Shown: one piece after another, positions 1-64,000 of the stretch
How positions within the stretch are numbered: the stretch's first letter is position 1
How the letters are laid out: each line of letters begins with the position of its first letter
From: Chloroflexi bacterium CFX6
Lineage (GTDB): Bacteria; Chloroflexota; Anaerolineae; Anaerolineales; Villigracilaceae
Assembly (NCBI GenBank): GCA_030263595.1
Contig: SZPG01000018.1
Coordinates: 1-64,000, forward strand
Length of the DNA stretch: 64,000 bases
Reading direction: 5' to 3'
Program-made: the position numbers and the translations under genes
The notes under the pieces: generated by a model
The model's database searches: none
Seen by the model: only the letters and a program-made list of their open reading frames with translations
What the model was told of the DNA's origin: nothing

Positions 1-6
1 CTCCTT

Positions 7-2067
7 TCATTTCTTTAGCTCGCCAATGAGTGTAAACCTTAAAATCTCGTAGTACGAATCGAAGTCTCGTAGTAATGCGAAATCTCGTTGTAGTATTAAG
101 CTTTCAAAATTTTCAGTTTGTATTGCCTGCCTCCAAGTAAGGTTGAATAAATCGCCGGATTCTGGATAACCTCTGACAAAATTTTCAATAACATCATAGC
201 CAGCATCAGTGAGACCAGGCAATGCAAGTTGGACACCTGCCCGCAATCTGTTTATTTCTTTGACACCTTTATATGTTCCCCAAAACATATTAAATATATT
301 AATAGCAATGCTAGCTCGATCTTCCGCTATAAATCGTTTCATCTCATCGCCGTCCTTCCCCACTTGTTTTACTGATGATTCTAAATTACTCAACTGAATC
401 TGAGTTGTGGAGTTGAATCTGTTGATTTTATTCAGCAATTCTTGATTGTCAGGAGTAAATTGGATCAAAGGTTGCTGGGCGATCTGAACACTATCTGTAA
501 CATCCACCGCAATTATGTTTGAATCCCCCGAACTAAGGGAAGCGATCAAGCCTGTCGTTTGCCCATTAATATCGGTTTGAGTAACAGGTTGATAAATTAT
601 GTCTTGTCCACCACGGGTGGAAATTAATATTACAGATTTACCCGCTACTGGCATATTAGCCGTATCCCTTAACGTCACAGTCACAAGCGCGGTAGCATTA
701 CCATCCGCTAGCACTGTATTTGGTGTTACTGTGACAGTTGAAAGAACAGAGCTAACCGGGCGAAACCGCCCTAAGGCAATCGCTATCGCATTCGCTATAT
801 CCCCCCCTGTACTACCAGTGTTTTGTGTACTTCCTCCTGTCAATGTTGCCAAATCGTCAACCTGAGGCACATAACCTTCGCCTCCGGGAACCAGACCAAT
901 AACAATTACACGATTTGCCAGCAACTTGTCGGCAACAACATCACGAGATGGTCCGGGGTAGCCAGGGGTATTAGTCGGATCATGGAATGATGCGTCTGTA
1001 GCAAGCAAGATAATACGCCTTGCTCCAGATCGAAAATGGGGCTGTTGTCCAATAGGCGTATCGAAAAAATCTAAACAATTCCCGTTACCGTTACTATCAA
1101 TGCAAGGATGATTGGAAGCCAACAAGTAATTTGCAGCCGCATATTGAGATTCTGGTCCATCATTTCCTCCATAAGCAGTAAGAGCATTCACAGATGCAAC
1201 AAATTGGTTACGATCCGTGACAAAATCGGTCAGAAGCCGGTAAACCCAATCGCTACCGTCACCCCATGGAGTGCGAGCAAAATCCTTGAATCCTACTACA
1301 CTCATCCGAAAACCGGCTGTACTAACCTCATTAATGCTGTCCCAGGTTTGAGGAGCAAGACTCTGTAATTGAGCAATATCATCATACATACTACCAGTTT
1401 CATCTTGCAAGAGAACAATATCAAGTGGAACATCAATATGAATAAAGTCAACAGTCAACTGTAACAGGCCACCTCCCGGTGACCCATAATCTGCCACTTC
1501 GAGATAATAGGTTTGTCCAGCCTGTACTTGGAATTCGATTTGAGACTGTAAGCCAGAATAATCATCGTTGCATATAATAGGAACCAAAGATCCGCGTAAA
1601 CCTGTAAAAACTGCTATAACGGTATCATAATTACTACCTATCGTATTTGCGCGTAACTTTCCAGCAGATGGCGTTGTAAACCGATACCACACCGTATTTG
1701 AATTGATTCCATATCCACATCCCATATAAGGATCGTCGGATGCTACGGTTGCGCCTGTAGTATCCAAAATATCTGAATATAAATCCCCTAATATTGGCGT
1801 AGCAAAAGAAAAATCATCATTAGTTGGAACTAGTGCCTCCATTACATTATCAAGCGATTGTCTTTCTAATTCGTTTTTTTGCTCGCTGGTATCAGACGCA
1901 GAGGTTGGAGTGGGTGTTGGTGGAATCGAATTTGGTTGAGGTGTAGGTTGCCCTCCCTCTTGTGCGCCTGCGTTTGGGATTGGATTTATATTTGTGACTG
2001 TCAGGCATATTAATACAAATACAATGCACAGTTTTGCAATTTGCCGACGAAAACTTGTGTTGTTCAT
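7..2067 (-). CDS. Secreted von Willebrand factor A domain protein
   Basis: Predicted secreted protein of 686 residues. The first ~36 residues form a signal peptide (basic start, hydrophobic core, cleavage near AGA-Q), followed by a Pro/Thr-rich linker. Roughly 85-205 resembles a PPC-like beta-sandwich domain (VWYRFTTPSAG, YYLEVADYGSPGGG). Roughly 210-435 is a VWA domain whose metal-site loop reads DETGSMYDD, an integrin-beta-like variant of DxSxS. About 440-540 looks like an invasin-type Ig domain (TVTPNTVLADGNATALVTV). The C-terminal ~140 residues are mainly helical and unrecognised. The ATG at 2065-2067 is preferred over a TTG four codons upstream because GGAGGG lies five bases before it. 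The gene is AT-richer than its neighbours, which may indicate transfer. An adhesion or ligand-binding role is inference only. Confidence 0.8.
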   Translation of the reverse strand: MNNTSFRRQIAKLCIVFVLICLTVTNINPIPNAGAQEGGQPTPQPNSIPPTPTPTSASDTSEQKNELERQSLDNVMEALVPTNDDFSFATPILGDLYSDILDTTGATVASDDPYMGCGYGINSNTVWYRFTTPSAGKLRANTIGSNYDTVIAVFTGLRGSLVPIICNDDYSGLQSQIEFQVQAGQTYYLEVADYGSPGGGLLQLTVDFIHIDVPLDIVLLQDETGSMYDDIAQLQSLAPQTWDSINEVSTAGFRMSVVGFKDFARTPWGDGSDWVYRLLTDFVTDRNQFVASVNALTAYGGNDGPESQYAAANYLLASNHPCIDSNGNGNCLDFFDTPIGQQPHFRSGARRIILLATDASFHDPTNTPGYPGPSRDVVADKLLANRVIVIGLVPGGEGYVPQVDDLATLTGGSTQNTGSTGGDIANAIAIALGRFRPVSSVLSTVTVTPNTVLADGNATALVTVTLRDTANMPVAGKSVILISTRGGQDIIYQPVTQTDINGQTTGLIASLSSGDSNIIAVDVTDSVQIAQQPLIQFTPDNQELLNKINRFNSTTQIQLSNLESSVKQVGKDGDEMKRFIAEDRASIAINIFNMFWGTYKGVKEINRLRAGVQLALPGLTDAGYDVIENFVRGYPESGDLFNLTWRQAIQTENFESLILQRDFALLRDFDSYYEILRFTLIGELKK

Positions 2068-2091
2068 GGAGCCCTCCAATTTGAGCGAACA

Positions 2092-2097
2092 ATTATA
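2092..2097 (-). promoter_or_regulatory. Possible -10 box for the VWA gene
   Basis: A perfect TATAAT on the minus strand lies 24 bases before the ATG of the VWA gene. I see no convincing -35 hexamer at the right distance, so this is only a candidate. Confidence 0.3.
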
Positions 2098-2249
2098 GAA
2101 AACAAGTTGCTTTGGACATTCATTGCCGGCTTCGATGTTCCCCAGTCCAAAAATGCACTTTTAGTGTAGCAAATAAAATGTCGAAATTCAATAGGCAAAT
2201 GTCATATTTTCGCTACGCACAATTTTTGTGAAACTTCTGATTTAAATTC

Positions 2250-2277
2250 AAAGCCCGCCTCCCACAAGACGGACTTT
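2250..2277 (-). terminator. Hairpin ending the nickel/cobalt transporter operon
   Basis: On the minus strand an 11-bp stem (AAAGTCCGTCT with AGGCGGGCTTT, including three G-U pairs) closes a six-base loop. It is followed by an AT-rich tract. It sits 63 bases past the ATPase stop and before the VWA gene, so it fits a terminator for the upstream operon. Confidence 0.5.
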
Positions 2278-2281
2278 CGCA

Positions 2282-2338
2282 TTCTGCTCACTGATTACTG
2301 CTTACTGATCACTGATCACTGCTCACTGCTCACTCCCC
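2282..2338. repeat. Low-complexity word repeat (actgatcactgctcact type)
   Basis: A run of near-identical 7-10 base words (ctgattactg, ctgatcact, tgctcact) fills the 57 bases just after the ECF ATPase stop. The same wording (cactgctcactgctcact) recurs at 21076-21096, so this is a dispersed family rather than a chance microsatellite. Confidence 0.6.
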
Positions 2339-2339
2339 T

Positions 2340-3050
2340 CTACGCCCTCTCCAACCCATGCTCGTTCAAAAACTTCTCGTCCGCCAAAATCTCACTCGTC
2401 ATCCCATCCGCGACGATCAAACCTTCATCCATCACGATCGTGCGCGGGAACAACTCCTGCACCATCCTCATATCGTGTGTTGACACCAGCATGGTGATCG
2501 GCAGTTCGCGCAAGAGGTTGATCAACGCCCTCCTCGCACGCGGATCGAGTCCCGCCGAGGGTTCGTCCAACACCAGGATTTGCGGATTCATGGATAAGAC
2601 GGTTGCAATCGCAATGCGTTTCTTCTCGCCCACGCTCAGGTGATGCGACATGCGTTCGCGGTAATTCGACATCCGCACGGCGCTCAAAGCCGACTCAACG
2701 CGTTTCACCACCTCATCCTTCGGCAATCCCATGTGAAGCGGACCAAACGCCACGTCCTCGAAGACCGTCGGCGAGAAGAGTTGGTCGTCCGGGTTTTGGA
2801 AGACGAGTCCGACCATGGCGCGCGCGGCAGGCAGATTGTCACGCGTGAGCCGCTCGCCTCCCACGAACACGTCGCCCTGCCCGCGCAAAATCCCGTTCAG
2901 GTGCAGCATCAGCGTGGACTTCCCCGCGCCGTTCGGTCCCACCAGCGCCACCTTGTCGCCCTCGCACAACGTCAACGAGACGCCGCGCAACGCGGGATGA
3001 TGGTCGTGATACGAAAAATGCAGGTCGTGAACCGATAAAACGTTCGTCAT
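2340..3050 (-). CDS. cbiO: Nickel/cobalt ECF transporter ATPase (CbiO/NikO)
   Basis: ATP-binding subunit (236 aa) of an energy-coupling-factor metal importer; it hydrolyses ATP at the cytoplasmic face to drive Ni2+ or Co2+ uptake. Walker A is GPNGAGKST (about residues 37-45), the signature motif is LSVGEKKR, and Walker B is ILVLDEPSAGLD with the catalytic Glu, followed by the switch histidine in STHD. An open frame continues far upstream, but the ATG at 3050 is chosen because it overlaps the CbiQ stop by four bases (ATGA), the usual translational coupling. It is the last gene of the order regulator-M-Q-O on the minus strand. A word repeat and hairpin follow its stop. Confidence 0.92.
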   Translation of the reverse strand: MTNVLSVHDLHFSYHDHHPALRGVSLTLCEGDKVALVGPNGAGKSTLMLHLNGILRGQGDVFVGGERLTRDNLPAARAMVGLVFQNPDDQLFSPTVFEDVAFGPLHMGLPKDEVVKRVESALSAVRMSNYRERMSHHLSVGEKKRIAIATVLSMNPQILVLDEPSAGLDPRARRALINLLRELPITMLVSTHDMRMVQELFPRTIVMDEGLIVADGMTSEILADEKFLNEHGLERA

Positions 3051-3838
3051 AGTCGCCCGATCCATTGAAGTAAAAGGATGACGATCAACGCCAGCGCGGT
3101 CGTGAGGTAATCCACGCGATGAAGTTCGTGCGGATTGATCGTGTTCAGATGACCCGTATAGCCGCGCGCCAGCATCGCATTGTAGACGCGGTCGCTGCGT
3201 TCGTAACTCCGCAAAAAGAGTTGACCCGCCATATTCCCCGCGACGCGCGCCCGCCACGCCACGCTTCCTCCCGCCCTGACGCCTGACGCGGCCGCCGAAC
3301 GAGCCTCCCTCGCCCTGAGCAGGCGGAAGACCTCGTCCACGAGAACGAAGAGATAGCGATAGAGGAACGCGATGATCGTGGTGAGAATGGAAGGCACGCG
3401 CAAATGTTCGAGGGCATGGACGATATCGGGAAAGCGCGCCGTGGCAACGAGCAATATCGCCATCTGCACCGACAGCCACGAACGGATGAGGATGCTCTCG
3501 AAACGCAATAAGCCCGCGTCGGTGATGGTCAGGTCCCAAAATAGAAAGCGGAAGGTGGAAAGAGGGTTGCCGGGAATGGAGAAAAGCACGGTAATGGCAA
3601 CGAGCGCGAAGGGCAACGCAATGAACGAACGCTTGAGGGTAAATGTGATGCCAAGATTCGAAAGCACGTTGGCAACGAGGAGGAACAGCCACGAAAACCC
3701 GAACGCCATCCATGCGCCGTCAGGCAGGAGCGCGTTCGAAAGGATGTACGCAATGGTCACAACCACCTTCACGCGCGGGTCGAGGCGGTGGACGAAACTT
3801 TCGGTATGGTGATAACGATCGAAGGCGTCGGAGTGCAT
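3047..3838 (-). CDS. cbiQ: Nickel/cobalt ECF transporter transmembrane T-component (CbiQ)
   Basis: Energy-coupling T-component (263 aa) that connects the ATPase with the metal-binding S-component. The protein has several hydrophobic segments (about residues 25-65, 70-130 and a last one at 243-262). Its C-terminal cytoplasmic part carries the Arg-rich coupling region (RLLRAREARSAAAS... and MLARGYTG), similar to the Ala-Arg-Gly motifs that dock on the ATPase. N-terminal DAFDRYHHTESFVHRLDPRVKV matches the family start, with LDPRVK highly typical. It overlaps the downstream ATPase by four bases and follows cbiM by 16 bases. The metal is inferred from cbiM, not from this subunit. Confidence 0.9.
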   Translation of the reverse strand: MHSDAFDRYHHTESFVHRLDPRVKVVVTIAYILSNALLPDGAWMAFGFSWLFLLVANVLSNLGITFTLKRSFIALPFALVAITVLFSIPGNPLSTFRFLFWDLTITDAGLLRFESILIRSWLSVQMAILLVATARFPDIVHALEHLRVPSILTTIIAFLYRYLFVLVDEVFRLLRAREARSAAASGVRAGGSVAWRARVAGNMAGQLFLRSYERSDRVYNAMLARGYTGHLNTINPHELHRVDYLTTALALIVILLLQWIGRL

Positions 3839-3854
3839 GATTTCGATTTACGAT

Positions 3855-4790
3855 TTATGATTTCGTCTTCAACCCCTGCCCGAGCAGGAAGATAATGACG
3901 CCAACAACAACGATCCCGATCGCTCCAGCAAGGATGGTGGAAAGAGGCGTTGCGCCCAAAAACGGCAAGGTGTAATCAGGAATGATCTGGTACGACGAAG
4001 ATTGACCGACGTGGATGAAGCCCAGGTCAATCGCCGCGCGCTCCAGCCCATCCGGGTCGGCAGAGGCGAACGGGGACAACAGGACAACGATCAGCGAAAT
4101 CGCCAGGCCTGCGATCGCCCAGCCGCGTCCGCCCCCGGCAGAGGCTGAACCTTCGCCGAGCAGATCGGGACGCGTGCGGAAGATGAACGACAGCGCGGCA
4201 ACCGTGATGAGCGCTTCGCCAAGTCCGATCAAGGCATGCCAGCCCAACATGGTGATCGCCACCGCCTGCAGGTTGCTCGTCCCGCTCAACCACAATTGCA
4301 GGGACGTGGCAAGCGCGCCCGCCATCACCGAAAGCCATGCGGCAACGCCAGCCACTGCGAGTTTCGTGGTCTGCGATCCGTTTATCACGGAACGATACAG
4401 ACCATAACCGATGGCGGTTGTGATCAACCCCATGTTGAGAATGTTCGCGCCCATGGCGAGCAGACCGCCATCCTGGAATAAAAGTCCCTGCACGGCGACG
4501 ACCGCGGTCATCACCAGCATCCCCGCCCAGGGACCCAGCACGATCGCCGCCAGAGCGCCTCCCAACAGGTGACCGGACGTCCCGCCCGCCACCGGGAAGT
4601 TGATCATCTGCGCGGCGAAGATGAACGCCGCCATGATGCCCATCAACGGCACCTGCTTTTCGCCCAGCGATCTGTTCGTGCGCGAAACCGCAACACCGAC
4701 GACGAGGACGGTAATGACCCAGCATACGACTGAAACAGTAACGTTCAGAAATCCGTCCGGGATGTGAAGGGGGGCAGGTGAATAGCGCAT
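3855..4790 (-). CDS. cbiM: Fused nickel/cobalt-binding S-component with PDGLE domain (CbiM/NikMN type)
   Basis: Membrane substrate-binding subunit (311 aa). The family signature HIPDGFL lies at residues 9-15, then a conserved multi-helix core with the His/Gly-rich segment FPVAGGTSGHLLGGALAAIVLGPWAG. The last ~90 residues carry a PDGLE motif (DPDGLERAAIDLGFI) and one membrane helix, the module otherwise encoded separately as NikN/CbiN, so the two proteins are fused. ATG at 4790 is preferred because AAGGAG precedes it by six bases; a longer frame upstream overlaps the regulator. In known CbiM/NikM proteins the N-terminal Met-His itself binds metal, whereas here seven residues precede the His. 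Nickel versus cobalt cannot be decided; the upstream Nur-like operator leans to nickel. Confidence 0.88.
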   Translation of the reverse strand: MRYSPAPLHIPDGFLNVTVSVVCWVITVLVVGVAVSRTNRSLGEKQVPLMGIMAAFIFAAQMINFPVAGGTSGHLLGGALAAIVLGPWAGMLVMTAVVAVQGLLFQDGGLLAMGANILNMGLITTAIGYGLYRSVINGSQTTKLAVAGVAAWLSVMAGALATSLQLWLSGTSNLQAVAITMLGWHALIGLGEALITVAALSFIFRTRPDLLGEGSASAGGGRGWAIAGLAISLIVVLLSPFASADPDGLERAAIDLGFIHVGQSSSYQIIPDYTLPFLGATPLSTILAGAIGIVVVGVIIFLLGQGLKTKS

Positions 4791-4804
4791 GGTTTTCTCC
4801 TTTT

Positions 4805-5227
4805 CTATGAGGGTTGACACCCCGGGCAAACGCCAAAAAAGGTCACGTGACTGTCAATGCTCCGATAGCCGCTGGTGGTTTCCAGTAACCGGTACAGGCT
4901 TTCGAGCAAGGTGTGTTCCACTTCCATCTCATTGCCGCAATTGCGGCAAACGATATGGTGATGGTCGTCCCCGGCGATCTCGTAGGTCAGGTGCCCGCTG
5001 GAGTTGTAAGAGGGACGCACGAGGGCGATATCCGAAAGGAATTCGAGCGTGCGATAGACGGTCGGCTCGGTGAGCCTGGGCAATTCCTTCAGGGCTTTCT
5101 TGTAGACTTCGGAGGGCGAGAGATGAGTCCCCTCGTGGTGAAGAACGTGCAGGATCGCCAAACGCTGGGAGGTCATTCGATAGCCGCGGGCGCGGAGTTG
5201 GGGGGCATATTCAGAAGCGCAGGACAT
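4805..5227 (-). CDS. Fur-family metalloregulator, probably nickel/cobalt responsive
   Basis: Fur-superfamily repressor (140 aa). The N-terminal winged helix (TSQRLAILHVLHHEGTHLSPSEVY, then TEPTVYRTLEFL as recognition helix) is followed by the dimerisation/metal domain with HHHIVCRNCG and a C-terminal CPGC pair, giving a likely structural zinc site of two CxxC motifs. It is the first gene of the cbiMQO operon and ends 14 bases before cbiM starts, so it most likely represses its own operon when metal is plentiful. A perfect palindrome with two TTGCAA half sites lies 8 bases upstream of its ATG. That resembles the Nur box more than the Zur or Fur box; Nur identity is inference. AAGGA precedes the ATG. 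Confidence 0.88.
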   Translation of the reverse strand: MSCASEYAPQLRARGYRMTSQRLAILHVLHHEGTHLSPSEVYKKALKELPRLTEPTVYRTLEFLSDIALVRPSYNSSGHLTYEIAGDDHHHIVCRNCGNEMEVEHTLLESLYRLLETTSGYRSIDSHVTFFGVCPGCQPS

Positions 5228-5234
5228 GGTTTCC

Positions 5235-5256
5235 TTATTGCAAGTTTTTGCAATAA
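5235..5256 (-). promoter_or_regulatory. Nur-like operator of the metal transporter operon
   Basis: Perfect inverted repeat TTATTGCAA-GTTT-TTGCAATAA directly before the Fur-family gene. The TTGCAA/TTGCAA half sites match those described for actinobacterial Nur (known spacing 5, here 4). A TATACT-like -10 lies just upstream on the minus strand, so a bound repressor would cover the transcription start. Confidence 0.65.
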
Positions 5257-5330
5257 CATAGTATACGTGACCAGTCTGCTTCTTACATTAACTCACGTTA
5301 CGCGGAAAAGATTATCTTGGTCATCGTAAT

Positions 5331-5453
5331 GCGACATTCATGTCGCTCTTGCCCAGGAAACACCTGAAAAGCAAGACGCTACGCAGTCTCGCGTTACGGG
5401 TATCATTGCGTAACATCAGTTACATTAAGAATGCCGGCAGGTGTGCCGGCATT
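5331..5453. repeat. Intergenic region with two small palindromes
   Basis: The 243 bases between the Fur-family gene and the lipoprotein hold no ORF I can support. They contain a palindrome at 5331-5346 (gcgacat-tc-atgtcgc) and a 10-bp stem hairpin at 5430-5453 (aatgccggca-ggtg-tgccggcatt), plus several scattered cgttacg/cgtaac words. The second hairpin lies just past the lipoprotein stop and may terminate it. Confidence 0.5.
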
Positions 5454-5499
5454 GGGAGCGGATGACGCGAGGCAAAGGTCAGCCCTGATCGGCAATTCC

Positions 5500-6198
5500 T
5501 TATGGCTCCCAATAGAACTGGATCAATGAATGGATGTATGGTTTTCCGTTTTCATAGTCCATGCCGACGACCCAGGTATGCCAGTCGAGGAAACCGTTGA
5601 CTTCGGCGCCCGCAAAGTAGATGGAGTAGAAATCCCCGTCAAAGGGCAGGGTAACGTCGTAGGTCGCGCCGCCGTGCTTGAGTTCATTGCAATGAAGCGT
5701 ATAGGGCTGGTTGAATATTTTCACCAGGTCGGGGACGATCACGTCATGGAACGCGCCGACCTTCGCCAGTCCGCTTCCGGGCGCGTCGCCCCAGTTGACC
5801 TCGAAGGTCGTTTCGTAGAGGAATTTCGCCTGCTCCGAAGTGTAGGTGACGGCGGCGCCATATCGCACCCATCGAACCTCCATCCCTCGCGTCGGACTCA
5901 CGAGCGAACTGAGCAATGCGCCATCCGCATTCAGCATCGAAGTTTTCAATGATTCGACCCGCGCGGCTGCGGCGGGATCCGTGCAGAGGCTCGGCGCGGC
6001 GGAAGGGAATGGGGTGGTTGTGAGGTTCGGCAGGGGAGCTAAGGTTCCGAGCGGGGACGGGGAAGGGGTCGCAGTGGGATCGGTCACCGGCAAGGCAGGG
6101 ATGAGCAGGGTGGGCGTGGGGTTCGCGGGGGTCGCAGGCGCGCATCCCGCCAGCAGGAACGCCGCGATCAAGGTCAGGGAAAGGATCCCGGTTTTCAT
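5500..6198 (-). CDS. Predicted lipoprotein of unknown function
   Basis: Exported lipoprotein of 232 residues. The N-terminus is a lipoprotein signal peptide ending in the lipobox LAGC (Cys19), followed by a ~50-residue Pro/Thr/Ser linker (TPTPTLLIP..., TATPSPSP) typical of surface lipoproteins in this phylum. The folded part (about 70-232) has mixed alpha/beta character with aromatic patches (VRWVRYG, FLDWHTWVVGMDYENGKPYIHSLIQFYWEP). I recognise no catalytic motif. GAGGAG precedes the ATG by six bases. It appears monocistronic and lies downstream of the FIST gene on the same strand with a repeat-filled gap. Confidence 0.75.
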   Translation of the reverse strand: MKTGILSLTLIAAFLLAGCAPATPANPTPTLLIPALPVTDPTATPSPSPLGTLAPLPNLTTTPFPSAAPSLCTDPAAAARVESLKTSMLNADGALLSSLVSPTRGMEVRWVRYGAAVTYTSEQAKFLYETTFEVNWGDAPGSGLAKVGAFHDVIVPDLVKIFNQPYTLHCNELKHGGATYDVTLPFDGDFYSIYFAGAEVNGFLDWHTWVVGMDYENGKPYIHSLIQFYWEP

Positions 6199-6284
6199 AT
6201 CATTCTCCTCTTCGTGGTACCGGGCATTATATCCCCCAATGCAGGTTGATGTTACCTGTGCCGCAGCTGTCTCCTAAAGGGGAT

Positions 6285-6425
6285 AATAAAGACACGGAGT
6301 TTTTCAAAGTTTTTTCTCTGAAAAAGAAAGAAAAAAATCCGTGCTTTTCTGTGAAATCCGTGGCTTCCGTGTCCAGAAAAGATTTTTACCCCACCAAACC
6401 CCAAAGAGCCAAAAGAATAAAACCC
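6285..6425. repeat. Degenerate 'tccgtg' word repeat region
   Basis: The 270-base gap between the lipoprotein and FIST genes holds a low-complexity stretch with recurring words (gacacggag, atccgtg, ctgtgaaatccgtgg, ttccgtgtcc). Very similar wording occurs at 11820-11875 (atccgtggcgtccgcgg) and weakly at 37410-37430, indicating a dispersed family. Confidence 0.4.
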
Positions 6426-6471
6426 CGTGGCTCAGCGCGAAGCGTCCGTGGTTCAAAGCGGATTGCTCGAT

Positions 6472-7620
6472 CTAGGCGAATGCAATCACGACGATATGCT
6501 GGTTCAACAATTGCGGCGGAGCCGATTCCCGGCCGGGGACGATCTGCCCGAGCGTATAACCGCCCGCGATGAGAACGTCCCTGCCGAGGATGTCCTGCAC
6601 TGCGGCGATCTCGGAACCGGGATGCGATTTCAACAACATCTCCCAGGCGATGTCGGCAAGGACGAGCGCAAAGGCGGGTTTTTCCCCATCGAGTTGCTGC
6701 AACGCCTGTTGCGCCGCCTGCTGCGCGGCTTTCTCGCAGGAGGCGCGGTTGCCGACCAGCAGGTAGGCGTCCACGCCGTCGCGCACGGGCGCGTTCATGC
6801 GGAAACTTCCATCCGCTTCCACGCGGACGGGGGCGCGCACGAGCATTTGATCGCCCTGCTCCAAGCCGAGCGGGTAGAGACGGGCAAGGTGACTCAACGG
6901 GGGGAAAGCCCATTCGCGCGCGGGGTAGCCGAACAGTTGGGCGTACGTTTCGGAGGCGGGACGACCGTCCAATGTGCGGAGCCAGAAGCCGCGCGAACGC
7001 GTCACGCGGAAGTGACTGCCGACCGGGTTCCAGCCATGCGCCCAACCGACACCCACGCGCAAGCCGCCGCGCAGGACGGCTCCGGCGAGAGCCCCGGTTC
7101 CGGTCTGTTGACCAGCCAACTGGTAGGAATGACCCGTGTGCAAGTCCCCGGAGGAAAGCGCGCCGGCAAGCGGGATATCCCCAACGGACAACGTCGAACA
7201 TAACTGGTCGGCATCGCCGTTGAAGCCATCCGCAAAGAAGAGAAGACCTTGCGCGTCCTCCTTCCCTTCGAGTTGCTGCGCGAGTCGGACGCCTGTCTCA
7301 CGCCCGCTCTGGGCGTAGCCGGGCATCCAGTACGTTTCCGCCTGGAAATCGCCGATCAGCAGGGCGACGACCACCGAATTGGGATGCAACCCCCGGGACG
7401 TGAAACCGACGGGACTGCTCATGCCGATGATGGGCGTATCGCCCAACAGGCTCGCCGCGCCGTTGACGACGTGGCGCGCCTGGTATTGGTGCGAGGCAAT
7501 GACAAACGCCATGCCTGGGTTTGCCGAGCCGAGGCTGTTCAAAGCGTGATGCGTCGCCTGTAAACCGGCTTCGCGTCCGTTCAACGCCTGGGCGTGTCCG
7601 ATGGCGGATTTCAGGATCAT
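6472..7620 (-). CDS. FIST domain signal-transduction protein
   Basis: FIST-domain protein (382 aa), a family of predicted small-ligand sensors often linked to histidine kinases. The FIST_N region (about 20-200) includes PIIGMSSPVGFTSRG and QGLLFFADGFNGDADQ; the FIST_C region (about 215-360) includes a GKKPAF-like block before ADIAWEMLLKSHPGSEIAAVQDILG and a terminal GGYTLGQIVPG. The ATG at 7620 is used: a TTG six codons upstream exists, but GGAAGGA sits at good distance from the ATG. It begins four bases after the stop of the large histidine kinase and is surely co-transcribed with it, so it probably provides the ligand-sensing partner of that kinase. The ligand is unknown. Confidence 0.88.
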   Translation of the reverse strand: MILKSAIGHAQALNGREAGLQATHHALNSLGSANPGMAFVIASHQYQARHVVNGAASLLGDTPIIGMSSPVGFTSRGLHPNSVVVALLIGDFQAETYWMPGYAQSGRETGVRLAQQLEGKEDAQGLLFFADGFNGDADQLCSTLSVGDIPLAGALSSGDLHTGHSYQLAGQQTGTGALAGAVLRGGLRVGVGWAHGWNPVGSHFRVTRSRGFWLRTLDGRPASETYAQLFGYPAREWAFPPLSHLARLYPLGLEQGDQMLVRAPVRVEADGSFRMNAPVRDGVDAYLLVGNRASCEKAAQQAAQQALQQLDGEKPAFALVLADIAWEMLLKSHPGSEIAAVQDILGRDVLIAGGYTLGQIVPGRESAPPQLLNQHIVVIAFA

Positions 7621-7624
7621 GTCG

Positions 7625-10600
7625 TCATCCTTCCGCAACCGGTACGGTGAAGTGAAAGGTCGTCCCCCTGCGGTATTCGCTTTCGAACCAAATGCTCCCG
7701 CCTTGCATTTCGACGAGGCTTTTTGTGATGTTCAGACCCAGACCCGTGCCGGGGGCTTCCCGCGCTTTCGAGTCGTCCGAACGGAAAAATTTCTGGAAGA
7801 TCTTCATCTGGTCTTCGATGCTGATGCCGATGCCGTTATCCCTGACCCAGAGATGGATGACCCGTTTCGCTCCTTCGGAATCCCATTGGTTGGCGGTCGC
7901 TTCCGCGCCGATGACGATCTGCCCGCCTTCGGGAGTGTATTTGTGGGCGTTGCTGACGAGGTTGGTCAGCACCTGCCCCACGCGCACCGGGTCTGCCCAG
8001 ACCTCCGGCAAGTTCGGCGCGAGACGAAGCTCCACGGTCTGTTTTCTGTCATCGAGCTGGCGCCTGGTGGAGCGCAGGACTTCATCCACGATCTCCGCCA
8101 CACGCACCTTCTTATAGTCGAGACGGAGACGGCCCGCTTCGATCTTGGCGTTGTCGTTGAGGTCGGATACCAGGACGGACATGCGTTCGACGTTGGCGCG
8201 GATGGTGTTCAGGAAGTTGGTCTGCATGTCGTTGATCGGTCCGACGGAGCCGGCGGCGAGCAATTCAGTGTAGCCTTTGATGGAGGTCATGGGGTTCTTG
8301 AGTTCGTGCGCGACGAACGAGACGAAGTCGCTTTTGGCGATGTTGGCGCGCTGCACTTCGTCGTAGAGTTGGGCGTTGTAGATGGCGATGGCGGCGTTGT
8401 CGCTCAGGCGGTTGAGGAACGCCAGGTTCTCCTGCGAGTCGCTCATGCTTTCGAGCAGGAGCAAACCGATGACGTCCGCTTCGCGGCGGATGGGGATGAT
8501 GATCTGCGTGTGCGCGGTGGGCAGGAGTCCCTTTTCGCCTGTGGCGATCAGCGAGACCTGGGTGGGCTGTCCGCTTTGGAGGGCGGGTTTGATGGTGGGC
8601 ATATCGAGCGGCAAATGCCCGTTCGAGGGATCGGTGAACACCTCCTCGTAGCCTTCCTGCGCCATGAGGCGTATGCTGCCTTCTTCCATCATGCCGATCA
8701 AGCCCGCTTCGGCGTTCGATTGCCGCATTGCCCATTCGAGCGTAATGCGCATGGCGCGGTCCACGTCGAGGCTGGCGTTCAATTCACGGACGATGCGGCC
8801 CATGACCTGGAGTTCCTCGAGACGGGCGGCGAGTTCCTGGTCGGTGAGCGCGAGCAGGCGCGCGTTTTCGATGGCGACCGCCGCCTGCCCGGCGAATGCG
8901 GCAAGGATGTTTTGATCGTCCTCCACGAAGGGCAATCCATCGCGGCGGTTGATGACTTCGATGACGCCCAGCACGCGTTCCTTGATCTGCATGGGGACGG
9001 CAAGCAGGGAACGCGAGATGAAGCCGGTCTGCTTGTCGGTTCCGGCGAAGCGGGAAAGCGAGCGTTGGGCGTCGTTTTCGATGACGGGGGCGCGGGTCTG
9101 GACGGCGCGTCCGGCGATGCCGGTTCCAGCGGGGAGGCGTTGTCCGAGCAGGTTCCCGGCTACAGGTCCGGCGGTGACGCGGAAGATCAGATCGCCGGTT
9201 TGTTCGTCCACCAGGAACAGGGTCCCGGCTTCGGAGTTGAGGATGCTCACGGCGTTTTCGAGAATGTTGCGGAGGAGGGGTTCCTGTTCGAGCGTGGAGG
9301 TCAACTGCCGCGTGATCTCGTTCAACGTGGTGAGTTGATGGGCGCGTTGTTCCGTCTCCTCCAGCAGGCGCGCCTTGACGATCGCGCCGACGGTCTGGTC
9401 GGCGATGGATTGCAGGAGGTTGAGTTGCGCCCGCGTGTAGGTGATGGTGGGGTCCCGGCTTCCAACGCTCAATGCGCCGATGGTCTCCGCGCCGGAGTTG
9501 AGCGGAACGCCCATCCACGCATAGATGCCCGTCGCGGCGGGGATCACGTTGCGGGAGTGACATTCGCGCGAGTAATCCTGCGTGATGATCTGGCGTCCCT
9601 TTCGGATGATCTCCTGTCCCAGACCGAAGTTGATGGGCAGCGGCTGGTTTTCGAGGGAGGCAACGCGTTCGTTGTCGTCCACGCGGAAACCATAGTAGAA
9701 ATAATTCGCCGCCTTGTTGTAGAGGGAAATGTGAAAGAAGGCGGAGGGGATGATCTGGGAGGTTTGCGCGAAGATCAGTTCCAGCACGTCGTCGAAGGTG
9801 AGCGTGATGTTCACGCCCTGCGATACGCGCGAAAGCACGTTCATTTCCTGCACGCGGCGTTCCAGGTTTGCCACCGTCTGCACGCGCGAAATGGCGACCG
9901 ACGCCTGGTCGGAAATGTTTTCGAGGTATTCGAGGTCGTTGGGCGTGTATGCCGCGCCGGAAAGGGGCGATCCCAAAGCGAGCCAGCCGACGGGCTTGCC
10001 GTCGCCCTTCAAAGCGATGAAGAGGCGCGCGCCCAGCAGGGAGAGGCGCGCTTCGTCGGCTTTCAGGTTTTCGGGCGGGTTGACCGTATCGAGATATAAC
10101 GGGATGTTTTCTTTTTGGAAGTACTGGACAAGCGGGCTGGTGGAGGCGAAGCGTATATCGCTGGTGGGACGACCATCCTGCCCGGGCAAGGCGACGTATT
10201 GATCGTTGAGCGCGTCGTAGGTGTAGATGTGGAGGCGCTCCGGCACCAGGGTCGCCATCACCTGCTGGCGGATCACCCTCCCGATCGCTTCGATGTCCAG
10301 CGCGCCGGTCATTTCGTGGCTGAAGGTGCGAATGCGGTCTTCGTAGGCGCGTTGACCGCGGAAGAATGCGCCATCCACCCATGCCTGGAGGCGGTTGCGT
10401 AACGGGTTGAGCAGGACGGCAATGACAAAGACCAGCCCGGCGATCAAATAAGGATTATTGGGCGGCATCGGCACGATCAATGCGATGCCGCTGACCAGAA
10501 GTCCATACGCGCCGACGACGAAAATCGTCAGCATGGCATATACCATCCCCTGGCGCACCCAGTAATCAGTGCGGAGGAGGCGGAAGCGCAGGACGACGTA

Positions 10601-11602
10601 TCCATTGACCAGGGGAAAGACGAGCAGGAAGGGGAGCAGGTAGGGATTGAACGCCTCGCCCGAAAACAAGAACCAGATCACCACCGGACCGAACGCGATC
10701 AGGGAACCGATCAGGATCGTCCGCGCCTGGTTCTTGACGACGGGCGAGCGGGAGGTGGCTGCATGGCGGAACAACATCCCAAAATAGAAGAGGGCGGCAA
10801 GCCCGACGAATCCATAGATGAACTGCCATGCCTGTATGTAGGCAGTGGGATTTTCGAAATCGAATAATTTGGCGTAGGCGTTGAACGTCAGCGCCAAGCC
10901 CGCCAGGTAGCCCAGCCAGCGGAGGTACGGACGACCGATCACAAAACGCACTTCCTGGGGAAAGCCCAATGCCAGGTCTATCAAGGAGCCGCCGACCAGC
11001 GACAATGCCAGCGTCCAGATGTACGTAAAACGGTGGGAGGTGTACAGATCGAAGAGCGCGCCGATCGCAATGGCAAGCGAGGAGGTGAAAATGGAGAAAG
11101 CCCGCCCGGCGGGCTCCGTTCGGCGCAGGCCGAAGATCCACAAACTGGCGACGAGGAAAACGAAACTCAGGAATTCAGGAATATAGAAGAAGGCGTAGCG
11201 GTCCGCGGACGAAAGGTCCTGCAGGCGGATATCCCTTTTTTCAACCGATCCTTCGACAGCGCGAATTTCGACCGTGACTTCATCCCCCACCATCTTCGAA
11301 CCCAATATTTCCTTTAATTGATCGGACGTGGAAACTGGAACGCCGTTCACCGAGAGCAATTGATCGCCCACGTCGAACCCGTGCGCGTACATCGCCCAGT
11401 GTTTTCCCTCTTCGCTCGTATCGGAACCGTTCAAGACGAGCGTATGCTCGAAGAAACCGCCGATGAACGGGTTCGCCAGCCAGTCGGCGGCAAGATAAAG
11501 CGTAAAGATGAAAACCAGGACGGCGACAGCCTGATAGACCAGCACCACGACCTGTAGCGCCCGGCTCAAAACCGCCTGTGTTCGCTTGGAGAGATACAAC
11601 AT
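7625..11602 (-). CDS. Large membrane histidine kinase with PDZ and multiple GAF domains
   Basis: Sensor kinase of 1325 residues. One N-terminal membrane helix (about 12-40) is followed by an extracytoplasmic PDZ-like segment (about 60-120; GFDVGDQLLSVNGVPV), then about seven more membrane helices up to ~400. Between ~430 and ~1080 lie several GAF-like units, with repeated ENISDQASVAISR, LQSIADQTVGAIVKAR, AAFAGQAAVAIENARLL and RLSDNAAIAIYNAQLY linkers. The kinase core has H-box SFVAHELKNPMTSI (His near 1100), N-box NLVSNAHKYTPEGG, G1 DNGIGIS and G2 GTGLGLNITKS. No receiver domain is fused. The start at 11602 (MLYLSKRTQ) places the first helix sensibly; 35 further residues upstream are open but unconvincing. 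FIST follows after four bases. The stimulus is unknown. Confidence 0.9.
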   Translation of the reverse strand: MLYLSKRTQAVLSRALQVVVLVYQAVAVLVFIFTLYLAADWLANPFIGGFFEHTLVLNGSDTSEEGKHWAMYAHGFDVGDQLLSVNGVPVSTSDQLKEILGSKMVGDEVTVEIRAVEGSVEKRDIRLQDLSSADRYAFFYIPEFLSFVFLVASLWIFGLRRTEPAGRAFSIFTSSLAIAIGALFDLYTSHRFTYIWTLALSLVGGSLIDLALGFPQEVRFVIGRPYLRWLGYLAGLALTFNAYAKLFDFENPTAYIQAWQFIYGFVGLAALFYFGMLFRHAATSRSPVVKNQARTILIGSLIAFGPVVIWFLFSGEAFNPYLLPFLLVFPLVNGYVVLRFRLLRTDYWVRQGMVYAMLTIFVVGAYGLLVSGIALIVPMPPNNPYLIAGLVFVIAVLLNPLRNRLQAWVDGAFFRGQRAYEDRIRTFSHEMTGALDIEAIGRVIRQQVMATLVPERLHIYTYDALNDQYVALPGQDGRPTSDIRFASTSPLVQYFQKENIPLYLDTVNPPENLKADEARLSLLGARLFIALKGDGKPVGWLALGSPLSGAAYTPNDLEYLENISDQASVAISRVQTVANLERRVQEMNVLSRVSQGVNITLTFDDVLELIFAQTSQIIPSAFFHISLYNKAANYFYYGFRVDDNERVASLENQPLPINFGLGQEIIRKGRQIITQDYSRECHSRNVIPAATGIYAWMGVPLNSGAETIGALSVGSRDPTITYTRAQLNLLQSIADQTVGAIVKARLLEETEQRAHQLTTLNEITRQLTSTLEQEPLLRNILENAVSILNSEAGTLFLVDEQTGDLIFRVTAGPVAGNLLGQRLPAGTGIAGRAVQTRAPVIENDAQRSLSRFAGTDKQTGFISRSLLAVPMQIKERVLGVIEVINRRDGLPFVEDDQNILAAFAGQAAVAIENARLLALTDQELAARLEELQVMGRIVRELNASLDVDRAMRITLEWAMRQSNAEAGLIGMMEEGSIRLMAQEGYEEVFTDPSNGHLPLDMPTIKPALQSGQPTQVSLIATGEKGLLPTAHTQIIIPIRREADVIGLLLLESMSDSQENLAFLNRLSDNAAIAIYNAQLYDEVQRANIAKSDFVSFVAHELKNPMTSIKGYTELLAAGSVGPINDMQTNFLNTIRANVERMSVLVSDLNDNAKIEAGRLRLDYKKVRVAEIVDEVLRSTRRQLDDRKQTVELRLAPNLPEVWADPVRVGQVLTNLVSNAHKYTPEGGQIVIGAEATANQWDSEGAKRVIHLWVRDNGIGISIEDQMKIFQKFFRSDDSKAREAPGTGLGLNITKSLVEMQGGSIWFESEYRRGTTFHFTVPVAEG

Positions 11603-11708
11603 GATTCCACTGAATGCCGCACGGGTCAGCGGCTTCTGGAATTTTACACTACATCCCCAATCCACAACTATGGTACTTTCATAACAAAGAGGAAAGGCGG
11701 GATTCAAA

Positions 11709-11735
11709 ACGTCCCGGAGGATCGCTCCGGGACGT
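11709..11735. repeat. 11-bp stem palindrome (gtcccggag family)
   Basis: Perfect inverted repeat ACGTCCCGGAG / CTCCGGGACGT with a five-base centre, upstream of the large kinase gene. A close relative (ttcccggag/ctccggga) is at 20540-20575, and cgtcccgaagg versions are at 20607 and 59432. Confidence 0.6.
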
Positions 11736-11814
11736 TACGCCATGCCAAATAACGTCGGTTCAAAGGAGGCTACCTGGGAATTCCCGTGATTCCGGACACG
11801 GACAGAGCGGATAA

Positions 11815-11920
11815 CGCGGAGACGCACGGAAAAAATCCAAAAAATCTTTGAAGATCCGTGGCGTCCGCGGGACTTGTACTGAGCAGGCAGTCGAGCCTGC
11901 TGAGAGCCTGTCGAAGTATC
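11815..11920. repeat. Repeat-filled gap between gyrB and the kinase gene
   Basis: The 350 bases between gyrB and the kinase contain no supported gene. Besides the 11709 palindrome they hold a 'tccgtggcgtccgcgg' stretch and then a caggc-agtcga-gcctg palindrome embedded in gagcaggcagtcgagcctg...gagcctgtcgaag, a wording that reads like a dispersed repeat. Confidence 0.4.
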
Positions 11921-11951
11921 CGTGTATCAAAAAGGGTTCCCCGAACTCGGG

Positions 11952-13913
<1,962 letters not shown>

Positions 13914-13972
13914 TCATGGAAAGCGGGTGAAGAAGATACATTCAAAATACGGAAGACCGCCCTCCGGCGGAA

Positions 13973-14953
13973 CTATCCGTGCAGTTTGTTCATCCAATCG
14001 GTCGCATTACGGTAATAGATGAAACTTGCCGCAAGCAATACAGTTGTCATAAAGGCATGACCCGCAAACCCCACCAGCGCCAGCCAGGACTCCTCGCCCG
14101 GCGCGCTCCACAACAGGTCCAATCCGTATGAAAGCAGGAACACGCTCAATACGAACATGCCGCTCGTCGGGAGCGAGAAGCGCACCATCCGCACGCTGGA
14201 AAGGATCGAAAGGAACGCGTTCTGACCGCGGACGAAGATCCCGTGCGGCGTGAAGAACAGCGGCACGATCAACCAGAACGAAAACAACAAAAGGATAAAC
14301 AACGCAACGTTCGCCATCGCCGGGCTGATCACCATGAACAAGCCAAGGACCATGAACAGGGGAACGCCGACCGCTCCCATGCCCGCCAGCCACAGCAGCG
14401 AGAGGAGGACGCTCTGGACGACCGCGCGCAGGAAACCGATCCTCGCCTCATCCCCGCCCAAAATTGATCCTGCCACCTGACGATAATACACTCCCCCGAC
14501 GACCCAGCCAAGCGGGACCAACGCGAACGCCAGACCGAGCGCGATCCAAAAAGAGGAGATCGTCACAACGTCCGATAGCCCAAGCGGGTTTTTCACCGGC
14601 AGCGTTTGGGCGGAAAGACTCGATACGCCGATGGGAAACAACTGCGATTTGGAGAGCAGGCTCAACAAATTGAAATCCCTCAACCACCCCGCCAACAGGG
14701 ATTGCGCCTGGATGAAACGCTCCATGTCCGCTTCGGCCACGGTTCTGCGCGCCTGCTCGAACGCCAACCGGAAATAAGGGGAGAGCAAGCCATCCACGCT
14801 CAACCTCGGGCCCAGCCAGAGGAGCAGATCCAAACCCAGCGGCACGAGGATCAGCACGATGCGGTTGGAAACGACCTCGAAACCCGCCCGGAGCGAATCG
14901 ATCACGCCCGGAGGAGGAGGCAACGTTTCGAGTTTTTGCATGTTCATAACCAT
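13973..14953 (-). CDS. Multi-spanning membrane protein of unknown function
   Basis: Integral membrane protein of up to 326 residues. After a Pro-rich start (LPPPPGVIDSLRAGFEVV) it has about six hydrophobic helices, around residues 30-50, 130-165, 190-240 (VQSVLLSLLWLAGMGAVGVPLFMVLGLFM..., several), 262-282 and 292-312. No enzymatic motif is visible. Three in-frame ATGs occur within the first five codons and none has a strong Shine-Dalgarno, so the start is uncertain by four residues. It is divergent from the membrane protein at 15006 (52-base gap) and precedes gyrB, with 84 bases between. The family resembles DUF-type proteins of this phylum, but I cannot name it. Confidence 0.7.
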   Translation of the reverse strand: MVMNMQKLETLPPPPGVIDSLRAGFEVVSNRIVLILVPLGLDLLLWLGPRLSVDGLLSPYFRLAFEQARRTVAEADMERFIQAQSLLAGWLRDFNLLSLLSKSQLFPIGVSSLSAQTLPVKNPLGLSDVVTISSFWIALGLAFALVPLGWVVGGVYYRQVAGSILGGDEARIGFLRAVVQSVLLSLLWLAGMGAVGVPLFMVLGLFMVISPAMANVALFILLLFSFWLIVPLFFTPHGIFVRGQNAFLSILSSVRMVRFSLPTSGMFVLSVFLLSYGLDLLWSAPGEESWLALVGFAGHAFMTTVLLAASFIYYRNATDWMNKLHG

Positions 14954-15005
14954 TTGATTCTACCATACGGCATATCACTTGGCAGTCGGATAAGGGGCAG
15001 GTACA

Positions 15006-15830
15006 ATGCCTGGGATGAACGAACAAAGCCGTTTCACACCCGATCCGAATCGGATCGGGCTGCTCACATCCACCGTTCTTTTGACGCTTGCGCTGGCGAA
15101 TCTCGTCCCCTCACAGGGATTCAACCTCGAAGTGCAATTGCCGGGCTTCCTGTTCGCCCTCCCCCTGGACATTACGACCCTTATGAACGTTTTTACTGCG
15201 GGTCTCGCCGCCACAGGCATGGACTGGCTCCTGCGCGGCCACCCCTCCCTGAACGGCAGGAGCACCTTTCAATGGTGGCTGCTTCCCACCCTCACCACCT
15301 TCGTCCTCAGCGTCCCGCTCTCCATATTGCCGGATGGACCCGCCTGGTGGATCGGCTTTCTGGTCAGCGGCATCCTGCTCTTCCTTGTTTTTCTCGCGGA
15401 ATACGTTGCGGTGAACCCGGACGCCCCGTATTACAACCTGTCGGTGGCGGGGCTGACCGCCATTTCGCACACCCTGTTCTTTGTATTGTCCATAGCCCTC
15501 CGCGCCAGTCAGACGCGCCTGTATATCCTCCTGCCCGCGCTGTTCATCGCCTCCGCGCTTGCAAGCCTGCGCACATTACATTTGAGAATGGGCGGCAAAT
15601 GGGAAATTGCCTGGTCGCTCGGCATCGGGCTGGTCTGCGCGCAGATCGCGGCCGGGCTGCATTACTGGCCCCTTACCCCAATCCAATTCGGGCTGCTGTT
15701 GATCGGTCCGTTATATGGGTTGATCGAGCTGGCGGTCAACCTCGACGAAAACATACCCGCCCGGCGCGCCGCGCTGGAACCCGCCATCGTCGCCTCGCTG
15801 TGCTGGGGGCTGGCGATCTTCATTCGATAA
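15006..15830 (+). CDS. Seven- or eight-helix membrane protein of unknown function
   Basis: Integral membrane protein of 274 residues with hydrophobic segments spread over the whole length (about 18-35, 42-65, 88-108, 115-135, 145-165, 172-195, 205-225, 232-250). Short charged loops contain ATGMDWLLRGHP, VNPDAPYYN and LDENIPARRAAL. I recognise no transporter or enzyme signature; it may belong to a Chloroflexota-specific family. The start is either the ATG at 15006 or one three codons on. It ends one base before the JAMM peptidase start, so the two are translationally linked and probably share an operon, perhaps with plsY downstream. Confidence 0.7.
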   Translation: MPGMNEQSRFTPDPNRIGLLTSTVLLTLALANLVPSQGFNLEVQLPGFLFALPLDITTLMNVFTAGLAATGMDWLLRGHPSLNGRSTFQWWLLPTLTTFVLSVPLSILPDGPAWWIGFLVSGILLFLVFLAEYVAVNPDAPYYNLSVAGLTAISHTLFFVLSIALRASQTRLYILLPALFIASALASLRTLHLRMGGKWEIAWSLGIGLVCAQIAAGLHYWPLTPIQFGLLLIGPLYGLIELAVNLDENIPARRAALEPAIVASLCWGLAIFIR

Positions 15831-15831
15831 A

Positions 15832-16236
15832 ATGATCCTGCAATTGACGCTCAGGCGCGAACACGCGCTTGCGATCATCGAACATTCCGAGTCTCACGCG
15901 CCGCTGGAGGCTTGCGGTCTGCTGGCGGGGAAAAAGGATCGGGTGGAGAAAGTGTTGTTCGTGCGGAATCAGGCTCAAAGTCCCGCGCGATTCGTGATGG
16001 ATCCTTATGAGCAACTCCAGGCGTTCGAGTGGATCGAATCCCACAGCCTCGAGCTGCTCGCCATCTTCCACTCGCATCCCGCGGGACCTGAAGCCGTCTC
16101 CCCAACCGACATTGCAGAGGCGGCTTACGAGGTCGTCCACGTCGTTTGTTTCAGGAAAGACGGTCAATGGAGCCTGCGCGGATTTTGGATCGAAAAGGGG
16201 ACGGCACGCGAGGTTGACCTGAAGATCCTCGAATAG
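15832..16236 (+). CDS. JAMM/MPN+ (M67) metallopeptidase, Mec-like
   Basis: Small zinc peptidase of 134 residues. It has the JAMM motif: Glu in EACGLLAG (about 26), then HSHPAGPEAVSPTD (H-x-H-x7-S-x2-D, about 80-93). Bacterial members such as Mec+ remove residues from sulphur-carrier protein conjugates in cysteine biosynthesis or act as isopeptidases of ubiquitin-like proteins; the substrate here is not evident and no ThiS/CysO-like gene is adjacent. Length is typical for the stand-alone form. It starts one base after the upstream membrane-protein stop (TAAaATG), so reinitiation is likely, and lies 56 bases before plsY. Confidence 0.88.
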   Translation: MILQLTLRREHALAIIEHSESHAPLEACGLLAGKKDRVEKVLFVRNQAQSPARFVMDPYEQLQAFEWIESHSLELLAIFHSHPAGPEAVSPTDIAEAAYEVVHVVCFRKDGQWSLRGFWIEKGTAREVDLKILE

Positions 16237-16292
16237 AGAAACCCCGCGCGTTTTCCCGTGTTTCAAGTTCTATATTCATTCGGAGGAAAGAG

Positions 16293-16976
16293 ATGCAAAC
16301 GTTGGTCGAAGCAGGGATCGTGGCTCTTGGATACATCCTCGGTTCCATCCCATTCGGATTGTTGATCGTCAGGTTCAAAACCGGCAAGGATATCCGTGAG
16401 ATCGAAAGCGGACGCACGGGCGGGACAAATGCCATGCGCGCCGCAGGGTTCGGGGCGGGTCTGCTCACAACCATCCTGGACATTTTGAAAGGCGCGGCGT
16501 CAGTCTGGCTGGCACAGGTGTCTACCGGGAATCACATCATCCACGTGCTTGCTCCAGTGGCGGCAATCCTTGGTCATAACTACTCGGTTTTTTTGATCAG
16601 CCGTGACGAGGATGGCAAGGTACGTTTCCACGGCGGGGCGGGAGGCGCGCCGGCGCTGGGAGGATCGGTGGGACTTTGGATCTGGTCACTTCCCATTCTT
16701 TTCGGGCTGGGCGCGTTGGTATTTTTCACTGTCGGCATCGCCTCCATTACGACCATCGCCGTAGGTCTATTTGTAATCCTGCTCTTTTCCATACGCGCCT
16801 CGATGGGGTTCATGCCCTGGGTGGATGTATTATATGGGGTGCTCGCTGAACTTCTGTTACTCTGGGCGCTGCGCCCCAACATCCGAAAACTGCTTGCCGG
16901 AAATGAGCGCGTGGTCAAATATAGTTTGCATGGATGGTTGAGAGCCAGGAAGGAACAGCACCAGGACTCCGAATGA
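16293..16976 (+). CDS. plsY: Glycerol-3-phosphate acyltransferase (PlsY)
   Basis: Membrane acyltransferase (227 aa) that moves an acyl group from acyl-phosphate to glycerol-3-phosphate, the first step of phospholipid synthesis. Several helices and the three PlsY motifs are present but divergent: GSIPFG (about 17-22), SGRTGGTNAMR (family consensus SGNxGATN), and GHNYSVFL followed by FHGGAGGA (consensus FKGGKGVAT). A six- or seven-residue charged insertion (SRDEDGKVR) separates the two halves of the third motif. GGAGG precedes the ATG by six bases. The substituted motif residues could mean altered activity or a paralogue; a second plsY elsewhere would be needed to judge. Confidence 0.82.
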   Translation: MQTLVEAGIVALGYILGSIPFGLLIVRFKTGKDIREIESGRTGGTNAMRAAGFGAGLLTTILDILKGAASVWLAQVSTGNHIIHVLAPVAAILGHNYSVFLISRDEDGKVRFHGGAGGAPALGGSVGLWIWSLPILFGLGALVFFTVGIASITTIAVGLFVILLFSIRASMGFMPWVDVLYGVLAELLLLWALRPNIRKLLAGNERVVKYSLHGWLRARKEQHQDSE

Positions 16977-17044
16977 AGCGCAATGTTTTACAAGGGGATG
17001 GATCTTTGCAGACCTGACGAACGAACTTTTCCGCGGAGGCGTCC

Positions 17045-18196
17045 ATGTACCAGCCGTTGAACGGAATTCGTATTCTCGATCTGTCCCGCCTTGTGCCGGG
17101 TCCGTACCTGACTCAATTGCTCGCGGACCTGGGCGCGGAGGTGATCAAAGTGGAAACGCCCCTTGCAGGCGATTATGCGCGTCTGATCCCCGCAGAAATG
17201 GGGCTGGGTAAAATGTTCGAAATGATCAATCGGGGAAAGAAAAGTGTGGCGATCAATTACCGCAACCCGCGCGGGCGCGAAGTCTTTCTCCGCCTTGCGT
17301 CCACGGCGGATGTGTTGATCGAGGGTTTTCGCCCGGGAGCCATGGCGCGCTGGAAGATTGATTATGAAACCATCCGGACTGTCAATGGCGCCATGATCTA
17401 TTGTTCCCTTTCAGGCTATGGGCAGGAGGGACCTTACCGCCAGCGCGCCGGGCACGATTTGAATTACCTGGCGATCAGCGGGGCGCTGTCGTTGAATGCG
17501 AGGGAGAACCAGCCCCCCGTACCTTATGGCGTGGCAGTAGCCGACCTGAGCGGAGCCATGCTTGCAAGTATCGCCATTCTTAGCGCGCTTGTGGCAAGGC
17601 AAAAGGACGGAAAGGGCGCGTATCTGGATGTATCTTTGCTTGACGGCGCTCTCTCCTGGATGACGCCACAGGCCGGCGCGGCATTTTTCAGCGGCTTGTC
17701 AGTGAAGGGCGGCAAACTTGCTTTGAGCGGCGGACTGGCTTGCTACAATATTTATGAGACGGCGGATGGAAAATACCTGTCGCTTGGCGCGTTGGAACCA
17801 ACCTTTTGGAGCGATTTTTGCAAGGTCACTGGCAGGAACGATCTGCTCCCGCGCCAGTTCGACCGATCCATCAAGGACGAGGTGGCGAATATTTTCAAGG
17901 GAAGGACACTTGACGCATGGCTGGAAGCCTTCTCCAACAGCGACGGTTGTGTGGAACCGGTCCTCTCATTCGAAGAAATGCTTTCGCATCCGCAAGTGAG
18001 GGCACGCGGGTTTGTGCATGAAGAAGACGGTCAGCCCGTCGGACTGAACACCCCGTTCGTCTTTGCGCACGGACCAAAACGACCCGCGCCAAAACTGGGC
18101 GAGCACACGAATGCCGTTCTGGGCGAGATCCTCTCCGAGGGGGAATTGGAAGAACTTGCAAACAGTGGAATCATCGGCGGGAGGCATACGGAGTAA
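17045..18196 (+). CDS. Family III CoA-transferase (CaiB/BaiF type)
   Basis: Acyl-CoA:carboxylate CoA-transferase of 383 residues. The N-terminal signature LNGIRILDLSRLVPGPYLTQLLADLGAEVIKVE is diagnostic, followed by GDYARL, LRLASTADVLIEGFRPGAMARW and the conserved SGYGQEGPYRQRAGHDLNYLAISG. The catalytic Asp of the family is expected in this last segment (GHDLNY, near 140). The substrate cannot be told; homologues act on carnitine, bile acid, formyl, mesaconyl or racemase substrates. GGAGG lies five bases before the ATG. It is convergent with the MBL hydrolase, ten bases between stops. A second, only distantly similar member sits at 26231-27370. Confidence 0.9.
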   Translation: MYQPLNGIRILDLSRLVPGPYLTQLLADLGAEVIKVETPLAGDYARLIPAEMGLGKMFEMINRGKKSVAINYRNPRGREVFLRLASTADVLIEGFRPGAMARWKIDYETIRTVNGAMIYCSLSGYGQEGPYRQRAGHDLNYLAISGALSLNARENQPPVPYGVAVADLSGAMLASIAILSALVARQKDGKGAYLDVSLLDGALSWMTPQAGAAFFSGLSVKGGKLALSGGLACYNIYETADGKYLSLGALEPTFWSDFCKVTGRNDLLPRQFDRSIKDEVANIFKGRTLDAWLEAFSNSDGCVEPVLSFEEMLSHPQVRARGFVHEEDGQPVGLNTPFVFAHGPKRPAPKLGEHTNAVLGEILSEGELEELANSGIIGGRHTE

Positions 18197-18205
18197 TAAA
18201 ATCGT

Positions 18206-19045
18206 TCAGGATTGCTTCGCACTCTGGATATTATGGAGCAATGCGCGCAAATTGCTTTGATGCAAAGCTTCCGCGAGTCCGCCAAGATATACCCTGCTTT
18301 TGCCACAACTCTCGATCTTTATTTCTTCCAGCAATTCAAACGCATTCTTCTTGCGCGCAACCGACTTTACGGCTTTTTTGATCGCGTTCAGATAATTGAC
18401 GTTTTCCTTTACCGCCGCATCAATTTCACCGCGCAGGATGATGTCGCCGTGACCCTGCACGATGTTCTCGAGCCCCAGTTTGGCGATGTGCTTAATGGAG
18501 GCGATATTATCGTCCACGTCTCCATCCACGATATGCGGCACGGGCATGAATGCGTCGCCTGCAAACAAAATACGATCCTCCTCGACCAATACCGAAATGC
18601 CATCGTGACTATGCCCAAAGGTTGGGGAAAGGATCAGGTTCTTCTTGCCTACACGAAGGGTCATGTCCCCGTCAATGAACGTCATCTGGGGGAGGATGAC
18701 CCGCACCTGCCGCAAGGCGGGATTTTGCTTCTTTGCCGATTCAAACGAAGGGATGCCGCGTTCCTCCAGCAGATCGCGGCAACGCGCGTGCGCAACCACT
18801 GTCGCGCCGGGGAAGAAACAGTTCCCCCACGAATGATCGGCGTGATAATGCGTGTTGATCACGTACCGGACCGGCACGTTCAACTCATGCTCGATGAATT
18901 CACGGATGGTCAGCGTTTCTTCCGGCAGAGCCAGGGTATCAATCACCACCGCCCACTGCGGACCCGCCACCACGCCCGCCGTCACCTGGGCATAGACCTC
19001 GCTTTGAAACCAATAGACATTTTCGGAAACACGTTCCCTGTGCAT
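18206..19045 (-). CDS. MBL-fold metallo-hydrolase
   Basis: Metallo-beta-lactamase-fold hydrolase of 279 residues. The zinc motif THYHADHSWGN (HxHxDH, about 81-86) is intact, further ligands are in SPTFGHSHDGISV (His near 144) and FAGDAFMPVPH (Asp near 163), and GHGDIIL supplies the last His (about 198). The C-terminal ~80 residues are helical (AVKENVNYLNAIKKAVKSVARKKNAFELLEEIKI) and unlike glyoxalase II. The actual substrate is unknown. A minus-strand TTGATT-N17-TAATAA (19073-19101) is a plausible promoter. It is divergent from the ATPase operon at 19444 with a 400-base gap. Confidence 0.87.
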   Translation of the reverse strand: MHRERVSENVYWFQSEVYAQVTAGVVAGPQWAVVIDTLALPEETLTIREFIEHELNVPVRYVINTHYHADHSWGNCFFPGATVVAHARCRDLLEERGIPSFESAKKQNPALRQVRVILPQMTFIDGDMTLRVGKKNLILSPTFGHSHDGISVLVEEDRILFAGDAFMPVPHIVDGDVDDNIASIKHIAKLGLENIVQGHGDIILRGEIDAAVKENVNYLNAIKKAVKSVARKKNAFELLEEIKIESCGKSRVYLGGLAEALHQSNLRALLHNIQSAKQS

Positions 19046-19072
19046 AGAGAAGCCCTCGCATTTTTTCTTCCA

Positions 19073-19101
19073 TTATTAGCACAAATACAGACGAAAATCA
19101 A
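19073..19101 (-). promoter_or_regulatory. Candidate sigma-70 promoter for the MBL hydrolase
   Basis: On the minus strand TTGATT (19096-19101) and TAATAA (19073-19078) are separated by 17 bases, 28 bases before the ATG. Slightly upstream, GAAC-CCGC-GTTT at 19120-19131 resembles a degenerate copy of the palindrome at 19292-19305. Confidence 0.4.
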
Positions 19102-19262
19102 GTTGAGTGTACAAATTTAGAACCCGCGTTTTCGCAAGGATATGGTCTGTTTCATCATTTCGATTGATGGCTCAAGATCAGGAACCTAAGAATCGCATTG
19201 GGGTCAACCAAGTGTGGAAGCGCGATCGTCGTTGTTACGAAAATGCAATATCCCACGCCTCT

Positions 19263-19306
19263 TGACATACGCCTCATAACGTTGTATATTTAGAACGGAT
19301 GTTCTA
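19263..19306 (+). promoter_or_regulatory. Strong sigma-70 promoter overlapped by a LexA-type palindrome
   Basis: TTGACA (19263-19268), 16 bases, TATATT (19285-19290), immediately followed by the perfect palindrome TAGAAC-GGAT-GTTCTA (19291-19306), which would cover the transcription start. GAAC-N4-GTTC is the core of the Gram-positive LexA/DinR (Cheo) box. The transcript would carry a ~147-base leader before the ATPase gene. LexA as the regulator is inference; any palindrome-binding repressor would fit. Confidence 0.6.
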
Positions 19307-19443
19307 AAAACCATCCGGTCAATACTGGAATCAGCGTGTGTCGCCGAGGCGCCATGTGAAACTTGCTGGCGCAGTTCGGGAGCATGTTCCCTGATTCCAT
19401 GAAAGAGATTGACTATTCGGACAGGCTCTAAATAGAGGTTCCC

Positions 19444-20235
19444 ATGAATGACGACCTTGAACGATTCGATCTGATGCTGGACGCGTACGCCGAACTCAAA
19501 ACGGAATTGGGGACGGAACATCCCGCGCAGCCGATACCTGCCCAGCCTGCCCTTAGCCAGGTGCTGGCTGACTTCGGTCCCATGCCGGAAGAAGCCTTGT
19601 TTCTGGGCGTTGCGTCGGATGAACTTCCCGTTCTGCTGAACCTGCATGATCCGCTTCCTGGTCCCCTGCTGATCCTGGGCGATCCTGGAACCGGCAAGAC
19701 GGCGTTCCTGAAAACCATCGCGCGCGCGGCTGGGAAAATGCATCAGCCGGAAAAACTTCAATTCGGCGCATTGACCAACCATCCCGAAGAATGGAACGGG
19801 TTCGAGGAAATACCCAACAACGTCGGCGTTTTCTCCATCCATCACAAGTCGGCGGAGGATTTCATCCTATCGCTGGCGTCCTGGGCGCATGGGAACAAGT
19901 CCAGCAAACAGTCCGTATTGCTTTTGCTGGACGATCTCGAAGCGATCACCAACATGGAAATGGATACGGTGCAGAACCTGCGCTGGCTTCTCCTGCGCGG
20001 ACCCTCCCGACGCGTATGGCCCATCATTACATTGAGTACCCGGTTTCTTGGCAACATGGAATCCTGGCTCGAAGCCTTTCGCACACGCATCTTCGGGACC
20101 ATTCGGAACGCCGATCACATCCTCAGACTGGATGCAGAGGGAGCGGAACTCGGCAAATTGGAGCGCGGTTCTGAATTCGCCCTGCGCGAAGGCAATCAAT
20201 GGCTTCGTTTTTGGATTCCCGCTTTGAACGAATGA
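19444..20235 (+). CDS. P-loop ATPase, FtsK/HerA-like, unknown role
   Basis: Cytoplasmic P-loop NTPase of 263 residues. Walker A is ILGDPGTGKTAFLKT (about 77-91), Walker B is SVLLLLDDLEAI (about 155-166), and ITLSTRFLGN matches a sensor-type strand. The sequence around PLPGPLLILGDPGTGKT and the C-terminal RTRIFGTIRNADHILRLDAEGAELGKLERGSEFAL resemble the FtsK/HerA motor core, where subunits pump DNA, but the DNA-binding and hexamer modules of known motors are missing and the protein is short. GAGG precedes the ATG by five bases. It is followed after 13 bases by a 75-residue gene and a hairpin terminator, so it is a two-gene unit. A link to DNA damage is suggested only by the promoter palindrome. 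Confidence 0.75.
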   Translation: MNDDLERFDLMLDAYAELKTELGTEHPAQPIPAQPALSQVLADFGPMPEEALFLGVASDELPVLLNLHDPLPGPLLILGDPGTGKTAFLKTIARAAGKMHQPEKLQFGALTNHPEEWNGFEEIPNNVGVFSIHHKSAEDFILSLASWAHGNKSSKQSVLLLLDDLEAITNMEMDTVQNLRWLLLRGPSRRVWPIITLSTRFLGNMESWLEAFRTRIFGTIRNADHILRLDAEGAELGKLERGSEFALREGNQWLRFWIPALNE

Positions 20236-20248
20236 AACGGAGGTTGTC

Positions 20249-20476
20249 ATGCACACCGGAATGTTATGGTTCGACAATTCACAGATCTCGCTGGATATCA
20301 AGATACAGAAGGCGATGGAGTATTACCGCAAGAAATATGGACGGATACCCGACCTTTGCCTGGTTCATCCCAGCATGTTGAAGGATGCCAGGCTGGAAGG
20401 GCAGAAAATCACGGTTCGTCCTTACCGACCGGTATTGCCCGGTCACATTTGGATCGGCGTGGAGGATAATAACTGA
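20249..20476 (+). CDS. Small conserved-looking protein paired with the ATPase
   Basis: Soluble protein of 75 residues (MHTGMLWFDNS...IWIGVEDNN). It has one amphipathic helix (LDIKIQKAMEYYRKKYGRIPD) and a beta-rich C-terminal half (KITVRPYRPVLPGHIWIGV). I do not recognise a domain. GGAGG is placed five bases before the ATG, as strong as that of the ATPase gene, and the genes are 13 bases apart, so it is very likely a functional partner or regulator of that ATPase. The terminator hairpin follows 64 bases past its stop. Confidence 0.7.
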   Translation: MHTGMLWFDNSQISLDIKIQKAMEYYRKKYGRIPDLCLVHPSMLKDARLEGQKITVRPYRPVLPGHIWIGVEDNN

Positions 20477-20539
20477 CCCGGCAAATTGGACATGAGTCAC
20501 AAGCGCGGATGGATTCGCCGCGCGTATCCTGTCCTTTGC

Positions 20540-20575
20540 AAAACTTCCCGGAGAACTGGCGCTCCGGGAAGTTTT
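20540..20575 (+). terminator. Hairpin terminator of the ATPase operon
   Basis: Perfect 14-bp inverted repeat AAAACTTCCCGGAG / CTCCGGGAAGTTTT with an eight-base loop, ending in TTTT. It lies between the ATPase unit and the convergent acpS gene and could work in both directions. Confidence 0.7.
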
Positions 20576-20696
20576 CATTTGGGCGTATTTCGTTTCAGAA
20601 TTAACCGTCCCGAAGGTTGACGCAAGCGACCGATATTTCTTCGAGCAAACCTTCGAACGTTTTATTTCGACTCACTTGAAATGCGCTTTTGTCATT

Positions 20697-21065
20697 TCAA
20701 CCGATCGCTACAGCCAATGCAATCGAATGACTTTGGCTGTGGCTGATGCTCACGGACCAGGCGGTCAAGCCCAATTCTTTTGCCTTCCGCTCGGCAGAAC
20801 CATGTAGTCTCAACACCGGCGCGTTTTGGTCGTCCCCCAAAATTTCGATCTCCTTCCAGGTCACCTCCCCGATGCCGCTTCCCAGCGCCTTGGCAACCGC
20901 TTCCTTCGCGGCGAACCGTCCCGCCAGCGACTCAGCGCGTTTGCCGCATTGTTCCAATTCGGCAGTCGTATAGATGCGCTCGAGGTAATGCCTACCGTGA
21001 CGCGCGATCACCTCCTCGATTCGGCTAATTTCGATCAAGTCAACGCCTGTCGCCAATTTCATCAT
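20697..21065 (-). CDS. acpS: Holo-[acyl-carrier-protein] synthase
   Basis: 4'-phosphopantetheinyl transferase (122 aa from this start) that activates acyl carrier protein using CoA. Motifs are GVDLIEISRIEEV with the metal-binding Asp, and LAGRFAAKEAVAKALGSG with the metal Glu and catalytic basic residues; SVSISHSQSHSIALAVA closes the fold. Length is typical. Two adjacent ATGs (21065 and 21062) are better starts than a GTG four codons further upstream, because the region before them is a word repeat; no strong Shine-Dalgarno is seen, so translation may be coupled to the M16 pair upstream (36 bases). Confidence 0.92.
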   Translation of the reverse strand: MMKLATGVDLIEISRIEEVIARHGRHYLERIYTTAELEQCGKRAESLAGRFAAKEAVAKALGSGIGEVTWKEIEILGDDQNAPVLRLHGSAERKAKELGLTAWSVSISHSQSHSIALAVAIG

Positions 21066-21075
21066 CGCCCGCAAC

Positions 21076-21096
21076 ACTGCTCACTGCTCACTGGCT
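21076..21096. repeat. Short copy of the 'cactgctcact' word repeat
   Basis: cactgctcactgctcact plus flanks, between the inactive M16 peptidase and acpS. It matches the wording at 2282-2338. Confidence 0.5.
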
Positions 21097-21101
21097 ACTC
21101 C

Positions 21102-22373
21102 TCACGGTCCCGCCACCGCAATCGCCAACCGTTCGGGATCAATGAACCTGCGTGCGGTATCCAAAACATCCCCGCGCGTGACTTGGTTCACCAGATCGGC
21201 ATAACGGAGATAATAATCCAGACCAAGGTCGTGACGCTCGATGTTCAACAGCGCCCCCGCCACGCCTCTATTCGATTCCAAAGAAAGAGGCAGACGCCCG
21301 ATGAAGTTCGCCTTGCTGTCGGCAAGTTCATCCTCCGTCACGCCTTCATCCACGAACCTCCTCAATTCCTCCACGATCAGGTCGGTCGCCTTGCGAACGT
21401 TACCCGTGTTCACGCCCGCGCTCACCTCCCACGAGCCGGGACCGATCCCGGCGTTCAGGCTCGAATAAGCATAGTACGCCAGCCCAGCCCTTTCACGAAC
21501 TGAATCCCCGATCCGCCCCATCATCCCAAACTGCCCCAGAACGTTATTCCCCAACACGGCGGACATATACTCCGGGTCCCTTCTTTTCGGGCCGTTCGTG
21601 CCGATCACAATATCGGACTGGGACTTGCCCGCGATGCGATGATGTTTCGTGATCGTCTTCCTGAGCGGTTTCACGTCGGGGATCGGAGGCGGCTCTTTCT
21701 GACCCTTTACCTGCCACCCACCCAACGCGCGTTCCACCTGTCTGACGGCTTTCTCCGCCTCCACCGCGCCGACGATGGCGATCACCATCCCGCGCGGACC
21801 GTAATGCTGGCGGTGGAATTTCACAAGGTCGTCGCGCGTGATCCGTTTGACGGTCTCCGGCGTTCCTTCATCGGGGCGGCTGTAAGGGTGATCCCTGTAT
21901 AGGATCTTGTCGAAAGCCTGCGAAGCCATCTCGGCGGTATCCTCCGCGTTGATCGCCAGCCCGGTGAGAATTTGAGCGCGCAGTTTCTCCACCTCGGTTT
22001 TGGGAAACGTCGGCTGCATCAACGCTTCGGATAACAGGCTGAGCAGGAAAGGGAGGTCCTCCGCGAGGGAACGGCCGTTGAAACCCGACCGATGCACGCC
22101 GGTGCTGAACCCCAGGCTTGCCCCAACGGATTCGAGGATATTATAGATCTCGTCGAAGTTGTGCTTTTTCGTCCCGCGCATCAACGCGGAGGTGACGAAA
22201 TCGGCGAGCCCGAGTTTTTCGTCGGGATCGAACAACGCGCCCGCGTCGAAATATCCGCTCATGGCGACCGACGGGCTGTTGAAATTCGAACGCGTCAGGA
22301 TCGTGATGCCGTTCGGCAGGATTACGCGATGAATGGTATCGGGGCCGGGCAGGGTGGATTTGACCGCTTTCAT
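21102..22373 (-). CDS. M16 family peptidase-like protein lacking the zinc motif
   Basis: Protein of 423 residues with the M16 (pitrilysin/processing peptidase) fold. The segment where HxxEH should be reads LGLADFVTSALMRGT (about 55-69), so both histidines and the glutamate are missing. Other family parts are present: the RSGFNGRSLAEDLPFLLSLLSEAL region, YGPRGMVIAIVGAV, and the second-domain GLAYYAYSSL. It starts two bases after the stop of the active partner. Known heterodimeric M16B enzymes consist of one catalytic and one inactive subunit that provides the Arg/Tyr pair for substrate binding (here RERAGLAYYAYSS). Substrate unknown. Confidence 0.88.
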   Translation of the reverse strand: MKAVKSTLPGPDTIHRVILPNGITILTRSNFNSPSVAMSGYFDAGALFDPDEKLGLADFVTSALMRGTKKHNFDEIYNILESVGASLGFSTGVHRSGFNGRSLAEDLPFLLSLLSEALMQPTFPKTEVEKLRAQILTGLAINAEDTAEMASQAFDKILYRDHPYSRPDEGTPETVKRITRDDLVKFHRQHYGPRGMVIAIVGAVEAEKAVRQVERALGGWQVKGQKEPPPIPDVKPLRKTITKHHRIAGKSQSDIVIGTNGPKRRDPEYMSAVLGNNVLGQFGMMGRIGDSVRERAGLAYYAYSSLNAGIGPGSWEVSAGVNTGNVRKATDLIVEELRRFVDEGVTEDELADSKANFIGRLPLSLESNRGVAGALLNIERHDLGLDYYLRYADLVNQVTRGDVLDTARRFIDPERLAIAVAGP

Positions 22374-22375
22374 GG

Positions 22376-23662
22376 TTAAGCCTTCCTCTCATCCGCCGGC
22401 ACATACGTCCCGACCACGCGGCTCCGCGGTCGAAAATATTCGTTCGCCACGCGTTGAACGTCCTTCACCGAAACAGACGATAATTTATCGAGATAGTTCT
22501 CGAACCAGCCGTACTCCGCGAACATTTCCGAATATCCCATCCAGAACGCCTGGTTGGTGATGTTCTCGCTTCCGTAGGCGAACAGGGCGCGCGCCTGTTT
22601 GATGGCGCGGGTAATTTCCGATTTGGCGACCTTCTCCCGCCTGACTCGTTCGATCTCCCTGTTCAATGCGGCGAGGGCTTCCTCGGGCTTTCGTTTGGGA
22701 TGAACGGTCAAAACGATCGAGTAAAGGAAGGGATCAATGGTCGCCTGCGCGCCGCCATAGACGCCGACCGCATACTCCCTGTCCACGAGCGCGCGGTAGA
22801 GGCGCGAGGTCTTGTTCGAGATGCCTCCGCTGAACATGTTGAGGTTGCTGGGTCCGGCAAGCAGGCTGTCCAGCACGGTGAGCGGGAAAAAGTCCGGGTG
22901 GGAGGCGGCTGGGAAACGGTAGCAGACCTGAACGTAGGAGGTCGAACCGGGTCCCTCCACCGAGAGGCGTATCTCTCCTCTTTGTTCCGTCTCCGGGCGG
23001 GCAAGCCGCGTCGGTTCCTGTCCAGCCGGGATCGGCTCGAATAGCCCGCGGATGCGCGCAAGCATGGATTTCGTATCGAAATCCCCCGCCACCGCCATGA
23101 CCGCGTTGTTCGGCGTGTAATACGCGCGGTAATGGTTGTAAAGGTCGTCGCGGGTCATGGCGTGGAGGTCCGCCACGTCGCCGATGACCTCGTGATGGTA
23201 TGGGTGAATACGAAACGCCGCGTGCTGCACCGCCTCGCCGAGTTGGAAGAGGGGATCGTTTTCGTTGCCCTCGCGCTCGGAGATAATGACCGTCCGCTCG
23301 GAGGCGACCTCTTTTTCGTCGAACTGGCTGTTGACCATGCGGTCCGCTTCGAGGCGCAGGGCGAGGTCAATCCTGTCGGCGGGCATGGTTTCGTAATACG
23401 CCGTCCAGTCGAGGTAGGTCATGGCGTTCCACACGCCGCCTTCGCGCGAGATGGCTTTATCGAGAACGTTGGCGGGGAATTGCGGTGTGCCTTTGAATTG
23501 CATGTGTTCGACCCAATGCGATATGCCTGTGCGACCTTGCGTTTCATCGCGTGAGCCGACCCGGTACCAAAGCCAGGAGGAGACGATCGGCGTGGTGTGG
23601 ATCTCCTTCAGGAATACCTTCAAGCCATTTGAAAGCGTCTCGACAGTATAAGGTTTCTTCAT
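22376..23662 (-). CDS. Zinc-dependent M16 family peptidase, catalytic subunit
   Basis: Peptidase of 428 residues. The inverted zinc motif is intact: GISHWVEHMQFKGT (HxxEH, about 45-50), with the third ligand Glu expected in the ASERTVIISEREGNENDP block (about 118-135). The second half includes YVQVCYRFPA and SRLYRALVDREYAVGVYGGAQ, where the Arg-x-Tyr substrate-binding pair normally lies. With the inactive partner two bases downstream it forms a likely M16B heterodimer. Start ATG at 23662; the preceding gene on the same strand (23708) ends 45 bases upstream, so all three may be co-transcribed. Confidence 0.92.
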   Translation of the reverse strand: MKKPYTVETLSNGLKVFLKEIHTTPIVSSWLWYRVGSRDETQGRTGISHWVEHMQFKGTPQFPANVLDKAISREGGVWNAMTYLDWTAYYETMPADRIDLALRLEADRMVNSQFDEKEVASERTVIISEREGNENDPLFQLGEAVQHAAFRIHPYHHEVIGDVADLHAMTRDDLYNHYRAYYTPNNAVMAVAGDFDTKSMLARIRGLFEPIPAGQEPTRLARPETEQRGEIRLSVEGPGSTSYVQVCYRFPAASHPDFFPLTVLDSLLAGPSNLNMFSGGISNKTSRLYRALVDREYAVGVYGGAQATIDPFLYSIVLTVHPKRKPEEALAALNREIERVRREKVAKSEITRAIKQARALFAYGSENITNQAFWMGYSEMFAEYGWFENYLDKLSSVSVKDVQRVANEYFRPRSRVVGTYVPADERKA

Positions 23663-23707
23663 AAATGTTCGATCTCCGATTGAATGTTTGGGCGCCCGAT
23701 GTCTGTC

Positions 23708-24469
23708 TTATGGACAGTCATTGAGCATGCAATAAAACGGCTCCACGACCTGCCGCAAGCCGACGAAGGGTTCGTGCAGTTCGGTCTGGTTGAGCGGAAT
23801 GTTTACGTCAACCGGCAAACTGACGGGGATGGTGTCTGTAACCTGCAAGGGGAAATCGAGGTTGACGGTGAGGGGCGTATTGGCGGGCAATGTAACGGTC
23901 GCGCTGGCGTTGATATCCAGACTCCCCGTGTTGATGATCACCTGCGCGTTTCGGATGACAGCCGCTTCGGCAAGCGTGATCTGGGTGGTCGCCCTGACGG
24001 GCACCGTGATGTTCAACGGAATATTCGCATTCACGGGGATTTGCGTTTTGATGGAGGCGTTGTCCATTTTGACGAAGTTATGATACAAGCCGCCGAGCAG
24101 GTGATCCGGCAGGGCGGTCAGGGTCACGCCGACCGTTTTGAAGTTTTGCACGACGAGCGCCAGGACGATCAGCAAAACGATGTTGACGGTCATGGATAGG
24201 ACGCTTGCGACGGTCCAAAACGCGGGCAGGAATTTGAATCCTCCCGCGCCGGGCTTGGATACGGCCCGGGGGTTGGAGGCAGGCTTGGGCGTGGAAACCG
24301 AACCGCCTTGTTTTGGTTGAGTCGTCTGCGCGGCGGGCGTCGTTTTCGCCGGGGCATTCTTCCCCGCCGTTCTTTGCAGGCGCGAGATGGGCGATTCGTC
24401 CGAGTCTCCAGCGTTCAGGAGTTTTTTCAATTTGCTGGGCTCATTTTGATTCGGTTCAGGCTGCGACAT
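23708..24469 (-). CDS. Single-pass membrane protein of unknown function
   Basis: Protein of 253 residues with three parts. Residues 1-75 are a disordered, charged and Pro/Thr/Gln-rich cytoplasmic tail. About 85-110 is one membrane helix (VASVLSMTVNIVLLIVLALVV). The outer part (115-253) is built from beta-strand-like repeats rich in alternating hydrophobic/Thr residues (IPVNANIPLNITVPVRATTQI, TLPANTPLTVNLDFPLQV, SLPVDVNIPLNQTEL), which looks like a repeated beta fold. No catalytic motif. It lies just upstream of the M16 pair in the same direction, so a role in envelope protein turnover is possible but unproven. Confidence 0.7.
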   Translation of the reverse strand: MSQPEPNQNEPSKLKKLLNAGDSDESPISRLQRTAGKNAPAKTTPAAQTTQPKQGGSVSTPKPASNPRAVSKPGAGGFKFLPAFWTVASVLSMTVNIVLLIVLALVVQNFKTVGVTLTALPDHLLGGLYHNFVKMDNASIKTQIPVNANIPLNITVPVRATTQITLAEAAVIRNAQVIINTGSLDINASATVTLPANTPLTVNLDFPLQVTDTIPVSLPVDVNIPLNQTELHEPFVGLRQVVEPFYCMLNDCP

Positions 24470-24744
24470 GCGGACCTCCTATGACAGTGCGTCAATCTTA
24501 ACATAGAGTATCGGTTTTGGATGGAACGATTTTCCGTTGAGGGAGCGGGCGAATAATGCGTAACGGTTTTCCATCCCGCGCCGGAGGAAGCGGCGGGGCA
24601 AACCAGGCTGCCCGGGGGTAAGCCCCAAGTTGTGACATTTTTCACTTGAAATGTGATCCTGTTTTTCCTACAATTGGAACATGACCCACCCCGGAGGCGA
24701 AGCGAACCGATATATTCCACCAACCGCCATGTAACCATTTCCGC

Positions 24745-24773
24745 TTGAGGAGGTCTCGCTTTGAGACTATAAT
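24745..24773 (+). promoter_or_regulatory. Sigma-70 promoter of the FAD oxidoreductase gene
   Basis: TTGAGG (24745-24750), 17 bases, TATAAT (24768-24773), about 48 bases before the GTG start. The rest of the 350-base intergenic region holds no supported gene; a cacttgaaatg stretch at 24641-24652 is unexplained. Confidence 0.6.
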
Positions 24774-24820
24774 CTGACAGTTTTTATCCAAAACAATTCG
24801 TCAAATTTCAAGGAGGCACT

Positions 24821-26134
24821 GTGACCCATCAATTTTACGTCGCCGTCGTCGGCGCAGGACCCGCAGGATTATTCGGCGCGCGCGAACTTGCGAACCATGG
24901 CGCGCGCGTCGCGTTGTTCAACCGTGACATCAAAGCGGGGGGGCTGGCGGAATATGGCATCTATCCCACCAAGCACACGATGAAGAGCGGCTTGCGGAAG
25001 CAATTCAGGCAGGTGCTCGAACTGCCCAACCTGGATTACTTCGGGAACGTGACCATCGGCACACAGGGCGACCTGACCCTCGACGACTTGCGCGAACTCG
25101 GCTTTCAGGCAATCCTCGTCACGGCTGGTGCGCAGGGGACCAAGTGGCTGGGCTTGCCCGGGGAAGACCTGACAGGGGCGTATCACGCCAAGGACGTTGT
25201 GTATCATTACAACCAACTTCCTCCCTACAGTGAAAAACCGTTCCGTTTTGGGAGGCGGTGCGCGGTGATCGGCGCGGGGAACGTGATGCTCGATATTGCC
25301 CATTTCCTCATCCGCGAACAGAAAGTGGACGACGTGGTCGCCATCGTGCGCCGCGGACCGGCGGAGGTCAAGTTCGACAAGAAGGAAATGGAATACGTGA
25401 TTGACAATCTCGATCAAGCCGCGCTGGACGCCGAGATCGAGCGCGTTGCCCCGATCATGCAGGCGGTCAATCAGGACCCGACAACTGCGCGCGCCACGAT
25501 ATTGGAAGCCCTCCCGAAAGCCCTGCCCCGAGTCTCCGATACGCGCTTCCATTTCATCTTCCTCGCCTCTCCCGTTCAAATGCTCGGCGACGCGGACGGC
25601 AACCTCACCCAGGTCGAGATCGAGGACAATCTTCTCGTCGAAAAGGACGGGGACACCAAAGCCCGGGGAACCGGGAACAAGCGTCGGCTGGATGTTGAAA
25701 CGGTGGTCTTCGCCATCGGAGACAAAGTGGACGAGACCTTCGGTCTGCCGGTCGAATGGAACGAGTTCGTAAAGAATCCAAACCCGAAATTCCCGATTGA
25801 CGGCGACTCCTACGAATCGCCGTTCGAGGATGTGTTCGTCGGGGGCTGGTCGCGCAAAGCCAGTTCAGGCTTGGTGGGGTACGCCCGCAAGGATGGCACG
25901 AATGCGTCGAAGGCGGTCTGGCAGTATCTCCAGACCAAACAGCCGACCGAACCAAACCTGGAGGCGGCCGCTGAGAAATTGAAGAGCCTCGGCAAACCCA
26001 TTGTGACGAAAGAGGACATCAAGAGGCTGGAAGCCGTGGAACTTGCCGAAGCCCAAAAACGCGGACTCGAAGCCTTCAAGTTCGACAACAACGAAGACAT
26101 GCTTGCCGCGATGGGATTGATAGAGACGGCGTAG
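24821..26134 (+). CDS. FAD/NAD(P)-dependent oxidoreductase, ferredoxin-NADP reductase-like
   Basis: Flavoprotein of 437 residues. The N-terminal FAD motif is VVGAGPAGLFGARELANHGARVALFN (GxGxxG) followed by GGLAEYGIYPTKH, the second dinucleotide motif is CAVIGAGNVMLDIAHFLI (about 145-165), and DVFVGGWSRKASSGLVGYARKDGTNA is the closing FAD-contact segment. This layout matches adrenodoxin-type ferredoxin-NADP reductases and the small subunit of glutamate synthase. No iron-sulphur cysteines are present. The start is GTG with AAGGAGG four bases upstream. It appears monocistronic, between a good promoter and a hairpin with T-run. The electron partner is not in the window. Confidence 0.88.
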   Translation: MTHQFYVAVVGAGPAGLFGARELANHGARVALFNRDIKAGGLAEYGIYPTKHTMKSGLRKQFRQVLELPNLDYFGNVTIGTQGDLTLDDLRELGFQAILVTAGAQGTKWLGLPGEDLTGAYHAKDVVYHYNQLPPYSEKPFRFGRRCAVIGAGNVMLDIAHFLIREQKVDDVVAIVRRGPAEVKFDKKEMEYVIDNLDQAALDAEIERVAPIMQAVNQDPTTARATILEALPKALPRVSDTRFHFIFLASPVQMLGDADGNLTQVEIEDNLLVEKDGDTKARGTGNKRRLDVETVVFAIGDKVDETFGLPVEWNEFVKNPNPKFPIDGDSYESPFEDVFVGGWSRKASSGLVGYARKDGTNASKAVWQYLQTKQPTEPNLEAAAEKLKSLGKPIVTKEDIKRLEAVELAEAQKRGLEAFKFDNNEDMLAAMGLIETA

Positions 26135-26146
26135 CCCTCACCCCTG

Positions 26147-26182
26147 CCCCTCTCCCAATGGGAGAGGGGATTCTTTTTTTTC
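26147..26182 (+). terminator. Rho-independent terminator built from a dispersed repeat
   Basis: CCCCTCTCCC-aat-GGGAGAGGGG followed by a T-rich run (ttcttttttttcc), 13 bases after the oxidoreductase stop. The hairpin is a member of the ctctccc/gggagag family that also fills the arrays inside metH. Confidence 0.75.
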
Positions 26183-26230
26183 CTTGTGAAACTATCAAAG
26201 GCTGTTGACAATGTATCGCGCTCGAAAAGT

Positions 26231-27370
26231 CTAGCCGCCCAACAATTCCCTCGACACTTCCTGGGTATGCTCCCCCAGCCTCGGCGGCGGGAGGTTGTAT
26301 TCCACCGGCGTATCGCTGAACTTCAACGGTGAACCAACCAGCCTCAAGCCTCCAATCTCCGGGTGTCCCGCGTGGATCAACATCTCTCTTGCCTCCACCT
26401 GCGGCATGGAGAAGACCTGTTCGAGGTTGTTGATCGGTCCACAGGGGAAGTCGTCGCCGATCAGGGAAAGCCATTCGTTCACGGTCTTCCTCGCGAACAC
26501 AGGTTCGAGGATGGCAATCAACGCATCCCTGTTTTGCACACGGGCGGAGTTCGCGGCAAAGCGCGCATCGTTTACCAATTCCTGGTTATCAATTACCTCG
26601 CACATTTTCGCAAACTGTTTGTCATTTCCCACCGCGATCACGAACCAACCGTCGCTGGCTTGGAAACTCTGATACGGGACGATGTTCGCGTGCGCGTTGC
26701 CGTATCGCCTGGGTGGGTTGCCCGAAATCAAGAAGTTGCTTGCCGCATTCGCGAGCATCCCCACTTGCGAGTCGAACAGGGAAATGTCAAGGTGTTGTCC
26801 TTTGCCGGTGTGTCGTCTCGCTTGAAGAGCGGCGAGGATGGCAATGACCGCGTTCTGTCCCGCGAACAAGTCCGCCACCGCGACGCCGACCTTCATCGGC
26901 TCGCCATCCGGTTCGCCGGTGATGCTCATCAATCCGCCCATCGCCTGGATCATGAAGTCGTAGCCGGGTTTGTCGCGCAGGGGTCCGGTCTGCCCGAAGC
27001 CGGTGATCGAGCAATAGATCAGGGTCGGATTGAGGGCGGAGGCAGACTCAAAGTCAAGGGAGAAGCGGGCGAGGGAGCCGGGGCGAAAGTTCTCGACCAG
27101 CACGTCGCTTCGACGAATGAGTCCGCGAACGATCTCGCGTCCCGGCTCCGTTTTGAAATCCGCCACGATGCCGCGCTTGTTTCGATTGACGCATAAGTAG
27201 TACGCGCTTTCATCCTCGGCAAACGGCGGACCCCAGCCGCGCGTCTCGTCGCCATCGGGCGACTCGACCTTGATGACCTCGGCTCCAAGATCGCCGAGAA
27301 CCATCGTACAATAGGGACCAGCCAGCACGCGGCTGAGATCGAGCACACGAATTCCGTTCAAGGGTTGCAT
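26231..27370 (-). CDS. Family III CoA-transferase (CaiB/BaiF type)
   Basis: CoA-transferase of 379 residues. N-terminal LNGIRVLDLSRVLAGPYCTMVLGDLGAEVIKVESPDGDETRGWGPP is the classical signature, followed by NRNKRGIVADFK, LVENFRPGSLARF, and CSITGFGQTGPLRDKPGYDFMIQAMGGLMSITG, where the Asp in PGYDF is the expected catalytic residue. It is closer to the canonical family than the member at 17045. The ATG at 27370 is chosen since AGGAG lies six bases before it; 14 further codons upstream are open but run into repeat DNA. The substrate is unknown. It is divergent from the DHOD-like gene. Confidence 0.92.
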   Translation of the reverse strand: MQPLNGIRVLDLSRVLAGPYCTMVLGDLGAEVIKVESPDGDETRGWGPPFAEDESAYYLCVNRNKRGIVADFKTEPGREIVRGLIRRSDVLVENFRPGSLARFSLDFESASALNPTLIYCSITGFGQTGPLRDKPGYDFMIQAMGGLMSITGEPDGEPMKVGVAVADLFAGQNAVIAILAALQARRHTGKGQHLDISLFDSQVGMLANAASNFLISGNPPRRYGNAHANIVPYQSFQASDGWFVIAVGNDKQFAKMCEVIDNQELVNDARFAANSARVQNRDALIAILEPVFARKTVNEWLSLIGDDFPCGPINNLEQVFSMPQVEAREMLIHAGHPEIGGLRLVGSPLKFSDTPVEYNLPPPRLGEHTQEVSRELLGG

Positions 27371-27488
27371 ATCAACTCCTAAAAAAACCTGACAGGTCTC
27401 ACAGTTCCGCATTCCTCAAGAATACCTGCGTGGACAAATGCCATGACCAATCGAACTATCGCGAAGACCCGTCAGGTTTGGATGATTT

Positions 27489-28277
27489 ATGAAACGCGAC
27501 TTGTATTTTAGCAAACCATTGATGAACGCGGCGGGATCGTTGGGATTCGCGCCAGACCTCCGAGGTCTTCGCGAAGCACCTCCGAAACAAAGTGAAGGGG
27601 GTGGAGAACACGGAGGTCTCGGTACACTGGGCGCGTTCGTGACGAATCCGTTCTCCCTGCGCCCGCGCCTGCCGACTTCCCAACCGGCTTTGGTCGAATA
27701 CCCCGGCGGATTCCTGCTCCATACCGGCCTGCCGAATCCGGGATTGAGCGCCGGGCTGAAAAAGTATTCCGCAAAGTGGGCGCGGGTGGATTTACCGATT
27801 ATCGTCCACCTCATGGCAGACCGTCCCGAAGAGACGCAAAACATGGTGCGGATGCTGGAGGAGATCGAAAACGTGATGGCGGTCGAACTTGGTTTCGCTC
27901 CGCTTCTCGCGGACGACATTCTGCTTCTCACGCTCGAAATGTGCCTGGGCGAATTGCCGCTCATCTTTTCCCTGTATGCCGAGCAAGTGTTGAGTTTGGG
28001 TCCTCGGTTGATTCAGGAGGGGGCGAATGCGATCAGCCTCGCTGCGCCGAGAGGGTCGCAGGTCGCAGGTCAAAAGTCGGTTGTGTCAGGGAGGCTGTAT
28101 GGTCCAGCGCTCTTTCCGCAAGCGTTGGACATGGTAAGGAACGCCGCCAAATTGGGGATTCCGGTCATCGGCGCGGGCGGCGTGTGGACAAAAGGAAACG
28201 CCGAGGCGATGCTCTCCGCCGGCGCGCTGGCGGTGCAAGTGGACGCGGCGTTGTGGAACCCGGCGTTTACGCTTTGA
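27489..28277 (+). CDS. Dihydroorotate-dehydrogenase-like TIM-barrel protein with repeat-derived insertions
   Basis: Predicted FMN TIM-barrel protein of 262 residues. LMNAAGSLGFAP near the start and LGAFVTNPFSLRPR after an insertion resemble the start of dihydroorotate dehydrogenase; ALVEYPGGFLLHTGLPNPG corresponds to the GLxNxG segment, and GIPVIGAGGVWTKGNAEAMLSAGALAVQVDAALW is the phosphate/FMN end. Two segments look foreign: residues ~22-47 are encoded by a palindromic AGACCTCCGAGGTCT repeat (27555-27569) and its flank, and ~189-198 by gtcgcaggtcgcaggtcaaa (28055-28074). The catalytic Cys/Ser base loop is not obvious, so true PyrD activity is doubtful. The frame is fully open. No partner genes adjoin. 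Confidence 0.7.
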   Translation: MKRDLYFSKPLMNAAGSLGFAPDLRGLREAPPKQSEGGGEHGGLGTLGAFVTNPFSLRPRLPTSQPALVEYPGGFLLHTGLPNPGLSAGLKKYSAKWARVDLPIIVHLMADRPEETQNMVRMLEEIENVMAVELGFAPLLADDILLLTLEMCLGELPLIFSLYAEQVLSLGPRLIQEGANAISLAAPRGSQVAGQKSVVSGRLYGPALFPQALDMVRNAAKLGIPVIGAGGVWTKGNAEAMLSAGALAVQVDAALWNPAFTL

Positions 28278-28279
28278 TC

Positions 28280-28391
28280 ACGTCATTGCGAGTGCACGTT
28301 GCGAAGCAATCTCCCGTTTCAAACAATGAGATGGCTTTTAGCGAGGAGATTGCTTCATCGTCGCCGCTTCGCGGCTCCTCCTCGCAATGAC
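28280..28391. repeat. Long palindromic repeat (gtcattgcgag ... ctcgcaatgac)
   Basis: Begins gtcattgcgag and ends ctcgcaatgac, with inner gcaatctc / gagattgc also complementary, so the 112 bases can form one long interrupted hairpin. It contains cgccgcttcgcggctcc near the right end. A shorter copy is at 28889-28957, so two copies flank the deazaflavin enzyme gene. Confidence 0.7.
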
Positions 28392-28392
28392 A

Positions 28393-28881
28393 TCAATTCT
28401 TCGGCTCCAGCAACATGATGGGGATTCTGCGCGCGATCCTTTCCTTATACGCCGTATAGCCTGCATAGATAGCCACTGCCATTTTCCAATAGCGGTCGTA
28501 TTCGTCGCCATGGACTTCTCTGGCGACAAAGTTCCTGACCCTGTTCCCCACACGAACGACACATTCCGCATTTGCTTTCAGGTTGTAATACCACGCAGGA
28601 AAATTGGGCTGTCCGAAATTCGTGCCAATAAGCGCATATTTTTCCCCATTCGGGATACAGGCAATGGGCAGGGTGCGCGGGAGTCCGCTTTTGGCGCCGT
28701 TGGTCGTCAGCAAAATGGTCGGTAGCCCGGCAATAGCACTGGTGAGCGTGAACCGTCCGCCGTTCAAGCGTAAAACAAAACCGTCTGCGCGATGCAAAAT
28801 CCGCGCGAACAACGGTGATAGAAAAGAACTCATCAAGAATCGGTGGAGTAATTTTTGAAGAGCATTGGGCTGGATGTTCAT
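28393..28881 (-). CDS. Deazaflavin (F420)-dependent nitroreductase family protein
   Basis: Split-barrel flavin-binding protein of 162 residues related to Ddn of mycobacteria (DUF385). The core reads LLTTNGAKSGLPRTLPIACIPNGEKYALIGTNFGQPNFPAWYYNLKANAECVVRVG, the diagnostic block (G-x-K-S/T-G-x-x-R, and the G-x-x-x-P-x-W-Y-x-N-L motif). Such proteins use reduced F420 to reduce quinones or nitro compounds; the natural substrate here is unknown. Complete length and a clear ATG. Its stop codon lies two bases before one copy of the gtcattgcgag palindrome and the second copy lies just upstream, so the gene is sandwiched by the repeat family. Confidence 0.88.
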   Translation of the reverse strand: MNIQPNALQKLLHRFLMSSFLSPLFARILHRADGFVLRLNGGRFTLTSAIAGLPTILLTTNGAKSGLPRTLPIACIPNGEKYALIGTNFGQPNFPAWYYNLKANAECVVRVGNRVRNFVAREVHGDEYDRYWKMAVAIYAGYTAYKERIARRIPIMLLEPKN

Positions 28882-28888
28882 AAAGTTT

Positions 28889-28957
28889 TATGTCACTGCG
28901 ATCCCTTCATGGTTCAGGAGATTGCTTCGGCAAAAACGCCGCCTCGCAATGACATGC
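28889..28957. repeat. Second, shorter copy of the gtcattgcgag palindrome
   Basis: Reads tgtcactgcgatc ... gagattgcttcggc ... gcctcgcaatgaca. It shares gagattgcttc and ctcgcaatgac with the copy at 28280-28391 and ends three bases before the dtd stop codon. Confidence 0.65.
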
Positions 28958-28960
28958 TGT

Positions 28961-29398
28961 TCATTTCTCCAGCCAGATCGTCACGGGACCGTCGTTATGG
29001 ATCTCCACTTCCATGTGCGCGCCGAATTGACCGGTTTGCGTTGGGACGCCATATCCGCGCAGGAGTTCGGCAAAACGATCCACCAGCGGTTCGGCGACTT
29101 CGGGTAACGCGGCATCGGTAAACGAGGGACGCCGTCCCTTGCGCGTGTCGGCGTACAACGTGAACTGCGAAACGACAATTGCCTCGCCCTTCACGTCCAG
29201 CACGGAGAGATTTGTCTTGCCCTGCTCATCTTCAAAGATTCGCAAGTTGGCGGTCTTCTCCGCCAGAAACTTGACCTGCTCCTCCCCATCGCCATGACCG
29301 ACGCCCAATAAAATCAACAGACCTTTTCCGATGGAGGAAATGGTCTGTCCATTTACGATGACACTGGCTTTTGAAACTCGCTGGAGCAATGCGCGCAT
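28961..29398 (-). CDS. dtd: D-aminoacyl-tRNA deacylase
   Basis: Editing enzyme (145 aa) that frees tRNA from wrongly attached D-amino acids in the cytoplasm. Both active-site motifs are intact: [17 protein letters not shown] (family SQFTLYA) and the C-terminal GPVTIWLEK (family G-cisPro-T/V). [17 protein letters not shown] is the canonical N-terminus, which fixes the ATG at 29398; an eight-codon upstream extension lies in repeat DNA. Length is exactly typical. It follows trpS in the same direction, separated by a word-repeat block of 60 bases. Confidence 0.95.
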
Positions 29399-29403
29399 GG
29401 GGA

Positions 29404-29466
29404 TACGTATACAGGTACACAAGTAGACAAGTCAGAACGTGTGCGCCTGTCTACTTGTGTGCTTGC
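29404..29466. repeat. Word repeat (acaggtacacaagtagacaag / cttgtgtgcttg)
   Basis: A loosely palindromic block: the left side reads tatacaggtacacaagtag and the right side cctgtctacttgtgtgcttg. Related blocks are at 32243-32367, 41674-41722 and 43599-43626, and a 21-base identity is found inside the lycopene cyclase gene at 58978-58998. Confidence 0.7.
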
Positions 29467-29471
29467 TTACT

Positions 29472-30458
29472 TTACGGAAGCGCCATCGCCTCGCGCACCT
29501 CTGCCATCGTCTGCCGGGCGATGACGCGGGCGCGTTCCGCTCCGTCGGTCAGCACGTCGGTCACGTAGTCCGGTTTGGAGGCGAGTTCGGCGCGTTTGGC
29601 GCGGAAGGGTTCCAAATGCTGGTTCAGGTTTTTGGCGAAGAGCATCTTGCAGTCCACGCATCCGATCCCCGCGCGGCGGCATTCGACGTTGACCATCTCT
29701 ATCTCCTCTTTGGAGGAGAAGATCTTGTGCATCGAGAACACGTTGCACACATCCGGGTTGCCGGGGTCGGTGCGGCGGATGCGCGCCGGGTCGGTGACCA
29801 TTTCCCGCACGCGGGCGGTGGTCTCTTCGGGCGTGGAGGCGAGTTCGATGTGATTGTTCAGGCTCTTGCTCATTTTGGCTTTGCCGTCCATGCCCAGCAC
29901 TTTTAGCACTTCGGTGTGCTTGACCTGCGGCTCGATCAGAACCTTCGTGTTGTAACGATAATTGAACGAGCGCACGATCTCGCGCGCAAATTCCAGGTGC
30001 GGAGCCTGGTCAATGCCGACGGGGACCACATCTGCCTTGTACAGAACGATGTCCGCCGTCATCAGCACGGGGTAGCCCAGCAAACCGTAATTGACGTTAT
30101 CGGGCTGCTGCGCGACCTTCTCCTTGAAGGTGGGCAGGTCGGTCAATTTGCCGAATTGCGTGACCATCGAAAGATAGGTATGCAGTTCCATCACTTCGGG
30201 GACGTGCGATTGCACGAACACAATGGATTCTTCCGGGCGAATCCCCGCCGCCAGCCAGTCGAGCACCATCTCAACCGTGTTCTGCCGAAGATCCTGCGTC
30301 GTCTCGACCGTCGTCAGCGCGTGGACGTCCACGATGCAATAGATACAATCGTAGTCGTCCTGCAGCGCGACGTAATTCTGGATCGCGCCCAGATAGTTCC
30401 CCAAATGCTGTCTGCCCGTCGGTCTTGCTCCCGAAAATACGCGTCCTTTTTTAGCCAT
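29472..30458 (-). CDS. trpS: Tryptophanyl-tRNA synthetase
   Basis: Class Ic aminoacyl-tRNA synthetase (328 aa) charging tRNA-Trp in the cytoplasm. The HIGH-type motif is GARPTGRQHLGNYLG (about 8-22) and the KMSKS loop is KAKMSKSLNNHI (about 190-201). IVFVQSHVPE and GYPVLMTADIVLYKADVVPVGIDQAPHLE are typical bacterial TrpRS signatures. The ATG at 30458 (MAKKGRVFSG) is chosen from homology; 22 further open codons upstream are repeat-derived. Length is normal. A palindromic repeat occupies the upstream gap to the SelW-like gene, so no regulatory leader such as a T-box is visible. Confidence 0.95.
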   Translation of the reverse strand: MAKKGRVFSGARPTGRQHLGNYLGAIQNYVALQDDYDCIYCIVDVHALTTVETTQDLRQNTVEMVLDWLAAGIRPEESIVFVQSHVPEVMELHTYLSMVTQFGKLTDLPTFKEKVAQQPDNVNYGLLGYPVLMTADIVLYKADVVPVGIDQAPHLEFAREIVRSFNYRYNTKVLIEPQVKHTEVLKVLGMDGKAKMSKSLNNHIELASTPEETTARVREMVTDPARIRRTDPGNPDVCNVFSMHKIFSSKEEIEMVNVECRRAGIGCVDCKMLFAKNLNQHLEPFRAKRAELASKPDYVTDVLTDGAERARVIARQTMAEVREAMALP

Positions 30459-30478
30459 GAAACCCGTCTCCATTTTTG

Positions 30479-30534
30479 CGTAGGAGACGTTCTCCAACGT
30501 CGGTAAATGCGTTAGAGAACGCATTCTACGCTTA
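30479..30534. repeat. Palindromic repeat (gcgtag...gagaacgcattctacgc)
   Basis: Outer arms gcgtag and ctacgc enclose gagacgttctccaacgtc and atgcgttagagaacgcat, two nested palindromes. The gacgttctccaacgtc core is the same as in the repeat at the crtB 3' end (53156-53180). It spans the trpS upstream region and the end of the SelW-like gene. Confidence 0.6.
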
Positions 30535-30774
30535 TTCTCCAGCCAACTCCCTCACCAGCCCCAGCACCTCCCCCGGCTCGGCGTGGCGATGCGTCTGCAA
30601 TTTCGAATACAACAACTGCCCGTTGACGGCGACCTCAAAACGCCCGCCGTCCGACGGCACGAGCGTCAGCGTTTCGATCAGATGCTCGTAATTCTTGAGC
30701 AATTCCTCCGCCAGGCTCACGGCCCGGCCCAGGTAATGTCAGACTGCGCAATAAACGATCTCGATCTTCAACAT
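30532..30774 (-). CDS. SelW-like (Rdx family) selenoprotein with in-frame UGA
   Basis: Thioredoxin-like Rdx protein of 80 residues when the TGA at 30739-30741 is read as selenocysteine. The N-terminus is MLKIEIVYCAV-Sec-HYLGRA, which aligns with the SelW redox motif VYCxxU (CxxU, Sec at position 12). After it, GGRFEVAVNGQLLYSKLQT matches the Rdx core (G-x-FEV-x-V-x-G-x-L-x-x-S). AGGAGG is four bases before the ATG at 30774, showing the start lies upstream of the TGA. A normal gene finder would report only the 62 codons after the UGA. A weak 6-bp stem (CUGGGC with GCCUGG) beginning seven bases after the UGA could be the SECIS. A UGA mutation or sequencing error of a Cys codon is the main alternative. 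Confidence 0.82.
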
Positions 30775-30790
30775 CCAGCCTCCTGTGGAA

Positions 30791-30810
30791 TCCACCAGCT
30801 TGCTGGTGGA
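30791..30810. repeat. Small palindrome (tccaccagc-tt-gctggtgga)
   Basis: Nine-base arms around two bases, between the tungstate ATPase gene and the SelW-like gene. The 65 bases after it show no gene. Confidence 0.55.
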
Positions 30811-30875
30811 AGTTTTAGAATCATACCCTTTCGGGCGCACGAACTTCTGGATTCCAAAAGTTTTCAGGGATTATA

Positions 30876-31592
30876 TCATTGAGACAACTCGCTCAAAAAC
30901 GCCTTCACGGTTTCATCCGCCGGGTGTGATTTGATCTGCCTCGCCGTCCCCACCTGCCGCAAAACGCCCCCGATCACCACCGCGATGCGATGACTCAACT
31001 TCGCCGCCTCGTTCAGATTATGCGTGACGAAGACCGCCGTTTTATGATCCTGCTTCAAAATGGCGGACAGATCCTCCAACAGTTTTGCGCGCGTCGGCGG
31101 ATCGAGCGCCGCGAACGGTTCATCGAGCAGGAGCAGTTCAGGTTCCAGCACGAACGCCCGCGCCAGACTGACTCTCTGCGCCTCTCCCCCCGATAACTGG
31201 CTGGCTCTGCGCTTCGAGAGGGACTCTATCCCCAAAGCCTGAATCCACCTACCCACCCGCTGACGAGTTTCCTCCTTCGACGCGCCGCGAAACTTCAACC
31301 CCAGCGCCACATTCTGCTCGACGGTCATGTCCATTAGCAACGGAGATTGGAACACGAACGAGATCTTGCGGCGATACTCAATATCGTTCCACTGCCTCAC
31401 AGATTTGCCGTCAAAGCGTATTTCGCCTCGCTCGGGTCCGAGCAGGTGCGCCAGCGCCAGTAGCAGCGTACTCTTCCCCGCGCCGTTGGGACCGACGACC
31501 GCCAGCGTCTCGCCGCGTTGAATATCGAGCGAGTTGATTTCCAATGTATTGCGTCCGCCGCGTTTGACAAGTAAATCGCGAATCTGGATCAT
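30876..31592 (-). CDS. tupC: Tungstate-type ABC transporter ATP-binding protein
   Basis: ABC ATPase of 238 residues energising oxyanion import. Walker A is VGPNGAGKSTLLLAL, the signature is LSGGEAQRVSLARAF, Walker B is LLLLDEPFAALD and the H-loop is FVTHNLNEA. No C-terminal TOBE/MOP domain of ModC is present, which fits the short TupC/WtpC-like ATPases. The ATG at 31592 overlaps the permease stop by four bases, so the two are translationally coupled; nine upstream codons are discarded. Order on the minus strand is regulator, tupA, tupB, tupC. Specificity is taken from tupA, and molybdate cannot be fully excluded. Confidence 0.9.
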   Translation of the reverse strand: MIQIRDLLVKRGGRNTLEINSLDIQRGETLAVVGPNGAGKSTLLLALAHLLGPERGEIRFDGKSVRQWNDIEYRRKISFVFQSPLLMDMTVEQNVALGLKFRGASKEETRQRVGRWIQALGIESLSKRRASQLSGGEAQRVSLARAFVLEPELLLLDEPFAALDPPTRAKLLEDLSAILKQDHKTAVFVTHNLNEAAKLSHRIAVVIGGVLRQVGTARQIKSHPADETVKAFLSELSQ

Positions 31593-32233
31593 CGCTTCCG
31601 CCCCTTCTGTTGAATCCACGTCAGCGCGAGGTTGATGAGGTATGTGATGACCAGCAGCAATGCGCTCAAAGCCAGCGCGGTTCCAAACTCGCCTTTGCTG
31701 GTTTCAAGGACGATGGCAGTCGTCAACACGCGCGTTTGACCCTTGATGTTCCCTCCCACCATCATCGAAGCGCCGACCTCCGAGATGACGGAACCGAATC
31801 CCGCCATGAGCGCGGCTAAAAGCGGGAGCCTCGCCTCCCGCCACAGGTACCAGACCATTTGCAAGCGTGAAGCGCCGAGACCGAGGAGTTGTTGTCCCAG
31901 GCGCGGATCCAGCGCGGCGAGCGCGGCGGCGGTCAGACCCGTCACAACGGGCGCGGCGATGACCGTCTGCGCGATGATGATGGCAATCGGCGTGTAAATG
32001 AGCCGCAACTCACCCAGCGGACCGCTCCGCCACAATGTCATCGCCACCACGAGACCGACCACCACTGGCGGCAATGCCATGCCCGTGTTGATGATGCTCA
32101 GGATGAACGAACGCCCGCGAAAATTGCCTAACGCCAGCCACGTGCCAAACGGCAGACCGATGAGCAGGCTGATGCCTGTGGCAATGGCGGAGACTTGTAA
32201 AGATAGCGTGGTGATTTGAAGGATTTCGTTCAT
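31589..32233 (-). CDS. tupB: Tungstate-type ABC transporter permease
   Basis: Membrane permease of 214 residues with about five helices (around 15-45, 52-75, 85-110, 140-160, 188-208). The EAA loop reads LGASRLQMVWYLWREARLPLLAALMAGFGSVISEVGASMMVGGN, the ISEVGA segment being typical of TupB-like permeases. ATG at 32233; a 20-codon upstream extension is encoded by word-repeat DNA (VYVYTCIPVYLCTSLP) and is rejected. No clear Shine-Dalgarno precedes the ATG because the repeat block at 32243-32367 occupies the upstream region. It overlaps tupC by four bases. Confidence 0.9.
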   Translation of the reverse strand: MNEILQITTLSLQVSAIATGISLLIGLPFGTWLALGNFRGRSFILSIINTGMALPPVVVGLVVAMTLWRSGPLGELRLIYTPIAIIIAQTVIAAPVVTGLTAAALAALDPRLGQQLLGLGASRLQMVWYLWREARLPLLAALMAGFGSVISEVGASMMVGGNIKGQTRVLTTAIVLETSKGEFGTALALSALLLVITYLINLALTWIQQKGRKR

Positions 32234-32242
32234 GGGGAGGGA

Positions 32243-32367
32243 AGTACATAAGTACACAGGTATACAGGTATACACGTACACAGGTGAAAACATGACTTGT
32301 TTACGTGTCTACCTGTTTACCTGCCTACGTGTCTACGTGTCTACGTGTGTACCTGTTTACATGCCTC
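32243..32367. repeat. Large word-repeat block between tupA and tupB
   Basis: 125 bases made of the words gtacacagg, tatacaggt, tacctgttt and tacgtgtc. The left third is the purine-type strand and the right two thirds the complementary type, so the transcript can fold into a long imperfect hairpin inside the tup operon. It belongs to the family at 29404, 41674 and 43599. Confidence 0.7.
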
Positions 32368-32368
32368 A

Positions 32369-33223
32369 CTACAACCCCAACTCCGCATCGGTCTTGTCGG
32401 CATCGGGGTAGAACAACGGTTGACCGTATTTCTCCACGCCGAATTGACCGATGACCTCCTGCGTGGACGGCGCGATCATGAAGTTCAGAAAAGCAAGCGC
32501 GGCTTCGTAATTGACCCTGTCCCATTTTTCGGGATTGACCGTGATGACGTGATACACATTCAACAAGGCGTTATCGCCTTCGACGAGAATTTCCAATTGC
32601 AGGTTGTCTTTCAGGGCGAGATACGTGGCGCGGTCGGTCAGCGTGTACGCGCCCTTTTCAGAGGCAATCGTCAACGTGGCGCCCATGCCCTGACCCGACT
32701 CAAGATACCATGCCGGCGCGGCGGCTTTGGGATCAAGTTCGGCTTTCTTCCACAGCGTGAGTTCGGCTTTATGCGTACCCGAGTCGTCGCCGCGTGATAC
32801 GAACTCAGCGTCTCCCGTGCTGATTGCTTTCAACGCGTCAGTCACTGCCATGCCCTTAATGCCTGCCGGGTCCGACGCGGGACCGACAACGACGAAGTCA
32901 TTGTGCATGACCAGCGCGCGATCCTTGCCGTAACCGTCATTCATAAACGCGACTTCCGAGGCTGGCGCGTGGACGAGTAGGACATCGGCATTGCCCTCCT
33001 CCCCCATCTTCATCGCCTGACCCGACCCCACCGCCACAGTCTGGACGGTATAGCCTGATTCCGTTTCGAACAACGGAATCAACACGTCGAGCAGGCCCGA
33101 GTCCTGTGTGGATGTGGTCGTCGCGAGGATGAGGTTCGGGTTGGAGGGCGCGGCTGGCGCGGAGGGTGCGCAGGCGGAGAAGAGAAGTACGAGAATGAAG
33201 AGAATTGGGATAATTCGTTTCAT
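32369..33223 (-). CDS. tupA: Tungstate-binding lipoprotein of an ABC transporter
   Basis: Extracytoplasmic substrate-binding lipoprotein of 284 residues. The signal peptide ends in the lipobox FSAC (Cys near 18). The TupA signature LATTTSTQDSGLLDVLIPLFE follows (about 32-52), with GSGQAMKMGEEGNADVLLVHAP as the second oxyanion-contact block and FVSRGDDSGTHKAELTLWKKA as the third. These three blocks are characteristic of tungstate-specific TupA rather than ModA. ATG at 33223 with GAGGAG six bases upstream. Tungstate uptake suggests W-dependent aldehyde oxidoreductases or formate dehydrogenases elsewhere. Confidence 0.92.
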   Translation of the reverse strand: MKRIIPILFILVLLFSACAPSAPAAPSNPNLILATTTSTQDSGLLDVLIPLFETESGYTVQTVAVGSGQAMKMGEEGNADVLLVHAPASEVAFMNDGYGKDRALVMHNDFVVVGPASDPAGIKGMAVTDALKAISTGDAEFVSRGDDSGTHKAELTLWKKAELDPKAAAPAWYLESGQGMGATLTIASEKGAYTLTDRATYLALKDNLQLEILVEGDNALLNVYHVITVNPEKWDRVNYEAALAFLNFMIAPSTQEVIGQFGVEKYGQPLFYPDADKTDAELGL

Positions 33224-33234
33224 GGGGTCTCCTC

Positions 33235-33261
33235 GTAGGACAAATTGGCAATTTGTCCTAC
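33235..33261. repeat. 27-base palindrome supplying a stop codon
   Basis: Perfect 13-base arms gtaggacaaattg / caatttgtcctac around one base. The outer TAG on the minus strand is the stop codon of the upstream regulator gene (33258-33260). A second copy of the same length is at 47705-47731, again giving the TAG of a gene. Confidence 0.75.
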
Positions 33262-34232
33262 ATTGAAATTTGCTCACCGCTGTGAGATGCGTTGTATCCC
33301 GTCAGCGAGTTGAGTGTGGCGCGAAAATCGGCGGTTTGCAGGTGATCGAGCAGGGGCAAAAGAGTCTTCTCATTCTCCCGCGGCAGGACGAGGTCATAGC
33401 GTTCCTCGAACAGCGGGATAAAATCGAGTCCGTGCTGGAGCGCGGCGGCTTGCAGTCCGAGTGATACATCCGCTTTGCCCGTTTCGATCAACCGCGCGGC
33501 TTCGGTATGAGTCGTCACTTTCCTGTCGTAACCGTTGATTTTGTCTGTTGGGATTTTGAGTCGGCGGATTTCGGAGTCGAACCATAGACGCGTCCCCGAT
33601 CCTGCATTGCGGTTCACAAATCGGACCTTGGGATTGATCGCGTCCGAAATCCTTTTTATTCCCTTTGGGTTTCCCTCTGCTACCATCAATCCCTGTGTGC
33701 GATATGCCAGCGTGACGATTTCCACTTCGCGGTCGGGGAAGAGATGACGGATGAAAGGTATGTTGTATTCGCCTGATTCATCCAGGAGGTGAGAACCCGA
33801 AACCTGGCAAAGTCCCTGGCGAAGGTTGACAAGTCCATCCAGCGAACCGACGGGCAAACTTAGCAATGTAACGTGCTTTTCGAGGTGTTCCGCGATCCCT
33901 TCGAGCGCGATGTCGTGGCTCCCCGAAAAGATCACGGCTGGCTTTTTCGTCTTTGGAAGGATGACCTCCCGCAATATCAACGCGTCGGCTTTGGCGCGAT
34001 AGAACTTCTCGGTCACTTTGCCCGTTCTGCGGATTTCGCTCACTTCGACGAGATTTGCAGATTCGAGCGTCAGGATGTGGTGACGAATCCATGCAGGAGA
34101 CTGCTTCAAGGTCCGCGCGAGATGCGTGAGGGTGGCGGGGGACGCCATGAGCAGGCGCAGGATGTCCATGCGGCGGGAATCGGCGAGGAGTTTGATCTTG
34201 TCGAAAGAGGAGAGCGGCTCTACTTTTTTCAC
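33258..34232 (-). CDS. HTH regulator with periplasmic-binding-like sensor domain, probable tup regulator
   Basis: Transcription factor of 324 residues. The first ~90 residues are an ArsR-like winged helix (RRMDILRLLMASPATLTHLARTLKQSPAWIRHHILTLESANLVEV). From ~98 on it has a PBP-like substrate-binding domain of the MoeA/ModE-associated type (PBP_like): FSGSHDIALEGIAEHL, GSLDGLVNLRQGLCQVSGSHLLD, VRFVNRNAGSGTRLWFD and GKADVSLGLQAAA. The domain likely senses tungstate, molybdate or a pterin-bound form and controls the tupABC genes directly downstream (36 bases). No membrane helix. Its stop codon TAG is inside a 27-base palindromic repeat. Confidence 0.85.
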   Translation of the reverse strand: MKKVEPLSSFDKIKLLADSRRMDILRLLMASPATLTHLARTLKQSPAWIRHHILTLESANLVEVSEIRRTGKVTEKFYRAKADALILREVILPKTKKPAVIFSGSHDIALEGIAEHLEKHVTLLSLPVGSLDGLVNLRQGLCQVSGSHLLDESGEYNIPFIRHLFPDREVEIVTLAYRTQGLMVAEGNPKGIKRISDAINPKVRFVNRNAGSGTRLWFDSEIRRLKIPTDKINGYDRKVTTHTEAARLIETGKADVSLGLQAAALQHGLDFIPLFEERYDLVLPRENEKTLLPLLDHLQTADFRATLNSLTGYNASHSGEQISM

Positions 34233-34349
34233 TTCGATTAAGTTTTTCCTTATCCGAAAGTCTAAATCAAAAACAGGCGGATGTCAAACCGATTTTTATT
34301 TGACACGAAGTCCCCATCGTGATATAACTCGCCGAACAATTTACGGATT

Positions 34350-34600
34350 TGCTCATCCAGAGAGGCTGAGGGACCGACCCGATGAAGCCTCGGCAACCGG
34401 TGTTAGTCTGATAGTCGAATAGTCTAATAGTCTGATAGTCGCTGGTCTATCAGTCAAAAGACAATGAGACTATAAGTCTATGAGACCATGAGACAAAAGA
34501 CTAATTACGGTGCCAATTTCGGCGGACGATTGATCGTCCGGGAGATGAGAGAGGAACTGTTGATTCAAGCCGCCTCTCATTGCGAGAGGCGATTTTGTTG
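34350..34600 (+). ncRNA. SAM-I riboswitch with expanded P3 and terminator
   Basis: S-box leader. Conserved core pieces are agagaggctgagggaccgac, cccgatgaagcctcggcaac and, after a ~100-base insert, ggtgccaatttc with the P4 hairpin cggacga-ttga-tcgtccg. P1 pairs ctcatc (34352-34357) with gatgag (34544-34549). The insert in P3 (34404-34503) is a word repeat of tagtctgatagtc units whose ends (ttagtct/agactaa) pair. Downstream, CGCCTCTC-attgc-GAGAGGCG-attttgtt (34571-34599) is a terminator; the 3' strand of P1 (gatgagagagg) can pair with its left arm (cctctcat), giving the usual SAM-off switch. It controls the TauE/SafE-like permease gene. Confidence 0.88.
34404..34503. repeat. Word repeat inside riboswitch P3 arm
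   Basis: About 100 bases of the words agtctgatagtc, aatagtct, gagactataagtc and gagaccatgagac; the second half is roughly complementary to the first, so it folds as an extension of P3. Confidence 0.7.
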
Positions 34601-34606
34601 AATGGC

Positions 34607-34638
34607 AGACCTAAAGGTCTCTGAGACCTTTAGGGTCT
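34607..34638. repeat. Palindromic repeat (agacctaaaggtct family) in leader
   Basis: agacctaaaggtct and agacctttagggtct are complementary and sit between the riboswitch terminator and the permease start. Related agacctgtcaggtct-like words are at 27384-27398 and 63851-63946, and agacctccgaggtct is inside the DHOD-like gene. Confidence 0.6.
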
Positions 34639-34654
34639 GGATAAAGACGGAATT

Positions 34655-35407
34655 ATGTTCACTACCACAGACATCCTCATTGCCATATTGTTTTTCCTCA
34701 CGGCTGTCCTATACGCTTCCGTGGGACACGCGGGCGCGTCGGGCTACCTTGCGATCATGGCGTTGTTCGGGTTTGCCGCGCCTGTGATGCGCCCCACCGC
34801 GCTGGTCTTGAACATCATCGTCGCCGCCATCGGGACGTATAAGTTCTACCGCGCGGGGAATTTTTCCTGGCGCATCTTTCTTCCCTTTGCGATTGGTTCG
34901 ATCCCGTTTGCGTTCATCGGCGGCGCGTTGACTCTGCCCACACAGATCTACAAGCCGATCGTGGGCGCGGCGCTGTGGTATTCCGCGTATCGGCTTTTCA
35001 CGACCACGCGCGGGAACGGGAACAACAACGCGGAGCATACGCCCGTCCCGGTGTGGATCGGCGTCGGCGTGGGAATTGCCATTGGTCTGCTCGCAGGCTT
35101 GACCGGAGTCGGAGGCGGGATCTTCCTGAGTCCGCTGATCGTGCTGATGAATTGGGCGGACGCGCGTCACACTGCAGGAGTCTCCGCCGCGTTCATCCTG
35201 GTCAATTCGGTCGCGGGATTGCTCGGTCATTCTGCGGGCATCGTCAATTTACCCGCGTCGATTCCCGTTTGGGCGGCGGCGGTGGTGGTTGGAGGGTATC
35301 TCGGCGCGGAATACGGGAGCAGGCGATTCAGCAACGCGACGATCAAGCGATTGCTGGCGGGGGTGCTGGCGATCGGCGGATTGAAGATGTTCATCGAGGC
35401 ATTTTGA
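34655..35407 (+). CDS. TauE/SafE family permease under SAM riboswitch control
   Basis: Integral membrane protein of 250 residues with eight predicted helices. The two family repeats are visible: YASVGHAGASGYLAIMALFG near residue 20 and LAGLTGVGGGIFLSPLIVLM near 145, each with the conserved Gly-rich GxxxGxG helix ends. The family moves sulphite, sulphonate-derived or other organic anions across the inner membrane. The SAM-I riboswitch upstream ties this member to sulphur/methionine supply, so uptake or export of a sulphur compound is the best inference. No good Shine-Dalgarno is seen (acggaatt before ATG). The stop is one base before the next start. Confidence 0.85.
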   Translation: MFTTTDILIAILFFLTAVLYASVGHAGASGYLAIMALFGFAAPVMRPTALVLNIIVAAIGTYKFYRAGNFSWRIFLPFAIGSIPFAFIGGALTLPTQIYKPIVGAALWYSAYRLFTTTRGNGNNNAEHTPVPVWIGVGVGIAIGLLAGLTGVGGGIFLSPLIVLMNWADARHTAGVSAAFILVNSVAGLLGHSAGIVNLPASIPVWAAAVVVGGYLGAEYGSRRFSNATIKRLLAGVLAIGGLKMFIEAF

Positions 35408-35408
35408 T

Positions 35409-35753
35409 ATGCAGATCGGCGAAACGCTTTACGTGACGAACCGCGACGACTTCCGCAAGTGGCTGCTCGAGAATCATCAGACCAAAAAGGAGATCTGGTT
35501 GATTCAGTACAAAAAAGCCGCGAAGAAGCCGTCCATTGATTACGTGGAGGCGGTGGAGGAAGCCTTATGCTTCGGCTGGATTGACAGTTTCGAAAAAGGC
35601 ATGGACGCGGAACGCTATGCCACGCGTTTCTCGCCGCGCAAGCCGAGATCGAACTGGACGAACACCAACAAGGACCGCGCGAGGAAGATGATCGCCGAAG
35701 GCAGGATGACGCCCGCCGGGAAGGCGACGCTGCCGCCGGATGTTTTGAGTTGA
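35409..35753 (+). CDS. YdeI/OmpD-associated family protein, shortened
   Basis: Protein of 114 residues whose first ~95 match the YdeI-like (bacteriocin-protection, OmdA) family: EEIW-like WLLENHQTKKEIWLIQYKKAAKKPSIDYVEAVEEALCFGWIDS and RFSPRKPRSNWTNTNKDRARKMIAEGRMTPAG. Family members are usually about 190 residues and continue with an AAxE-Gly-rich linker and a C-terminal helical domain. Here MTPAGKATLPPDVLS ends abruptly, as if a linker was deleted and the remainder cut off. It starts one base after the permease stop and overlaps the next gene's ribosome binding site. It may be a decaying gene or a functional short form. Confidence 0.65.
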   Translation: MQIGETLYVTNRDDFRKWLLENHQTKKEIWLIQYKKAAKKPSIDYVEAVEEALCFGWIDSFEKGMDAERYATRFSPRKPRSNWTNTNKDRARKMIAEGRMTPAGKATLPPDVLS

Positions 35754-35758
35754 AGGAT

Positions 35759-36193
35759 ATGAGTACGGAAAAAGATGTTTTGGAAGTTCAAAAAGTGATC
35801 GCGCGCTTCGCCACCTCCTTTGACGTAAAGGATTGGAGCGGTCTCGAAGCCTGCCTCACTGAATCGCTCTACACGGATTACTCCGACCTGCGCGGCGCTC
35901 CCCCGCAAACGATCACCGCGAGCGAATATGTGCAAAAGAGGATCAACTCGCTCGATCACCTGAAATTACATCATCTCGTCGGCAACTACGAAGTGGACTT
36001 CACCGATTCAAACTCTGCAACCTGCCGCGCCTCGATGATCGTCTGGCGCAAATCGGATGAGGAAGAGTTTACATCGCATTGCGTTTATCTTTTTCAGTTG
36101 TCAAAGCAAAATGAGAATTGGAGGATCAGCGGCATCACGCAGAAGGTATTGTGGAACGAAGGGACTTCGTCTATTCATGGAGGCGCGAAATAA
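35759..36193 (+). CDS. SnoaL-like / NTF2-fold protein
   Basis: Small alpha+beta barrel protein of 144 residues. VLEVQKVIARFATSFDVKDWSGLEACLTESLYTDYSDLRG at the start and HHLVGNYEVDFTDSNSATCRASMIVWRK, HCVYLFQLSKQNENWRISGITQKVLWNEG later are typical of the SnoaL_4/DUF4440 group (NTF2-like). Members range from polyketide cyclases and dehydratases to non-catalytic ligand binders; Asp/His residues for catalysis cannot be assigned. The start is ATG at 35759 with AAGGA close by; a TTG three codons upstream is less likely. It closes the gene cluster behind the SAM riboswitch. Confidence 0.78.
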   Translation: MSTEKDVLEVQKVIARFATSFDVKDWSGLEACLTESLYTDYSDLRGAPPQTITASEYVQKRINSLDHLKLHHLVGNYEVDFTDSNSATCRASMIVWRKSDEEEFTSHCVYLFQLSKQNENWRISGITQKVLWNEGTSSIHGGAK

Positions 36194-36234
36194 AAAGACC
36201 CCCGAAGCCTTTGATGCTTTGGAAGTCTGAGGAG

Positions 36235-36510
36235 TTACTTGCTGTAATGATATCTCGCCTGCAGGAAGTCTATCCGGTCATCGCGCACCAGATACACGAT
36301 GCGATGTTCCTGCGTAAGCCGCCGCGACCAACAGCCGGGCGAAAGATATTTGAGCGGTTCAGGCTTGCCAATACCGTCGAATGGATTACTCAGGATGGCA
36401 TCAATCAATTCAAAAGCGCGCAAGGCGAGTTTGCGATCATTTTCCACCCAATGTCGCAAGTCCTCGATGAACTCGGGCTGAAAGACCGCCTCACGCTTCT
36501 TCGGTTTCAA
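36235..36510 (-). CDS. yoeB: YoeB/Txe family mRNA interferase toxin
   Basis: Toxin of 91 residues of the RelE superfamily that cleaves mRNA at the ribosome. The C-terminal half is diagnostic: GIGKPEPLKYLSPGCWSRRLTQEHRIVYLVRDDRIDFLQARYHY, with the catalytic Glu/Arg/His/Tyr pattern (EPLK, WSRRL-x-EHR, YHY). Only a TTG can serve as start (36508-36510); AGGTGG lies three bases before it, inside the antitoxin gene, and the two reading frames overlap by 20 bases, which keeps toxin translation low and coupled. N-terminus KREAVFQPEFIEDLRHW fits the family. Confidence 0.88.
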   Translation of the reverse strand: MKPKKREAVFQPEFIEDLRHWVENDRKLALRAFELIDAILSNPFDGIGKPEPLKYLSPGCWSRRLTQEHRIVYLVRDDRIDFLQARYHYSK

Positions 36511-36781
36511 GTCCCACCTCGCGGCGCAGTTCGTCCAGGCTTTCGGATTTGCCTTGATTCTTCAAAGCCCGCGCCAAAGCAGATAGAATTCTCTCTGCGT
36601 TCTCAGGCGAGCGCATCAGATAGGCGGTTTCGGTCAGGCTGGCGAGTTCATCCGCCGAGATCATGGCGACATCCTCAGAACCGCGCCGTTGGATGATGAC
36701 GATCTCGCGGTCTTTGGTGACACGGTCGAGCAAGGTTGCAAGTTGTTCGCGTGCGCTGGTGTAGGTGAATTCGATGGTCAT
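36491..36781 (-). CDS. yefM: YefM/Phd family antitoxin
   Basis: Antitoxin of 96 residues. The N-terminal Phd/YefM fold is clear (FTYTSAREQLATLLDRVTKDREIVIIQRRGSEDVAMISADELASLTETAYLMRSPENAERI), which dimerises and binds DNA. The C-terminal helix (ESLDELRREVGLETEEA) wraps the toxin. It is the first gene of a two-gene operon with yoeB overlapping by 20 bases and is expected to autorepress from the TGTACA site pair upstream. GGAG precedes the ATG by eight bases. Confidence 0.9.
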   Translation of the reverse strand: MTIEFTYTSAREQLATLLDRVTKDREIVIIQRRGSEDVAMISADELASLTETAYLMRSPENAERILSALARALKNQGKSESLDELRREVGLETEEA

Positions 36782-36797
36782 AAGGTCAACTCCGTTC

Positions 36798-36816
36798 TGT
36801 ACAGGAATACTGTACG
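36798..36816 (-). promoter_or_regulatory. YefM-type operator (TGTACA pair)
   Basis: TGTACA (36798-36803) and TGTACG (36811-36816) are 13 bases apart centre to centre, 17 bases upstream of the antitoxin ATG. TGTACA cores are the known binding elements of YefM-YoeB autoregulation. Confidence 0.6.
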
Positions 36817-36847
36817 TTAGAATTGGTGAAATGTCAAGATAGATTCG

Positions 36848-36865
36848 AGTCCGCTTGAGCGGACT
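36848..36865. repeat. Small palindrome (agtccgct-tg-agcggact)
   Basis: Perfect eight-base arms around two bases, between the toxin-antitoxin operon and the membrane protein at 36884. A gcggac/gtccgc palindrome also occurs at 52273-52297. Confidence 0.5.
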
Positions 36866-36883
36866 TCCACGGACTGAGGCAGG

Positions 36884-37414
36884 ATGCTACGCAACCCGCC
36901 GAACCCCGCGCGGGAAGATGCGCAAGGCTATTATTTGACAAATCGAGCCAAAATCACTTATCTTGGAGTTTCTTTACTAGCGCTTGTTGCTTTTGTTGGT
37001 TTATTTTTTTATATTATCCCCGTCCTCTGTTTCCGAATCTACTTTCTAGGACTCGGACTATTTGGAATTTATTTCACTCTCAAAAGGATGTCAAGCGAAC
37101 ACATTGTTATTTCTGAAAACGGAATTGAATATCATACGCCATGGTTAATCGTTGAGACAAAATGGGCAAGCGTGGAAAAGCTTTCTTTCTATTGGCATGA
37201 TGGTTTCCGATATGAATGCCTACTCACAGACAATTCTCAAACTCGTATAAGAAAGTGGGTATTTCCCGAAAGGTATCCTCCTACTCCATTCATCGGAATG
37301 TACAATAAAACAATCTTTCCCATATCCTGTTTCGCCGAAAACTGGCGCGCATCCGAACTCGGACAGCAAATCAAACAATACGCGCCACAACTATTTGAAG
37401 AAAAATCAGTGTAA
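36884..37414 (+). CDS. Membrane protein with two helices and a soluble C-terminal domain
   Basis: Protein of 176 residues. Residues 25-70 form two membrane helices (ITYLGVSLLALVAFVGLFFYIIPVL, then FLGLGLFGIYFTL). The rest (75-176) is a soluble beta-rich domain (SEHIVISENGIEYHTPWLIVETKWASVEKLSFYW), which resembles bacterial PH-like domains found after two helices. No enzymatic residues stand out. The gene is noticeably AT-rich compared with the flanking metH, suggesting different origin. The first ~20 residues (LRNPPNPAREDAQG) might be repeat-derived, and the start could be later. It ends 42 bases before metH. Confidence 0.65.
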   Translation: MLRNPPNPAREDAQGYYLTNRAKITYLGVSLLALVAFVGLFFYIIPVLCFRIYFLGLGLFGIYFTLKRMSSEHIVISENGIEYHTPWLIVETKWASVEKLSFYWHDGFRYECLLTDNSQTRIRKWVFPERYPPTPFIGMYNKTIFPISCFAENWRASELGQQIKQYAPQLFEEKSV

Positions 37415-37455
37415 ATCCGTGAAATCGGTGGCAAAACTTTAGGAGAACCAACTTA

Positions 37456-40400
37456 ATGACCAATCGCAAATATACCAACCGCCGTTACCTCGACGCCCTT
37501 GAAAAGAAAGTCCTCGTCTTCGATGGCGCGATGGGAACGAGCCTGCAAGTCCAAAACCTCACTGCTGAATATTTCGGCGGCGAGCAATACAATGGCTGCA
37601 ACGACTACCTCGTCATCTCATATCCCGAAGCCGTGGAAAAAGTTCATCGTTCGTTCCTCGAAGTCGGCGTGGACGTACTCGAGACGGACACCTTCCGTTC
37701 GAATCGCATCACGATGCAGGAATACGGGCTGCAGGATAGAGTCATCGAAATCAATGAAACAGCCGCGAGACTCGCGCGAAGGCTGGCGGATGAATATTCG
37801 GTAAGGACAGGGCTTGCCCCTGTCCCACCAGCAGGGCGACTGCAAGAGTCGCCCCAACAGCGCTTCGTCGCTGGTTCCATCGGTCCCTCGGGCAAGCTCC
37901 CCTCCACCAACGACCCCGAACTCTCCAATGTCAGCTTCGATGAATTAGTTGACGTGTTTCGCGAGCAAGCCGTTGGATTGATCAAAGGTGGCGTTGACCT
38001 CCTCCTCATCGAAACCTCGCAGGATATTCTCGAAGTCAAAGCAGCCATCCTCGGCTGTCACAAAGCCATGGACGAGACTCAAGTCTGGTTGCCGATTCAG
38101 GCTCAGGTCACGCTCGACACGACCGGTCGCATGTTGCTCGGCACCGACGTCAACGCCGCGCTTGCCATTCTCGAAGGTCTCGGCATTGACGTCATCGGTC
38201 TCAACTGTTCCACCGGACCCGAGCACATGCGCGAGCCCATTCGCATCCTCGGCGAAAATTCCACGCTGCCCGTTTCGTGCATCCCCAACGCGGGACTTCC
38301 ATTGAACGTTGATGGACAAGCGGTTTACCCGCTTGAACCCGAACCGTTCGCCAATGACCTCTATGAGTTCGTGACGAAACACAACATCTCGATTGTCGGC
38401 GGATGCTGTGGGACGACTCCCGCACACCTCAAACTTTTGGTGGACAAACTGAACGGGACTTCCCACCCGCCCCGCCCGCTTCGCTCCACGCCCCGGCTTG
38501 CCTCCGCCATGTCAGCCATTGCCATGCGACAGGACCCTCCGCCAACCCTTCTCGGCGAACGACTCAACGCGCAAGGCTCGCGCAAGTTCAAGAAGATGCT
38601 GCTCGAAGAGGATTACGACGGCATTTTGGAATTGGCGCGCGAACAAGTGGACGGCGGCGCGCACGCCCTCGACATCTCCTGCGCGGTGACTGAACGCCCC
38701 GATGAAGCCGAACTCATGCGCAAGGTCGTCAAGAAACTCGAGATGGGCGTGGATGTGCCATTGGTGATTGACACGACCGAACTCGACGTACTCGAAATCG
38801 CGCTCAAGACCGCGCCTGGACGATGTTTGATTAACTCAACGCATCTCGAAGCAGGTCGCGCCAAAGCGGACAAGGTCTTCGCGCTCGCAAAAGAACACAA
38901 TGCCGCTGTGATTGTTTTGACAATTGATGAAGGTGGCATGGCAAAGACCCGCGAGAAAAAACTCGAAGTCGCGAAAAGAATTTACGATATTGCTGTCAAT
39001 GAACATGGCTTGAAGCCCGAAGATTTGGTCTACGACGCGCTGACCTTCACCCTCGCAACGGGCGACGAAGAATTTGCCAACTCCGCCATCGAAACCATCG
39101 AAGGGATTCGGCTCATCAAACAGAATTTGCCCGGTGTGATGGCATCGCTCGGCGTGAGCAACCTGTCGTTCGGTCTCGCGCCGCACGCGCGACCCGTCCT
39201 GAACTCGGTCATGCTCTATCACTGCATGGAGGCGGGACTTGACATGGCGATCGTCAACGCCGCGCACATCAAGCCCTACGCCGAGATTGACGAGAAGGAA
39301 CGCGAACTCGCCGAAGACCTCATCTTCAACCGCCGCGCCGACGCGTTGCAACGCTACATCGAACATTATGAATCCGTAGGGGCGGATCTCGCATCCGCCC
39401 ATGCCCTCGCCGATCCCACCGAAGGCATGACCCCCGAACAACGCCTGCATTGGAAGATCGTGCATCGCCACAAAGAAGGCGTGGAGGCGGATATTGATGA
39501 GATCATCGCGCGCTCCCTCACCCCTACGCCTTCGGCAGCCTCTCCCGAAGGGAGAGGGGGACTCCCTTCCCCCCTCGGGGGAAGGGCTGGGGATGAGGGC
39601 GAATTCCCTCTCCCCGCGGGAGAGGGTCAGGGTGAGGGAAAACCGCGCAAGTACAACCCTCGCCTCCCCGAAGAACTCAAAGCCCGTATTCGCGAATTGC
39701 GCCAAAATTCCACAGAAGCAGAACAACTCCTGTGGAAAATCTTGCGTAATCGCGGAGTCCACAACACGAAATTCCGCCGCCAACATCCGCTTGCCAGTTT
39801 TATCCTCGATTTCTATTGTCACGAAGCCAGACTTTGTGTTGAGTTGGATGGAAGCCAGCACGCGAAAGGCGAACAAGTTCAATACGATGAGGAGCGTACC
39901 AAAATTTTACGGGAGCAACATGATGTGCGAGTCATTCGCTTCTGGAATGATGACGTACTCAATAAAACAGAGGAGGTCGTCGGTGAGATATGGAATGCAC
40001 TCGACGCGCGACTCGCTCCCTCACCCCTAGCCCCTCTCCCGAAGGGAGAGGGGGACTCCCTTCCCCCCGCGGGGGAAGGGTTGGGGATGAGGGGAGACTC
40101 CCTTTCCCTTCGGGAGAGGGTTGGAGTGAGGGCGGACTCCCCTCTCCCCGCGGGAGAGGGGTCGGGGGTGAGGGTTAGCCAACACGAAATCGCCGTTCAC
40201 ACCCTCAACAACGTCCTCCTCCCCGCCATGAAAGAAGTTGGCGACAAGTTCGGCGCGGGCGAATTGATTTTGCCGTTCGTTCTGCAATCCGCCGAAGTGA
40301 TGAAGAAGACCGTCGCTCATCTCGAAAATTATCTTGAGAAGAAAGAAGGCGTCAGCAAGGGAACTGTCGTCATTGCCACCGTCTACGGCGACGTGCATGA

Positions 40401-41670
40401 CATCGGCAAGAACCTCGTCAAAACGATTCTCTCCAACAACGGCTACGACGTGATTGACCTCGGCAAGCAGGTTCCTGCGGAGACGATCATCACCAAAGCC
40501 GTCGAAGTCAACGCGACTGCAATTGGATTGAGCGCGTTGCTGGTTTCGACATCCAAGCAAATGCCGTTGATCGTGAATGAGTTACATCGCCGCGGACTCG
40601 AATTCCCGGTGCTTGTGGGCGGCGCGGCGATCAATCGTCGTTTTGGCAGGAGAATTTTATTTACCGAGGACGGCAACATCCACGAACCCGGAGTCTTCTA
40701 CTGCAAGGACGCATTCGAGGGACTCGAAACGATGGATCAACTCATCGTCCCTGAGAAGCGCGAAGAACTGCTGGCGCGCGTCCGCCGCGAGGGCGAGGTC
40801 GAAATGGGACGCGCCTCTCAGATTCCCGAACATCGAAAAACGGCGACCCGTTCCTCGCAGATCCAGCCTGAGCCGATCAATCATCCATTGAAGTGGGGTC
40901 AGCGCATCGTAAAGGATATGCCGCTGGAGATCGTTTTGAAGCATCTCAGTTTCAACGAACTGTATCGCCTGTCGTGGGGCGCGAAGAACGCGCACGGCGA
41001 AGAGTGGGAAAGACTCAAAGCCGAATTCGATGAACGGTTGGCGCGCATGAGCAGGGAAGCGATTCGCGAAGGCTGGCTCAAGCCGCAGGGCGTGTACGGC
41101 TACTTCCCCTGCCAATCGGACGGAGACGATTTGATCATCTACGACCCCGCGACGATTGACACCGCCTCCCCCGACGAGTTGACGCGTCTCACTTTTCCGC
41201 GTCAGCCGCACGACGACCATCTCGCGCTGTCCGATTACTTTGCTCCGGTCGATTCGGGCAAGTTGGATGTCGTTGCATTTCAAGTAGTCACTGTCGGGCA
41301 GGAAGCCACAGAGCGCTTCGACAGACTCCAGTCCGCGCACGATTACACCGAAGCCTACTTCACGCACGGACTCGGAGTTCAGACGGCTGAGGCAACCGCG
41401 AACTATCTCCACGAACACATCCGCCGCGAACTGGGCATTCCCGAAAATCAAGGCAAGCGCTATTCGTGGGGTTATCCCGCCATTCCCGAGCTCGAAGACC
41501 ATAAGAAAGTATTCGAGTTATTGCCCGCTGTGACAACTGAACTCGGCATGAGTCTGAGCCCGGCGTATCAGTTGATCCCCGAACAATCCACCGCCGCGAT
41601 CCTCCTGCATCACAAGGACGCCAAGTATTACAGCGTCGGCGAATCGAGGGTCGAGCAGTTGATGAGGTAA
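37456..41670 (+). CDS. metH: Cobalamin-dependent methionine synthase with in-frame insertions
   Basis: B12-dependent methionine synthase, 1404 residues. Homocysteine domain about 1-335 (FDGAMGTSLQ, GLNCSTGP, zinc site GGCCGTTPAH); pterin domain about 365-640 (GERLNAQGSRKFK, DISCAVTERPDE); cap and B12 domain about 909-1110 (VGDKFGAGELILPFVLQSAEVMKK, GDVHDIGKNLV with axial His981); divergent activation domain to the C-terminus. Three foreign in-frame blocks: ~115-136 from two palindromes, ~640-650 from one palindrome, and ~686-908, a DUF559 nuclease-like domain flanked by repeat arrays. All lie in linkers, so catalysis may survive. AGGAG precedes the ATG by ten bases. The reading frame is uninterrupted. 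Next gene is a second homocysteine methyltransferase. Confidence 0.93.
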   Translation: MTNRKYTNRRYLDALEKKVLVFDGAMGTSLQVQNLTAEYFGGEQYNGCNDYLVISYPEAVEKVHRSFLEVGVDVLETDTFRSNRITMQEYGLQDRVIEINETAARLARRLADEYSVRTGLAPVPPAGRLQESPQQRFVAGSIGPSGKLPSTNDPELSNVSFDELVDVFREQAVGLIKGGVDLLLIETSQDILEVKAAILGCHKAMDETQVWLPIQAQVTLDTTGRMLLGTDVNAALAILEGLGIDVIGLNCSTGPEHMREPIRILGENSTLPVSCIPNAGLPLNVDGQAVYPLEPEPFANDLYEFVTKHNISIVGGCCGTTPAHLKLLVDKLNGTSHPPRPLRSTPRLASAMSAIAMRQDPPPTLLGERLNAQGSRKFKKMLLEEDYDGILELAREQVDGGAHALDISCAVTERPDEAELMRKVVKKLEMGVDVPLVIDTTELDVLEIALKTAPGRCLINSTHLEAGRAKADKVFALAKEHNAAVIVLTIDEGGMAKTREKKLEVAKRIYDIAVNEHGLKPEDLVYDALTFTLATGDEEFANSAIETIEGIRLIKQNLPGVMASLGVSNLSFGLAPHARPVLNSVMLYHCMEAGLDMAIVNAAHIKPYAEIDEKERELAEDLIFNRRADALQRYIEHYESVGADLASAHALADPTEGMTPEQRLHWKIVHRHKEGVEADIDEIIARSLTPTPSAASPEGRGGLPSPLGGRAGDEGEFPLPAGEGQGEGKPRKYNPRLPEELKARIRELRQNSTEAEQLLWKILRNRGVHNTKFRRQHPLASFILDFYCHEARLCVELDGSQHAKGEQVQYDEERTKILREQHDVRVIRFWNDDVLNKTEEVVGEIWNALDARLAPSPLAPLPKGEGDSLPPAGEGLGMRGDSLSLRERVGVRADSPLPAGEGSGVRVSQHEIAVHTLNNVLLPAMKEVGDKFGAGELILPFVLQSAEVMKKTVAHLENYLEKKEGVSKGTVVIATVYGDVHDIGKNLVKTILSNNGYDVIDLGKQVPAETIITKAVEVNATAIGLSALLVSTSKQMPLIVNELHRRGLEFPVLVGGAAINRRFGRRILFTEDGNIHEPGVFYCKDAFEGLETMDQLIVPEKREELLARVRREGEVEMGRASQIPEHRKTATRSSQIQPEPINHPLKWGQRIVKDMPLEIVLKHLSFNELYRLSWGAKNAHGEEWERLKAEFDERLARMSREAIREGWLKPQGVYGYFPCQSDGDDLIIYDPATIDTASPDELTRLTFPRQPHDDHLALSDYFAPVDSGKLDVVAFQVVTVGQEATERFDRLQSAHDYTEAYFTHGLGVQTAEATANYLHEHIRRELGIPENQGKRYSWGYPAIPELEDHKKVFELLPAVTTELGMSLSPAYQLIPEQSTAAILLHHKDAKYYSVGESRVEQLMR
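37805..37854. repeat. Two palindromes inside metH
   Basis: ggacaggg-cttgc-ccctgtcc (37805-37825) and gggcgact-gcaag-agtcgccc (37834-37854). They encode about residues 115-136 (RTGLAPVPPAGRLQESPQ), which have no counterpart between RRLADEY and FVAGSIGPS of ordinary MetH proteins. Confidence 0.75.
39380..39400. repeat. Palindrome inside metH
   Basis: gggcggat-ctcgc-atccgccc, in frame, encoding GADLASAH near residues 642-648 after the pterin-binding domain. Confidence 0.7.
39511..40178 (+). mobile_element. Repeat-flanked DUF559 nuclease-like element inside metH
   Basis: Composite of a left repeat array (39511-39640), a DUF559 domain (39641-40012) and a right array (40013-40178). Both arrays begin with cgctccctcacccct and consist of hairpins of the types ctctccc/gggagag and ttcccccc/ggggggaa. 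The domain has the family core NSTEAEQLLWKILRNRGVHNTKFRRQHPLASF, ILDFYC and VELDGSQH, which is the PD-(D/E)xK-like active site shared with Vsr-type endonucleases, then VRVIRFWNDDVL. All segments are open in the metH frame. Free-standing DUF559 genes are common; one carried within MetH is unusual. Whether the nuclease is active or mobile is inference. Confidence 0.75.
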
Positions 41671-41673
41671 AGT

Positions 41674-41722
41674 GTAGACAGGGAAACAAGTACACAAGGA
41701 CACACGTCCCTGTTTACCTGCG
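41674..41722. repeat. Word repeat between metH and the second methionine synthase gene
   Basis: tgtagacagggaaacaagtacacaaggacacac then gtccctgtttacctg, in the same style as 29404, 32243 and 43599. It begins three bases after the metH stop. Confidence 0.65.
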
Positions 41723-41744
41723 TAGCCTTCCCGCGGAGACGACC

Positions 41745-43592
41745 ATGAATGAATTCCTAAACCTTCTCTCCTCACAAACCCTCCTCGCCGACGGCGCGAT
41801 GGGCACCATGCTCCACGCGCACGGCGTGGGGTTCGATAAATGCTTCGACGAACTCAACCTCACCAACCCTGCGGCGGTCGCCGAAATTCATCGCGCCTAC
41901 ATCGAAGCGGGCGCGCAATTGATCATTACCAATACGTTCGGGGCGAACCGCTTCAAACTTTCCAAACACGGCTTGCAGGACGACGTGGTTGAGATCAACA
42001 AAGCCGGCGTTGACCTCGCCAAACGCGTCGTTTCGGCATCGTTCAGGGAAGTGCTGGTCGCGGGCGACGTGGGTCCGCTTGGGGTGAGGATCGCGCCGTT
42101 CGGACGGGTGCAGGCAGAGGAGGCGCGCGAGGCGTTCGCGGAGCAGATCCAGGCGTTGAGCGAAGCGGGCGTTGATCTGATCGTCATCGAAACGATGAGC
42201 GATCTCTACGAGATCGGAGAAGCCATCAAAGCCGCGCGGCAGGTGTGCGATTTGCCTGTGGTCGCCTCGGTCACGTTCACGCGCGACGACCGCACACTGC
42301 TCGGCGACGACCCGACGAAAGTGGCGCGCACGCTCCACGAGGCGGGCGTGGACGTGATCGGCGTCAATTGTTCGGGCGGTCCCGCGCAACTCCTTCGCAT
42401 CCTGAAGCAAATGCACCAAACGGCGCCTGACGCGAAATTCTGGGTGAAGCCGAACGCGGGCTGGCCCGAGCAGGTGGGCGGGCGCATCATGTATCCTGCG
42501 GATGCGGAGTACTTCGGCGATTATGCGTTGTCGTTCCGCGAGGCGGGCGCGTGCGTCGTGGGCGGATGCTGCGGCACGACGCCTCAACACATCGCCGCCA
42601 TGCGCAAGGCGCTCGATACCGCGCCGCACATTGACCAGACTCACATCGTCATTTTGCCGCAGGATGAAATTGCCGAAACCGAGCAGGAACAGCCTACGAA
42701 ATTCGCCCAGAAATTGACCTCCGGCGGATTCGCGATCTCTGTGGAAATGGACCCGCCGCGCGGACTCTCGACTCACAAACTGATCGCGGGCGCCTCTCTC
42801 CTCGCCGACGCGGGCGCGGACGTCATCAACGTCGCCGACTCCCCGATGGCGCGCATGCGGATGTCCGCCTGGGCGGTGTGCGACGTGGTGCAAAGGAAAG
42901 TCGGCGTCGAGACCACGCTCCACTTCCCCACGCGCGGACGCAACCTGCTGCGCGTGCAGGGAGATCTGCTTGCCGCGCACGCGCTCGGCATCCGCAACGT
43001 CTTCGTCGTGATGGGCGACCCGACCGCCATCGGAGATTATCCCGAAGCGATGGACAATTACGATCTTGTGCCTTCGGGTCTCATCAAACTCATCAAACAG
43101 GGATTCAACGCCGGCGTGGATCATTCCGGCACGAGCATCGGCCAGCCGACCAATTTCTTCGTCGGCGCGGCGTTGAATTTATGTCCGCCCGATATTGACA
43201 ATGAGATCAAGAACCTGCATCGCAAGGTCAGGGCGGGCGTGGATTTCTTCCTGACCCAGCCTGTATACAACCCGAACGACGGTCCCAAAGTCCTGGAGGC
43301 TTATGAAGCCAGACATGGGAAATTCGACAAACCCATCCTCGCGGGCATCCTGCCGCTGGTCAGCGTGAGGCATGCAAACTTTCTGCATCACGAGGTGCCG
43401 GGCGTGTTCATCCCGGAGGAGATACGGAAACGGATCGAAGCCGCGGGCGAAGCAGAGCGTGGAGTCAAAGCCGGGGTGGAGATCGCGGTCGAATTGGTGG
43501 AGCAGATCAAGGCGTGGGCGCGAGGCGTGTACGTCATGCCCCAATTCCACAAGTACGATATGGTCGCGGAGATCATCGAGGGCATCAAGTAG
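41745..43592 (+). CDS. Bifunctional homocysteine S-methyltransferase / methylenetetrahydrofolate reductase
   Basis: YitJ-type fusion of 615 residues. N-terminal homocysteine methyltransferase (about 1-290): LADGAMGTMLHAHGV, GVNCSGGP and the zinc motif GGCCGTTPQH. C-terminal MTHFR TIM barrel (about 320-615): AISVEMDPPRGLSTHKLI, VVMGDPTAIGDYPEA and DFFLTQPVYNPND. The first half transfers a methyl group to homocysteine, the second reduces 5,10-methylene-THF to 5-methyl-THF, so it provides the methyl donor used by MetH and may itself offer a second route to methionine. ATG at 41745; GGAG lies nine bases upstream. The pair metH plus this gene, 75 bases apart, forms a methionine unit. Confidence 0.93.
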   Translation: MNEFLNLLSSQTLLADGAMGTMLHAHGVGFDKCFDELNLTNPAAVAEIHRAYIEAGAQLIITNTFGANRFKLSKHGLQDDVVEINKAGVDLAKRVVSASFREVLVAGDVGPLGVRIAPFGRVQAEEAREAFAEQIQALSEAGVDLIVIETMSDLYEIGEAIKAARQVCDLPVVASVTFTRDDRTLLGDDPTKVARTLHEAGVDVIGVNCSGGPAQLLRILKQMHQTAPDAKFWVKPNAGWPEQVGGRIMYPADAEYFGDYALSFREAGACVVGGCCGTTPQHIAAMRKALDTAPHIDQTHIVILPQDEIAETEQEQPTKFAQKLTSGGFAISVEMDPPRGLSTHKLIAGASLLADAGADVINVADSPMARMRMSAWAVCDVVQRKVGVETTLHFPTRGRNLLRVQGDLLAAHALGIRNVFVVMGDPTAIGDYPEAMDNYDLVPSGLIKLIKQGFNAGVDHSGTSIGQPTNFFVGAALNLCPPDIDNEIKNLHRKVRAGVDFFLTQPVYNPNDGPKVLEAYEARHGKFDKPILAGILPLVSVRHANFLHHEVPGVFIPEEIRKRIEAAGEAERGVKAGVEIAVELVEQIKAWARGVYVMPQFHKYDMVAEIIEGIK

Positions 43593-43598
43593 GGAGGT

Positions 43599-43626
43599 GG
43601 ACAGGTACACAGGTACACAGGTATAC
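43599..43626. repeat. Tandem word repeat (acaggtac acaggtac acaggtatac)
   Basis: Three near-identical 9-10 base units directly after the preceding stop codon and eight bases before the coaX start, so it replaces the ribosome binding region of coaX. Confidence 0.7.
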
Positions 43627-43633
43627 TTCCCCC

Positions 43634-44404
43634 ATGCTTCTCGCCATTGACATCGGCAACACCAACCTGACGCTCGGTTTGTACGACGGCAATAACCTGA
43701 TCGCCCACTGGCGGCTTGCCACAGACCACGCCCGCATGCCCGATGAATATGGCTTGCAATTCCAGGGGCTTCTGAAGAACGCGAATCACACGGTCAGGGA
43801 ACTCACGGGCATTTGCCTCGCGTCGGTCGTGCCGCAATTGACCGGCAGGGTCGTGCAGGCGTGCCGCGAATATCTGGAAGAAGATCCGTTCATCGTGGAC
43901 GTCGGGATCAAAACGGGGATCAAAGTGAAATACGACGACCCGCGCGCGGTCGGCGCGGATCGCATCGCCGATGCGGTGGCGGTAATGTATTTGTACGGCG
44001 GTCCCGCGTGCGTGATTGATTTCGGCACCGCGACCACGTTCAACGCCATCACACAGGAGGGTGAATATCTCGGCGGCGCGATCACCGCGGGCATCAGCCT
44101 GGCAACGGAGGCGCTTTTCACGCACGCCGCCAAACTGCCGCGCATTGACCTGCAAAGACCGCCATCCGTCATTGGACGCAACACCGTTCACGCCATGCAG
44201 GCGGGCTTGTTGTTCGGATACGTGTGCATGGTGGAAGGCATGGTCGAACGCTTCCGCAGGGAACTCGGTCCCTCGATGAAAGTCATTGCCACCGGCGGAC
44301 ACGCCGCCATCGTCGCGCAGGAGACCGACGTCATTCAGATCATCGCCCCCTGGCTTACGCTCGACGGCTTGCGCATCCTTTGGGACCTCAATCATCCGTT
44401 GTGA
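43634..44404 (+). CDS. coaX: Type III pantothenate kinase
   Basis: Kinase of 256 residues catalysing the first step of CoA synthesis in the cytoplasm. ASKHA-fold motifs: LLAIDIGNTNLTLGLYDGN (phosphate 1), YDDPRAVGADRIADAVAVMYLYGGPACVIDFGTATTFNAI (with the catalytic Asp in GADR and the phosphate-2 loop DFGTATT), GGAITAGISL, and VIATGGHAAIV (adenosine loop). ATG at 43634 is chosen by homology; a 40-codon upstream extension overlaps the preceding gene. The Shine-Dalgarno region is occupied by a tandem word repeat, so initiation may rely on coupling. Full, normal length. Confidence 0.94.
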   Translation: MLLAIDIGNTNLTLGLYDGNNLIAHWRLATDHARMPDEYGLQFQGLLKNANHTVRELTGICLASVVPQLTGRVVQACREYLEEDPFIVDVGIKTGIKVKYDDPRAVGADRIADAVAVMYLYGGPACVIDFGTATTFNAITQEGEYLGGAITAGISLATEALFTHAAKLPRIDLQRPPSVIGRNTVHAMQAGLLFGYVCMVEGMVERFRRELGPSMKVIATGGHAAIVAQETDVIQIIAPWLTLDGLRILWDLNHPL

Positions 44405-44418
44405 GACGATCTTATAGA

Positions 44419-46431
44419 ATGAGAAAATTCCTTACTCTAGCCTGTGTATTTTCCCTCGCGCTGACAGGCTGTTCAACGGCGACAGGAACGCCGACTCTCC
44501 CGCCTCCCGTTTCGAACATTTCCGGGACCGCAACAGTGCAGCCGGATGAGATTCTGCCGGTCGTCGTCCCTGCCACCCCAACCGCGTCGAACGCGGGACC
44601 GGAAACTGCCTCCCCCACCCCCGACCTGCGCCTCCCCCCGGAACGCTGGAAGGAATTGCCCGTCCTCCCCTCCGTCAGCGAACGCGCGCGTGAAATCTAT
44701 CAAAGAGGCTTGGCGATGGGAAACAACGTCCACTCATTCTCCAAGATCGGGGATTGTCAAAGCGTTCCAGCCTCCTTCCTCGGCATCTACGACCGAGCGG
44801 GCGAATATTCCTTCCAGGAGGGACACCAGTCCCTGCAGGAAACCATTGACATGTACAGCGGTCTGTTCGGGCGCGAGGGCGAAGCCGTGCGCGGCGGGTT
44901 CAACACTGCCACCGTGATTTCCCCCCTGTGGGCGAACAACCAGGTCTGCCTGCCGGGTGAAAACCCCATCGAGTGCGAAAACCGCATCAATAACCCAAGC
45001 ATTGTGTTCATCAGCCTCGAGGTCTGGTTTTCGGGGCGCACACCGGAAGTCTACGAAAAATATCTGCGCCGCATCATCGAATACAACATCGAACAGGGCG
45101 TCGTTCCCATCCTTGCCACCAAGGCGGACAACGTCGAAGGCGACCATAGCATCAACTACACCATCGCGAAACTTGCTTATGAATACGACGTTCCGCTCTG
45201 GAATTTCTGGCTCGCCGTCCAATCCGCCCCCAACCACGGATTGGATCCGACCGACGAGACCGGCTTCCACCTGAACGTGGAGGGCTGGAACATCCGCAGT
45301 TACACCGCGCTGCAGGCGCTGGATAAGGTCCGCCGCGAATTGGAGGGTCTGCCCCTCGCGCAGCCCGGCGACCAGCAGGTGTCCGAGTCCGAGGACGCCG
45401 TTCAATCCACTTTCACGCCCGGTCCCATAACAAGCCTACCCTATTCAACGGTCGAATTCAAGCCTGCCGCGACAAATTCATCCGTCCTATTTGATATATC
45501 CATCCGGGAGAATGGAATCCTACGCTCCACAGGCATCTTCCAGGGCGCGCTCAACGGACAAACCTGGAAAGCCCTCGCAGAGTCTGGCTTGACGCTGCTC
45601 GATTTCTCCACGAAAGGGATACTCGCCAGTCAATCGAACAACCTGTATCTCGTCAGGGATGCGGAACGATCGCTTCTCACCGATCAACTCCCTCTCGACA
45701 GCCCTCAACCCGCCGTCTGGACGAACGACGGACGCGTCGCGTTCATTTCACAAACGGGCAACCAAAAACAGGTTGTCCTCCTCGACCTGTCCGGCGGCGA
45801 ACCGGTCCACATCCCGCCCACCGGCGATCCGCCTATCGAACTCTACCCGTCGCACGACTCATCCCTGATCTGGGGGACGGGTCCATGCGAAAACGGCAGT
45901 TGCGCGGTTCGGGAACTCATCATCTCGAACGCGGACGGTTCCATGGTCAATACCCTGGCGGTCACCGGCAAACCTGAGGTCTTTTCCAGCGACCACCTCG
46001 CGTTCGCAACCCAGGACGAAAACAATAACAACCTGCTCACGCTGATCCATGGCAACTCATCGTCGAGTTTCTCGATTTCCGGCAACCGCGTGCTGGGCAT
46101 GTCCTGGTCGCCGGACGGCGAAACGCTCGCGGTCGTAACGGCAAAGGTCAGCGATTATTCGGGGCGTACGTTGAGTTCCGCGCTTCATCTCGTCACGCCG
46201 CCCTACACGGTCAACCTGGCGTTCCAGGTCGAAAGCGAGGAGATCGAATCGCCCGTCTGGTCGCCGGATGGTAAACAAGTGCTATTGATCCGCCGTCCCC
46301 AGTCAGGCGGCGGTCTCAACGTGGTCTTCTCCATGCTGGATGTCGCGACCGAATTCCTTGTGAACGACGGCGGATTTACCCTCGTCGGCGAAAAATACCT
46401 CGTCACCCGCAGGATTTTCTGGCTGCCGTAA
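44419..46431 (+). CDS. Lipoprotein with SGNH-hydrolase-like and WD40-like beta-propeller regions
   Basis: Exported lipoprotein of 670 residues. Signal peptide with lipobox LTGC (Cys near 17), then a Pro/Thr-rich linker to ~75. About 90-320 resembles an SGNH/GDSL hydrolase fold: HSFSKIGDCQSVPASFLG, PSIVFISLEVWFSGRTPEVYEKYLRRIIEYNIEQGVVPILATKADNVEGDH, and a late DETGFHLNVEGWN where the catalytic Asp-x-x-His pair would lie. The N-terminal Ser motif is not standard, so activity is uncertain. From ~380 on there are TolB/PD40-like blades (MSWSPDGETLAVV, SPVWSPDGKQVLLI). ATG at 44419 is chosen for the signal peptide. It starts 14 bases after coaX. Confidence 0.8.
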   Translation: MRKFLTLACVFSLALTGCSTATGTPTLPPPVSNISGTATVQPDEILPVVVPATPTASNAGPETASPTPDLRLPPERWKELPVLPSVSERAREIYQRGLAMGNNVHSFSKIGDCQSVPASFLGIYDRAGEYSFQEGHQSLQETIDMYSGLFGREGEAVRGGFNTATVISPLWANNQVCLPGENPIECENRINNPSIVFISLEVWFSGRTPEVYEKYLRRIIEYNIEQGVVPILATKADNVEGDHSINYTIAKLAYEYDVPLWNFWLAVQSAPNHGLDPTDETGFHLNVEGWNIRSYTALQALDKVRRELEGLPLAQPGDQQVSESEDAVQSTFTPGPITSLPYSTVEFKPAATNSSVLFDISIRENGILRSTGIFQGALNGQTWKALAESGLTLLDFSTKGILASQSNNLYLVRDAERSLLTDQLPLDSPQPAVWTNDGRVAFISQTGNQKQVVLLDLSGGEPVHIPPTGDPPIELYPSHDSSLIWGTGPCENGSCAVRELIISNADGSMVNTLAVTGKPEVFSSDHLAFATQDENNNNLLTLIHGNSSSSFSISGNRVLGMSWSPDGETLAVVTAKVSDYSGRTLSSALHLVTPPYTVNLAFQVESEEIESPVWSPDGKQVLLIRRPQSGGGLNVVFSMLDVATEFLVNDGGFTLVGEKYLVTRRIFWLP

Positions 46432-46604
46432 CATTCGTCCGCGCCCGATCCTTTTCTTCGGATGGGAAGCACGCATCCTCCCCCGATCGAGCCTGCCCCT
46501 GCTCCCCAGCCTTTCCATTAACAAAACTCTTACGCCGCCCCCCTTGCCACGCCGAAGAGCGCGCGCTATAATGCCGACGCTGTTCCAAAGAAGGAGTGTA
46601 AGCC

Positions 46605-46871
46605 ATGCCCGTTTATACCTACCGCTGCGATTCTTGCGGTGTGCAGTTCGAACGCCACCAATCCTTTCACGAAGCGCCGTTGAAGACCTGCCCCGAATGC
46701 AGGAAGAAATCCGTGAAAAGGGTGATCACCCCCACCAAGATCATCTTCAGGGGATCGGGGTTCTATGCCACCGATCACAGGTCCCCTTCAGGGAGCGCAT
46801 CGCGCGAAAGCAAGGCGGAGAAAAAGGAAGAAAGCAAACCCGCTGCCGAATCGAAGAACAACGACAAGTAA
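46605..46871 (+). CDS. FmdB-type zinc ribbon protein
   Basis: Small protein of 88 residues. MPVYTYRCDSCGVQFERHQSFHEAPLKTCPECRKKSVKRVI is the conserved FmdB putative regulatory zinc ribbon (two CxxC pairs at about 8-11 and 29-32), followed by IIFRGSGFYATDH, also typical. The C-terminal ~30 residues are a charged Lys/Glu/Ser tail. Related proteins were first noted next to formamidase and tungsten formylmethanofuran genes, yet most family members have no proven function. GAAGGAG lies eight bases before the ATG. It is monocistronic and followed by a strong terminator. Confidence 0.9.
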   Translation: MPVYTYRCDSCGVQFERHQSFHEAPLKTCPECRKKSVKRVITPTKIIFRGSGFYATDHRSPSGSASRESKAEKKEESKPAAESKNNDK

Positions 46872-46892
46872 AGCGGGCGGCATCCGGCAATG

Positions 46893-46925
46893 AAAAAAAG
46901 AGAAGGAGCAAACCTTCTCTTTTTT
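46893..46925 (+). terminator. Rho-independent terminator after the FmdB-type gene
   Basis: AAAAAAGAGAAGG-agcaaa-CCTTCTCTTTTT hairpin with a T-run on the plus strand and an A-run giving T-run on the minus strand; 21 bases past the stop codon. Confidence 0.85.
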
Positions 46926-46973
46926 ATTTCACGGCGGGTTATGCCATCTTACGCAAAACATCCCAATAATGCA

Positions 46974-47004
46974 AAAGCGCGTGGAAACCGCCTCCACGCG
47001 CTTT
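46974..47004 (-). terminator. Terminator of the ECF sigma factor gene
   Basis: AAAGCGCGTGGA / TCCACGCGCTTT, a 12-bp stem around seven bases; on the minus strand it is followed by TTTTGC, 17 bases past the sigma-factor stop. Confidence 0.75.
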
Positions 47005-47021
47005 ACATTATGAAGGATTTC

Positions 47022-47639
47022 CTATAGGACGGCAGGCATCATGTCCGCCTGATAGATGGCGGGCAGCAAACTTCGATGCGCCTGAAGCGACTTGCGGATT
47101 TGCATCCGCGCACGCGCCAGGCGGCTTTTGACCGTCCCGACCGGCACCCGTACGACCTGCGCGGCTTCATCGTAGGACATGCCCTCCATGTCCACCAGGA
47201 TGACCATGAGGCGATAATCCGGCGCGAGCGCTTTGATGCAGCCATGCAGCGCCCTTCGCAACTCGGACGATTCGGCTCTTTCCTCCGGACCCGGCCCCGA
47301 GTCCCGCATCCATTCCGGGGATTCGATCTCCTCGCCTTCGCTCGTGAATTGTTCCAGCGGCATTGCCAGGTGACGTTTGCCGCGGCGCAGTTCGTCGTAA
47401 CTGGCGTTGACCGTCACGCGCGCCAGCCAGGATTTGAAATTGCCTCCGCGAAACGATCGGATGTGGCGGAACGCATGGATCATCGCCTCCTGCACCGCGT
47501 CCTCCGCGATACATTCATCGTGGACGATCCGCAGGGCGATGCGATACAGCATATCCTGATAGTTCAGGACCAGGACATTGAACGCATCCACGTCGCCGCG
47601 TTGGGCTGAATTGATCAATGAGGTCTCTGAGGTTTTCAT
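47022..47639 (-). CDS. ECF (sigma-70 family group 4) RNA polymerase sigma factor
   Basis: Sigma factor of 205 residues. Region 2 reads FNVLVLNYQDMLYRIALRIVHDECIAEDAVQEAMIHAFRHIRSFRGGNFKSWLARVTVNASYDELRRGKR (about 18-88). Region 4 reads LRRALHGCIKALAPDYRLMVILVDMEGMSYDEAAQVVRVPVGTVKSRLARARMQIRKSL (about 127-186). The linker holds an acidic stretch (EGEEIESPEWMRDSGPG). No anti-sigma factor gene follows; downstream on the same strand are only terminators. The C-terminus carries a short extension (QAHRSLLPAIYQADMMPAVL) without a zinc site. The stimulus cannot be told. It lies 89 bases upstream of nothing else in its operon. Confidence 0.92.
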   Translation of the reverse strand: MKTSETSLINSAQRGDVDAFNVLVLNYQDMLYRIALRIVHDECIAEDAVQEAMIHAFRHIRSFRGGNFKSWLARVTVNASYDELRRGKRHLAMPLEQFTSEGEEIESPEWMRDSGPGPEERAESSELRRALHGCIKALAPDYRLMVILVDMEGMSYDEAAQVVRVPVGTVKSRLARARMQIRKSLQAHRSLLPAIYQADMMPAVL

Positions 47640-47704
47640 ACTTTAATCTTATTCCCCCGTTGTTACAAGCCTGTCCCGGAGATGTTACAGTTTTGTAACA
47701 TCTC

Positions 47705-47731
47705 GTGGGACAATTTGAAAATTTGTCCTAC
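47705..47731. repeat. 27-base palindrome supplying a stop codon (second copy)
   Basis: gtgggacaatttgaaaa then tttgtcctac; same length and right half (aatttgtcctac) as the copy at 33235-33261. The TAG at 47728-47730 on the minus strand ends the histidine kinase. Confidence 0.7.
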
Positions 47732-48702
47732 CGTCTCGGCAGCCTCAAGGTAAACACCGTGCCGCGCGGCTCGGCCTGGCTGGAACGCACGCCCACGCCC
47801 CCTCCGTGCAGCGCGGCTATGCGATTGACCAGCGCCAGCCCCAGCCCGCTTCCCTCCGTGCCGCGCGCGTTGGAGCCGCGATACAACTCCTCGAAGATCT
47901 TGGACAAGTCTTCAGGCGGGATGCCCGCGCCCGTATCCGCCACCTCGACGACGACCGTCCGCCCATCCTCCATGGCGCGGACTTCCACCGAATCGCTCGC
48001 GGACGTGAATTTGAGCGCGTTCTCGACGAGGTTGTACACCGCCAGAAGCAACAGGTCGCGGTCGCCGGTAATGGTGGGAAACGGCGAAGGGATTTTGGGG
48101 ATCAGCAGGTTGACCTCGCGCCCTTCATACGCGGGGTTGACGCGCGCGGCGGTCACCACGTCGTCCAGCAGTTCGGGAACGTTCACAGGATACCGTTCGA
48201 TGGCGCGCTCCTCGAGCTCGGATAACTTCCGCAGGTCGGTCAACAGGCGGATGAGGCGTTCGACGGCGCGGTTCGCGTTGCCCACCGCGCGCTGGCGTTC
48301 CTCGTCCGTTTTTTCCTCCCTGAGGTTGACCAGCGCGGCGCGCAGACCCGTTAGCGGATTCTTGATCTCGTGATCGAGTCGGCGCATGAAGTTACGGCGG
48401 TTCTCCCGTTCGTTCTGCACGTAATCGGCGTACATCGTCTGCGCCTGCGCGATGCGCCGCCTGTCCCAATAACGGACGATCAAAACGAACAGGGCGACGA
48501 AATATCCCAGCAAAAATACGACCAGTCTCGAACTCCGAATGCTCATGCCGAAGACGATGCCTGTGAATCCCATATCCACAGAGGCGAGGAACGGAAATTC
48601 CCCCGGCAACAGGAACCCGGCAAGGATCGAGAGGAACAAGCCCGCTCCAACCGGCAGGAACAACCAGAGGATCAACGACCGCCACTTCCTGAATACGGAC
48701 AT
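47728..48702 (-). CDS. Sensor histidine kinase of a two-component system
   Basis: Membrane kinase of 324 residues. Two helices (about 8-30 and 55-80, SLILWLFLPVGAGLFLSILAG and RSSRLVVFLLGYFVALFVLIV) frame a short outer loop. The kinase core has H-box RRLDHEIKNPLTGLRAAL (His about 115), N-box NLVENALKFTSAS, G1 VADTGAGIPP and G2 GTEGSGLGLALVNRIA. Extracellular sensing area is tiny, so it may sense within the membrane or through a partner. ATG at 48702 with GGAAGG six bases upstream; its start lies one base past the response-regulator stop. The stop codon comes from a palindromic repeat. Confidence 0.92.
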   Translation of the reverse strand: MSVFRKWRSLILWLFLPVGAGLFLSILAGFLLPGEFPFLASVDMGFTGIVFGMSIRSSRLVVFLLGYFVALFVLIVRYWDRRRIAQAQTMYADYVQNERENRRNFMRRLDHEIKNPLTGLRAALVNLREEKTDEERQRAVGNANRAVERLIRLLTDLRKLSELEERAIERYPVNVPELLDDVVTAARVNPAYEGREVNLLIPKIPSPFPTITGDRDLLLLAVYNLVENALKFTSASDSVEVRAMEDGRTVVVEVADTGAGIPPEDLSKIFEELYRGSNARGTEGSGLGLALVNRIAALHGGGVGVRSSQAEPRGTVFTLRLPRR

Positions 48703-48703
48703 T

Positions 48704-49423
48704 TCAACCTTCCCCATGCACGGGCGCAATGAAGCGATAGCCTTCGCCCGAAATGGTCTCGATAAAACGCGGCTCCGCGGGATCGTCATCCAGCGCGCGG
48801 CGGAGTTCCGCCACGCGCGTATCCACGGTGCGCGTGCCTGCGGGATATTCCCAGCCCCAGACCACCTCGAGCAATCTTTCGCGTGTGATGGCTTCGTCGG
48901 GGTGCGTCATCAGGTGCTCGAGGACAGCCAGCGCCTTGGGAGTCAGATCGAGCGCTTTGCCTCCCAGCGTTGCGCGGCGGGCGCGCCGGTCAAGGACGAG
49001 GTCTTCGGCGGTGAGAAGCCACGCGGCGGAGAGCGACCGTTCGCCGGGACGCGCCCTGCGTAATACGGCGCGTACACGCGCCAGCAATTCGTGCGGATCG
49101 AACGGTTTGTTGAGGTAATCGTCCGCGCCTTCTTCGAGGGCAAGCGCGCGTTCGGACGCCTCCCCCACCTGCGTAAGGAGAATGGTCGGCGTCCAAATGT
49201 TGGACTTTCGCAAACGTCGCAGGGTCTCGCGTCCGTCCATGCGCGGCATCAGCACGTCGAGGATGATGAGGTCGGGGCGATGTTTCTGCGCCTTGTCGAG
49301 CGCGGTCATGCCATCGGAGACGACCAGCACGTGGAAACCGGCGCGTTCGAGGAACGGCGCGAGGCTGTCGGCGATGGTGGGATCGTCGTCGGCGAGGAGG
49401 ATGGTGGGACGGTCGAGGGACAT
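48704..49423 (-). CDS. OmpR/PhoB family response regulator
   Basis: Response regulator of 239 residues. Receiver domain 7-120 with acidic pocket DDD (about 13-15), phospho-acceptor Asp in LIILDVLMPRMDG (about 57), conserved Thr/Ser region ILLTQ and Lys in YLNKPFDPHEL. The C-terminal winged helix is complete (LDLTPKALAVLEHLMTHPDEAITRERLLEVVWGWEYPAGTRTVDTRVAELRRALDDDPAEPRFIETISGEGYRF). It is transcribed first, with the kinase one base downstream. The ATG at 49423 matches family starts; an upstream extension runs into a terminator. Targets are unknown; the neighbouring NBR1-Ig gene upstream is a candidate. Confidence 0.93.
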   Translation of the reverse strand: MSLDRPTILLADDDPTIADSLAPFLERAGFHVLVVSDGMTALDKAQKHRPDLIILDVLMPRMDGRETLRRLRKSNIWTPTILLTQVGEASERALALEEGADDYLNKPFDPHELLARVRAVLRRARPGERSLSAAWLLTAEDLVLDRRARRATLGGKALDLTPKALAVLEHLMTHPDEAITRERLLEVVWGWEYPAGTRTVDTRVAELRRALDDDPAEPRFIETISGEGYRFIAPVHGEG

Positions 49424-49494
49424 ACTTTTAGATCGGACTCCGACGGCTTGCCGTTGGGAAGGAGCAAGCCTGCATTCCATAGCGGGAGGAAGGA

Positions 49495-49521
49495 AAAGCC
49501 TGGTCACGTGGACCAGGCTTT
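49495..49521 (-). terminator. Hairpin terminator of the NBR1-Ig gene
   Basis: AAAGCCTGGTC-acgtg-GACCAGGCTTT, an 11-bp perfect stem, 19 bases past the stop of the NBR1-Ig protein gene and ending TTTCC on the minus strand. Confidence 0.75.
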
Positions 49522-49539
49522 CGGTGAGGGTGAAGCGGG

Positions 49540-52026
49540 CTAGTCCGTCCAATCGAAGGTATTGACGATCAGGTCAAAGACCGCCGATTCAGCCGCCTTG
49601 TTGAATTCAGGAGGCGGGGTGGCGTAGTTGCCGATGTTCGCGGAGTGCAATACGAAGGTCAGGCTGGCGCAGTTGTTGTTCGCGGAGGCGGAATAGGCGA
49701 CGAAATCATAGCGATTGCCGGCCGCCGCGCCTTCGCCGGACTCTTTGAGGAACTGGATGCCGTTGATCGTGACCGTCTCGGTGGTTGTCGGGGGTTCGAT
49801 ATCCGGGGAGTCGCACGGGTTTGCGCCTTCGACCACGCGTACATCGAGATATTTTTCGAGCAGGTTCGTGCCGCCGGTGAACGGCAGTTGAATGCGCGCT
49901 CCGTTATCCGACTGGTTGGAGATGGATGATCCGTTCGGATATTTGAAAACGAATCCGTATTTTGTGTTGAGGTAATTCTCCCAGCCGCTGGTTGGATTCT
50001 GCGTCAGCGTGGGAGTGGCTGTGGGCGGGGAGCCGCTCGAAGGTCGGAGGATGCGGGGGCCCACCCAGACGGCGCGGTCGCCGACGGGCGATCCCGCTGA
50101 AAGAACGGTCAGGATGAATTTGACGTCCTTGCCAGCCAGCGAGGACAGGTCAACGTCCACGTTGAAGACGTTGCCTTCGTACCGTTCGAGGAACGGACCC
50201 CAGAAGGTTTTGATCGGGTCCGAGCCGGCCTGGTATTCGAGGCGGAAGACAACGTAACAATTGGTCGCCCCGGACTCGCAACCGATGGTCGCCTGGAAGC
50301 GGTCGCCGTTTTGCACGCGGAAGGCGGGATAGATGCCCTGGATGTAGCCGTCCTGTTTGTTTTGCGGGACGACGATCAAGCCGCCGCGCGGATCGTTTTG
50401 AACCGCTTCGGTGCTGGGGTTGGGCGACTTCAACACGAAGCCTTTCGCGTCGCCGTTCGTGCCGGGACACGGGAGCGCGCCCGCGCCGCTGAACCACGTC
50501 GCCGCGCAGGCTTGGGCGATAAAGTCGTAACCGGTATCGGGCAATGAGGTCGGCGTTGCAGTGGGCGGACCGCTCTGCGTGGAGGTGGCGGTGGCGGTGC
50601 GAGGCGTGGCGGTCGGTCCGCCGGTCACTTTGATCTCGACCCACCAGGGTTTGTTGGCTTGCGCGCCGATGCCGAACAGCGCGCCGCTGGCGTTCTTGAA
50701 CATCCAGTAACCGCGATAGGTACCCGCTGCGGTGGGCGCGACCATGTTCATGGAGATGTCAACAGTTTCGCCGACCGCGACGTTCTTTGTGAAGTTGGCG
50801 GATGAGGCTGCGCCCATCTTCTCGCCGCTGAAGAAGACGAGTTGATAGGAGGTCGTCCAGGCGCACGAGCCGACATTCTTCAAACGCCAGGTCTTTGTGA
50901 ACTGCGCGCCGGGCTGCACCACCGTGCCGTCCGGGAAGTTCACGTCCGCGACGAATTGCACGCGATCGCACGAAGAGGGTGGGATGGTCGGCGTGATGGG
51001 CGTGGGAGTCTTGCTGGGGGTGGCGGTGGGAGGCGTGCCTGTGACCGTTGGCGTGGAGGTGACGACGCTTCCCTTCCTGACGATGACCGGGTTGCCCCAC
51101 AACGCGCGGTCCCCGCTCGGAGAGCCATACGCGGAGATGTACAAAATGAACTTGACGTCCTTGTCGGTTAGAGGCGTGAGGTCCAGGTTTGCGTTGTACG
51201 TCCAGCCTTCGTAGCGTTCGCGGAAGGTCCAGAAGGTTTTGATCACGCCGTCCACTTCGTAATCGAGGCGGTACGCGACGTAACAGGAGGTCGAGCCGAA
51301 CTCACAGCCGACGGTCGCCTGGAAACGGTCGCCGCTCTGGACTTTGAAGGCGGGGTAGCGCGCCTGGATGAATCCGTTGGTGATGTTTTGGGGAGCGAAG
51401 AGCAATCCCGGCTTTGTGGCGGTGACGCCGCTTTCGAATTTGGGAGCGTCCTTTTTGAGCGCAAAACCTTTCGCGTCGCCGTCCGTGCCGGGGAAGGTCA
51501 ACCCACCTGCGCCGCTCGACCAGGTGGCGGAACCGGCGTTCGCGGTGAAGTCATAGGCAACGCCGGTGGTCGTCCCGCCTGTCACGTTGATCTCGACCCA
51601 CCAGGCTTTATTGGCGTTGACGCCGATGCCGAAAATCGTCCCCTGTTCGCTCTTGAACTTCCAATAACCGATATAGCGTCCGGCAGTGCCTGGCGCGATC
51701 ATATCCACGCTGACGTCAACGGTCTGCCCGGGTTTGATGCCCGAAGCGACAGGCGCCGAGGCAGGCGCGCCCATCTGCGCTCCGCTATCGAAGACCATCG
51801 TCACACCGTTCCAGGCGCAATCGCCGATGTTCTTCAAACGCCACGTTTTCTTGAACGTTGTATTCGGCTCGAATTTCGCGCCGTCCGGAACGGTTACATC
51901 CGCCACAAACTGCGCATGGAAACACGCCGCCGCAGACGTACCCGAAGGCAGCGCCAGCGCCGGGAGCAGTGAAAACACCAAAGCAAGCAACAACATTGCA
52001 GACGTTATTTTCGTTCGTGACTTCAT
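49540..52026 (-). CDS. Secreted protein with two NBR1-type Ig-like domains
   Basis: Exported protein of 828 residues. Signal peptide 1-31 (AMLLLALVFSLLPALAL). Two NBR1-type Ig-like domains, about 34-150 and 352-470, each with FVADVxxPDGxxxxPxxxFxKTWRLKNxGxCAW and ending GYWxFKxxxGxxFGIGxxANKxWWVEI. Each is followed by a ~160-residue beta-sandwich module (AYDFTANAGSATWSSGAG...KGFALKKDAPKFE; second copy YDFIAQACAATWFSGAG...), so the protein is an internal duplication joined by TPTPT linkers. The last ~110 residues are a separate domain (WENYLNTKYGFVFKYPNGSSI). NBR1-type domains in eukaryotes act in autophagy; the bacterial ones are extracellular and likely bind proteins or glycans. Function here unknown. 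Confidence 0.85.
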   Translation of the reverse strand: MKSRTKITSAMLLLALVFSLLPALALPSGTSAAACFHAQFVADVTVPDGAKFEPNTTFKKTWRLKNIGDCAWNGVTMVFDSGAQMGAPASAPVASGIKPGQTVDVSVDMIAPGTAGRYIGYWKFKSEQGTIFGIGVNANKAWWVEINVTGGTTTGVAYDFTANAGSATWSSGAGGLTFPGTDGDAKGFALKKDAPKFESGVTATKPGLLFAPQNITNGFIQARYPAFKVQSGDRFQATVGCEFGSTSCYVAYRLDYEVDGVIKTFWTFRERYEGWTYNANLDLTPLTDKDVKFILYISAYGSPSGDRALWGNPVIVRKGSVVTSTPTVTGTPPTATPSKTPTPITPTIPPSSCDRVQFVADVNFPDGTVVQPGAQFTKTWRLKNVGSCAWTTSYQLVFFSGEKMGAASSANFTKNVAVGETVDISMNMVAPTAAGTYRGYWMFKNASGALFGIGAQANKPWWVEIKVTGGPTATPRTATATSTQSGPPTATPTSLPDTGYDFIAQACAATWFSGAGALPCPGTNGDAKGFVLKSPNPSTEAVQNDPRGGLIVVPQNKQDGYIQGIYPAFRVQNGDRFQATIGCESGATNCYVVFRLEYQAGSDPIKTFWGPFLERYEGNVFNVDVDLSSLAGKDVKFILTVLSAGSPVGDRAVWVGPRILRPSSGSPPTATPTLTQNPTSGWENYLNTKYGFVFKYPNGSSISNQSDNGARIQLPFTGGTNLLEKYLDVRVVEGANPCDSPDIEPPTTTETVTINGIQFLKESGEGAAAGNRYDFVAYSASANNNCASLTFVLHSANIGNYATPPPEFNKAAESAVFDLIVNTFDWTD

Positions 52027-52163
52027 GGCAATTCTCCTCTTTCTCCATCCAATTCATCTGGACGTATGGAACGCGTGGAAAGTTCCGTCAGAGGCGAGTA
52101 TAACGTTTCTTTAAGGATTGTTCAATATCAACTCGATGACCCTTTTCTACTTATAATTGAAGC

Positions 52164-52274
52164 ATGACGCGCACGATCCTGCACCTCGACCTGGATGCCT
52201 TCTTCTGCGCCGTCGAAGAAACGCGCAATCCCGAACTGCGCGGCATCGGGTGGATTGTAGCCGCAAAACAATAG
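52164..52274 (+). pseudogene. 5' remnant of a Y-family DNA polymerase gene (dinB-like)
   Basis: Short frame of 36 codons. Residues 1-27 read MTRTILHLDLDAFFCAVEET then RNPELRG, the canonical beginning of DNA polymerase IV (with the metal-binding Asp of LDLDAFF). After this the match ends abruptly and a few unrelated codons lead to a TAG that belongs to a gcggac/gtccgc palindrome. The remaining ~350 codons of the polymerase are missing. So this is a gene truncated by deletion or repeat insertion. It lies between the divergent NBR1-Ig promoter region and the TspO-like gene. Confidence 0.75.
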
Positions 52275-52338
52275 CGGACATATAGAGAACGTCCGCTGTG
52301 CAAAGAATTTATCGAGCAACGTGCGTTCGGGAACGCAC
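52273..52338. repeat. Two palindromes at the break of the dinB remnant
   Basis: agcggac ... gtccgct (52273-52297, containing agagaacg) and gtgcgttc-gg-gaacgcac (52321-52338). The first overlaps the TAG that closes the dinB remnant. Confidence 0.6.
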
Positions 52339-52359
52339 GCTATGGATGAGTCGTGGGGT

Positions 52360-53112
52360 TTATGCCGTTTTTCGACGCGTCAATCCATACACCGCCAGCG
52401 CGAACATGAGTGCGGCGGCAATCCACGCGCTGATGACGACATCCGGCGCAGGCGTCTGTTTGACGGCGATGCCAACAAACGACCAGACCAGCACGAACAG
52501 ATACGCCGCATCCCGCCGCGTAAGAGTCATGAGAACGCCCAACAGGGATGCCACCGCGAGCATAATCACAGCCCAGGTTTGGGCAGGGATTCCGAACCCG
52601 TTCCACTCGACCAGGTAGAGCCAGTCCGTGATGTTTGCCACGGTCGCGACGGTGATCCAGCCGAGGTAAATGCTGAACGGAACATCCACCGACCAGCGCT
52701 CCGCGCGCGTGACCGCTACGCGGTTCACGTCGAGGCGCAGGTAACTGGCAATCAACAATCCCAGCAGGGTGAGCATGAAAAGCACACTCGCTCCAAAGGC
52801 GTTGTAGTGCCACGCAAACAACCATGCGCCATTGAAAAGATTGCTGATTGCAAAGAGATAACCCAGCCGCCGCAAACGCGGACTTTCCTTTTGCGAGCGC
52901 TGGAACTGATATATCGTGAACGCAATCCAGCCGAGGTAGATGACGCCCCAGATGGAGAAGACATATCCCGCAGGGACAAAGTAGACCTGGAAGCGGTCCG
53001 AGATTTCGCCCGTGTTCTGTCCGTTGAGGGGCAGGGTCGAGGCGAGGATGTTAACCGTCAACGCAACAATGACGGTGGCGAGGTTGGCAATTTGCCGTAA
53101 GGTGTCTTTCAA
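52360..53112 (-). CDS. TspO/MBR-related tryptophan-rich membrane protein
   Basis: Integral membrane protein of 250 residues with seven or so hydrophobic helices. YFVPAGYVFSIWGVIYLGWIAFTIYQF, LFNGAWLFAWHYNAFGASVLFML and VPFSIYLGWITVATVANITDWLYL carry the Trp-rich pattern (FxIWGVIY, NxxWLFAWH, YxGWITVA) of the TspO/MBR superfamily, here in the longer form. TspO proteins bind porphyrins and influence carotenoid and tetrapyrrole gene expression in some bacteria. Its position next to crtB (64 bases upstream on the same strand) supports a related role, which is inference. Start ATG at 53112. Confidence 0.82.
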   Translation of the reverse strand: MKDTLRQIANLATVIVALTVNILASTLPLNGQNTGEISDRFQVYFVPAGYVFSIWGVIYLGWIAFTIYQFQRSQKESPRLRRLGYLFAISNLFNGAWLFAWHYNAFGASVLFMLTLLGLLIASYLRLDVNRVAVTRAERWSVDVPFSIYLGWITVATVANITDWLYLVEWNGFGIPAQTWAVIMLAVASLLGVLMTLTRRDAAYLFVLVWSFVGIAVKQTPAPDVVISAWIAAALMFALAVYGLTRRKTA

Positions 53113-53155
53113 TTCGAACTCCTTTTTGTATTTACTTCTTCGTTTGTTGGTTTAT

Positions 53156-53180
53156 GCAGACGTTGGAGAACGTCTGCTAC
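53156..53180. repeat. Palindrome at the crtB 3' end
   Basis: gcagacgtt-ggag-aacgtctgc plus tac. Its minus-strand outer TAG (53177-53179) is the crtB stop codon. The core matches the trpS-upstream repeat at 30487-30503. Confidence 0.7.
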
Positions 53181-54130
53181 GCTGCTTGTAACGACTTGAC
53201 TTTCATCCACAATGCAGGGATGCGGCTGACCTTTTGAATGGCGCTCAAGAACGCGCGGCGGGTGAATACATCATAGTCGTTCTTTTCGATTTCATCGAGA
53301 ATGCCCTGATAGAAAATGGACGCGGCTCCGATGGCGAGTTGTCCCTCGCGCTCGAGCAGTTTCACGCCCGCCCACGATTCCTCGTAGAGTTGACGCGTGC
53401 GCTCGATCTGGTACTTCATGAACTGCCGCCAGTTATCCGTGACTCGACCCTCGGCAATATCCTGCTCGCGGATGCCGTAGAACGCGAGTTCCTCGCGGGG
53501 AAGATACAGTCGTCCGTTGCGATAATCCTCGCCGATGTCGCGCAGGATGTTGGTCATCTGGAGGGCAACGCCGAGTTTGATGGCGTACGGGACCGCGTCA
53601 TTGCTCTTGAAGCCGACGATGTACATGCTCATCAACCCAACGGTGGAGGCGACGCCATAACAATACGTGGCAAGTTCCTCGAACGTCTGGTAGCGGATCT
53701 GGGTGAGGTCGCGGGCGACGCCGCCAATCAACTGCAGGGCGTGGTGGCGCGGGATGTGGTATCGGGTGAGGGTATCCGCCCATGCGGCGGCGACCAGATC
53801 GTTATCGGGGAAGGAAGCGGTCTCGACCATCGTCCGCCAGTAATCCAATTGGGATTCGCGTTCCTCGTCCGCGGATTCGTCCACGATGTCATCCACCGTT
53901 CGGCAGAAGGCATAGAGAGCGCGCACCGCGGCACGTTTCTCCTCGGGCAGGAATGAGGATGCAAAATGGAACGATTTGCTGTGTTCGATTGTTACTTTCT
54001 CGGTATGCTTATACGCAATTTGTAAAGCGGCGTCGCCAGCCCAATACGAAAATAAGGGACGAGTACGCGGATGCGGCATGTTGCCCGCAAGAGCAAGGAG
54101 TTGATTTTCCCAATTGGCGTGTGCTTGCAT
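53177..54130 (-). CDS. crtB: Phytoene (or squalene-type) synthase
   Basis: Trans-isoprenyl-diphosphate synthase of 317 residues. Substrate-binding Asp motifs are RALYAFCRTVDDIVDE (about 73-88) and QMTNILRDIGEDYRNGRLYLP (about 195-215), both intact. With crtI, a lycopene cyclase and a P450 opposite, it most likely condenses two GGPP to phytoene. A TERT-like FHFASSFLPEEKRAA start is typical of CrtB. GGAGG lies six bases before the ATG. It is transcribed divergently from crtI from a promoter with TTGACA-N16-TAAAAT. The stop codon TAG lies at the edge of a palindromic repeat. TspO follows downstream. Confidence 0.92.
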   Translation of the reverse strand: MQAHANWENQLLALAGNMPHPRTRPLFSYWAGDAALQIAYKHTEKVTIEHSKSFHFASSFLPEEKRAAVRALYAFCRTVDDIVDESADEERESQLDYWRTMVETASFPDNDLVAAAWADTLTRYHIPRHHALQLIGGVARDLTQIRYQTFEELATYCYGVASTVGLMSMYIVGFKSNDAVPYAIKLGVALQMTNILRDIGEDYRNGRLYLPREELAFYGIREQDIAEGRVTDNWRQFMKYQIERTRQLYEESWAGVKLLEREGQLAIGAASIFYQGILDEIEKNDYDVFTRRAFLSAIQKVSRIPALWMKVKSLQAA

Positions 54131-54159
54131 GGTGAACCTCCAGAATTGATGTTGGGGGT

Positions 54160-54245
54160 ATTTTACGCATTATTCCTGAATTGTCAAGGTTTTGCAAAGA
54201 AATATTTTCTTTATGCCTTGACAATTATTAGACATTGTGTATAAT
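54160..54245. promoter_or_regulatory. Divergent crtB/crtI promoters with palindromic operator region
   Basis: Plus strand: TTGACA (54218-54223), 16 bases, TATAAT (54240-54245) toward crtI. Minus strand: TTGACA (54182-54187), 16 bases, TAAAAT (54160-54165) toward crtB. The two -35 boxes are the ends of a large palindrome: AATTGTCAAGG (54179-54189) and CCTTGACAATT (54216-54226), with AAAGAAA-tat-TTTCTTT in the centre. A dimeric or tetrameric regulator bound here would close both promoters; the CarH-like protein encoded nearby is the obvious candidate. Confidence 0.75.
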
Positions 54246-54346
54246 GCAGTTCACACACTCACCTGCCCATCTCCCCACTCAGCGCTGAACTCATACCACA
54301 CGGTGGCGGAGAATGAAGCGAGGAGATGGAAGATAAACGGAGAAAA

Positions 54347-55888
54347 ATGGACAAACAAACTGCCCTCGTCATCGGCGCAGGGATCGGCGGGATAGCGACC
54401 GCCGCCCGCCTCGCCAAAAACGGATACGACGTGACCGTGCTGGAAAAGGAATCCACGCCCGGCGGACGCGCCAACCAGATCATTCGCGACGGTCACCGCT
54501 TCGACGTCGGACCGACACTGTTCCTCATGCCCGAAGTCTGGGAGGAGACCTTTGCCGCGCTCGGCGAACGGATGAGCGACCACCTCGACCTGCGCCGAAT
54601 TGACCCGACGTACAAAGTCCATTTCGATGACGGTTTGCAATTGGAGTTGACATCGGACATCGGGAAGATGCAAACGCAACTCGAAAAGGTCGAGCGCACC
54701 GCGTTCACAGGATTCCTCAATTACATCGCCGAGGGAAGCAGACATTACAAGATGTCGCTCGAGAAGTTCGTCGGGCGAAACTTCTACAACCTCTTCGAAT
54801 ATTTCAGTTTGAAGAACCTGCCGTTGCTCGTCCAACTCAAGGCCCTGAAAAAACACCACGCCAACACGGGTCGCTTTTTCAAGGATGAACGACTCAAAGC
54901 CGCGTTCACATTCCAAAATATGTACCTCGGCTTAAGTCCGTATGATGCGCCCGCGACCTATTCCCTCTTGCAATACACGGAATTGGCGGAGGGCGTGTGG
55001 TATCCCATCGGCGGCATGTACGCGGGGATTCAGGCGCTGGTCAAGGTCGCGGAAAAACTCGGCGTGAAGTTCATTTATAACGCTCCCGTAAAACGACTGG
55101 AAACAAATGGAAACAAAATTCTCGGCGTTGTTCTCGAAGGTGGTCGCGCATTCACAGCCGATATCTTCATCGGCAACGCGGACCTGCCATATATTTACAA
55201 GGAACTTTTGCCCGATGTAAAAGAGGCAAGGAAACTCGATAACAAACTCTACACCTGCTCCACCATCATGTTCTACTGGGGCGTGGACAGGGAATATCCG
55301 CAGATCGCGCATCACAACGTTTTCCTCGGCGGCGATTACAAAGCCTCCTTCGACCGGATCTTCAACGACCACACCCTGCCCGAAGTGCCGTCGTTCTACG
55401 TCCACGCGCCGGCGCGCACGGACCCATCCGCCGCGCCCAAAGGACAGGATACGCTCTACGTCCTCATCCCCGTCGGTCACCTCGACGCGCGGGCAGAACA
55501 GGATTGGGACGCGCTCGTGGACCGCGCCCGCGAGATCGTGTTCGAGCGTCTCGCCAAGGAGATGGACGCGAAAGACCTCAGGGAGCGCATCAAGTTCGAG
55601 ATCGTGTACCAGCCTAAAATGTGGAAAGACCGTTTCAACCTCGAAAAAGGCGCGGCGTTCGGGCTGAGTCATAACTTCTGGCAGGTGGGTTATCTTCGTC
55701 CGCACAACCGTCACAAGAAATACAAAAATCTTTACTTCGCGGGCGCATCCACGCATCCCGGCACAGGCTTGCCCATTGTGTTGCTCTCCGCCAAATTAAC
55801 GACCCAGAGAATCCTGAGAGAAGTTGGTACAATCTCCGCACAAAACATGGTCAACGCGGTCGCCGCCGCATACTCGACCAACCGATGA
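54347..55888 (+). CDS. crtI: Phytoene desaturase (CrtI family)
   Basis: FAD-dependent desaturase/isomerase of 513 residues. N-terminal dinucleotide fold ALVIGAGIGGIATAARLAKNGYDVTVLEKESTPGGRANQI, the family motif RFDVGPTLFLMPEVW, YPIGGMYAGIQALVKVAEKLGVKFIYNAPVKRLE, and C-terminal NLYFAGASTHPGTGLPIVLLSAKLT (FAD-binding carotenoid signature). It desaturates phytoene toward lycopene. ATG at 54347 is preferred: GGAG lies six bases upstream, whereas the earlier ATG (54326) directly abuts AGGAG. First gene of a plus-strand operon crtI, carH, P450, cyclase with short gaps (10, 25, 65 bases). Desaturation extent is not known. Confidence 0.93.
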   Translation: MDKQTALVIGAGIGGIATAARLAKNGYDVTVLEKESTPGGRANQIIRDGHRFDVGPTLFLMPEVWEETFAALGERMSDHLDLRRIDPTYKVHFDDGLQLELTSDIGKMQTQLEKVERTAFTGFLNYIAEGSRHYKMSLEKFVGRNFYNLFEYFSLKNLPLLVQLKALKKHHANTGRFFKDERLKAAFTFQNMYLGLSPYDAPATYSLLQYTELAEGVWYPIGGMYAGIQALVKVAEKLGVKFIYNAPVKRLETNGNKILGVVLEGGRAFTADIFIGNADLPYIYKELLPDVKEARKLDNKLYTCSTIMFYWGVDREYPQIAHHNVFLGGDYKASFDRIFNDHTLPEVPSFYVHAPARTDPSAAPKGQDTLYVLIPVGHLDARAEQDWDALVDRAREIVFERLAKEMDAKDLRERIKFEIVYQPKMWKDRFNLEKGAAFGLSHNFWQVGYLRPHNRHKKYKNLYFAGASTHPGTGLPIVLLSAKLTTQRILREVGTISAQNMVNAVAAAYSTNR

Positions 55889-55898
55889 GAGGCAACCC

Positions 55899-57209
55899 AT
55901 GTCCATCAGTCAGACACCGGCATTCAATTTGAAAGTCGTCCTCAAAGAGACGGGCATCGCCGCCGATACTTTGCGCGCCTGGGAACGCCGCTACGGACTT
56001 CCCATACCCCAACGCACACCGGGCGGTCACCGCCTGTACTCACAGCGCGATATCGAGACCATCAAATGGTTGATGAGGCAACAAGCCGAGGGACTTTCGA
56101 TTTCCCGCGCGGTGGATTTGTGGAACGAACTCATCGCCTCAGGCGCGGACCCTCTGGCTGGTTCCGTTTCGACGACTTTGGGCGTCGCCTTCGCCCTTCC
56201 CGGATCAACGCTCGACTCTCTGCGCGCCCGCTGGCTCCAAGCCTGCACCGAGTTCAACGAAGCGGAAGCCGAACAGATATTGAACCAGGCGTTCTCCATG
56301 TTTCCCATCGAAGCCGTGTGCATGGACGTTTTGCAAAAGGGACTATCCGGGATCGGGGAACTCTGGTACGAAAACCGCGCCAGCGTGCAACAAGAACATT
56401 TCGCCTCGGGGCTTGCCATGCGCAGGCTGGACGCGTTGCTCAGCGCCGCACCCCCACCCACGCGCAACAAAACCGTGATCACGGGCTGTCCTCCCGATGA
56501 ATGGCACGCGTTCACGCCGTTGCTGCTTTCCCTCTTCCTCCGTCGTCGCGGACTGAACGTCGTCTACCTCGGGGCAAACGTCCCTGCGCAGCGATTCGCA
56601 GACACGGTCAAAAGCGTCAAAGCGGATTTGGTCGTACTGGTCGCGCAACAACTCACCAGCGCCGCAACTCTTCAGCAGACCGCGTTCGCGCTTAACGTGC
56701 AGGGCATCTCTGTAGCATTCGGGGGCCGCATCTACACGGTTCGTGAAAACCTGCCCGATACCGTCCCCGGTTACTACCTCGGCAACGAAGTGAACGAAGC
56801 CACAGGCGAAATCGAAAAAATCCTGCGAAGCAAATCAACGCCGCGCGAAGGCAAAGCCGCCTCGCAGGCGTACGTCGCCGCGCATCGGTCATTCCTTTCG
56901 AGGCGCACGCGCATCGAATTGACCCTCAAGGAACTGCTCGAGCCGCTCGCCATCTCACCCGAAGACATCGAGACGGGCATACACTTCCTCGGCGAAAACA
57001 TCGCCGCCGCCCTGCAACTCGGCGACATGGCGCACGTTTCCGCCGAGGTGGACTGGCTGAAAACACTGCTCGAGTTGCGCAACACTCTTCCGCAACAACT
57101 CGTCAACTTCATGGAGATATACGCCCGTGCCATTGACGCCAACATCAATGGGCAGGGCAAACCCATCTTCGAGTGGATCTCCACGGAAGTGCAGAGACTC
57201 AAGGCATAA
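55899..57209 (+). CDS. carH: MerR-family B12-dependent light regulator (CarH/LitR type) with extra C-terminal domain
   Basis: Regulator of 436 residues. MerR winged helix at 10-75 (VVLKETGIAADTLRAWERRYGLPIPQRTPGGHRLYSQRDIE). A four-helix segment (110-185) carries W156-x9-E166-H167 (LWYENRASVQQEHF), the W-x9-EH motif that contacts the adenosyl group in CarH. The Rossmann B12 domain (190-305) has DEWH with His203 as likely lower axial ligand (E-x-H) and LGANVP. Residues ~318-436 are an additional helical domain not present in ~285-residue CarH. In the dark, AdoCbl-bound CarH tetramers repress crt promoters; light releases them. GAGAGG precedes the ATG. It lies in the crt operon ten bases after crtI. 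Confidence 0.88.
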   Translation: MSISQTPAFNLKVVLKETGIAADTLRAWERRYGLPIPQRTPGGHRLYSQRDIETIKWLMRQQAEGLSISRAVDLWNELIASGADPLAGSVSTTLGVAFALPGSTLDSLRARWLQACTEFNEAEAEQILNQAFSMFPIEAVCMDVLQKGLSGIGELWYENRASVQQEHFASGLAMRRLDALLSAAPPPTRNKTVITGCPPDEWHAFTPLLLSLFLRRRGLNVVYLGANVPAQRFADTVKSVKADLVVLVAQQLTSAATLQQTAFALNVQGISVAFGGRIYTVRENLPDTVPGYYLGNEVNEATGEIEKILRSKSTPREGKAASQAYVAAHRSFLSRRTRIELTLKELLEPLAISPEDIETGIHFLGENIAAALQLGDMAHVSAEVDWLKTLLELRNTLPQQLVNFMEIYARAIDANINGQGKPIFEWISTEVQRLKA

Positions 57210-57234
57210 CCCGTAACCATCCCGCCTTCAACAC

Positions 57235-58506
57235 ATGAAATTTCAACCTGTAACAGGACGCGCCGCCCTGCGCGCCCTCCTCAAAGAACGCTCACCGCTC
57301 GGCCCGTTGAAGGTCATGGCGAAACATATCGGGCGCTTCTTTCAGATTCCCCTGCCGATGTTCCGCCCGTTCGTTGTGTTCGGACCCGAGGCGAATCGCA
57401 AGGTGCTCGTCACCGAACGCGACAAGGTCTTGTGGCGCAACACTGACCCCGTGACGGATCTGCTCGGGCGCGGCGTTCTCGTCGTGGATGGCGGGGAGCA
57501 CGACCGTTACCGCAAATTGATGGAGCCCCCGCTTCATCCCTCCCGATTAGCTGGATACGCTTCGATGATGCTTTCCCAAACCGACCGCGTCTCCTCCCAA
57601 TGGCGTGACGGCGACATTGTAGACATGCTCGTTGAGTCGCGCAAAATCGCCCTGCTCATCATCATGCAAACTTTGTTCAGCAGGGATGCGTGGGACGATC
57701 TGCCGCGCATCTGGACACCGATACTCAAATCCATCGAATATATCTCGCCTGGCGCGTGGATACTGTGGCGCAGGATGCCGCGACCCGGATTCAAGAAGCT
57801 GTTTAGGGAGTTGGATGATTATCTTTATCGAATCATTGCGGAACGTAGAAGGCATAATACAGAGTGGAAAGTAGAAAGTGGAAAGATGGATCTCCTCCAA
57901 CACTTGATTGATGCAGGACTCTCCGACCAAATCATCCGCGACCAGATGTTGACCATGCTCATCGCGGGACACGATACGTCCACGGCATTGCTGGCATGGA
58001 CGTTCGCTTTATTGGGTCAACATCCTGACATCCATGAGCGGGTCGTGCGTGAAATTGATTCGATGGACAAGTCTCCGCTCCTCGACCAGGTCATCAAGGA
58101 GAGTCTGCGCCTGTATCCGCCCATTCACATCGGCAACCGGCTTGTCGCGCGAGAGATGGAATTTGCCGAAGGAAAATTCCCTGCCGGCGGGCGGATGTTC
58201 TATTCCATCTACCTCACCCACCGCGACCCCGAAATCTGGGAGAACGCGGAATCCTTCTGCCCCGAACGATTCGCTCATGGACGAAAAACGCCGCCATTTT
58301 CATACGTGCCGTTTGGCGGGGGTCCGCGCGCCTGCATCGGCGGCGCCTTCGGTCAGGCGGAGGCGCGCATTGTGCTGGCGCGTTTGCTGCGGACACATGC
58401 GTTTGAATTGACGAATCACAAAATCCGTCCCCACATGGGCGCGACATTGGAGCCGCGGCCGGGGGTGAAAATGAAAATTACCGGGAGAGTGGAAAGTAGC
58501 AGGTAA
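57235..58506 (+). CDS. Cytochrome P450, probable carotenoid hydroxylase
   Basis: P450 monooxygenase of 423 residues. Heme-binding loop FGGGPRACIGGAFGQAEA (F-x-G-x3-A-C-x-G, Cys near 363), I-helix oxygen motif AGHDTSTALLAW (A/G-G-x-D/E-T-T/S), K-helix ExxR as ESLRLYPP, and PERF meander. By position with crtB/crtI and CarH it resembles the Thermus arrangement containing CYP175A1, a beta-carotene hydroxylase, so ring hydroxylation is the best guess. The segment NTEWKVESGKMD (about 206-217) is encoded by gtggaaagtagaaagtgga repeat words (57864-57885), inserted in a surface loop; the C-terminal GRVESSR uses the same words. Confidence 0.88.
   Translation: MKFQPVTGRAALRALLKERSPLGPLKVMAKHIGRFFQIPLPMFRPFVVFGPEANRKVLVTERDKVLWRNTDPVTDLLGRGVLVVDGGEHDRYRKLMEPPLHPSRLAGYASMMLSQTDRVSSQWRDGDIVDMLVESRKIALLIIMQTLFSRDAWDDLPRIWTPILKSIEYISPGAWILWRRMPRPGFKKLFRELDDYLYRIIAERRRHNTEWKVESGKMDLLQHLIDAGLSDQIIRDQMLTMLIAGHDTSTALLAWTFALLGQHPDIHERVVREIDSMDKSPLLDQVIKESLRLYPPIHIGNRLVAREMEFAEGKFPAGGRMFYSIYLTHRDPEIWENAESFCPERFAHGRKTPPFSYVPFGGGPRACIGGAFGQAEARIVLARLLRTHAFELTNHKIRPHMGATLEPRPGVKMKITGRVESSR
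57864..57885. repeat. Word repeat (gtggaaagtag) in frame in the P450 gene
   Basis: gtggaaagtagaaagtgga plus aag. The same agtggaaagtag occurs at 58488-58498 near the 3' end of the gene, and the complementary style (ttccaatttccactc...) fills the gap at 58538-58560. Confidence 0.6.
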
Positions 58507-58571
58507 AAGGCAGGCACTCTCGTTCGCCTAATCACAACTTTCCAATTTCCACTCCCTATTCTCTATTCACT

Positions 58572-59417
58572 ATGACATACTTCGGTTTTCTACTTCGCTT
58601 TGTAGTCCTCCCAATCCTCGTACTCCTCCTCATCGCCCTGTGGGACGAAAAAAGCGACAAAAGGATCAACGGATTCCGCAATGGGCGCGCCGTATGGACC
58701 GCCATCGGCATCCACGTATTGATCGCGGTACTCTACGCCACCCCGTGGGACAATTATCTCGTCGCGACAGGCGTGTGGTATTACAACCCTGAACTAGTCA
58801 CAGGCATTGTGATCGGCTACGTGCCCATCGAAGAATATACGTTCTTCGTCGTGGAGACGATCCTTGCAGGCCTATGGTGGTGGTTTCTCGCGCGGCGCTT
58901 CCTCTCCGCTGCCGCTCCGCTACCCGGCGGGTATGATGTCGGCGCGAAGGAATTCGCTCCCAACAAACGACTTGTGTGCCTGTCTACTTGTGTGCTTGTC
59001 CTACTCTGGGTACCCTCCGCCTGCCTCTTCTTCTTCGGCGATGTCAAGTGGACGTATCTCTCCATCATCCTCTTCTGGGCGTTGCCGGCGATCCTCCCTC
59101 AACTCCTTTTTGGCGCGGACATCCTCTGGCATTATCGCAGACTGGTCTTTTGGACGATCGCGGTTCCAGGGACATATCTTTCCCTGATGGACATCGTCGC
59201 ATTGCGCGATACGACCTGGTCCATCTCGAAGGAGCAGACCACCGGCATTCTCTTCTTTGGAATCCTGCCGCTCGAGGAGGCGGTGTTCTTTTTCATCACG
59301 AATGCGCTGATCTCGTTTGGCGTCACGCTCCTGCTGGCGAACGTCAGCCAGGAGAGGTTGGCGGAAATAAAAAAGACCCTCGAACGATTTTCCATTCGAA
59401 GGGCTGATGAAGCCTGA
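58572..59417 (+). CDS. Fused lycopene cyclase (CrtYc-CrtYd type)
   Basis: Membrane lycopene cyclase of 281 residues consisting of two homologous three-helix units. The first has IGYVPIEEYTFFVVETILAG (about 76-95), the second FFGILPLEEAVFFFITNALISFG (about 231-253): the P-x-E-E-x-x-F-F motif of heterodimeric cyclases appears in both, so CrtYc and CrtYd are joined in one chain as in archaeal and fungal forms. It cyclises the ends of lycopene to beta-rings. The linker LVCLSTCVLV (about 135-144) is encoded by a 21-base stretch identical to an intergenic repeat at 29445-29465. Last gene of the crt operon. No Shine-Dalgarno is obvious; the upstream gap is repeat-like. Confidence 0.88.
   Translation: MTYFGFLLRFVVLPILVLLLIALWDEKSDKRINGFRNGRAVWTAIGIHVLIAVLYATPWDNYLVATGVWYYNPELVTGIVIGYVPIEEYTFFVVETILAGLWWWFLARRFLSAAAPLPGGYDVGAKEFAPNKRLVCLSTCVLVLLWVPSACLFFFGDVKWTYLSIILFWALPAILPQLLFGADILWHYRRLVFWTIAVPGTYLSLMDIVALRDTTWSISKEQTTGILFFGILPLEEAVFFFITNALISFGVTLLLANVSQERLAEIKKTLERFSIRRADEA
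58978..58998. repeat. Intergenic-type repeat word in frame in lycopene cyclase gene
   Basis: A 21-base segment (cctgtctacttgtgtgcttg preceded by g) identical to 29445-29465. It codes for part of the hydrophobic linker between the two cyclase halves. Confidence 0.65.
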
Positions 59418-59421
59418 ATGA

Positions 59422-59485
59422 CGGGACGCATCGTCCCGAAGGTTCGAGCAGGAAGCAAGTCCGCATCTCGACATCCTTCGGGACG
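59422..59485. repeat. Nested palindrome (cgggacg-cat-cgtcccg; cgtcccgaagg/ccttcgggacg)
   Basis: Lies between the convergent lycopene cyclase and glycosyltransferase genes; may act as a bidirectional terminator. The cgtcccgaaggtt word is also present at 20607-20619. Confidence 0.6.
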
Positions 59486-59495
59486 TTCTTCGCAA

Positions 59496-60428
59496 CTACT
59501 CTTCCGGCGCCTCACGGACGATGTACAAGGGCCTGCCCTTCGCCTCGTCGTACAGGCGGCCGATGTATTCGCCCAATATCCCCAGCGAGATCAACTGCAC
59601 GCCGCCGAGGAATAACACGGCAATCAAGGTCGTCGCCTGACCAAAGAACGCCTGCGACCCGCTTGCGCGCAGATAAATGACCACAGGGATTGCAAGGATG
59701 GCAATACCCGCCGAGAAAAACCCGAAGAAGGTGGCAACCTGCAAGGGGAAATAAGAAAAGCCGGTGATGGCGTTCAATGCCAGTCGGAACATCTTGCGGA
59801 ACGGATACTTCGTCTCGCCTGCCACGCGGGCGGCGCGCTTGTATTCCACACCGATCTGTTTGAAGCCCACCCAGGCAGACATGCCGCGCGGAAAGCGATG
59901 TCGCTCGCGCATGGACTTCAGTACGTCCACCACCTTGCGATCCATCAGGCGGAAATCGCCCGTATCGAGCGGGATCTTCACGTCCGTGATGCGGTAGATG
60001 ATGCGGTAGAACAACGAGGCGGTCCACAACTTGAACCACGACTCTCCCTCGCGTTCGGCGCGTACGGCGTACACGACCTCGTACCCCTCCTGCCACTTCT
60101 TCGCCATTTCGAGAATGAGTTCGGGCGGATCCTGCAAGTCCGCGTCAATGACAATGACCGCGTCGCCGCGCGCGTAGTCCCAGCCTGCGGTGATGGCGAT
60201 CTGATGACCGAAGTTGCGCGCAAAGATCACCGGGCGGACGTGTTTGTCCTTTTTGGCAAGTTCGCGGATGATCTCGGTCGAACCGTCCGTGGAACCGTCG
60301 TCCACGAGGATGAGTTCCCAGGGTGCGCCGGTTTGTGTCATTACCTCCTTGACGCGGCGATGCAGTTCGGGAAGGTTGTCCTTTTCGTTGTAGATGGGAG
60401 CGATGATCGAATAGGTGATTTTCATCAT
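59496..60428 (-). CDS. Family 2 glycosyltransferase, DPM1/GtrB-like
   Basis: Membrane-bound polyprenyl-phosphate glycosyltransferase of 310 residues. GT-A core: [73 protein letters not shown] (DxD and the DLQDPPE acceptor motif), [13 protein letters not shown] and the [15 protein letters not shown] loop. Two C-terminal helices (about 228-255 and 262-290) anchor it, as in GtrB/DPMS with transmembrane segments. It likely makes an undecaprenyl-phosphate sugar used for envelope glycosylation. Sugar unknown. GGAAG lies seven bases before the ATG. Convergent with the crt operon. Confidence 0.92.
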
Positions 60429-60500
60429 GGATTTCTTCCGGGCAGATGAGAGTCGGTCTGGAAGTCCGAATCAGGTTCGGGTGGGCGCGAAGCGGGGTTC

Positions 60501-61658
60501 TTATTCCTTCGATTTCCTGAATTTGAGGCGGGCGCGTTTGGGCGGGTTGATCTTTTCCGGCGGGGCGACGAATTGCCGGCTTCCGTCGTCTTCAAAGGCG
60601 GGAAGCCCCAGAACCTTCCGTCGCAGGTATCCGAGGATCACGGTCAGCGAGGCGATGACCGGTACAACGAGCAGCGCGCCGAGGATGCCGGCCAGAATGG
60701 TCGCAACGATGATCACGACGAAGACCAGCCCCTCGTTCATGTGGACGCTGCGCCCCATGATGATCGGGCGGAGGAAGAAATTCTTCAGGTTGATCAACAC
60801 CAGGTAGATCGCGATCACCAGTCCCGCCACCCAAAAGTTGGAAAGGGGTATCCACGAAGAGCCTTCGAGCAGCGCCACGCCCGCCGCAAGCACAACGGCG
60901 AGGAACGGACCGACATCCGGCACCAGCGTGAACAGCCCGGCGATCATCCCCAACACCAGCGCGCCGGGAATGCCCATGATGAGCCACACGATCGTAAAGA
61001 CCACGCCCACGATCAGCATCAACACGATCTGCCCGCGCAGGTAAGCCATCCAAATATTTCGGATGCGGTTGTACAGTTCCTGCGCCTCGGCGCGGTACGG
61101 GGGCAGGACGATGGCGAACATGCCCGCCTGTATCTCGGACCAGTGGGACAGCAGAAGATAGATGACGACCACGATCACGAGGAACCACAGCACACCCACC
61201 GAGGTGGTTTCGAGCAGCGGCAGGATCTGTTCCGGCAGGGGCGTGAGGAAGGCGTCCTGCGCCTTCAACAGGTTCTCCGCCCAGCCCTCCAGATGAAATT
61301 CGAGACCGCCGACCTGGATCGGTTGCGAAAGCGTGTTCCCGAGTTGTTTCGAAAGATCCAGCAGGTCCTGGACGACGATGCGCGCTTCGTCGTAGAAGAT
61401 CGGCGTAAGCGCGGCAGGCAAGCCAGCCATGAGGACCAGCGAGGAAAAGAAAACGACGTTCACCGAAGCCGCGCGCGACAGCCTTGTCCGCGCCCTGAGA
61501 AACTCGATGATCGGATTCAACAGGTACGCCACGAACCCGGCGATCACAAAATTCCTGACCGCGTCGCGCGCGTAGACGAGAAACGCGACGAACGCGAGGA
61601 CCAGAAAAACGCCGACGACGTAACGAAACGTAAGCGACCATTCATTGTTTTCTTTCAT
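60501..61658 (-). CDS. AI-2E family (PerM/TqsA-like) membrane transporter
   Basis: Integral membrane protein of 385 residues, eight predicted helices. N-terminal pair FRYVVGVFLVLAFVAFLVYA and FVIAGFVAYLLNPIIEFLR (family motif AxLLxPxVxxL), a central soluble loop, then VLWFLVIVVVIYLLLSHW and the conserved GIPGALVLGMIAGLFTLVPDVGPFLAVVLAAGVALL with the P-x-x-G-P motif, and ILRPIIMG-like FLRPIIMGRSVHMNEGLVFVVII. Members export small molecules or Na+/H+; the substrate cannot be given. The C-terminal tail is basic. Its ATG overlaps the threonine synthase stop by four bases. Confidence 0.9.
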   Translation of the reverse strand: MKENNEWSLTFRYVVGVFLVLAFVAFLVYARDAVRNFVIAGFVAYLLNPIIEFLRARTRLSRAASVNVVFFSSLVLMAGLPAALTPIFYDEARIVVQDLLDLSKQLGNTLSQPIQVGGLEFHLEGWAENLLKAQDAFLTPLPEQILPLLETTSVGVLWFLVIVVVIYLLLSHWSEIQAGMFAIVLPPYRAEAQELYNRIRNIWMAYLRGQIVLMLIVGVVFTIVWLIMGIPGALVLGMIAGLFTLVPDVGPFLAVVLAAGVALLEGSSWIPLSNFWVAGLVIAIYLVLINLKNFFLRPIIMGRSVHMNEGLVFVVIIVATILAGILGALLVVPVIASLTVILGYLRRKVLGLPAFEDDGSRQFVAPPEKINPPKRARLKFRKSKE

Positions 61659-62923
61659 AGGATCTTTTTGACCGCCTCCAAAGTCGGTTCGATGACGGGA
61701 GCCTCGATCACCGCCTGCATCGCGGCGCGGATGTCCTTCAGACCGCTGCCCGTATTCAACACCAGGATGGGATCATCGCTTCCGACCACGCCGGAGCCTG
61801 CTCCTTTGACCAGACCGGCATACGCAGCCGCCCCGGCCGGTTCCGCAAAGATCCCCACCCTGCCCAATTCTGCAATCGCCTTGAGGATCTCCTCGTCTGT
61901 TACTGTGATATACGCGCCGCCGGTCTCCTTTGCCGCGCGGACAGCCCTCACGCCGTCACGCGGCAGGTCAACCGAGATCGAATCGGCAATCGTCCTTGCA
62001 GAGACGGGCGCGATCGTTTCCGTGTTCCCGCGGAACGCGTTCGCGATGGCGGCGGAACCCTCCGCCTGCACGCCGAAGATGCGCGGGAGGCGGGAAATCC
62101 ACCCAAGTTGGAGCAGGTCCTTGAAACCCTTGTGGAGGCCGGAGATGATGTTGCCATCGCCCACCGAGACGAGGATCGTCAGCGGCGTGTGGTCGGTTTC
62201 CTCGCCGATCCGTTTGTGCATTTCGCGATGCACGCCCTGCCACCATTCCCAAATCTCGAAGGCGGCGGTCTTCTTCCCCTCCGCCGTGAAGGGATTGTAG
62301 CCCGTGTTGCGGCAGTACCAGCCGAACTCCTCCGCACATTTGATCGTGAGATCGAACGCGTCGTCGTAGGTGCCATCCACCAAAATGACCTTCGCGCCGA
62401 AGATCAACAGTTGCGCCACCTTCGCCTGCGGCGCGGATTTCGGGGCGAAGATTACGGCTTTTTGTCCCACCGCGGCAGACATCCCTGCGAGCGCCGCGCC
62501 GGCGTTTCCGGTCGAGGCGGTGACAACGACCTCCGCGCCGATCTCCCGCGCGCGCGCCACCACAATCGCGGAGGCGCGGTCTTTGAAGGAGGCGGTCGGG
62601 TTCCTCGATTCGTCCTTCAACCACAAATTCCGCAAATCCATTTTTTCGGCGAGGGAGGTTAATTCGAATACCGGGGTCCCGCCCGCGGCGTGGAGCGGAG
62701 TCGCCTCGCCCTCCGGCATGGAAACCGGCAACAACGGCAGGTACCGCCACAGCGACGGATCGTGCCGCGAGAGGATGTCCTCCGGCTCGTATTTCGTCTT
62801 GAGCGCCTCGTAATCGAGGAGCACGTCCAAATTCCCGCCGTCCTTCGGGCAGGTGTAGGTGATTTCATCGGGAGAATATTCCGTCCCGCACAGCGAACAG
62901 CGATAGTTGGTGAATTTGCCCAT
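61655..62923 (-). CDS. thrC: Threonine synthase
   Basis: PLP enzyme of 422 residues converting O-phosphohomoserine to threonine. The PLP lysine is in LWLKDESRNPTASFKDRASAIVV (Lys about 116), followed by VVTASTGNAGAALAGMSAAVG (phosphate-binding loop) and VGDGNIISGLHKGFKDL. An N-terminal zinc-ribbon-like segment (YRCSLCG...TCPKDGG) is degenerate: only three of four Cys remain. The length suits the class I type found in bacteria and archaea; confusion with a related PLP lyase is possible but the SFKDR context favours ThrC. It overlaps the AI-2E gene by four bases. AGGAAA precedes the ATG. Confidence 0.9.
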   Translation of the reverse strand: MGKFTNYRCSLCGTEYSPDEITYTCPKDGGNLDVLLDYEALKTKYEPEDILSRHDPSLWRYLPLLPVSMPEGEATPLHAAGGTPVFELTSLAEKMDLRNLWLKDESRNPTASFKDRASAIVVARAREIGAEVVVTASTGNAGAALAGMSAAVGQKAVIFAPKSAPQAKVAQLLIFGAKVILVDGTYDDAFDLTIKCAEEFGWYCRNTGYNPFTAEGKKTAAFEIWEWWQGVHREMHKRIGEETDHTPLTILVSVGDGNIISGLHKGFKDLLQLGWISRLPRIFGVQAEGSAAIANAFRGNTETIAPVSARTIADSISVDLPRDGVRAVRAAKETGGAYITVTDEEILKAIAELGRVGIFAEPAGAAAYAGLVKGAGSGVVGSDDPILVLNTGSGLKDIRAAMQAVIEAPVIEPTLEAVKKIL

Positions 62924-62984
62924 GAGGTTTCCTTTGATTTCCCCAATTGTACCCCGATGGCTGGATTAACAATAAAGGCGAGAG

Positions 62985-63821
62985 TCACCTCAACTCAGCC
63001 GGCAGGGACCGCGCCTCCCCACTTTGGCGGTCCGCCAGTTCCCAATCCAGGATGCACTCCGCCACGGACGAACCGTCCGCCCGCCGGATGCCGACATACC
63101 GCGCTCCGCCCGTTTCATGGAGACTGAGCATGTGCGTGGACACGCGCAACGTTTCCCCCCACCCCGCAATGGACGCATACTGGATGTGAACCCGCTTCAC
63201 GACCACGCTCAAACCTGCCTCTGCCAACCGCGCCGGACTCCACCCCCGCGCCGCAAACTCCTGCGCCGCGACTTCCTCCGCGTAATTGACATGGATCACG
63301 TTATTGACGTGCCCGTACACGTCCAAATCCATCCATTCCACCCGGCGTTGCATCACAAAAGGGTTCTCAATTGGTGCAACCTTCGGAAAGCGTTCAAAGG
63401 GGAATGAGCGAGGGTTTTCAAGCCGAAACACATTCACAACTTCGTCGGGCAAATTCTTCGGTCGTCCCGTCTTTGCATCCATAAAAACAACCTGCTGCGT
63501 GCCTTGCGCGATCACTTCCCCGTTGTCCTTGCGCGTCACTTCAAAACAACGCGTCCCACGGACACCTTTCCAATTGACCATCCAAATGGTCAAGCCGAAT
63601 TCATCATTATGCCGCAACGGACGCATGAAGTGGATATCCGTCTCACGGATCACCCAGAACACATCGGGGTTCTCGCTATACTTCGAGTCCCAGCCCAACG
63701 CAACACCCCAATCCCAGGCGGTTTCCATTAAATACCGCAAATAATTCGCAGGACTGACCGCGCCGCCGGGATCCAACTCCCCCCAGCGGACACGGAAGGT
63801 ACGGGTGAAGATTTTGGACAT
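62985..63821 (-). CDS. Double hot-dog acyl-CoA/acyl-ACP thioesterase-like protein
   Basis: Protein of 278 residues with two tandem hot-dog domains. First (about 4-140): FRVRWGELDPGGAVSPANYLRYLMETAWDWG, the 4HBT-like active-site helix with D-x-x-G-x-V/H-x-N-x-x-Y, though the usual His is Ala-Val here. Second (about 148-265): RRVEWMDLDVYGHVNNVIHVNYAEEVAAQEF with an intact D-x-x-G-H-V-N-N-x-x-Y motif. The arrangement resembles FatA/acyl-ACP thioesterases, one domain being catalytic. Likely releases fatty acids from a carrier. ATG at 63821 is chosen because the earlier frame runs through a palindromic repeat. It lies 61 bases upstream of thrC's neighbourhood on the same strand. Confidence 0.82.
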   Translation of the reverse strand: MSKIFTRTFRVRWGELDPGGAVSPANYLRYLMETAWDWGVALGWDSKYSENPDVFWVIRETDIHFMRPLRHNDEFGLTIWMVNWKGVRGTRCFEVTRKDNGEVIAQGTQQVVFMDAKTGRPKNLPDEVVNVFRLENPRSFPFERFPKVAPIENPFVMQRRVEWMDLDVYGHVNNVIHVNYAEEVAAQEFAARGWSPARLAEAGLSVVVKRVHIQYASIAGWGETLRVSTHMLSLHETGGARYVGIRRADGSSVAECILDWELADRQSGEARSLPAELR

Positions 63822-63844
63822 GAGGCTGATTGTACTTGATTCAA

Positions 63845-63965
63845 CTGAGAGACCTGACAGGTCTCCATGGAAGTCTGACAGCCTCGCGTCTATGTCCACG
63901 CATGGATCACGGTTAACAGCGGCGCGCATCAGACCTGTCAGGTCTCTCACCCCAAAACAGGCTCT
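63845..63965. repeat. gacctgacaggtc palindrome family at the window end
   Basis: agacctgacaggtctcc on the left and cagacctgtcaggtctctc on the right enclose about 65 bases, so the whole block is one big inverted repeat, with a small aggtct palindrome in each arm. It precedes the thioesterase gene. Confidence 0.6.
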
Positions 63966-64000
63966 CAGGCTTGAAACCTTGAATGTAGTAAAATAAACGC

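Follow-up and report, generated by a model that had tools for sequence, protein, structure and literature searches.

The gene for cobalamin-dependent methionine synthase (metH) in Chloroflexi bacterium CFX6 contains an in-frame insert in which a DUF559 nuclease domain is bracketed by two palindromic arrays. Our preferred reading, to which we give a probability of about 0.68, is that a selfish element of homing type is carried here as a translated, unspliced insertion; cleavage and homing are inferred, and neither was observed. The window, meaning the whole stretch of DNA analysed, is 64,000 nucleotides long, and the relevant features are collected in Table 1.

The metH frame remains open across the insert, as an earlier note made from the sequence alone had reported. 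TIGR02082 (metH) scored above its cut-off on the product, with the match split in two stretches. Alignment with the Thermus-type methionine synthase 8g3h paired query residues 10–686 with chain residues 40–689, and query residues 916–1394 with chain residues 695–1177, leaving approximately 229 query residues against 5 in 8g3h at the linker between the folate and cap domains. This gap agrees with the location given in the note, between the pterin domain and the B12 cap. The extent given there (39511–40178, 224 codons) was right in size, but the limits are better drawn at 39514–40176, or roughly 221 codons; the preceding residues are EIIAR and the following residues SQHEIAV. The internal order is a hairpin array, an intact DUF559 domain and a second hairpin array. 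The note had described this plan with a complete domain, and indeed the match covers positions 3–108 of the 109 in the DUF559 profile and arrays stand on both sides. Its statement that both arrays open with one common word is also correct, except that the word has 16 bases (CGCTCCCTCACCCCTA) rather than 15. DNA alignment of occupied and empty pairs gave no clean base-exact borders, and we therefore claim no target-site duplication.

Table 1. Features of the metH insert and related repeats (window positions)
Feature	Position	Strand	Basis or remark
Host gene metH (cobalamin-dependent methionine synthase)	37456..41670	+	single ORF through insert, 1404 codons
Whole in-frame insert, about 221 codons	39514..40176	+	linker between pterin-binding domain and B12 cap; empty relatives and gap against solved MetH
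First palindromic array (SLTPTPSAASPEGRGGLPSPLGGRAGDEGEFPLPAGEGQGEG)	39514..39639	+	repeats, ssDNA folding, palindrome count
DUF559 EDxHD-type nuclease domain with lead-in	39640..40017	+	Pfam match 39676–40002
Second palindromic array (PSPLAPLPKGEGDSLPPAGEGLGMRGDSLSLRERVGVRADSPLPAGEGSGVRV)	40018..40176	+	repeats, ssDNA folding, palindrome count
16-base word CGCTCCCTCACCCCTA, start of array 1	39511..39526	+	
16-base word CGCTCCCTCACCCCTA, start of array 2	40014..40029	+	
Solitary copy of array palindrome, intergenic	26149..26167	+	14 bases past stop codon 26132–26134

The two arrays have a 100-nt stretch in common that is 88% identical (39539–39638 and 40033–40132). The palindrome CCTCTCCCNNNGGGAGAGG, allowing up to three mismatches, occurs six times in the window against an expectation of 0.27, and five of the six lie within the insert; folding of the arrays as single-stranded DNA gave z-scores of −4.2 and −5.0. 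The palindrome excess and the folding scores together rule out chance repeats. Genome-wide there are 93 copies of this type, compared with 3 for the reversed control. With in-frame palindromes in a coding gene (five in the arrays) and many genome copies (93), the insert satisfies one criterion for membership of the Rickettsia palindromic elements or intragenic REPs. The palindromes of the arrays are GC-rich; the encoded peptides are rich in Gly, Pro and Glu, and are probably disordered linkers. An AlphaFold2 model of a 741-residue MetH segment was poor (pLDDT 56), the arrays scoring lowest and having no secondary structure; this low-confidence prediction is consistent with arrays that act as flexible linkers. 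The solitary intergenic palindrome listed in Table 1 is followed by a run of T and may have a terminator role.

The nuclease domain matches DUF559 (PF04480) over residues 741–849 (39676–40002) with 112.7 bits, where the Pfam cut-off is 20.6, and the only Pfam matches of the enclosed ORF are DUF559 and MTES_1575. Its AlphaFold2 model (pLDDT 88.6) resembles the DUF559 protein 3hrl (E 3e-7) and the homing endonuclease I-Bth0305I (catalytic domain, 3r3p; E 5e-4, TM 0.81 by target length), with a weak match to Vsr (1vsr). Residues E28, D57, E68, H74 and D83 are invariant across 49 diverse aligned copies. The predicted fold and these acidic and His residues are those required of an EDxHD or Vsr-like nuclease; the correspondence of active-site residues is inferred, without superposition. 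The dN/dS ratio is approximately 0.10 (median) for the metH copies, 0.095 for the hrpA copies and 0.084 for the valS copies, with synonymous sites mostly saturated, and on these estimates the nuclease is under purifying selection. The metH frame has no ATG from 39514 up to the nuclease domain. More generally, an ATG lies within 40 codons upstream of the domain core in only 3 of 24 metH copies, compared with 50 of 61 free-standing DUF559 genes. No separate DNA-binding region of the kind present in I-Bth0305I is obvious in the DUF559 unit.

We compared the metH site in 61 genomes, namely the source genome and 60 relatives. Empty sites in close relatives, which the earlier note had proposed as a check, do occur, and one and the same site is found in three forms. 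The empty form (for example EIINRGGFPTKHETAVHTLNN in G031) gives a protein reading EADIDEIINR-G(D/G)FP(T/S)KHETAVHTLNN across the site; the repeat-only form is present in G022 and G047; and the array-DUF559-array form is present in G000, G002, G006, G017, G021, G024, G028 and G042. Further occupied metH genes from named genomes belong to Anaerolineae-type Chloroflexota bins, the single exception being labelled Chloroflexus. Two scores are less certain: G023 (PPSPMTGEEGETLPPESGGAGGG), which may be a repeat remnant, was counted as unoccupied, and the repeat-only score of G026 depends on a peptide (PYPLPAGEK) that matches only weakly.

We scored 47 related metH genes, 23 as occupied and 24 as unoccupied. 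On a metH tree built from the flanks, with the insert excluded, the state changes 17 times, as many as with shuffled labels, so that occupancy shows no clustering. When a duplicate row is included (L015, a copy of L167, left out of the 47), there are 18 changes against a shuffled mean of 16.3, of which at least 13 are forced by well-supported branches. Without that row, restriction to contigs of at least 20 kb gives 11 changes against 10.8 for shuffled labels. The occupied gene of G002 is 97.6% identical to the empty gene of G015, and that of G017 is 96.4% identical to the empty gene of G011, a one-contig genome. An ancient fixed domain is ruled out by the 17 changes and by these near-identical genes that are empty. 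Fixation in all relatives, which the note had named as fatal to its reading, thus fails with 24 of the 47 genes unoccupied.

The history of the nuclease also differs from that of its host gene. The metH data reject the clades {L010,L014} and {L033,L168}, and the nuclease data reject {L010,L012,L158} and {L011,L168} (p-AU<1e-5 in each case), with lnL differences of 43 to 245 over the four tests. We note that the four clades were picked after the trees had been seen, that the lnL differences are large, and that about 128 columns underlie the nuclease tree. The Spearman correlation between host and nuclease distances is 0.37. Vertical descent with losses only is ruled out by the mutual rejections. 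From the two trees rejecting each other it follows that the insert has entered a single metH position repeatedly and without its flanks, and repeated flank-free entry at one site is the pattern expected of homing. The near-random occupancy and the tree conflict therefore indicate that the insert behaves like a homing parasite: it is present or absent at the same site in close relatives and independent of the flanks, as one criterion for membership of the homing endonucleases demands.

The nuclease tree places all 24 metH copies in a single clade (support 100/100). Copies from an HMG-CoA reductase gene (L185) and a UvrD-like helicase gene (L198) are nested within it (support 100/98), and it follows that the unit changes genes. 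The valS, hsdM, bioF, intein and hrpA site 2 copies form one clade each, that of hrpA site 2 lying inside site 1. Judged by this tree, DUF559 lineages stay with one gene and switch gene occasionally.

Other copies were sought with a profile of these DUF559 domains and by whole-genome searches. A search for further array-DUF559-array units had been suggested in the note; the source genome has one complete unit only, but the same plan recurs in unrelated genes elsewhere. In-frame, repeat-bracketed DUF559 domains were found in valS (L099, L178, L192, L217), uvrA (L103, L104), hrpA at two sites (L176 and others; L202, L216, L221), bioF (L180, L227), hsdM (L183, L196, L211), HMG-CoA reductase (L185), a UvrD-like helicase (L198), a ygiQ-type radical SAM protein (L209), PIG-L (L101), APH (L105, at a contig end), an nSTAND1/FGE protein (L243), HsdR (L238), and many type IIG and other DNA methylases. 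The array-DUF559-array plan is present in many restriction-modification genes, and in several phyla. To be called in-gene, a copy had to be flanked on each side by an open frame of 130 residues or more; domain matches were checked for representatives only, and several of the restriction-modification labels were assigned by eye from flanking sequence. Host proteins matched solved HrpA, UvrA and BioF in two stretches, and a match to ValRS was also obtained. The valS site is occupied in four cases; in the others this same linker is empty or holds repeats only, and one genus includes both occupied and empty genomes. The idea of a mobile composite that tolerates translation and has a nuclease payload, put forward in the earlier note, gains support from the three forms of the metH site, the unrelated hosts and the conflicting trees.

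Several further observations were made in these searches. DNA methylase and restriction-modification genes hold many in-frame DUF559 units (L102, L233, L235 and other methylase loci), and some of these loci contain other translated repeats distant from the nuclease. In the hrpA of Gallionellaceae-type bacteria the unit stands at two places (L202, L216 and L221 as against L176, L187 and L200). Clusters of partial DUF559 matches within a few kb, looking like decayed remnants, occur at G000:C133:55276-59242, G015:C2:497804-501169, G012:C6:2167-6228 and G019:C18:56595-60840.

The repeats belong together with the DUF559 nuclease. A motif-free test compared the 200 nt on either side of DUF559 with each other and found them alike in 55 of 71 in-gene copies, against 17 of 1921 control windows drawn from the same loci; for free-standing copies the figures were 26 of 55 and 0 of 1089. 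The GGGAGAGG palindrome had not been found at any free-standing DUF559 locus scanned for it, suggesting that repeats accompany in-gene copies only; this was overturned by the motif-free test, by which free-standing copies have palindromes of their own. These lie close to the start and end of the genes and differ by lineage (Acinetobacter, Geobacter, Anaerolineae). Genomes with GGGAGAGG-flanked DUF559 are richer in such palindromes than the other relatives (medians 73 and 6; Mann-Whitney p 5e-6, which is only rough because relatives are not independent).

The lineage-specific palindromes at free-standing genes and the palindrome-rich genomes, together with the repeat-only metH and valS sites, favour the chief alternative to homing. 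Here the palindromes are mobile units of REP or MITE type, DUF559 is their dedicated mobilising nuclease, much as RAYT transposases are presumed to be for REPs, and in-gene copies are tolerated landings, the metH hot spot being explained by arrays already present there. Any action of the nuclease on palindromes is untested. This explanation is the most serious of the alternatives, but we consider it unlikely, since the nuclease re-enters one exact metH site (and one in valS) contrary to host phylogeny, and many empty sites bear no trace of any repeat. The two explanations overlap and are largely compatible, the difference being the recognition target of the nuclease.

It might instead be argued that DUF559 serves the host as an accessory catalytic domain (in repair, or in restriction where the host is a restriction-modification gene) and has spread by ordinary domain shuffling. 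In favour of this are the many DNA methylases and restriction enzymes among the hosts and the strong purifying selection. We nevertheless regard this as very improbable: metH, valS, bioF, HMG-CoA reductase and ygiQ have no common pathway, occupancy in metH is no less scattered than under shuffled labels, genes of 97% identity may be occupied or empty, and the array-nuclease-array plan is recurrent.

Could the insert be removed after all, as an unrecognised intein or by RNA splicing? Intein models gave no match in metH, valS or hrpA, in keeping with the absence of intein splice motifs remarked on in the note; as a positive control, the same search placed TIGR01443 (intein C-terminus) above its cut-off in L240, L244 and L251. 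The splice signature Cys/Ser ... HN-Cys/Ser/Thr is missing at the boundaries of the metH insert. An Rfam covariance search found no group I or II intron, only hairpin-family matches far under the gathering scores. We reject an intein or intron on these two null searches, and in addition every complete metH copy keeps the frame, which RNA splicing does not require. The best argument for removal is that a related DUF559 lineage resides, by its sequence matches, in true inteins of DNA methylases (L240, L244, L251), and even so we would put splicing slightly below the accessory domain. With no intein match, no Rfam intron and arrays that resemble flexible linkers, our inference is that the nuclease remains part of the protein, although its persistence in mature MetH has not been shown. 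Intein-like inserts in DNA methylases whose nuclease is DUF559 were seen in L240, L241, L244 and L251 (four genomes of this class).

Finally, an assembly or binning artefact, the other outcome that the note had held would refute it and one invited by repeats, by a sample made up mostly of metagenome bins and by several metH contigs that break off at the insert site, is hardly credible: many independent assemblies show the same structure, on contigs as long as 1.16 Mb (L164), one-contig genomes (G011, G025) have empty sites, and the substitution pattern is coding-like.

If the insert is a homing element, the nuclease would be produced within the host protein, nearly all metH copies being without their own ATG, and would cut the metH linker site of an empty allele. 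The cut would then be repaired off the occupied copy, via metH homology, which would put the cassette in frame. Loss would come about by recombination between the two similar arrays or by replacement with an empty allele, and the array-nuclease-array unit would rarely enter a new gene. Both the cutting of the empty site and the homing repair are inferred, and so are the activity of the host enzyme and the roles of the arrays. As the insertion lies in a flexible linker between domains, the host enzyme would keep working, and hence no intron or intein would be needed. Against homing, the exchange could be ordinary recombination that is not driven by the nuclease. We are evenly divided on a broader proposal, namely that the units form a separate class of splicing-free homing element, in which an EDxHD nuclease flanked by stop-free palindromes settles, in different phyla, where essential genes tolerate insertions and is passed on within the host protein. 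Host expression would replace the element's own promoter and start, and the palindromes would serve as peptide linkers and as recombination or cleavage ends.

Homing endonucleases in conserved genes are thought to survive through removal by an intron or intein, or to remain between genes. In the nrdA gene of a phage, the homing nuclease mobE lies in an essential gene without splicing, and the gene is broken into pieces; metH, in contrast, encodes one continuous fusion protein. A close likeness is to EDxHD homing endonucleases of the I-Bth0305I type, with which the unit shares the nuclease fold (TM 0.81 to 3r3p), the conserved E, D, H, D pattern, the patchy occupation of one conserved gene site, and a nuclease phylogeny independent of the host gene. 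I-Bth0305I is counted as a group I intron homing endonuclease and has an added DNA-binding region (PMC3943268). The metH unit differs in having no intron or intein, in being bracketed by palindromes, and in its in-frame fusion of the nuclease. Inteins with a homing endonuclease are similar in being in-frame insertions in conserved genes that spread by homing, which for the DUF559 unit is inferred; unlike them, the copies in metH, valS and hrpA have no splicing domain or motifs, and the metH unit sits in an inter-domain linker.

The likeness to Rickettsia palindromic elements drawn in the earlier note stands as regards in-frame palindromes; REP/RAYT systems are an equally good comparison, because free-standing DUF559 genes have their own palindromes. 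In these systems (REPtrons) a palindrome-flanked nuclease gene is likewise accompanied by solitary copies elsewhere in the genome. To our knowledge, RAYTs are not carried in frame within housekeeping genes. RAYTs are HuH tyrosine transposases (PMC2817692, PMC6006769), and among the Pfam matches of the enclosed ORF there is no HuH tyrosine transposase in the metH unit. Palindromes translated in frame within unrelated genes are known as Rickettsia palindromic elements and intragenic REPs (PMC10969869; PMC3733652, excinuclease genes included), described as short repeats that encode tens of residues (PMC10969869; PMC3733652). The arrays are alike in being translated palindromes, although no RPE or GTAG/CGTC REP sequences were compared; the metH unit differs in containing a nuclease, about 110 residues long and under selection, and in re-entering the same site. 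In-frame palindromes (PMC10969869, PMC3733652), EDxHD homing endonucleases (PMC3943268) and REP-associated transposases (PMC2817692) are thus already known separately. In the open-access literature, to which our search was limited, we found nothing that links DUF559 to repeats or to in-gene insertions. We place the metH unit among the homing elements; a separate class is possible, given proof of cutting and of persistence in the protein.

A homing-type nuclease seems to be retained permanently, and under selection, as an insert of MetH, ValRS, UvrA, HrpA and other proteins. If this is true, it represents a further route by which a selfish nuclease can inhabit essential genes, and it unites many odd DUF559 annotations and GC-rich repeats as one system. 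The DUF559 insertions would also be a natural catalogue of insertion-tolerant places in essential proteins, and the need for splicing in homing into coding genes would become directly testable.

Two smaller in-frame features occur in the same metH gene. A second stretch, SVRTGLAPVPPAGRLQESPQQR at 37802–37862, is missing from solved MetH; its core GGGCTTGCCCCTGTCC has 13 copies in the genome at no more than one mismatch, against 0 for the reversed control. Shortly 5' of the insert, the palindrome GGGGCGGATCTCGCATCCGCCC at 39379–39400 is translated as VGADLASAH and has one other close copy in the genome, at C54:35620.
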